From IMG/VR virus record IMGVR_UViG_3300017765_000053, positions 1-25,041 of that record: 25,041 bases of DNA; one strand, given 5' to 3'. This stretch comes from a virus. The notes beneath the pieces are model-generated. The model was not told where the DNA came from. It saw nothing but the letters and a program-made list of their open reading frames with translations, and did not search any database. A program made the position numbers and the translations under genes. Positions 1 through 25,041 of the stretch are shown in pieces; positions within the stretch are counted from its first letter, which is position 1, and each line of letters opens with the position of its first letter.

Positions 1-978
1 ATCATTTAATAATTCATAATCACCAAATGATCCATCATTTTTTCCATATAATTTTAAACGACTAACATCTCCAGTATCTGGATCTAGATTTTTAACTTGC
101 ATTAGTGCAAAAGATTGTGAATTTTGTGTTACTGTATAATTAGGAGTAACATTATATTCAATTGAAAATGAAGAATCATCAAAATCATTATATACTTGTT
201 GTGATAAACTTTGACTAGTTAGAAATATATATGGTGACTCTAATGTTAATGTTGTATCATTTAAAACTTTTGTAATCTTAGAAGTATATATAGGAGTTGT
301 TGTTGGAATTACGTTTGGTATTGGAAGAGGATTAACTGGAGATGTAACTGTTAAGGTTCCACCATTCATATCTGAATTAAATTTACCTCCAGTTAATAAT
401 AATTTTGAATTATTATTTCTATTAATATATCTTACAGTGCCAGTATTATATGTAGCTACTTGAGAGCCTCCTGTATATGATCTATCTAATTGTACCCCAA
501 TCTGTTCTTCTATTATAATATTTGGATCTTTTGTAAATATAATCTCTTCATTATTAACAGATGATGGAGAAACTGAAACTGTTTTTGACCAAACTGTATT
601 AATTTGTCCAATAAATTTACTTGGCACATCTTGATTATTTAGTCTAGCTAATTCAGTACCTAATATTACTATAGCATCGCCTTCTGGAGTATCTGGATAT
701 ATATAAATTACAATTACTCTAGAACCATCATCTTCTAAATAATTTATTATTTCATTATATATTGGATCATTATTTGAATCTATAATAGATATTTCTAAAA
801 CAGATCCTACATTTAAATTTGAAGGGTTACCTTGTAACTTAATTATATTTTTACCTGCTGTTAATGTGCTAGGAAATTGTGTTATTCTAAATACGTCAGG
901 AGAGGTATTAGAAGTGTCATTAAAAAATATATTTCTATTACTTAAATCCGGATTGTTTAGTATTCGTTTTTTTGCCAT
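1..978 (-). CDS. Virion structural protein, partial (C-terminus outside window)
   Basis: The frame is open from an ATG at 976-978 to the window edge and gives 326 residues starting MAKKRILNNPDLSNR. It has no stop inside the window, so the C-terminus is missing. The protein is rich in Ser, Thr, Asn and beta-type sequence. It carries a segment FALMQVKNLDPDTGDVSRLKLYG near the visible end, split here as FALMQVKNLDPD and SRLKLYG; a similar TKIRLYG segment occurs in the 386-residue protein at 16183-17343. This suggests a shared beta-sandwich module in tail or fibre proteins. It follows the fused Mre11-Rad50 gene by 29 nt and has its own late-type promoter element (1001-1010) and an AAGAAGAA ribosome site, so it is probably expressed late. 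I do not recognise a specific T4 counterpart. The structural assignment rests on composition and context. Confidence 0.7.
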   Translation of the reverse strand, partial: MAKKRILNNPDLSNRNIFFNDTSNTSPDVFRITQFPSTLTAGKNIIKLQGNPSNLNVGSVLEISIIDSNNDPIYNEIINYLEDDGSRVIVIYIYPDTPEGDAIVILGTELARLNNQDVPSKFIGQINTVWSKTVSVSPSSVNNEEIIFTKDPNIIIEEQIGVQLDRSYTGGSQVATYNTGTVRYINRNNNSKLLLTGGKFNSDMNGGTLTVTSPVNPLPIPNVIPTTTPIYTSKITKVLNDTTLTLESPYIFLTSQSLSQQVYNDFDDSSFSIEYNVTPNYTVTQNSQSFALMQVKNLDPDTGDVSRLKLYGKNDGSFGDYELLND

Positions 979-1000
979 CTGAACATACTTCTTCTTTTTA

Positions 1001-1010
1001 ATAAATATTA
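1001..1010 (-). promoter_or_regulatory. Late-promoter-like element TAATATTTAT
   Basis: The minus strand reads TAATATTTAT, followed by AAAAAGAAGAAG and an ATG 22 nt after the element. It overlaps the stop codon of the Mre11-Rad50 gene. Six-base arms ACATAC and GTATGT (983-988 and 1012-1017 on the plus strand) flank the element and the purine-rich ribosome site. Confidence 0.6.
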
Positions 1011-4000
1011 CGTATGTATAATCTGGCTAAAATTATCTGTTTTATTTACTTCTATTAAATTATCTACCATATCTCGCATAGATTCTACATGTGATATAAT
1101 AATTGAAAAGTCAAATTTAGTTCTAAAATATTCAAATAAATTTGTTACTGATGATATATGTTCTCTATCTAAACTTCCCCATCCTTCGTCTATTGCAATA
1201 AAATTAGGTCTAGGTAACGCAGAAACATTAATTAAAGCTACTCTAATTGCTAATGAACTCATAAATCGTTCCATTCCAGAAGTTAATTCTAATGGCCAAA
1301 AATTATCTTCATCGTATATAATATATCCATTAATATTTTTACCATCTGTATTTAATACCATATTAAAATCTACAACTTGATCTAGTACGTTATTTATTTC
1401 TGTTTCTATTTTAGGTAAAGCTTTTTTAATTAATTCATATGGAACGCCATCTCTTTTTACAGACTGTAAATAATATTCATATGCTTTATATTCAGTTTCT
1501 AACTGTTTATATGTTTCTAATTGTTCTAATGCAGTTTTCTTTTTAGTTTTTGCAACTTCTATTTCTCCATGATTTGATTTAACTTTATTAGTAATATTTT
1601 TCAAAGTATCTACAATGTCAGTTATTAGTTTCTTTTTATTTCTAATTTTTTCATCTATTGATTTATTATGAATAATAGCAGTTTCATTCTTTTTAAATAA
1701 TTCTTGACGTTCATTAGTTGTTTCTAATTCAGATTCTTTTGTTTGTAAATCACTTTCTAATACTTGTAATTGTAATTCAAATTTTTCTAATTTATTAGAT
1801 AAGTCTATATGTTCTTGATATTTTACAATTATATCTTGAATTATATCACGATTTGTTTGTAATTCAAATTGTTTTGTAAATGCAATATCTGCTAATTTTT
1901 TATTTTTTGGTAATTCTATTTTTGCTTCTTCAGCTTCTTTAACAAAAATATTAGAAGTACAATATTTGCAGGTATGATCATATTCATGCGTTAATAAATG
2001 ATCTATTTTTTGTTGTTGTATTTTAATTAATTGTTCCAATTGAGTAAGTTCTTTTGTTACAATTTTTATATCTTTATTTAATATTTCTTTTTTATTTTTT
2101 TGCAAATTGAATTGGTTAATTGATATTGATTCAATTGATTCATCATTTAATAAATTAATTTTATTTTCTAATTCTTCTATTTGTATTTCTATATTTTCTA
2201 TAGTATCAATTAACTGGTTTTCTGTTTTTTCTAAATCAGAAATATCTGGGCCGTCATATGACATTGGTTGTTTTGATTCAATTAATTCAACAATTTTGTT
2301 TTGTATATCATTTCTAGAATTTTGTAAATCATTATCATTTTTTTCTAATTCGATTATAGTATCTTGATTTTCAATAATAATATCATCAGACTCTTTTATA
2401 ATAGAACCAAAGTCTATTTTTTTATATTCTTTTAGTTTACCAGCTGTTTCTTTTATATCTTCTGATGCTAAATGATACAGTTGTTCAAATACAGTAGTGT
2501 CTAGAAATTGTGATAATAAATCTTTTCTTTCTCTTTGTGATTTTTCTATAAAATTATTATTATCAGCTTGTAATGAAAATGCTGTTAAAATAAAATCATC
2601 ATATGTTCCTAAATATCTTCGTATACTTTTATTTGTATCACTTCTTTCTTCTCCATTTAAATTTTCATCTTCATTATAAAAATTAACATTAACTTTAACA
2701 TGACCATGTTTTAATGTTACTCCTTCTCTTTCAATTGTATATAATTTATCATTTAATTTAAATTTAAAAATACCTTTAAATCCAGACTTTTTATTATTTA
2801 AAACTTCTTTTGATTTACTTGTTTTACTACATTTATCAAATATTGTATATATTATAGCATCTAGAAAAGATGATTTACCAGATGCATTTGCTGCAAATAA
2901 TCCTATAACATCAGATAATTTAGAAAAATCTACTTTATTTTTTTCTCCATATGAAAACATATTATCAAATTCAAACGATACCGGATACCATGTTACGTTT
3001 CTAACTGATTCTAAAACAGGTAGTTTAGAATTTATTGTTCTATTAATATGTCTAATTGCATCTAATTCTTTTTTATTGGAGTCTGGATAATTTTCATTTA
3101 TAAAATTTGTTATTAAATTATTTTGATGCTCTACATCCCGTACGTTACCTATTGCAATAGATCCATTTTTGTTACTTTCAATATGATTTGCAGTACGTTG
3201 TATTGATATATCTTGAACTTTATATTTTTTACGTATAGTTGCAATAAGTTTTTTAATGTCAGATGCATCTGTATCAGTAAATTTAATTCTAACTCTAGGT
3301 TTTATAGGTATTCTATGTGGAGATTTTTTAATTTTGTTTTTTTCTACTTCAAAAGTAACATATCCATAGTCATTTTGTATTTCAACAAATTTTGATGTAC
3401 GATCTGGCAGATCCCATACTAATATACCATGATCAAGAACTTCTCCATGATTTTGTTGAATTAATGATCCAGGATATCCAATAGTTTTTTGAGTGTTTAA
3501 GAACTGTGCAGGTTTGTGTATATCGCCTAGTAATGTTAAATCATGTCCTTCGAACAAATCAGTAGTAACATGTTCATTGGATATTTTAAATCCAATGTCG
3601 GTTTTAGCATTATGTACAGCCCCATGATGTAATGCAATTTTATATGCAGCTTTATATTCTGATGCTTTAATATAATTTTTAGGTGCAACATCTACTGCCA
3701 TATGATTAAATACAACACCAGCCATTTCAAATAATCCATTATCTTTTATAAAATGAATATTTGAGTTTTGTATTACATCTAATATTGGAGATAAAGCATC
3801 CATACGATACAAATTATTTAAATTCATATCATGATTTCCTAACATTACAATTGTAGGTATTTCAAATCCATTAAAAAATTTAGTAAGCATATTTATCAGC
3901 TCAGGAGACATATCTAATTTAGAATGTACTATATCACCGGTTACTACGCATATACTATTTCTTGTTGCATGTTGTGCTAAATATAGAAATAAATTTTCAA

Positions 4001-4109
4001 AAACTTCTGTATATTCTTTATGTCGTTTTAATGTTCGGATATGTATATCTGAAATATGAAATATTTTATCAATATGTGTTATTGTAGTATTTAGTTTTTT
4101 TATTTCCAT
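1008..4109 (-). CDS. 46/47: Fused Mre11-Rad50 recombination nuclease (T4 gp47-gp46 in one chain)
   Basis: This 1033-residue protein joins two subunits that T4 encodes separately. Residues 1-340 are an Mre11/SbcD calcineurin-like nuclease: D21-x-H23, GD59..H62, GNHD 91-94, HH 161-162 and GD196-x-H198 are the metal-binding motifs. Residues 375-1033 are a Rad50/SbcC ATPase: Walker A AANASGKS 406-413, long coiled coils 570-880 around a zinc hook C714-K-Y-C717, signature TSGMERF 943-949, Walker B FIAIDE with D974/E975, D-loop SLD 979-981 and switch His1007. All catalytic motifs are intact, so the fusion looks functional. In T4 the complex resects DNA ends for recombination-dependent replication. 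The start ATG overlaps the end of the primase gene by 10 nt, so the two are probably co-transcribed and translationally coupled. There is no frameshift at the domain junction. Confidence 0.95.
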   Translation of the reverse strand: MEIKKLNTTITHIDKIFHISDIHIRTLKRHKEYTEVFENLFLYLAQHATRNSICVVTGDIVHSKLDMSPELINMLTKFFNGFEIPTIVMLGNHDMNLNNLYRMDALSPILDVIQNSNIHFIKDNGLFEMAGVVFNHMAVDVAPKNYIKASEYKAAYKIALHHGAVHNAKTDIGFKISNEHVTTDLFEGHDLTLLGDIHKPAQFLNTQKTIGYPGSLIQQNHGEVLDHGILVWDLPDRTSKFVEIQNDYGYVTFEVEKNKIKKSPHRIPIKPRVRIKFTDTDASDIKKLIATIRKKYKVQDISIQRTANHIESNKNGSIAIGNVRDVEHQNNLITNFINENYPDSNKKELDAIRHINRTINSKLPVLESVRNVTWYPVSFEFDNMFSYGEKNKVDFSKLSDVIGLFAANASGKSSFLDAIIYTIFDKCSKTSKSKEVLNNKKSGFKGIFKFKLNDKLYTIEREGVTLKHGHVKVNVNFYNEDENLNGEERSDTNKSIRRYLGTYDDFILTAFSLQADNNNFIEKSQRERKDLLSQFLDTTVFEQLYHLASEDIKETAGKLKEYKKIDFGSIIKESDDIIIENQDTIIELEKNDNDLQNSRNDIQNKIVELIESKQPMSYDGPDISDLEKTENQLIDTIENIEIQIEELENKINLLNDESIESISINQFNLQKNKKEILNKDIKIVTKELTQLEQLIKIQQQKIDHLLTHEYDHTCKYCTSNIFVKEAEEAKIELPKNKKLADIAFTKQFELQTNRDIIQDIIVKYQEHIDLSNKLEKFELQLQVLESDLQTKESELETTNERQELFKKNETAIIHNKSIDEKIRNKKKLITDIVDTLKNITNKVKSNHGEIEVAKTKKKTALEQLETYKQLETEYKAYEYYLQSVKRDGVPYELIKKALPKIETEINNVLDQVVDFNMVLNTDGKNINGYIIYDEDNFWPLELTSGMERFMSSLAIRVALINVSALPRPNFIAIDEGWGSLDREHISSVTNLFEYFRTKFDFSIIISHVESMRDMVDNLIEVNKTDNFSQIIHT
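2137..2158. repeat. 22-nt exact match to 5135-5156
   Basis: This stretch within the Rad50 coiled-coil coding region (encoding LLNDES on the minus strand) is identical to a stretch in the intergenic region before primase. The plus strand begins gattcatcatttaataaa at both places. Confidence 0.7.
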
Positions 4110-5041
4110 AATAGATTCATTCTTAATTCCATTAATCTTTCAAATGAAAATTTATAAGTGTCTTGTATTTGTTTTGTAATATGTTTATATCCTAATTCAT
4201 TAGGATCTTTGTCTTTTAATTCGATAAAATGTACATTTAATCCTTCTGCCATAAATCGTTCTGCAATATTTAATGCATTTCTTATTGCGTCGTTGTCTAG
4301 GCAAATGTATACATCTTTAACACGCTCTTCAATAATTTTCTTTTGCAACATTGGTTGTATTATTTTTCCAAATAATGGGATAGCATTACGTTTTATAGTA
4401 ATTGCATCAAATGACCCTTCACATAATATTATAGGTTCGTTCCAATTAATTAACATTTCAAAACCAATTATATCTTTTGAAACTTGTGGATTTTTATGTT
4501 TTTGAGTATCATGTTTATAAAAAGCTCTAGATACAAAATAATTTAATTGTCCGCCAGCATCATAGCTAGGTATAATAATTTTACCGGAGTATTGGCCAGC
4601 TTCAGCATATCCAATTCTATATTTAATAATGTCAAATATAGAAACTCCTCTATTTTTTAAATAATATATTGCATTTCTATAATCCGGCGTATTTTTTGTT
4701 ATCCATAATGGTTTATATTCATCTGGTAATTTTATAGTATACTCTTCTTGTTTTGTCTCTGTATTTCTATATTTGGTTATTTCAATTAATTTATTTAATT
4801 TTTCAAATGTTTGCCTGGGAACTTTTAATTGTTTAAATAAAGTTAGTATACTTCTACCTTTTTTATCAGATATCCAACAATGCCATGGGTTTTGACCTTC
4901 AGATGTTGTATTTAAGTTTACTTCTAACTTAGGTTTATAATGTGAAACAAATGGAGAAAAAAATGCAATATTATCTCCTGATGTTTGTTTACCTTTACCT
5001 AATACTGATTCTAACAGTTGAAGTAGTTTTAGGTTTGTCAT
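4100..5041 (-). CDS. 61: DNA primase, DnaG/T4 gp61 type with TOPRIM domain
   Basis: This 313-residue protein synthesises RNA primers for lagging-strand replication and would work with a gp41-like helicase that is not in this window. The TOPRIM fold is clear: IILCEGSFDA with Glu208, then YICLDNDA with Asp249 and Asp251, then DKDPNE near 277-282. The central part (120-200) matches the primase core. The N-terminal zinc-binding region is degenerate: around SPFVSHYKP (29-37) and HCWISDKKG (54-62) the usual Cys/His ligands are mostly Ser, Val, Ile or Asp, and only Cys55 with a few His residues remains. Its size is close to T4 gp61. It follows a 196-nt intergenic region with a sigma70-like promoter and lies just before the Mre11-Rad50 gene. 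Confidence 0.9.
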   Translation of the reverse strand: MTNLKLLQLLESVLGKGKQTSGDNIAFFSPFVSHYKPKLEVNLNTTSEGQNPWHCWISDKKGRSILTLFKQLKVPRQTFEKLNKLIEITKYRNTETKQEEYTIKLPDEYKPLWITKNTPDYRNAIYYLKNRGVSIFDIIKYRIGYAEAGQYSGKIIIPSYDAGGQLNYFVSRAFYKHDTQKHKNPQVSKDIIGFEMLINWNEPIILCEGSFDAITIKRNAIPLFGKIIQPMLQKKIIEERVKDVYICLDNDAIRNALNIAERFMAEGLNVHFIELKDKDPNELGYKHITKQIQDTYKFSFERLMELRMNLLWK

Positions 5042-5049
5042 ATAATAAT

Positions 5050-5077
5050 ATTATAAGAAAATTTTAGTATAATTCAA
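5050..5077 (-). promoter_or_regulatory. Sigma70-like promoter TTGAAT-16-TATAAT for primase
   Basis: On the minus strand the -35 box is TTGAAT (5072-5077), the spacer is 16 nt, and the -10 box TATAAT (5050-5055) is a perfect match. The primase ATG begins 8 nt after the -10 box, so the transcript would be leaderless or nearly so. A second TATAAT lies upstream at 5095-5100 but has only a poor -35, and it would leave a normal leader. This suggests expression by the unmodified host polymerase, earlier than the structural genes. Confidence 0.45.
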
Positions 5078-5134
5078 AGAATTTGGATTACTATATTATA
5101 AGTTAGACACAATACATTACATTATCGGTCTAAC

Positions 5135-5156
5135 GATTCATCATTTAATAAATTAA
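5135..5156. repeat. 22-nt exact match to 2137-2158
   Basis: Non-coding copy of the repeat, next to the GTTAGAC/GTCTAAC inverted repeat. The identity ends abruptly on both sides (flanks differ), in the same orientation as the coding copy. Confidence 0.7.
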
Positions 5157-5237
5157 CATATATTAAAAGATTTCATCTTTATATTAAATACATACTTACA
5201 TAAAAAAAATAATAAAAATATTTCAAAGATCAAACCA

Positions 5238-5717
5238 TTAACTAAAAAAATTATTTATAGTTGGCTGTTCATCTATTTTACAACATTCTTCTAACCATTC
5301 CATTGGCATATCTTTTTTTGCAATATGTTTAATTCCAATTTTAATTGCGTATGCTTCATATGTTGTTTTTGAACCTTTGGATATTTTTTGATTTGGATTC
5401 TGAAATATTATTCTTAAATCTATATCAGGATTTGAAGCTAATATATTTTTCATCTTTTGTCTATCAGTACTAGTCCATCTTCCTTTTGTTTCAATATACA
5501 TTAAAATACCATTCTTTTTTGTAAATATAAAATCAGGTGTATATTTTGAATTTTTTTGTGGAACTATATATTGTAACGTTTCTGTTTCATAATTTACAGG
5601 ATATTTTGCTTCTTTTATTTGATCTGCTACTTTTAATTCTAATCCAGATCTATAACCATATTTATATGCTGCTTGACGTTGTTTACTGCCAGCAGTATGC
5701 CAGTGATTTTTCTTCAT
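5238..5717 (-). CDS. Endonuclease I-like Holliday junction resolvase
   Basis: This 159-residue protein matches the phage T7 endonuclease I family, which resolves four-way and branched DNA before packaging. The PD-(D/E)xK-type active site is visible: Glu27 in YRSGLELKVAD, Asp62 in YTPDF, then Glu76-Thr-Lys78 in IETKGRW. These correspond to T7 Glu20, Asp55, Glu65 and Lys67. Length is close to the T7 enzyme (149). The ATG has a good ribosome site, AAAGGAAAAAAG, which overlaps the end of the kinase-like gene 12 nt upstream. It is the last gene of a run that begins with a structural protein at 7939, so it appears to be expressed with late genes. T4 uses an unrelated enzyme, gp49, for this job. Confidence 0.88.
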   Translation of the reverse strand: MKKNHWHTAGSKQRQAAYKYGYRSGLELKVADQIKEAKYPVNYETETLQYIVPQKNSKYTPDFIFTKKNGILMYIETKGRWTSTDRQKMKNILASNPDIDLRIIFQNPNQKISKGSKTTYEAYAIKIGIKHIAKKDMPMEWLEECCKIDEQPTINNFFS

Positions 5718-5729
5718 AACTTTTTTCCT

Positions 5730-6275
5730 TTACCAATCAACCATTACTAAATTACCATTCCAGCTCATTATATTGTCTGGTTTAAAATCTAATGATAATT
5801 CAAAATCGCCAATTCCGGTGTTTTTTACTTGTTGTTCTAACGCTCTTATAAAACTAGATATATTTTCATTTAAGTTTCTAGCGCCATCATTATTAAAATA
5901 ATCAAATATACTAGTTTCAACTCCTTGACTTCTAGCATATTCTTTATAATTTTCATAAAAATTTGAAATTTCTTGTAACATAGTAGAAGACAAATTACTA
6001 GCTCGATTCATTATATACATGTTATTCATACTGTCAGAATAAACAACTGGTATAAATGCATTAAATTCATTATATCTTCCTACTATAACATCAGCAACCG
6101 CAGTTTCATCTGGTTCTGAAGTTATTTTCATTAATAAATCTTCTCCATTAATACTATATATCTTTCCATTATCGCCAGAATTAAAAAATTTAAATTCTTT
6201 ATTTCTTATTTTTGATAATAATCTGTTAGATTCTTCTTCAGATATTTCATTTAATATATTTTTTAATTTTATCAT
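5730..6275 (-). CDS. Minimal protein-kinase-like protein
   Basis: The 181-residue protein starts MIKLKNILNEISEEES. I chose the ATG at 6273-6275, two nt after the upstream stop, over the in-frame TTG at 6279-6281. A glycine-containing loop NSGDNGKIY (32-40) and Lys50 in LLMKIT resemble the ATP-binding lobe. SLDFKPDNIM has the D163-x-K-P-x-N168 pattern of a kinase catalytic loop, and the protein ends MVDW with Asp180 at the position of the DFG-type metal ligand. The frame stops right there, so the rest of the C-lobe is absent. It could be a small active kinase like those common in marine phages, a truncated enzyme, or a binding pseudokinase. It sits between structural genes and the endonuclease. 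Confidence 0.55.
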   Translation of the reverse strand: MIKLKNILNEISEEESNRLLSKIRNKEFKFFNSGDNGKIYSINGEDLLMKITSEPDETAVADVIVGRYNEFNAFIPVVYSDSMNNMYIMNRASNLSSTMLQEISNFYENYKEYARSQGVETSIFDYFNNDGARNLNENISSFIRALEQQVKNTGIGDFELSLDFKPDNIMSWNGNLVMVDW

Positions 6276-6277
6276 AA

Positions 6278-7939
6278 TCAATCAAATTCATTATCGTCTA
6301 CTATATTTGCAAATCTATCTTGATCTAAATCACAACGTACTAGAAAATTCATATCAATATCATTACGATTTTTTACTGGCGTTGCAAATTTTCCTATAGC
6401 TAATAGTTCAGCATATTCATTATATAATCCAATCGTAGTTATATATGGTTCGAAAGCACTAGACGTAACATGGGACATATATGTCTCATTATCATCATTT
6501 GTTGAACTATGATTTGTTGTCAAATTAAAATCACCTTGTTCTACTTTACATAATGTTGAAAATTCAAATATATTAGTTGTGCTTTTATAACTGCCGGAAT
6601 ATGCAAATGTTATTGCATCGTCATATCGAACATCTGGACTAGTTATTACAAATAATCCGTTTTCATGAAATGCATTTCCAACTCTATTTGTTTGCAATAA
6701 GCCTCCGCCTTCTGTACGATCTGCTAATGAATTAACATTTGATTGATTTAAAGCTTTATTATAGATTCGAATTTCATCTAAATATCCATTGAAATAATCA
6801 GTACCATCATGAACTCCTGATCTAAATACTTGATTTCCTCCAAATTTTATAGAGTCTATATTATTTATAGCTACTGAAGATGTTTTAAAATTATTTATTT
6901 GATCATTACTAAGTAATGAATTAGATGTTAATGAACTATGTAACGAAGCATTTACATACATTTCCATAGTACTACCAGTTTTTTGACAAACAACATGAGT
7001 CCAACTACTAGAAACAAATGCAGATGAAGTAATTTGATTATTTAAAACTTTTGTTCCTTGTATAGAAAATACCAATTGGTTACTACCACTTAATTCAATT
7101 TTAAATGGATATTGATCACTATCTTTATTTCTTTGTTTTCCTATTATTAATTGATTAGTAGTTCCGGTATTTGATCCACTGTATATATAAAACGAAAGTG
7201 CATAATCATGATCTCTATCAAATGGAGCGTATCTAATGCCAGGATTAGATATTTCCATATATCCAGATCCAGAAAAATATGCCGAATATCCAATTGGATT
7301 TTTATCTCCATCTGAATGCGTAACTCCTTTTGGAAATGTAACATTAGAAGCTGTTACATATTCAGTAATTCGACGTAAATCAAAATACTCATTAAATACT
7401 TCATAAAATAATTCATCTCCAACAAATGAACTTGTTATAATACCAGAATCAATAATATTTTCATATTCATCGGAATGTAAATTATAAGATCCACTATAAA
7501 TAAATGATCCTCGTTTAATTGTTAGCCCCATTTGTGTTTGAGGTATACTAAAAACTGAAGCAGATTGATACAGTATCTTAGTAGATTTAGCTGGAGGACA
7601 TATTAATCCGTGAGTTTGTAATGCATTATCTTTATGTTTATAGAATAAATGATTAATAGAATAGTATATATTAAATGGAAATGATCCATTTTGATGATTT
7701 TTGCCAAATGGATTAAATAATTGTTGATTAAAATAATATGCTTCGTTGGTAAAAGGATTAATTTCTGGTATCTCTGGAACATAATTTGCTTCTAATGATA
7801 AATGATTATCATCTAAACTTCCAGACCTCATTGTAAACGTCTTATTAAGTTGTATTGGAGTAATTTTAGTATCTGATTGTCCTACACGTTTAAATACTTG
7901 CGGATATGTTCCGTTTTTATCTTTAATAATGTTTGGCAT
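6278..7939 (-). CDS. Virion surface protein with LamG domain
   Basis: This 553-residue protein has a concanavalin/LamG-type fold at about 216-408. It runs from SAYFSGSGYMEI through SSSWTHVVCQKTG and MEMYVNASL to FNGYLDEIRIYNKAL, the usual first strand, W-T-H-V strand and closing G-x-L-D-E-x-R-I-Y strand. Many Ser-Gly-Ser segments are present. The last 55 residues (YITTIGLYNEYAELLAIGKF...) closely match the end of the next protein upstream (7998-9377), so the two share a C-terminal module. LamG folds often bind sugars, so a tail-fibre or adhesion role is plausible but inferred. The ATG follows a GGGG ribosome site that is buried in the hairpin at 7950-7984. Confidence 0.75.
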   Translation of the reverse strand: MPNIIKDKNGTYPQVFKRVGQSDTKITPIQLNKTFTMRSGSLDDNHLSLEANYVPEIPEINPFTNEAYYFNQQLFNPFGKNHQNGSFPFNIYYSINHLFYKHKDNALQTHGLICPPAKSTKILYQSASVFSIPQTQMGLTIKRGSFIYSGSYNLHSDEYENIIDSGIITSSFVGDELFYEVFNEYFDLRRITEYVTASNVTFPKGVTHSDGDKNPIGYSAYFSGSGYMEISNPGIRYAPFDRDHDYALSFYIYSGSNTGTTNQLIIGKQRNKDSDQYPFKIELSGSNQLVFSIQGTKVLNNQITSSAFVSSSWTHVVCQKTGSTMEMYVNASLHSSLTSNSLLSNDQINNFKTSSVAINNIDSIKFGGNQVFRSGVHDGTDYFNGYLDEIRIYNKALNQSNVNSLADRTEGGGLLQTNRVGNAFHENGLFVITSPDVRYDDAITFAYSGSYKSTTNIFEFSTLCKVEQGDFNLTTNHSSTNDDNETYMSHVTSSAFEPYITTIGLYNEYAELLAIGKFATPVKNRNDIDMNFLVRCDLDQDRFANIVDDNEFD

Positions 7940-7949
7940 AATAGTAAAA

Positions 7950-7984
7950 CCCCGCTATATTCTTTTTATATAAATATAACGGGG
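7950..7984 (-). promoter_or_regulatory. Hairpin holding a late promoter element and the ribosome site
   Basis: Arms CCCCGTTATATT and AATATAGCGGGG (minus strand; plus coordinates 7973-7984 and 7950-7961) form a 12-bp stem with one G-T pair and an 11-nt loop. TTTT follows the 3' arm, so it could act as a weak intrinsic terminator for the 7998-9377 gene. The GGGG of the 3' arm lies 10 nt before the ATG at 7939 and is the only visible ribosome site. The element TTATATTTAT (7970-7979), one base off the late consensus, spans the 5' arm and loop, so a transcript starting from it would lose the 5' arm. Confidence 0.7.
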
Positions 7985-7997
7985 ATAAAATCAATGA

Positions 7998-9377
7998 TTA
8001 ATATTCAAGTTTTACACGAATATTTAATTCTCTCTTTTTAGATTTAATTAATGGTTTGCTTAGTTTTGCTATTGCCAATAATTCTCTAGAGTCATTATAC
8101 AATCCAACAGTGGTTATATACGCTTTTGGATCTCCAATAAAGTCATCTTGGAATATATCACCTTGGTCTCCAGTTACATAAGATGGATTATTAGAATAAT
8201 TAAAATCTCCATTTTTTACTCTAACAAAATAAAATGTGCTAGAAACAGTTTCTTTATTTCTTGCTTTAAATCCTTTTTGACCTGATACATATGATCCAGA
8301 TATTGAATGATGCAATTTATAATGATTACTTCCATTTGAATTTGATCCTGTATTAGTTTGGAATCCCATTTTATTATCTAAAATATTACCATCTAAAATA
8401 ATAGTACTATGATCACAATATACAAGTCCGTAATATACAGGAGCAGCTGGGTTATGTACTCCATTAGCAATACTACCAGAAACAACATAATATACATTAC
8501 CAGCATCTTCATTTGAAGCAGATGCTATAGTTGAATCATCAATTAATGTAATAGTTAATGCAGAACCACTTACTTCAACACTACCAGTTGCGTCTAAAGC
8601 AGCCGATGAAGATAAAGTAGATAATGGTAATTCAAAATTTCCTGGATCTAATTTTTCTTTAGTTCTATTTCTTTGGAAGTTAACAACATATATAGAATCA
8701 GTACTTCCTGAAGCAGGTGTTAAAAATCTATTAACTCCTTTTGGTAATAATAATTGTTTATATTGACTATAAATAGCTCTTGTTGCAGAGTCATCAATAC
8801 TATCACTAAGTACAGATCCACTTCCTAATGCATTTCCATATGCTAACGCATATTGTATTGCAGATCCAGTTGCAGAAGGTAATTTTTGAAATACATTAAC
8901 ATAATACGGAGATTGAGCAGCCGTCATTGATTGTGTAAAATAAGTTCTTAATTCTGTTAAGTTATCACTCCATAATCCAGCCGTTACTATTTCTTTTGTT
9001 GCATCTATAACATCACCATTTGCTTCAGATAAATCAAATACTTGAAATGTTTTTCCACCATTTAATATAGCATTTTGATTTTGTATCTGAGTAACATAAT
9101 CGTCAACAGCTTGTCTTTGTATTTCTGCAATAGTAGCTGGAGATATATCTCCACCAGTTCTAGGATCTTGTACAACTGAATCATTTGAAATATTTCCTGC
9201 TACTTGAGCACTTTGCCCAACAGTAACGCCTTCTGAATTAGATAATGCTTCTAACTCAGCAATTCTAGCTTGAGCTGTTGCCGCATCTGGACTAGTAGCT
9301 TCAATTGCTCTCGCAACTTCTGGTGAAACAGCTCCTTGATTTGGTAATTTTTTTAAATCTATTATTTTTTTATTCAT
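7998..9377 (-). CDS. Virion structural protein with shared ITTVGLYN C-terminal module
   Basis: This 459-residue protein has an N-terminal helical, Ala-rich part (1-110) and then a mixed alpha/beta body with repeated Ser-Gly-Ser segments. Its C-terminus (about 420-459, YITTVGLYNDSRELLAIAKL) is clearly related to the end of the 553-residue LamG protein downstream. The preceding GDFN-x2-N-x-S segment is also shared. The type of protein is familiar from marine T4-like phages as a virion structural protein, but I know no function. It has a good ribosome site, TAGGAG, 7 nt before the ATG. It starts 13 nt after the previous gene, so both probably share the promoter at 10074-10083. A hairpin with a T-run follows its stop. 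Confidence 0.75.
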   Translation of the reverse strand: MNKKIIDLKKLPNQGAVSPEVARAIEATSPDAATAQARIAELEALSNSEGVTVGQSAQVAGNISNDSVVQDPRTGGDISPATIAEIQRQAVDDYVTQIQNQNAILNGGKTFQVFDLSEANGDVIDATKEIVTAGLWSDNLTELRTYFTQSMTAAQSPYYVNVFQKLPSATGSAIQYALAYGNALGSGSVLSDSIDDSATRAIYSQYKQLLLPKGVNRFLTPASGSTDSIYVVNFQRNRTKEKLDPGNFELPLSTLSSSAALDATGSVEVSGSALTITLIDDSTIASASNEDAGNVYYVVSGSIANGVHNPAAPVYYGLVYCDHSTIILDGNILDNKMGFQTNTGSNSNGSNHYKLHHSISGSYVSGQKGFKARNKETVSSTFYFVRVKNGDFNYSNNPSYVTGDQGDIFQDDFIGDPKAYITTVGLYNDSRELLAIAKLSKPLIKSKKRELNIRVKLEY

Positions 9378-9390
9378 TAGTTAACTCCTA

Positions 9391-10053
9391 TTAACCTCTT
9401 TGTGCAGTTGCTAAATTAACAGCTTTTATAGTTAAACTTATACTAGTGCTACCGCCGGTTTCATTTCCTACGATCGTAATAGTAGCTGTTTTGTCTTTTG
9501 ATAATTGTTTTCCTACTAACCTAAATCCACCTTTACTCAATGCTGCTACACTAGTAGCTTCTGCATTTGCAGAAATGCTAGGTACAGTTGGTAAAATATT
9601 ACTAGTAATTTCTTGTCCTACAGCAGATGTAATTAATGCAGTAGATGAATCAGATAAAATTGCTGAATATCCAAATGTAGAATTTGCATTATTTAATCCA
9701 AATGTCGAAGCTTGTATAACAGCTGACTGTCCTGCATTTAATGTTATACTTGTTTTGTCTACTTGTACCGTTGGTATTCTTGTTGTAGTATTATTATCTA
9801 ATGTTAGCAATCTACTTTTCATTGCTTGAGTTTCATCTGGAAGTGCTTCTGTTAATGGTAAATTTTCAATAACTATACCATAATAGTCTGTTCCTAATGA
9901 ATGATTTGGATTCCATAAATCATAATCAATTTCATCATCTGCTAACGCAAATTGTGTTATATTAAAAGATCCATCTCCTTTAGCTAGTAATTCACGTCCC
10001 TTATTTGTTAAGATTGCGTCTACTGTTACAGAAGTATTATCTAAGTATCCCAT
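9391..10053 (-). CDS. Widespread T4-like virion structural protein with Ig-like tail
   Basis: The first 90 of 220 residues (MGYLDNTSVTVDAILTNKGR, then LLAKGDGSFNITQFALADDEIDY) match a very common structural protein of marine T4-like phages as I recall it; its exact place in the virion is unknown to me. From about 95 the sequence changes to VDKTSITLNAGQSAVIQAST...ATITIVGNETGG...SLTIKAV, a bacterial Ig-like (BIG2-type) beta-sandwich, often a surface decoration. The fusion therefore looks like a conserved core plus a variable adhesion domain. A late-type element lies 20 nt before the start, followed by AAAAAAAAGGGAA as ribosome site. Confidence 0.75.
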   Translation of the reverse strand: MGYLDNTSVTVDAILTNKGRELLAKGDGSFNITQFALADDEIDYDLWNPNHSLGTDYYGIVIENLPLTEALPDETQAMKSRLLTLDNNTTTRIPTVQVDKTSITLNAGQSAVIQASTFGLNNANSTFGYSAILSDSSTALITSAVGQEITSNILPTVPSISANAEATSVAALSKGGFRLVGKQLSKDKTATITIVGNETGGSTSISLTIKAVNLATAQRG

Positions 10054-10073
10054 TGTTATTCCCTTTTTTTTAT

Positions 10074-10083
10074 ATAAATATTA
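10074..10083 (-). promoter_or_regulatory. Late-promoter-like element TAATATTTAT
   Basis: The exact 10-mer lies on the minus strand 20 nt before the ATG at 10053. It is flanked by a T-run and an A-run (A9 at 10090-10098 and T8 at 10064-10071 on the plus strand) that could pair as an A/T-only stem with the element in the loop. The second arm leads straight into the GGG ribosome site. Confidence 0.6.
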
Positions 10084-10123
10084 CGTTCTAAAAAAAAATG
10101 CTGTATTATTGTTTTTATTATTA

Positions 10124-11800
10124 TTATCCTTTAACATCAAATAATCCTTTACTTCCAGGCGGCTCTATATATAATTTATTTCCTGTAGTTATAGAAACTT
10201 CAATAACTGGCTTTCCATCTGGAGTGTCTTTTGAATTAACATTATAATCTGGACTAGATATTTTACAGCCGTTAAATCTATGATTAGCTATTCCGGTAGG
10301 AAGATAATCTTGAAATTCAGCTACTCGTAATTCAGATCCAGTAATACCTAATTTATATCTAGTTTTGTTAAATTCTGATAATCTACTACTAGTTATGAAT
10401 AAAGATATAGCTTCTGACTCCCAATAAGGTGTAGATGATGTAACAAACGAACTGCCGGAAAAAATTATACTAGTGTGTGAATATACAGTTCCAGCATACG
10501 GATCTTTATTGGTTATTAATCTTGCATTATAATTTACAGCTGTTCCTTCTATATTAAAAAATTCTAAGTTACTATTTTGTAATTTACACTCATAATCTAT
10601 TAATGCAATACTAGTAACGTCTGTCTTAGTAGTTTCAATAGATCCAGATGCAGTTGTTTGATAAGCACCATCTATATCCGGGTTTGTATCAAATGAAGCT
10701 GACGCAATAAATTGATCGGTTGCTTCTATGAGATTATCTCCTATTACAGGCAATGAAGCTGAAGCAAATGATTGCCATTTTCCTTGCATGAGGTTATCCC
10801 CAATTACCGGTAATGAAGACGATGCAAATGATTGCCATTTGCCTTCTACAAGATTGTCTCCAACTGCAGGTAATGAAGCCGACGCAAATATCTGCACTTT
10901 GTTATCATTTATGTCTGGAGCGGCAAATAATTCTGTTACAAAATTTTCTTGAGAGCCAGATAAAATTTCAAAATCTCTGAATATATCACCTTCTGGATTC
11001 AGTCTACTTGCACTAGGAATAACAAAATCAGGTACGTGTATTTCAGATAAATGAGTTTGATTTAATTTTGATATTTCTGTTAATGCAGTGTTTTTACTTC
11101 TTTCAATAATAGTTGGCTGTATTAATAATCCTAATATTTTTTCAGATCTAGCAGGTAATAATTGTTCTAATTGCTTAAAGAAAGATAAATCAAATAAAGA
11201 AAATATTCGTAGATATGAATTCATATCATTCTTAGTTGAATATTTTTTCCAATACTCACGAGACGTATTAATTAAATCAGGGTATGTATATCTATTTTCT
11301 TTTGCACGTGGATCTCCAATTAAATCATCCAATATTGTAAATCCTAATTGAGCAATAATATCATCATTGATCATTGTTTGAGGAGAATAATATATTCCCA
11401 ACTTATTAGAATCTAAAGGAGCAGTATCAAATCCATTTCTAGTAGCTCTATTTTCTACATTTAATGTGTTAAGTAACTCAGTTGATTCAATTCTTACTTT
11501 ATTATCATCAAACGTACCGCCCCCTAATGATATTCCATCAAAATAATATGTTTCTTCTATAGAATCATATGGAGTACTATTTGTCCACGCTGGATATCCA
11601 GATCCGGTAAATGATGCTGATATAGTTGTTCCAATATCAGGTTGTACTCCAGTTAAACTACTAGTAGCTGCGTGATTAATTTTTTGAGTTAAAGGAGTTC
11701 TAAAAACTAATTCGTCATATGCATCTACATTTCCATCATATGCAGACGGAGCTTTTGTATGATTAGTATATGGAGCATCATTTAAACTACCGGTCCACAT
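10124..11800 (-). CDS. C-terminal part of split LamG/tandem-repeat virion protein
   Basis: The 558 residues from the ATG at 11800 begin MWTGSLNDAPYTNH. The frame is open further upstream to 11995, directly after the TAA that ends the 560-residue protein, and in the same frame. The start MWTGSL is the last strand of a LamG-type fold, so 11800 is unlikely to be the natural beginning of a domain. No strong ribosome site precedes it (AGGA about 20 nt away). Residues near 285-350 carry a 20-residue tandem repeat (KWQSFASASLPVIGDNL type). The remainder is Ser/Thr-rich beta sequence ending PPGSKGLFDVKG. Probably part of a large tail or fibre protein; whether it is made separately, by read-through, or not at all cannot be told here. 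Confidence 0.65.
   Translation of the reverse strand: MWTGSLNDAPYTNHTKAPSAYDGNVDAYDELVFRTPLTQKINHAATSSLTGVQPDIGTTISASFTGSGYPAWTNSTPYDSIEETYYFDGISLGGGTFDDNKVRIESTELLNTLNVENRATRNGFDTAPLDSNKLGIYYSPQTMINDDIIAQLGFTILDDLIGDPRAKENRYTYPDLINTSREYWKKYSTKNDMNSYLRIFSLFDLSFFKQLEQLLPARSEKILGLLIQPTIIERSKNTALTEISKLNQTHLSEIHVPDFVIPSASRLNPEGDIFRDFEILSGSQENFVTELFAAPDINDNKVQIFASASLPAVGDNLVEGKWQSFASSSLPVIGDNLMQGKWQSFASASLPVIGDNLIEATDQFIASASFDTNPDIDGAYQTTASGSIETTKTDVTSIALIDYECKLQNSNLEFFNIEGTAVNYNARLITNKDPYAGTVYSHTSIIFSGSSFVTSSTPYWESEAISLFITSSRLSEFNKTRYKLGITGSELRVAEFQDYLPTGIANHRFNGCKISSPDYNVNSKDTPDGKPVIEVSITTGNKLYIEPPGSKGLFDVKG
10704..10883 (-). repeat. Three 60-bp tandem repeats in the virion protein gene
   Basis: Units start at 10704, 10764 and 10824, each 60 nt, with a partial unit from 10884. 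They encode 20-residue repeats of the form WQSFASASLPVIGDNLxxGK. The two central units are most alike and the outer ones have drifted. The length is an exact multiple of three, so copy changes keep the frame. Confidence 0.85.
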
Positions 11801-11998
11801 ACGTAATTCTTGTACTTGTCCTAATAAACGACTTCCGCCAGATGTGCCTCCTATTAATACAGTCCCAGGATTAGAAAATGAGCCAGTTGCTGATGCAGAA
11901 ACAGTATTGATAATTTTTCCAAATTTTGATTTTTTTGCTAATACTTCAATACTATTATTAGAACCAGTACGTAATAATGCAGTTAAATAATCACCTTA
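11801..11998 (-). other. In-frame TAA and open continuation joining two ORFs
   Basis: The TAA at 11996-11998 ends the 560-residue protein (…SAEIEMF). The same frame then continues with 65 sense codons, GDYLTALLRTGSNNSIEVLA to GGSRLLGQVQELR, into the ATG at 11800. The 65 residues read as normal protein and complete a LamG-type fold (TALLRT strand, IEVLAKK, VLIGG, GQVQELRMW). From 13678 to 10124 there are 1184 codons with this single internal stop. The local sequence is ATG TTT TAA GGT GAT. Confidence 0.85.
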
Positions 11999-13678
11999 AA
12001 ACATTTCAATTTCAGCTGATGAAGTGCCGTTGATTTGTATTCTTCCCATTGTTCCTCTAGAAAATTCTAAAGTTACATCATTGCCGCCGGCTGAGAATAA
12101 ATTCATTGTTCCTGGAACTAATGGATTCTTTAAAACATTATCAGTTCTAAATCTTAATTCAACTGCTCCAATTGTTTGATTATAATCAACTCTAACAACA
12201 CCGGTTGTATTTTTAATTAAATCTAATGAATAATCAAAATTTAATTTTTCATATGATGGAGGCCTTTTAAGTCGTGGACCGCCATATTCTTGAATAGTTA
12301 TTAATGATTGAGGTACTCCATAACAAGCTAATAATGCTTGCACACTACGTTTAGTTCCTTTACTTTTTAATAATCCAGGAATGTTATTAACAATTCTTCG
12401 CCATATACCATATGTAACATCACGAAGTGGTAATGATGGATCTCCTACACTATTTGAACCAGTTAGTGGTGTTCCATTACTGTCAGTACCTAATGTGTAT
12501 TCCCATAAATCAGTTGATTGTGCACCATTAGTCAATTTCCATCCAAATTGTTTAGCTACAGTATATAATAATTCATTTGGCATACCTTGTTTAGGATGCT
12601 CATCTCTAGGATTAATTAAAGTCATTGCATTTATATATGTATATAATATATCATAATGATGCCCTAACATGTTAACAAATGTAGATAATTGTTCATTATT
12701 TTCATCTAACAACATGAACTCTGGAATACTTCTTATTAATCGATTATTATTTCTAAGATCATATATAGAAGCACTTTCATGTATTCTAGTATACCAAGAT
12801 TCAAAATTACTGCTTGTTACCGAATATAACTCAAACGGATAAGTACTATTAGATTTAGGAGCTGGGCTTATATAACTTCCAGTAACAAATTCTACAACTG
12901 GATTAGCTACTGGAATATCATGAGTGAATATTTTTGAAGATGAATCATAATATAAATATTGCTCAAATTGATCCATTCCTCCAATTAAATTTGTATATAA
13001 ATTATTGAAATCGGCTGCATTTGCTATAGCTGCTGATCCAGATAATAATCCAGCTGATGCAGATTGAGCAGTATAGTATTCTAATAATTCAATTTTATAT
13101 TTAAAATTATCCAATCGTTCTGTTGCTGAACTATAAAAGACAAAATTATTAAAATCACCAAAATCAATATTTAATTTAACCCCGCCTAAACTACCAGAAA
13201 AATAACTATCAATTATTTGTTGAGATGTTTGCATTGACGACCCTAATAAATCGCTCCATGATTTTAAAGTTGTTGCATTTGATGTATCTTGTTCTGCAGA
13301 AGCTTCCCAATTTGTTCCTTGCAACACATTAAATGTAATCTGATCTAATACTTCTGAAACAGAAATATTATCTACATATGGTAATTTATTTTCTCTAACA
13401 ATCCAACATTTAAAGTTTTTCTCAATATCATCATCTAGTGGTTTATATAACTTAACAAATAAATATTTTCCTACAACTACACTATTAACAAATAAATTTG
13501 TTTTATTTCTTGAAAAATTTAATAGAAAACTAAAATTATTATTGTCTGTTAATGCAGTTTGTCTTCCAGCAACATTATTAATATATTGATTAATTGATAA
13601 TAAAAATTTTGGATTAGTTTCGTCAATTGCACGTAAACGTACTTCTGTTCTATCTGGAGATATATCATCGATTGCCAT
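11996..13678 (-). CDS. Virion protein with LamG fold cut by the stop codon (N-terminal part)
   Basis: This 560-residue protein starts MAIDDISPDRTEVRLRAIDE and contains LLNFSRNKTNLFVNSVVVGK, a mixed central body, and a helical stretch around 330-400 (EFMLLDENNEQLSTFVNMLG, INPRDEHPKQGM). Residues 400-480 include RRIVNNIPGLLKSKGTKRSVQ. From about 490 a LamG-type beta fold begins (AVELRFRTDN, DVTLEFSRGTMGRIQING) but is cut at SAEIEMF. The start overlaps the stop of the upstream 125-residue gene as TAATG, so translation is probably coupled. In related phages I recall the segments corresponding to the 125-residue protein, this one and the downstream one lying in one large tail or structural protein; this is from memory and was not checked. 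Confidence 0.75.
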   Translation of the reverse strand: MAIDDISPDRTEVRLRAIDETNPKFLLSINQYINNVAGRQTALTDNNNFSFLLNFSRNKTNLFVNSVVVGKYLFVKLYKPLDDDIEKNFKCWIVRENKLPYVDNISVSEVLDQITFNVLQGTNWEASAEQDTSNATTLKSWSDLLGSSMQTSQQIIDSYFSGSLGGVKLNIDFGDFNNFVFYSSATERLDNFKYKIELLEYYTAQSASAGLLSGSAAIANAADFNNLYTNLIGGMDQFEQYLYYDSSSKIFTHDIPVANPVVEFVTGSYISPAPKSNSTYPFELYSVTSSNFESWYTRIHESASIYDLRNNNRLIRSIPEFMLLDENNEQLSTFVNMLGHHYDILYTYINAMTLINPRDEHPKQGMPNELLYTVAKQFGWKLTNGAQSTDLWEYTLGTDSNGTPLTGSNSVGDPSLPLRDVTYGIWRRIVNNIPGLLKSKGTKRSVQALLACYGVPQSLITIQEYGGPRLKRPPSYEKLNFDYSLDLIKNTTGVVRVDYNQTIGAVELRFRTDNVLKNPLVPGTMNLFSAGGNDVTLEFSRGTMGRIQINGTSSAEIEMF

Positions 13679-14055
13679 TAATGGGGCATTATAACTTCAA
13701 GTATATTTACAAAAAAGTTTAATATTATTCTATAATTGCCAGATGTTAATTCTAACTTTCTAAGTTCTTGACTTAAATTAAATTTAACAGGACTTGTTAA
13801 TTGTATTTGAGCTCCATCTTTAGTAAAAGCTGCTTGATCAAAATTTTCAAGATCTACTTTGTGTTTTCCAGTAATCCATGTATCTCCAGAATAAACATGA
13901 AATTCATTTGATGCATTAGCAGTCCCTAGATTTACTTCACCATATTGAAATAACGATTTTTTAAATAGATCTAGATCGTTTGCATCATACCTCTCAGCAT
14001 TAGTTGCTTTTGATTCATTTAAAAGTTTATCTTTATTTGTGTACTGCGTTAACAT
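13678..14055 (-). CDS. Small structural protein, probable N-terminal piece of the large LamG protein
   Basis: This 125-residue protein has a YSGDTWITGKHKVD segment and ends VKFNLSQELRKLELTSGNYR then IILNFFVNILEVIMPH. It overlaps the next gene by one base (TAATG) and the two frames differ by -1. The end of this protein and the DISPDRTEVRLR start of the next read like consecutive parts of one structural protein, which suggests an ancestral gene that has been split, with coupled translation replacing covalent linkage. I see no convincing slippery heptamer at the junction. Upstream there is only a weak match to the late element (TAATACTTAG, 14064-14073) and no strong ribosome site. Confidence 0.6.
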   Translation of the reverse strand: MLTQYTNKDKLLNESKATNAERYDANDLDLFKKSLFQYGEVNLGTANASNEFHVYSGDTWITGKHKVDLENFDQAAFTKDGAQIQLTSPVKFNLSQELRKLELTSGNYRIILNFFVNILEVIMPH

Positions 14056-14063
14056 ATTATATT

Positions 14064-14073
14064 CTAAGTATTA
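14064..14073 (-). promoter_or_regulatory. Possible degenerate late-promoter element TAATACTTAG
   Basis: It matches 8 of 10 positions of TAATATTTAT, a few nt before the ATG at 14055. The short spacing is like the site before 16146. It lies in the 31-nt gap after the 14087-15670 gene. Weak support. Confidence 0.25.
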
Positions 14074-14086
14074 AATTAATTTACTA

Positions 14087-15670
14087 TCATCCACCTTTTT
14101 TTCCAAATGGAAGTTTATCCAACATTGCCTTTATTTGAGCAGCTTGTTTAGCTTTAATAGCATCTAGTTCCGCTTGGGATAGTGGATTTGGCTGTATAGT
14201 AGATGTAAATGATGATTCTCCAGTCGCCTTATCAGCTTCTGTATTACCTTTATCTTTAAACACTTTGTCCAAGGCTGCTTTTGCTGCTGCTGCTTTTGCT
14301 GCTAGTGATGCTTTAACTGCTGCAATTCGTTTAGATTCACGGTCTTGCCAAACTCTATATGCCGCGTCTTCTTTTGCTTTTTTCTCTCTTGCTGCCTTTG
14401 CTGCAGCTGCAGCATTTTTAGCTAATTGTTCTTTATTAGGAGATCCAGGTCCAATAGCTGGAAGTAAATCTTGTGTGCGTATATCATATCCGCCATATTT
14501 CTTTTTTGGAAGTATTACTTGTTTACCATAATATTTGCTTCTTTGATTGTAATCAGCAACACCTTTTCCAGGATCATCAATAAATTGTACTTCCCAATAA
14601 CAAGCGTTTGTCAGATAATAACCTCCGTTACTACCATTTGTTTCAACTTCCCAATAATCAAATTCTTTCATTACTCTAGGATCTATTATATAATGCAGAT
14701 TACATGGGATAGATTGGTTCTTATTACCTGGATTATCTATGGCCCATTGCCTCCCTCGATATTCTCTATATCTTCTATAATTGATACTTGCTTGAACCCG
14801 ACCATGTGCATCATATATAGATTTTCCATCATTTCCAGTCGGACTATCATAATGCCATCCAGATACCGCAGAACGCCTACTAAGCCATATATTAAATTCA
14901 GTATCATAATCATATGGATACGGAACTCCTTCTACCGGAGGAGGATTATATTTTACTTCAGGTTTACCCGCTGCATATCTCAGCCTCATCGTTGCCTCAT
15001 CAGAACCTTTCATTTGAAACCTAAATTGTATTTTAAATTTGATAACTTTACCTTGTTCTTGACAAGATTTTATAATGTCTGGCGTCAAATAAAACTTGCC
15101 GTCTATTAATGGCTGTCCATATATTGTTTGGAAAAACGGAGCGGCTCTTTTACCTTCTCCCCAACCAGTCCCATTCTTTTCATAAATATTCCACGTGGAT
15201 TGCCATCTTACACTAGTTCTTTTATACTGGCCCTCCCCTAATTTAGGATAAACTGAAATAGGTATTTGATGATATCCGCTTATATTATCTGGTGCATCTT
15301 TTTCTAGACTTTTTTGTACATTTTCTAATATATCAATATTTTGATCTGGTATTGAAAAATCAGCTACATTAAGCTTTGTGGTTGGCGGAAATTTATAATA
15401 ACTAAATGCTGTATCAATATTTTTAACAACTGACCTGTTTGTGTAATTTTTTCTTATTTGTTCAAATATTATTGAATTTTCATTATTAGCAGGTATATTA
15501 TTTTTATCAGCTCTGCTTAATAAACGACGCGATTCATTTTCTTTTTTAGTTATAACTGAGTCAATCTTTCGTTTTTTAGGTTTATTTTTTGTAAATTTCT
15601 TTTTTGGACGACCCATTTTTACTTGATCTACCTTTTTATTCTTAGATTTACTATTTGAATAACTAGCCAT
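14087..15670 (-). CDS. Basic, Ala-rich probable virion protein of unknown function
   Basis: The 527 residues have three parts: a very basic N-terminus (1-55, many Lys/Arg, for example GRPKKKFTKNKPKKRK), a globular body (55-405) rich in Tyr, Trp and Arg, for example the SINYRRYREYRGRQWAID segment, and an Ala/Lys-rich helical region (414-475) before PFGKKGG. I do not recognise a family. The basic N-terminus could bind nucleic acid or an acidic partner, and the helix could be a coiled coil. It sits among structural genes, and its ATG overlaps the stop of the upstream 158-residue gene as TAATG behind GGAGATG, so it is co-translated. By eye the base composition is less AT-rich than the neighbours and codon choice looks more mixed, which hints at a different origin. 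Confidence 0.7.
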   Translation of the reverse strand: MASYSNSKSKNKKVDQVKMGRPKKKFTKNKPKKRKIDSVITKKENESRRLLSRADKNNIPANNENSIIFEQIRKNYTNRSVVKNIDTAFSYYKFPPTTKLNVADFSIPDQNIDILENVQKSLEKDAPDNISGYHQIPISVYPKLGEGQYKRTSVRWQSTWNIYEKNGTGWGEGKRAAPFFQTIYGQPLIDGKFYLTPDIIKSCQEQGKVIKFKIQFRFQMKGSDEATMRLRYAAGKPEVKYNPPPVEGVPYPYDYDTEFNIWLSRRSAVSGWHYDSPTGNDGKSIYDAHGRVQASINYRRYREYRGRQWAIDNPGNKNQSIPCNLHYIIDPRVMKEFDYWEVETNGSNGGYYLTNACYWEVQFIDDPGKGVADYNQRSKYYGKQVILPKKKYGGYDIRTQDLLPAIGPGSPNKEQLAKNAAAAAKAAREKKAKEDAAYRVWQDRESKRIAAVKASLAAKAAAAKAALDKVFKDKGNTEADKATGESSFTSTIQPNPLSQAELDAIKAKQAAQIKAMLDKLPFGKKGG

Positions 15671-16146
15671 TATTCATCTCCTATATTTATAATAACTGAT
15701 CCATTTTTATCACGATTGTTTAAGTCTTTTAAATTTGTCTTAAAAAAAATACCTTTTTTATTATATTGTAAATACATAGCATATTCAACAGGTGTAGGTG
15801 TAGGCGTACTTATTGGTTTTGATTTCTTCTTTTTCTTTTTGTTTTTTCGATCTTTGTCTTTATATTGAAATCTTTTATCTTTTTTATCAAAATAAACTGG
15901 GTCTTTTTTTGTACGTTTTGGAGTTTCATCAATATTGGTGCTATCAGTACTATATTCTGTTACATAAGAAAGTAATGATTCGTCCCCATCCCCCGGACTA
16001 CCTACAGAAGTGGCTCGATCACTAACTGAAAATTCATCTACTATTTTTTCTACTGACTTAGCTTTACGATTGACAATCTTCTCTGTTTCTTTAGCAGAAG
16101 TTCTAGGTAATTGTTTTAATATGTTAATTAACTTAGTTTGAATCAT
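15670..16146 (-). CDS. Small Lys-rich hypothetical protein
   Basis: This 158-residue protein starts MIQTKLINILKQLPRTSAKE. It has a Ser/Asp-rich middle, a strongly basic stretch near 95-110 (DRKNKKKKKKSKP) followed by STPTPTPVE, and a small beta-type end (YAMYLQYNKKGIFF...SVIINIGDE). No family is recognised. It overlaps the start of the basic 527-residue protein (TAATG), and both proteins carry Lys-rich regions next to ordinary segments, so they may act together. A late-type element lies unusually close to the ATG (6 nt), leaving almost no leader. Confidence 0.55.
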   Translation of the reverse strand: MIQTKLINILKQLPRTSAKETEKIVNRKAKSVEKIVDEFSVSDRATSVGSPGDGDESLLSYVTEYSTDSTNIDETPKRTKKDPVYFDKKDKRFQYKDKDRKNKKKKKKSKPISTPTPTPVEYAMYLQYNKKGIFFKTNLKDLNNRDKNGSVIINIGDE

Positions 16147-16152
16147 ATATCT

Positions 16153-16162
16153 ATAAATATTA
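16153..16162 (-). promoter_or_regulatory. Late-promoter-like element TAATATTTAT, close to ATG
   Basis: The exact 10-mer is followed by AGATAT and then the ATG at 16146. A transcript starting 6-7 nt after the element would begin at or inside the start codon, so either translation is leaderless or another start is used. No Shine-Dalgarno sequence is visible. Confidence 0.5.
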
Positions 16163-16182
16163 AACTAAAAAATTATGAATAA

Positions 16183-17343
16183 TTATCTAGTAACTTTAAA
16201 AAATAGTTTGTCATTAATATATTCATCTAGGAATCCATTAACAATTTTAAATTCCAATCTATAATATCTTTCTGGCATTAATCCTGTCATATCTAGATAA
16301 ATAAAGTTACTAGTACTATCACAACTAACTTTTGTATACTCTGTCTCATAAGGTATAATAACTTCGTCTGTAGCGGCATCTATAACCGAGTATAATGAAC
16401 TACTAGGAATATACTTAATAGTTTGTAATGGAAATGTATTAGTGGGAGATTTCTGCGGATACTTATCTCTACCATACAGTCTAATTTTTGTTACCTCTTC
16501 ATCTTTATACGATTTTTTTAATTCCGTATAGACTGAAAATGAATTAGAATCAATTGGATCTAAACTTCCTGTTTCAAAACTAGATTTATCAAAGTACATT
16601 AATAATCTAGGAACATATATAGTATGAGTATCTCTACTAAAAAATCTAATATCTCCAGCAACACCAGCATTAGATTCGTCTGCATCTGAATATTTTAAAA
16701 TAAATCCATAGTTTGGTACTGTATACCCACCACTTCCAGATATCCATAATTTAATAGCGTCAGTAACATCAATATTGATATCAGTTGGTCTAACTGATGT
16801 ATCATTTAAATTAGTATCGTCAAATGATTGTGAATATAATGTAGCGCTACCACTTGAAGCAGCAGAACCGGATTCATATAACCAACTTCCGCCTTTACCA
16901 GATCCAGACACATATAATGTACTACCAGTAGGCATATTAATATTTTGACTACTAGATATCCAAGAAATTGATCCAGAACCAGGTTGATTCCATGAACATC
17001 CATCTATAATTGCAGTACTAGAATTAAAAAATCCAGTGCCATTAGTCCAATCTTGTCCTACAACGTTTGCGTCAATCGTAAAACTAGCAGGTAAGTTTTT
17101 AGTATGAGTTGTATATAATTGCAACATAAATTTACAATCATTAACCGTTTTAGTATATTTTGTTAACGCTGAATTAACATCTGCCATATCAAATTTGAGT
17201 AAAGTTCGTGATAATGAGTGACTAGAAGTAACTGCAACTGTTAAATGTTTTCCTACTTCTAAAATTTCATCGATGCCGGTATTATACGTAGGTTTGCCTT
17301 CATATAAGGTAGCATCATTAGATGGATATATTATTTTAAACAT
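16183..17343 (-). CDS. Virion structural protein with DNRLRE-like N-terminal domain
   Basis: This 386-residue protein begins FKIIYPSNDATLYEGKP with NTGIDEILEVGK and SLSRTLLKFDMADV, the pattern of DNRLRE-type beta-sandwich domains (D-A-T, N-x-G, L-x-V-G, L-L-K-F-D) seen in carbohydrate-binding and surface proteins. The middle is rich in Ser-Gly-Ser. The C-terminal part (from about 260) holds EVTKIRLYGRDKYP and ends GFLDEYINDKLFFKVTR, with a distant resemblance to the segment SRLKLYG of the partial protein at 1-978. It follows gp6 directly, where T4-like phages carry baseplate-associated and fibre proteins. A tail surface role is inferred; the DNRLRE match is by eye. Confidence 0.65.
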   Translation of the reverse strand: MFKIIYPSNDATLYEGKPTYNTGIDEILEVGKHLTVAVTSSHSLSRTLLKFDMADVNSALTKYTKTVNDCKFMLQLYTTHTKNLPASFTIDANVVGQDWTNGTGFFNSSTAIIDGCSWNQPGSGSISWISSSQNINMPTGSTLYVSGSGKGGSWLYESGSAASSGSATLYSQSFDDTNLNDTSVRPTDINIDVTDAIKLWISGSGGYTVPNYGFILKYSDADESNAGVAGDIRFFSRDTHTIYVPRLLMYFDKSSFETGSLDPIDSNSFSVYTELKKSYKDEEVTKIRLYGRDKYPQKSPTNTFPLQTIKYIPSSSLYSVIDAATDEVIIPYETEYTKVSCDSTSNFIYLDMTGLMPERYYRLEFKIVNGFLDEYINDKLFFKVTR

Positions 17344-17360
17344 AATTATAGTCTTTTTAA

Positions 17361-17370
17361 ATAAATATTA
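17361..17370 (-). promoter_or_regulatory. Late-promoter-like element TAATATTTAT
   Basis: The exact 10-mer lies 17 nt before the ATG at 17343. Complementary A/T arms (TTTTTAA and TTAAAAA; plus 17354-17360 and 17373-17379) place it in a 12-nt loop. It overlaps the region just after the gp6 stop at 17373. Confidence 0.6.
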
Positions 17371-17372
17371 AA

Positions 17373-19253
17373 TTAAAAATTTACTACCCTTCCTTTAATA
17401 TCTTTATTTAAGAATTTAATTTCAAATATACCAGGGTCTAAAGGTGGATAAATAATTCCTTGTTTTGTAGCGCTTTCTAAATCATATACATTTCCAGAAT
17501 ACTTATTAGCTGTATCATATAAATTTTTAAAGTCTAAATCAACAACAGATTGTACTCCAGCCGTATTTCCTAGCACATTCATTACTTCTGACATAATAAT
17601 TGGCTGATTAATTTGCCATTTATCAATTGAAAAGAATTGTTTTAATAAATTAATACATTGTAATAAGACTTCATTACTATTATAATTTGTATTAACCGTT
17701 ATTTCAAAGTCTATACCAATATTAACAATAAATGCATCTAATATATTAACAGCATCTGTTAATATTCTATAATAATCTAAATAATTTTTTAAATTAGTTT
17801 TAATTGCATCGTTAAGAGTTGTTAAATTATTATTATTATCAACTCCTAAAGTATATAAATTCATAGCCAATGGATTTGGAATTCTTGTTTCTTCCATTTG
17901 ATTTTGTGATAATTGATCATCTGGAACTATATATGCTTTTGAAACACTTCCAAACTTTGCTGGCATTGAATAACATCTAATAATATAATCATCTTTAGTA
18001 ACTAATCGATTCTGAGTTGCAAAATTAGATAATGCATTATTTTTTATGTCTTGCAATGTATCTGCAGATTTACCTCCCCGAGCAGGGTTTTCATTTGTAG
18101 TACTTATACTAGATTTAACAAAGTTTGTCATAGCCGTACTAGTTGTAGCATTTGGATCATCATCAAATTCTACTTTTTCAACATTAGTTAAAACTGAAGC
18201 CTGTACGTTATCTTTTACTCCTCCTCCAACTGTATATGTAACAGTTAACGTTGTATTAGCAGGAGCCGCTCCATAAGCTCTAGTATATAAAAAATTAGAA
18301 GGATCTATGTCGACATCAATTGGTTTACGAAATCCAGCAAGACCATTTCCAACATTATCTGGATTTGGTATAATTTTTTCATCATTATTATCTGATATTC
18401 CTGCTCCAAATTGAAGTTCTATTTTTTTATCACTTCGTAATCTTGTAATAAATCGTTTTGACGTTTTGCGAAGTTTTAATAAACTAGGACTTGAACTTCT
18501 ATATTGAACAAAATCTGGATCATTCTCTAATAAATTTGGAACTTCATTAAAAATAGTATCTTGTGCTAAATAATCAACTTGATACCAATTATCTCCGTCT
18601 GATTCTTCGCATGATAGAATATCTATAATATTTGTATCATCTAATACTATTTTATCATATTGCTTAGGAGTAGTAAATGTAAACGTTGCAGTTTTTACTT
18701 CTCCAGATACAACTTGAGCTTTTTTCTTTAATAAATAATATACTGGTTGTTTTGTTGTGTCATCACTTTCATATACACTTACTTCGGTTGGGTTAAATGA
18801 TGAACTAAAAGAAAAATCTACTGAATCTAATGTTCTAAATTCTGCAGATCCGTCTTTTTGTTTTACTTGCATGCCTGGTTTAATTGATAAACAATAATTA
18901 AAATCTGGTGCATTAAGATTACCACTTCCTGTTGCTGGTACTAATTGGAATATATCAATATCAGTATAAGCTGGAATTGCATTTTTACTTTTATATCCCA
19001 ATGACCTAGCTAAGTCATATATATTTTTTCTTTCTGATGCTTGTTCTAATAATGATTCTTTAAGATTATTATCTGCATAATAACTTAAAACATCTCCAAC
19101 ATATGCTGACATTTCCATAAACATCATGCCAGGTGATGACTCATTAAAGTCAGTATAATCATTAGGAAAATATTGTTTTGTAAAATCTATTAAATTTTTA
19201 CGAAATTGACCAAAGTCTTTTCCTAAATATGATACGTCTTTTGATACTTCCAT
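17373..19253 (-). CDS. 6: Baseplate wedge protein gp6-like (baseplate J family)
   Basis: At 626 residues it is close to T4 gp6 (660). The N-terminus, with YFPNDYTDFNESSPGMMFME and VGDVLSYYADNNLKES, is the typical start of gp6-like baseplate proteins, and ERKNIYDLARSLGYK follows. The middle contains the J-like beta region, and residues near 400-440 (SNFATQNRLVTKDDYIIRCY) are the usual conserved 'NR.VT..DY' segment. gp6 dimers form the ring that links wedges in the baseplate. It begins 8 nt after the gp25 stop with an AGGATAA ribosome site, and the gp25-gp6 order matches cyanophage-type T4-like genomes. Confidence 0.93.
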   Translation of the reverse strand: MEVSKDVSYLGKDFGQFRKNLIDFTKQYFPNDYTDFNESSPGMMFMEMSAYVGDVLSYYADNNLKESLLEQASERKNIYDLARSLGYKSKNAIPAYTDIDIFQLVPATGSGNLNAPDFNYCLSIKPGMQVKQKDGSAEFRTLDSVDFSFSSSFNPTEVSVYESDDTTKQPVYYLLKKKAQVVSGEVKTATFTFTTPKQYDKIVLDDTNIIDILSCEESDGDNWYQVDYLAQDTIFNEVPNLLENDPDFVQYRSSSPSLLKLRKTSKRFITRLRSDKKIELQFGAGISDNNDEKIIPNPDNVGNGLAGFRKPIDVDIDPSNFLYTRAYGAAPANTTLTVTYTVGGGVKDNVQASVLTNVEKVEFDDDPNATTSTAMTNFVKSSISTTNENPARGGKSADTLQDIKNNALSNFATQNRLVTKDDYIIRCYSMPAKFGSVSKAYIVPDDQLSQNQMEETRIPNPLAMNLYTLGVDNNNNLTTLNDAIKTNLKNYLDYYRILTDAVNILDAFIVNIGIDFEITVNTNYNSNEVLLQCINLLKQFFSIDKWQINQPIIMSEVMNVLGNTAGVQSVVDLDFKNLYDTANKYSGNVYDLESATKQGIIYPPLDPGIFEIKFLNKDIKGRVVNF

Positions 19254-19261
19254 AATTTATC

Positions 19262-19705
19262 CTATTCTATTCTAAGTATTCCGTCTTGGCCTGCAAATAT
19301 TGTAATTGTTTCTTCAGAATTTGATCCAGTTACTGTAAAACTAATAGATATCTTAAGATTATGTACTAGATTTGGATCGTCATCGCCGGTAACAATATTT
19401 AATTCTGTAATTGTAATATATGGTAGCCAAAAATTAACTGCATCATTAATAGTAGTAGATACAAAATCTTTTAACTCTGAAATATTTGGTTCAAATACTA
19501 AATTTAATAATTCAGTTCCAAAGTTAGGTTGTTCATATCGTTCGCCTTTTCTTGTTAATAATAAGCTTTTAATATTTGTTGAAGCTTGCTCAAAAGTAGT
19601 AAATGATTTTGCAAACACCCCGGGGGCGTTAAACGGAAACTTTACTCCTATTGCAACATTTGTATTTTCTGCGTTAGTGTCTACTTCAACAATTTTATAT
19701 GCCAT
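19262..19705 (-). CDS. 25: Baseplate wedge protein gp25 (GPW/gp25 family)
   Basis: This 147-residue protein carries the family signature at 48-73, LLLTRKGERYEQPNFGTEL followed by LNLVFEP (TRKGER, then P-N-F-G). T4 gp25 is 132 residues. It sits at the core of the wedge and starts sheath assembly. The ATG overlaps the stop of the upstream 153-residue gene (ATAATG), and gp6 follows after 8 nt, so the three are one translational unit from the promoter at 20184-20193. Confidence 0.95.
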   Translation of the reverse strand: MAYKIVEVDTNAENTNVAIGVKFPFNAPGVFAKSFTTFEQASTNIKSLLLTRKGERYEQPNFGTELLNLVFEPNISELKDFVSTTINDAVNFWLPYITITELNIVTGDDDPNLVHNLKISISFTVTGSNSEETITIFAGQDGILRIE

Positions 19706-20166
19706 TATCTATTTTTCTTTTTATCTATTGCTTTCATTAAAGCACTATAATCACGTGTCATAGCTTTTGCTACTGCTTTATCTTCTACAACTATATTTTG
19801 GCCAGTTTCAACATCTTGAATACTCGGAGTATTTCCACTTTGCAATGTTCTTTGCATTCCAAAATTTCTAGCATTGCTTGAATTCATGACAATATCTTCA
19901 TTCATTAAATTAGCATAATCTGAAGGAGATGATTGTTCTCTAGTTACTTCAGTTTCATTTAAAATATTTGCAAATTTATTTTCTTTAAACATACCATGTT
20001 TTTTAACTTTGTTTGGTTTTTTTGTTATTGGTTGTTTATTTGTTAATTCATTTACGGTTGATTGTAACCCTTCATGCAAAATTTCAGTTAACTCTTCTTT
20101 AATAACAGATCTAACTTCTTCTTTTACTATTTTTCTTAAAACTTGTATAAATTTTTTTTGTTCCAT
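19705..20166 (-). CDS. Small helical protein upstream of gp25
   Basis: The 153 residues begin with a charged amphipathic helix (FIQVLRKIVKEEVRSVIKEE, 6-25) that looks like a coiled coil. A basic linker (ITKKPNKVKKHG), a polar central part and a short helical end (AVAKAMTRDYSALMKAIDKK) follow. I recall similar short proteins next to gp25 in marine T4-like phages without a known function. It could be a small baseplate subunit or assembly factor; T4 gp53 has a similar neighbourhood and is somewhat longer, but I see no convincing match. A strong late-type element and an AAGAAGAA ribosome site precede it. Confidence 0.6.
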   Translation of the reverse strand: MEQKKFIQVLRKIVKEEVRSVIKEELTEILHEGLQSTVNELTNKQPITKKPNKVKKHGMFKENKFANILNETEVTREQSSPSDYANLMNEDIVMNSSNARNFGMQRTLQSGNTPSIQDVETGQNIVVEDKAVAKAMTRDYSALMKAIDKKKNR

Positions 20167-20183
20167 AATGATTCTTCTTTTTT

Positions 20184-20193
20184 ATAAATATTA
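20184..20193 (-). promoter_or_regulatory. Late-promoter-like element TAATATTTAT
   Basis: The exact 10-mer is followed by AAAAAAGAAGAATCATT and the ATG at 20166 (17 nt). It probably drives the 153-residue protein, gp25 and gp6. No flanking inverted repeat was seen here. Confidence 0.6.
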
Positions 20194-20196
20194 ACT

Positions 20197-21249
20197 TTAA
20201 TACTTTACAGGTGTTGGCCAGCCATTATTATTTTTAGGTCCATATATTACGCTTGTCGTTGTATCGAGATAATAATCTCCAGACTTACCTAAATCGGCTT
20301 TCGGACCGCCTTTTCCACTATATGATTGAGCGGGAGCTTCTTGTAATGATGTTAATAGATCTTGCTGCGAATCAACTATTTCTTGAATTGAATCAAGTCT
20401 ACTTAGCATATCATCCATACCAACATTTATTTCTGTATAGAATTCACTTCCAAACTCAGCATCATCTGTTCTACTTTTTTGTGTACCCCAACCAACCCCA
20501 CTACTAGGATCAATTTCCCCGTTCCAAGCCCATCTATTTCCATTTGCATCAGTATATGGACTTCTAGGAGAAGGAGGCACTCCAGGTTTAGGATCTATAG
20601 GATCTCCATCGCCGCCATCATCAATAAGCTCCCATTTTCCAGCTGGGGGAGTTTCAGGAACACTATCAGAAAAGTCATGGGCATTAATAGCGTTTTGCAA
20701 ATCTTGATTAGTAACTAAATCTCCACTACCGTCGCTATCTCCATTTACTTGATCTCCACATCTAGAGCTTAAATTTATTGCAACATTTGCTAAATTAGCT
20801 AAAGTCGACTGTAATGATGTATTTACTGATGTTGGAATAGTTGATAATTGTTTAACAGCTGTTCCTGCATTTGCTAGAAGCATATTTTGAACTGCAACTA
20901 ATTCGGATAATAAAGCAGCTTGTCCTACTATAGGGGTAAAAAATATAGAAACTTTAATAGCATTTGCTATTCGTAATAATGTTTTTAATAATTTAACAAT
21001 TTTATCAATTATTGGTAGTATTTTTAATATTGCTGCAACCATTTTTTGTATCTGTTTAATTCGCTCTAATAAATCCTGTATCCTAGGATCATCACAATCA
21101 CAACTATCTGGAAGTTTTGCTCCTGCAGAAATTGTATCTTCTATAGCTTTTTGTATTTTTCCTATTGCTTTATTTATTTGATCTATTAATAAACCAACGG
21201 CTATTGATGGTAATGCTGGTATTCTGTCTAATGGGGCGGAAATTGCCAT
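20197..21249 (-). CDS. Virion protein: hydrophobic helical N-terminus, collagen-type tail motif
   Basis: The 350 residues start with amphipathic and hydrophobic helices (1-160), including MVAAILKILPIIDKIVKLLK (70-89) and SIFFTPIVGQAALLSELVAV (101-120). An acidic Cys motif CDCDD lies at 50-54. A Pro/Gly/Asp-rich linker (about 190-250) follows, then a second helical stretch. The end, GKSGDYYLDTTTSVIYGPK (321-339) and GWPTP, is the 'GDYYLDT..IYGPK' motif that often follows Gly-rich repeats in phage tail fibres. It lies between the gp5-like spike and gp25, so a baseplate/hub role is likely. The helical N-terminus could be a short tape-measure-like or membrane-active segment; this is speculative. 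The ribosome site is AAGAAAGAAG. Confidence 0.65.
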   Translation of the reverse strand: MAISAPLDRIPALPSIAVGLLIDQINKAIGKIQKAIEDTISAGAKLPDSCDCDDPRIQDLLERIKQIQKMVAAILKILPIIDKIVKLLKTLLRIANAIKVSIFFTPIVGQAALLSELVAVQNMLLANAGTAVKQLSTIPTSVNTSLQSTLANLANVAINLSSRCGDQVNGDSDGSGDLVTNQDLQNAINAHDFSDSVPETPPAGKWELIDDGGDGDPIDPKPGVPPSPRSPYTDANGNRWAWNGEIDPSSGVGWGTQKSRTDDAEFGSEFYTEINVGMDDMLSRLDSIQEIVDSQQDLLTSLQEAPAQSYSGKGGPKADLGKSGDYYLDTTTSVIYGPKNNNGWPTPVKY

Positions 21250-21263
21250 AACTTTCTTCTTTC

Positions 21264-22259
21264 TTATTTATCAAAATAGTGATTTACACTATTTAACTTG
21301 CCAATTTTGTTTAATAAGCTTATTAATTTACCTTGTTGTAATGGAACCGAAACCATTCCTGCGGGGCCTATAACCCCTGCATTAAGTACTGCAACTAAAT
21401 CATTTAGTATCATTCGTAAAATATCTCCTTTTACCAACGGATGTTCAGCATTTTCTTTACCAATACGTATTTCAGGAGCTCCTAATGTTATTCTATTAGG
21501 ACTATCTAGGATAATAGAATCGGTTTTAGCTCGTAAAATTATTCTATTTGCATCTCCAACTAATTGTGAGCCTTTAAATTTAGAAACATTTTCAGATTTA
21601 GTAGGTGATTGATGTAATTTTAAATCAGTTAACTGTTGCATAGATGTTAAATAAAATGCAGATGAGTCATTTTTAAATGATTCTATAGTAAATTCTTTAT
21701 TATCTTTATCTAAATGTTTATTAGATATTATTATTATAGGATCTCCGTCTATAGTACTAGACCAGGTAGGTTTTAATGTATAATGTCCGTTATTAACAGT
21801 ACTTCCTAATCTAATGCTATTACCAAATCGTCCTTCTAGAATCGAATCCCCTTCAAAATATTGTAGTTTAGATATTGACTTTTCTTTAAAGGATTTTCCT
21901 AAATCATTTTGAGTGCCAGTTGCATTAACATTTGAAGTTTGAATTTCTGCAATACCAGGTAATGCATTATTATTTATATCCGATTGTACATTATATGCTG
22001 GAAAATAATACCATTGTCTTCGAAATTTATCTGCAGTGCTGAATTCATTTGTTCCTTGAAATATTAATACATGTTCTCCTACTAAAGGTATTTCATTATT
22101 TCTAGCATTTGCCGGCTTACAAATTAATTCTTGAACTTTATCTTCGTCATATGTTCGAACTAATATAGTAGATACATTATTAACTTCATCCGAATCATAC
22201 TTATAAGTGTCAGTTACTGTATTTTCTATTACTTCTGCTAATAAAAAATTAACTATCAT
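21264..22259 (-). CDS. 5: gp5-like baseplate central spike/hub protein (no lysozyme domain)
   Basis: The 331 residues resemble the spike parts of T4 gp5 and VgrG. An OB-type fold is likely at about 30-105 (IPLVGEHVLIFQG...RQWYYFPAYN). A conserved block YFEGDSILEGRFGNSIRLGS (134-153) with GDPIIIISN follows. Next comes a repetitive beta stretch NRIILRAKTDSIILDSPNRI (238-257) to APEIRIGKENAEHPLVKGD, which looks like the beta-helix needle. There is no lysozyme domain of the T4 gp5 kind, so cell-wall digestion must lie elsewhere. It overlaps the upstream gene by 11 nt behind a GGAG ribosome site. Confidence 0.75.
   Translation of the reverse strand: MIVNFLLAEVIENTVTDTYKYDSDEVNNVSTILVRTYDEDKVQELICKPANARNNEIPLVGEHVLIFQGTNEFSTADKFRRQWYYFPAYNVQSDINNNALPGIAEIQTSNVNATGTQNDLGKSFKEKSISKLQYFEGDSILEGRFGNSIRLGSTVNNGHYTLKPTWSSTIDGDPIIIISNKHLDKDNKEFTIESFKNDSSAFYLTSMQQLTDLKLHQSPTKSENVSKFKGSQLVGDANRIILRAKTDSIILDSPNRITLGAPEIRIGKENAEHPLVKGDILRMILNDLVAVLNAGVIGPAGMVSVPLQQGKLISLLNKIGKLNSVNHYFDK
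21274..21294 (-). terminator. Hairpin at end of the spike gene, possible weak terminator
   Basis: On the minus strand AAATAGTG-taaat-CACTATTT forms a perfect 8-bp stem with a 5-nt loop, continuing as TTTTGA. It lies in the last codons of the gp5-like gene and just upstream of the ribosome site of the 350-residue gene. The T-run is short and partly inside the stem, so it may only slow polymerase or protect an RNA end. Confidence 0.35.
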
Positions 22260-22683
22260 TGTTTTTCTCCAATGACTCTTTTACATTGTTAATTTTTTCT
22301 TGTAATTCTTTATCTTCATTTTGAATTTTATCAATTTCATCTGTTAATTCTTCTTCAAACTCATCTTCAGCAATTTTTAATAATTGAGTCTTTTCATCTT
22401 CACTTAATAAAGAATTTTCTCCAGTTATAGTTTGTTGTGTTGATATATATCGCTGTACAATTGCGGTCAACTTTACTAAATGATCATCATTTTTAACAGC
22501 AACATCTAGATATTCTTTAATTAATGGTACTATAATAGTAGCATCAGATGCTGTACGAATTAATGGTTGTAATTGAGATATTAGTTGATTAATTTGTCTA
22601 TCTTTCTTTTTAGAATTGTGATATACATCTGACATTAAATCAGAAAAACTTTTATCTTTAAATAAATGATCATTAACATCCAT
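22249..22683 (-). CDS. Small helical protein of unknown function, before gp5-like gene
   Basis: This 144-residue protein, MDVNDHLFKDKSFSDLMSDV..., is predicted all-helical. It ends with a very acidic coiled-coil-like tail (ISEDE-type segment LLSEDEKTQLLKIAEDEFEE and KELQEKINNVKESLEKN). A KEYLDVAVKNDDHLVKLTAI core resembles conserved hypothetical proteins of marine T4-like phages. T4 gp16 (terminase small subunit) is similar in length and helical, but I see no specific match, so I leave the function open. It has the best ribosome site in the window (AAAAGGAG), which is paired in the hairpin at 22694-22717. It overlaps the spike gene by 11 nt. Confidence 0.6.
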   Translation of the reverse strand: MDVNDHLFKDKSFSDLMSDVYHNSKKKDRQINQLISQLQPLIRTASDATIIVPLIKEYLDVAVKNDDHLVKLTAIVQRYISTQQTITGENSLLSEDEKTQLLKIAEDEFEEELTDEIDKIQNEDKELQEKINNVKESLEKNNDS

Positions 22684-22693
22684 AATATGGACT

Positions 22694-22717
22694 CCTTTTA
22701 ATATAAATATTAGAAGG
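22694..22717 (-). promoter_or_regulatory. Hairpin containing late promoter element and Shine-Dalgarno
   Basis: On the minus strand CCTT-C-TAATA-TTTA-TATTA-A-AAGG folds into a 9-bp stem with one C-A mismatch and a 4-nt loop. The 3' AAGG is part of the ribosome site AAGGAG (22692-22697), 8 nt before the ATG at 22683. The late element TAATATTTAT (22703-22712) spans the 5' arm and loop, so transcripts started from it would lack the 5' arm and leave the ribosome site free. It overlaps the stop of the sigma-factor gene. Confidence 0.7.
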
Positions 22718-23411
22718 GTAAATTCACGAACTCAGTTTGTTCATATTCTAAAAACTTTGTTGAATATATTTGTTTTAAAACTTTTATTACCTTTGTAATA
22801 TTATTTGTTTCTAATCCGGTACGCTCTCGTATAAATACATATAAAGCTTTTTTATTAAATTGCTCAATATTTTCACGTTCTTCAAAGATATGTAATATAG
22901 AATCAGCAACATGTATATCAGTCTGACTTGTAAATATAAAATTTATATTATTATAACAATACTCAACATATGCATCCATAAAATATTTTAATGTTTCTGC
23001 CATTTCGGTGTTATGCATTTCAGTCATAACATTTCGTTGTTCATCAATATTTATTGGTTCTGATTCTTTTTTTAGTTTTGCATATCCTTTTTGATTTTCA
23101 GCAATTAAGTAATTAAATGATGTCCGGGTATAATATGAATATGCTCTTCCTGCATCTGGATTAAACTTATCTAATCTAATAGTTAAATATGTAACTAAAT
23201 CAGTTTGTAAGTCTTTGAAAGATGAATCAATATATTCACACTTCATCTTATTAATAAGATTTTCTGATAATTTCATAAAAGCAGGAAATATAAATCGTCT
23301 ATATATTTTTTCTTTTAATACCCGATGTTCAGCTGATCTATTATATGCTGATATAGATCCTTCTGTAATTTTAGTCCAATATCTATTTGACTTTTTCTTT
23401 TTTCTTCCCAT
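22710..23411 (-). CDS. 55: Late-transcription sigma factor, T4 gp55-like
   Basis: The 233 residues include a sigma70 region 2-like block at about 60-115: DLQTDLVTYLTIRLDKFNPD, then GRAYSYYTRTSFNYLIAENQ and KGYAKLKK. In T4, gp55 (185 residues) replaces region 2 of the host sigma factor and reads the short late promoter. The basic N-terminus (GRKKKKSNRYWTK) and a C-terminal helical part (LKQIYSTKFLEYEQTEFVNL) complete it. There is no sign of regions 3 or 4. The start lies 29 nt inside the end of the upstream membrane-protein gene. Its probable target is the TAATATTTAT element found before seven genes of this window. Confidence 0.8.
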   Translation of the reverse strand: MGRKKKKSNRYWTKITEGSISAYNRSAEHRVLKEKIYRRFIFPAFMKLSENLINKMKCEYIDSSFKDLQTDLVTYLTIRLDKFNPDAGRAYSYYTRTSFNYLIAENQKGYAKLKKESEPINIDEQRNVMTEMHNTEMAETLKYFMDAYVEYCYNNINFIFTSQTDIHVADSILHIFEERENIEQFNKKALYVFIRERTGLETNNITKVIKVLKQIYSTKFLEYEQTEFVNLPF

Positions 23412-23685
23412 TAAATTCTTCTTCTAAATTATCAATAACGTCTTTTAACATTGCAAACGTTGTACCAGCTTCATCGTCTTTTTCAAAAGCTCCTAATCGA
23501 TCTATTTCTTTCATTGACTTAAATGATTCATTTATTTGTGTATACATATATTGAGTCATATCTTCTAATTCTTTTGTATACTCTTCTAAATCAGAAAATA
23601 CACTAGCTAAAACATATGCTCTATATATAAAATATGCTACAGTACCTGACAATAATACAATACACAATATTAACAATGAATTCAT
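23383..23685 (-). CDS. Small one-pass membrane protein
   Basis: The 100 residues have one N-terminal membrane helix (LLILCIVLLSGTVAYFIYRA, 4-23). A cytoplasmic or periplasmic helical part follows with KSMKEIDRLGAFEKDDEAGT and MLKDVIDNLEEEF, and the end is basic (GKKKEKVK). The REID-x-GAFE-x-DDE-x-G-x-TF pattern is, as I recall, a conserved feature of small proteins in many marine T4-like phages, with no known function. It overlaps the sigma-factor gene by 29 nt, so the two are translationally linked. There is no lipobox or holin-like double helix. Confidence 0.65.
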   Translation of the reverse strand: MNSLLILCIVLLSGTVAYFIYRAYVLASVFSDLEEYTKELEDMTQYMYTQINESFKSMKEIDRLGAFEKDDEAGTTFAMLKDVIDNLEEEFNGKKKEKVK

Positions 23686-23732
23686 AATTAATTTTTATCT
23701 TCTTTAAAATCACTAAAAATATCTACAATAGA

Positions 23733-24470
23733 TTAATCAATTTCAGGATTCTGTTCTGCTAAATTCTTTAAAGCACTTTTTTTAGTAGCTTTTGCTTTTG
23801 GTGAAACAGGCTTTGGAGAATTATTTTTAAAACTTCTCCATCTTTCATATTCTATTTGAGAAGCCATATGATCTGCGTGATGTAATAATAATGGCAAATT
23901 AGTTTTTAATTTAGCTTGTGCTGATCTTGCAATAAAATATGGTTTATTAGCATCATCATATATTCCATCATGTATTCTAATAGCTTGAAATTCATTCCAC
24001 GACATTTGAATTTGATATTTTTGAAGTAAATATATTGAAAGATCTGGTACCATACTAAAAGGAATATTTTCATTATGTTTATACATCCTTCCCATATTTT
24101 TTCTATGCCAATCTGATGTTTCAACTTGGTATACTTCTCTTCCGCTTCCTGGAAATCCACATTTCCCTAAATCATGATGCATAGCAGCAAACATCATTTC
24201 ATTATATTCATAACCAGACATATCCGATCCCATACTTTCCCATGAGTTATATAGTTTTTCTACACAATCCATTACTCTAAGAACGTGATCTATATATCCG
24301 CCTGCAAATGCATTATGATAATGTGCTACTGACGAAGCAGGCATCATTACAATTCTGTCTTCATATTCATCATATAATTTATTTAATTTGTCTGCTCTTT
24401 CTGGAAATAAAGTATTAACTCTATTTCTATACTCGTCCCAGTTGGATTTGATTTTTTCTGCTTCTAACAT
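23733..24470 (-). CDS. HD-domain metal-dependent phosphohydrolase
   Basis: The 245 residues carry an HD-type metal site: His62 in YIDHVLRV, HHD 98-100 in AAMHHDLGKCGF, His167-Asp168 in AIRIHDGIYDD, and H197 H198 x D200 H201 in LLLHHADHMAS. HD enzymes hydrolyse phosphoester bonds in nucleotides or cyclic dinucleotides. Similar proteins occur in many T4-like marine phages with unknown substrate; a nucleotide or signal-molecule substrate is inferred only from the fold. The C-terminal 30 residues are Lys/Pro-rich and probably disordered. The ATG has no Shine-Dalgarno sequence but an A-rich leader (AAATAAAAAT). Confidence 0.8.
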   Translation of the reverse strand: MLEAEKIKSNWDEYRNRVNTLFPERADKLNKLYDEYEDRIVMMPASSVAHYHNAFAGGYIDHVLRVMDCVEKLYNSWESMGSDMSGYEYNEMMFAAMHHDLGKCGFPGSGREVYQVETSDWHRKNMGRMYKHNENIPFSMVPDLSIYLLQKYQIQMSWNEFQAIRIHDGIYDDANKPYFIARSAQAKLKTNLPLLLHHADHMASQIEYERWRSFKNNSPKPVSPKAKATKKSALKNLAEQNPEID

Positions 24471-24493
24471 ATTTTTATTTATATTATAATAAA

Positions 24494-24652
24494 TTATTTG
24501 GAATATTCCAATATACCTTCTGCCATTTTAAATGTGCACAATGAGCATATAACAGATAATGATGTTGAAGCAACTTCTACTATATTAGTACAATTTTCGC
24601 ATCTACATTGTAATTTCTTTGTTGTTTTACTTTTTTGAATTATTTTTTTCAT
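24494..24652 (-). CDS. 52-residue zinc-ribbon-like protein
   Basis: The frame encodes MKKIIQKSKTTKKLQCRCEN and continues to FKMAEGILEYSK, then TAA. Cys16, Cys18 and Cys21 (CRCENC) and Cys36/Cys39 (CSLC), about 15 residues apart, look like a zinc ribbon. The basic N-terminus (10 of the first 15 residues are Lys, Gln, Thr or Ser) could touch nucleic acid. It lies between the membrane protein stop and the HD-domain gene, with 23 nt to the latter and 11 nt from the former, so it fits the operon. No clear ribosome site is seen, only an A-rich leader. Confidence 0.55.
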   Translation of the reverse strand: MKKIIQKSKTTKKLQCRCENCTNIVEVASTSLSVICSLCTFKMAEGILEYSK

Positions 24653-24663
24653 TGATTTTTATT

Positions 24664-25041
24664 TTATGTTATTACTTGACCCGTAGGACCTTGTCTTAAT
24701 GGGGGAATATCATCTTCATCATTTTCATCATAATGTAATCCATCATTTCCATTTTGACCAATTATATTCATTCTTGCTTCAGTATCCTGTTCAAGAAAAT
24801 CTTCAGTATCAGATAAAGGAGATGCTATAGCATCCTTAAACATTAAATCTTTTTCGTCATCTATTTCTGCTGCATCTGATGGATGTGGTGGTCTAAATGT
24901 GTCTTTATTAACAGTTTCTCCATATATATTTTTCTTAGTTGTTAATGACTTTATATCAAACGCTTTATTTGCAGCAATTAATAATACTATTGCTAATGGA
25001 TCAAATACAAATATGAATATTAATATAAACCAATTTACTAC
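24664..25041 (-). CDS. C-terminal part of a membrane-anchored protein (start outside window)
   Basis: The frame is open from the window edge to TAA at 24664-24666 and encodes 125 residues. It starts inside a membrane helix, VVNWFILIFIFVFDPLAIVL then LIAANKAF. A long acidic, Pro/Gly-containing tail follows (DDEKDLMFKDAIASPLSDTE...NDEDDIPPLRQGPTGQVIT). The 'FVFDPLA..L..AAN' ending of a multi-helix membrane domain followed by a soluble tail is familiar to me from large phage and bacterial membrane proteins of the DUF4407 type, but the missing part prevents assignment. Confidence 0.6.
   Translation of the reverse strand, partial: VVNWFILIFIFVFDPLAIVLLIAANKAFDIKSLTTKKNIYGETVNKDTFRPPHPSDAAEIDDEKDLMFKDAIASPLSDTEDFLEQDTEARMNIIGQNGNDGLHYDENDEDDIPPLRQGPTGQVIT

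Follow-up and report, generated by a model that had tools for sequence, protein, structure and literature searches.

A Premature TAA in a Baseplate-Region Gene of a Metagenomic Phage Contig: Probably an Error Rather Than Read-Through

Introduction

Does an in-frame TAA in the middle of a long phage gene mark programmed read-through, a gene that is naturally split, a gene that has been disabled, or simply an error in the sequence? The question is raised by a virus record of 25,041 bases, the whole of which is referred to here as the window. On its minus strand, a frame runs from an ATG at 13678 to a closing TAA at 10124, and its sole in-frame stop is a TAA at 11998-11996, which is codon 561 counted from that ATG. 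The first ATG on the 3' side of this stop lies at 11800.

The original prediction, made from the window alone, described this frame as open save for the one TAA, held that the codons after the stop read as good protein, and listed read-through, recoding, a natural nonsense mutation, and a one-base error as options. ORF reading confirms the single stop, and the sequence beyond it aligns unbroken, as coding sequence, with relatives. The coordinates of all features are collected in Table 1.

Table 1. Features of the interrupted gene and of the third private lesion in the window
Feature	Position	Strand	Basis
Single baseplate-region structural gene (suggested role); 1,310 aa in G001, three ORFs in the window	10124..14055	-	G001 ORF and near relatives
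N-terminal fragment ORF, 125 aa; last 6 residues (EVIMPH) out of frame after the deletion	13678..14055	-	
Private one-base deletion (GG to G), frameshift	13698..13699	-	Extra G in relatives
Middle fragment ORF, 560 aa	11996..13678	-	Internal Met to TAA
In-frame TAA; GAA (Glu) in nearest relatives; codon 687 of the intact protein	11996..11998	-	
C-terminal fragment ORF, 558 aa, opening at the first ATG after the TAA and not preceded by an evident Shine-Dalgarno sequence	10124..11800	-	
HD-type phosphohydrolase-like gene: private nonsense change (AAA to TAA) close to its 3' end	23733..23735	-	Relatives

The Stop Position in Relatives

A scan of viral contigs with the 560-aa product returned 374 relatives, of which the best 80 were fetched and 77 align across the stop. 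The sense codon that the original prediction had proposed looking for in related phages is present in all 77 of these spanning relatives: GAA (Glu) in the nearest, including the near-identical contigs, and GAT or GAC (Asp) or AAT or AAC (Asn) in others. Homologues that end at the stop and then restart, whose existence had also been considered, are absent among the same 77. When the flanking DNA was used as a search pattern that allowed any base at the first codon position, 12 viral contigs matched and 12/12 carry GAA, so that this search recovered the TAA form from no other contig. Compared with the GAA of the relatives, the TAA is a single private G>T substitution on the coding strand.

The nearest long relative, the uncultivated phage contig IMGVR_UViG_3300017746_000085 (hereafter G001), shares 20.1 kb with the window at 99.86% identity and differs from it by 27 mismatches and a single indel in that stretch. 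Both G001 and L093 (IMGVR_UViG_3300017725_003051) possess the same gene with the same neighbours and a sense codon at the position, but unlike the window they have an uninterrupted frame that lacks the TAA at 11998 as well as a deletion at 13699, described below; the frame of L093 is cut by the contig end only. Across 66,689 codons of the structural gene in relatives, internal stops are absent.

A Second Break and the Extent of the Gene

The same gene is broken a second time. Near 13699, some 20 bases 5' of the ATG at 13678, the minus strand of the window lacks one G (GG to G), and the resulting frameshift splits off the first ~120 codons. The missing G is the only indel between the window and G001. 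The extra G at 13698-13699 is present in G001, L093, and a third contig (G013), the frame across this point is intact in 11/11 relatives checked, and a pattern scan of viral contigs for the deleted form matched no other contig, the deletion being private to the window. Where relatives read ...NILGSYNAPLMAIDD... straight through, the window reads ...NILEVIMPH*, and the stop that closes this shifted frame overlaps the ATG at 13678 as TAATG.

In G001, a single ORF of 1311 codons (1,310 aa), ending at the same stop place, occupies the region in which the window has three ORFs, and in other near relatives the frame is likewise open across both joins. Judged by these comparisons, the gene starts at 14055, upstream of the frameshift deletion, and the ATG at 13678 encodes an internal Met. 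The original prediction was wrong in beginning the frame at 13678. Its joined frame of 1184 codons is indeed open apart from the TAA, but it is not the whole gene, as the N-terminal ~120 codons have been split off.

Gene Identity and the LamG-Like Fold

A search of Pfam and PHROG profiles gave no family that names the structural gene itself. The same profiles identify baseplate wedge proteins among the neighbouring genes, and these neighbours suggest a structural role in the baseplate region. Distant homologues are found in hypothetical proteins of the Flavobacterium phages vB_FspM_immuto (28% identity over 92% of the 560-aa query) and of Microcystis phage Mel-JY01 (35% identity over 71% of it); these alignments end at residues 517 and 468, respectively, and neither reaches the stop.

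The original prediction proposed that the stop cuts through a LamG-type fold, and both the fold and its interruption gain support. The Pfam profile Laminin_G_3 matches 33/44 homologous stretches (E <= 0.1; best E 1.5e-4), each match being weak, while neither the window's own halves alone nor the intact G001 stretch alone gives a Pfam match. Residues 600-900 of the G001 protein, in which Glu 687 is model position 88, were modelled using AlphaFold2. The first 170 residues of the model form a confident two-sheet jelly roll (block pLDDT 78-96 over residues 11-170), with strands at 79-85 before the site and at 92-98, 103-112, 115-125, 132-136, and 147-155 after it, and the stop site sits between strands 79-85 and 92-98.

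Foldseek returned the pentraxin 3flp as the best solved match (E 1.5e-6, probability 1.00), though with modest TM-scores (0.36-0.47) and 16% sequence identity; the best viral match is an uncultured Caudovirales phage homologue. A profile search of solved structures by sequence gave no match. Taken with the profile matches of the homologues, the Foldseek result supports a predicted LamG-like (concanavalin A-like) jelly-roll domain that spans the stop position.

Within the C-terminal part of the protein, a 60-base tandem repeat of 2.8 copies (window 10723-10889) encodes a 20-residue repeat (..KWQSFASASLPVIGDNL..). The alignments of relatives break up near this repeat and their gene lengths differ, so its copy number may vary.

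Elsewhere in the window, the single ORF at 1008-4109 matches a metallophosphoesterase (Pfam PF00149) and an SbcC-like subunit (phrog_77) and is apparently an SbcD-SbcC fusion. Its counterpart in the relatives L095 and G008 is also 1033 aa long and contains no internal stops.

Private Changes in the Window

A third lesion is found in an HD-type phosphohydrolase-like gene, where a TAA at 23735 shortens the ORF by 15 codons relative to that of G001. The codon affected, number 246, is a sense codon in 80/80 relatives. This nonsense change lies outside the structural gene, yet it is the same kind of lesion. Three stops in relatives of the HD-type gene were considered as further lesions and rejected, as they are at or adjoin the natural C-terminus.

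Substitutions were counted as private when they occur in the window only and all relatives agree, which polarises them, and more near-identical contigs were added for this purpose. There are 11 such changes, namely eight missense, two nonsense, and one silent, whereas 8.7, 0.6, and 1.7, respectively, would be expected with no selection under the same mutation spectrum. The window's private changes show no trace of purifying selection. That these genes are normally under such selection can be seen from the divergence from a relative of 93% identity, which comprises 341 silent versus 143 missense single-change codons.

The private changes of five close relatives amount to 6 missense, 7 silent, and 0 nonsense. 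The comparison of non-silent with silent changes between the window and these relatives gives a Fisher one-sided p of 0.027, a value to be read in the light of only 11 window changes and of contigs that are not independent. The excess of the window's private-change rate over that of the relatives, taken alone, is not significant (p = 0.07). Disrupting changes number 3 in ~6,300 codons of the window when it is compared with G001, and 0 within the gene body in ~86,560 codons of the two genes in relatives, which again are not independent. Finally, every one of the 8 private changes that affect a G or C falls on a coding-strand G (6 G>A and 2 G>T; p = 0.01), and this one-sided spectrum may stem from DNA damage, platform bias, or a real mutational bias.

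Error, Mutation, or Read-Through

We infer, with a probability of roughly 70%, that the TAA arose through an error of sequencing or of the consensus (assembly) in the metagenomic contig. It belongs to a set of private changes scattered over the contig: 11 substitutions, two of them nonsense, and the frameshift deletion that hits the structural gene as well. What points to error is the unselected pattern of these changes, along with the presence of two independent lesions in a single gene on an otherwise near-identical background. Residual indel errors have been documented in polished long-read viral assemblies (PMC6487183), which may not be the platform of this record.

Nor is the window the only record with such a lesion. 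A TGA at 9683-9685 interrupts the DNA primase gene of G008 (L096, IMGVR_UViG_3300021365_000085), where the near-identical contig G009 (L187) has a Leu codon. It was rejected as a shared feature, being private to G008, and as an isolated private stop it indicates that lesions of this kind recur in the collection.

The strongest competitor to an error, possible but clearly less probable, is that the changes are true private mutations, the window representing a single defective phage genome, or a minor lineage, whose copy of the gene is disabled by the frameshift and the nonsense mutation. Such a genome is also predicted to have private changes that resemble unselected mutation, and a single-clone or single-molecule source could capture it. 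However, several disabling events would be needed without other decay (three lesions, two of them in one gene), on a background that matches an intact contig at 99.86% identity. A consensus assembly, moreover, normally shows the majority allele, which counts against a minor defective form. Were the genome truly defective, there would be no functional gene product unless co-infecting intact phages complement it. It is very improbable that a rare subpopulation with real disabling mutations persists through complementation in mixed infections or through suppression of the TAA in a suppressor host.

Programmed or suppressor-mediated read-through of the TAA, or its recoding, would yield a minor long form of the tail or baseplate protein. 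Beyond the stop the sequence reads well as coding sequence and continues the same fold, as this explanation would have it, but we give it hardly any credence. The stop is found in 0/77 spanning relatives and is absent even at 99.9% identity, so conservation of the stop in related genes is lacking. Nor is the frame open from the true start at 14055, since the deletion near 13699 intervenes; read-through would leave this upstream frameshift unrepaired, and the protein would lack its first ~120 residues. As for recoding, TAA terminates most ORFs in both the window and G001, in keeping with the original view that the other TAA codons act as ordinary stops, and both internal TAA codons in the window are private. 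No tRNA genes were found in the 25 kb window, and a literature search for UAA read-through in phages gave nothing bearing on this case, judged by titles.

The least credible explanation is a natural split of the gene into subunits with restarts at 13678 and 11800, since, although ATG codons exist at both places (the former in the TAATG overlap), homologues neither end nor restart at either, 0/77 spanning relatives are split, the stop lies within a single jelly-roll domain, translation would skip the 65 codons between 11996 and 11800, and a restart at 11800 was rejected as having no evident Shine-Dalgarno sequence before it and being unused in homologues.

Of the options listed in the original prediction, a nonsense mutation or a one-base error is therefore compatible with the sense codon in 77/77 relatives, whereas read-through and recoding find no support. 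The TAA is real in the record, but most likely it is ordinary in meaning and does not reveal a new way of reading genes.

Implications for Annotation

For annotation, we recommend treating the three ORFs at 14055-10124 as parts of a single broken gene. The case shows that a lone in-frame stop in a phage contig from a metagenome can mimic read-through, and that such look-alikes are settled by comparing relatives and weighing silent against non-silent private changes. In the phage itself, normal translation of the gene very probably yields a single ~1,310-aa protein containing a LamG-like domain.
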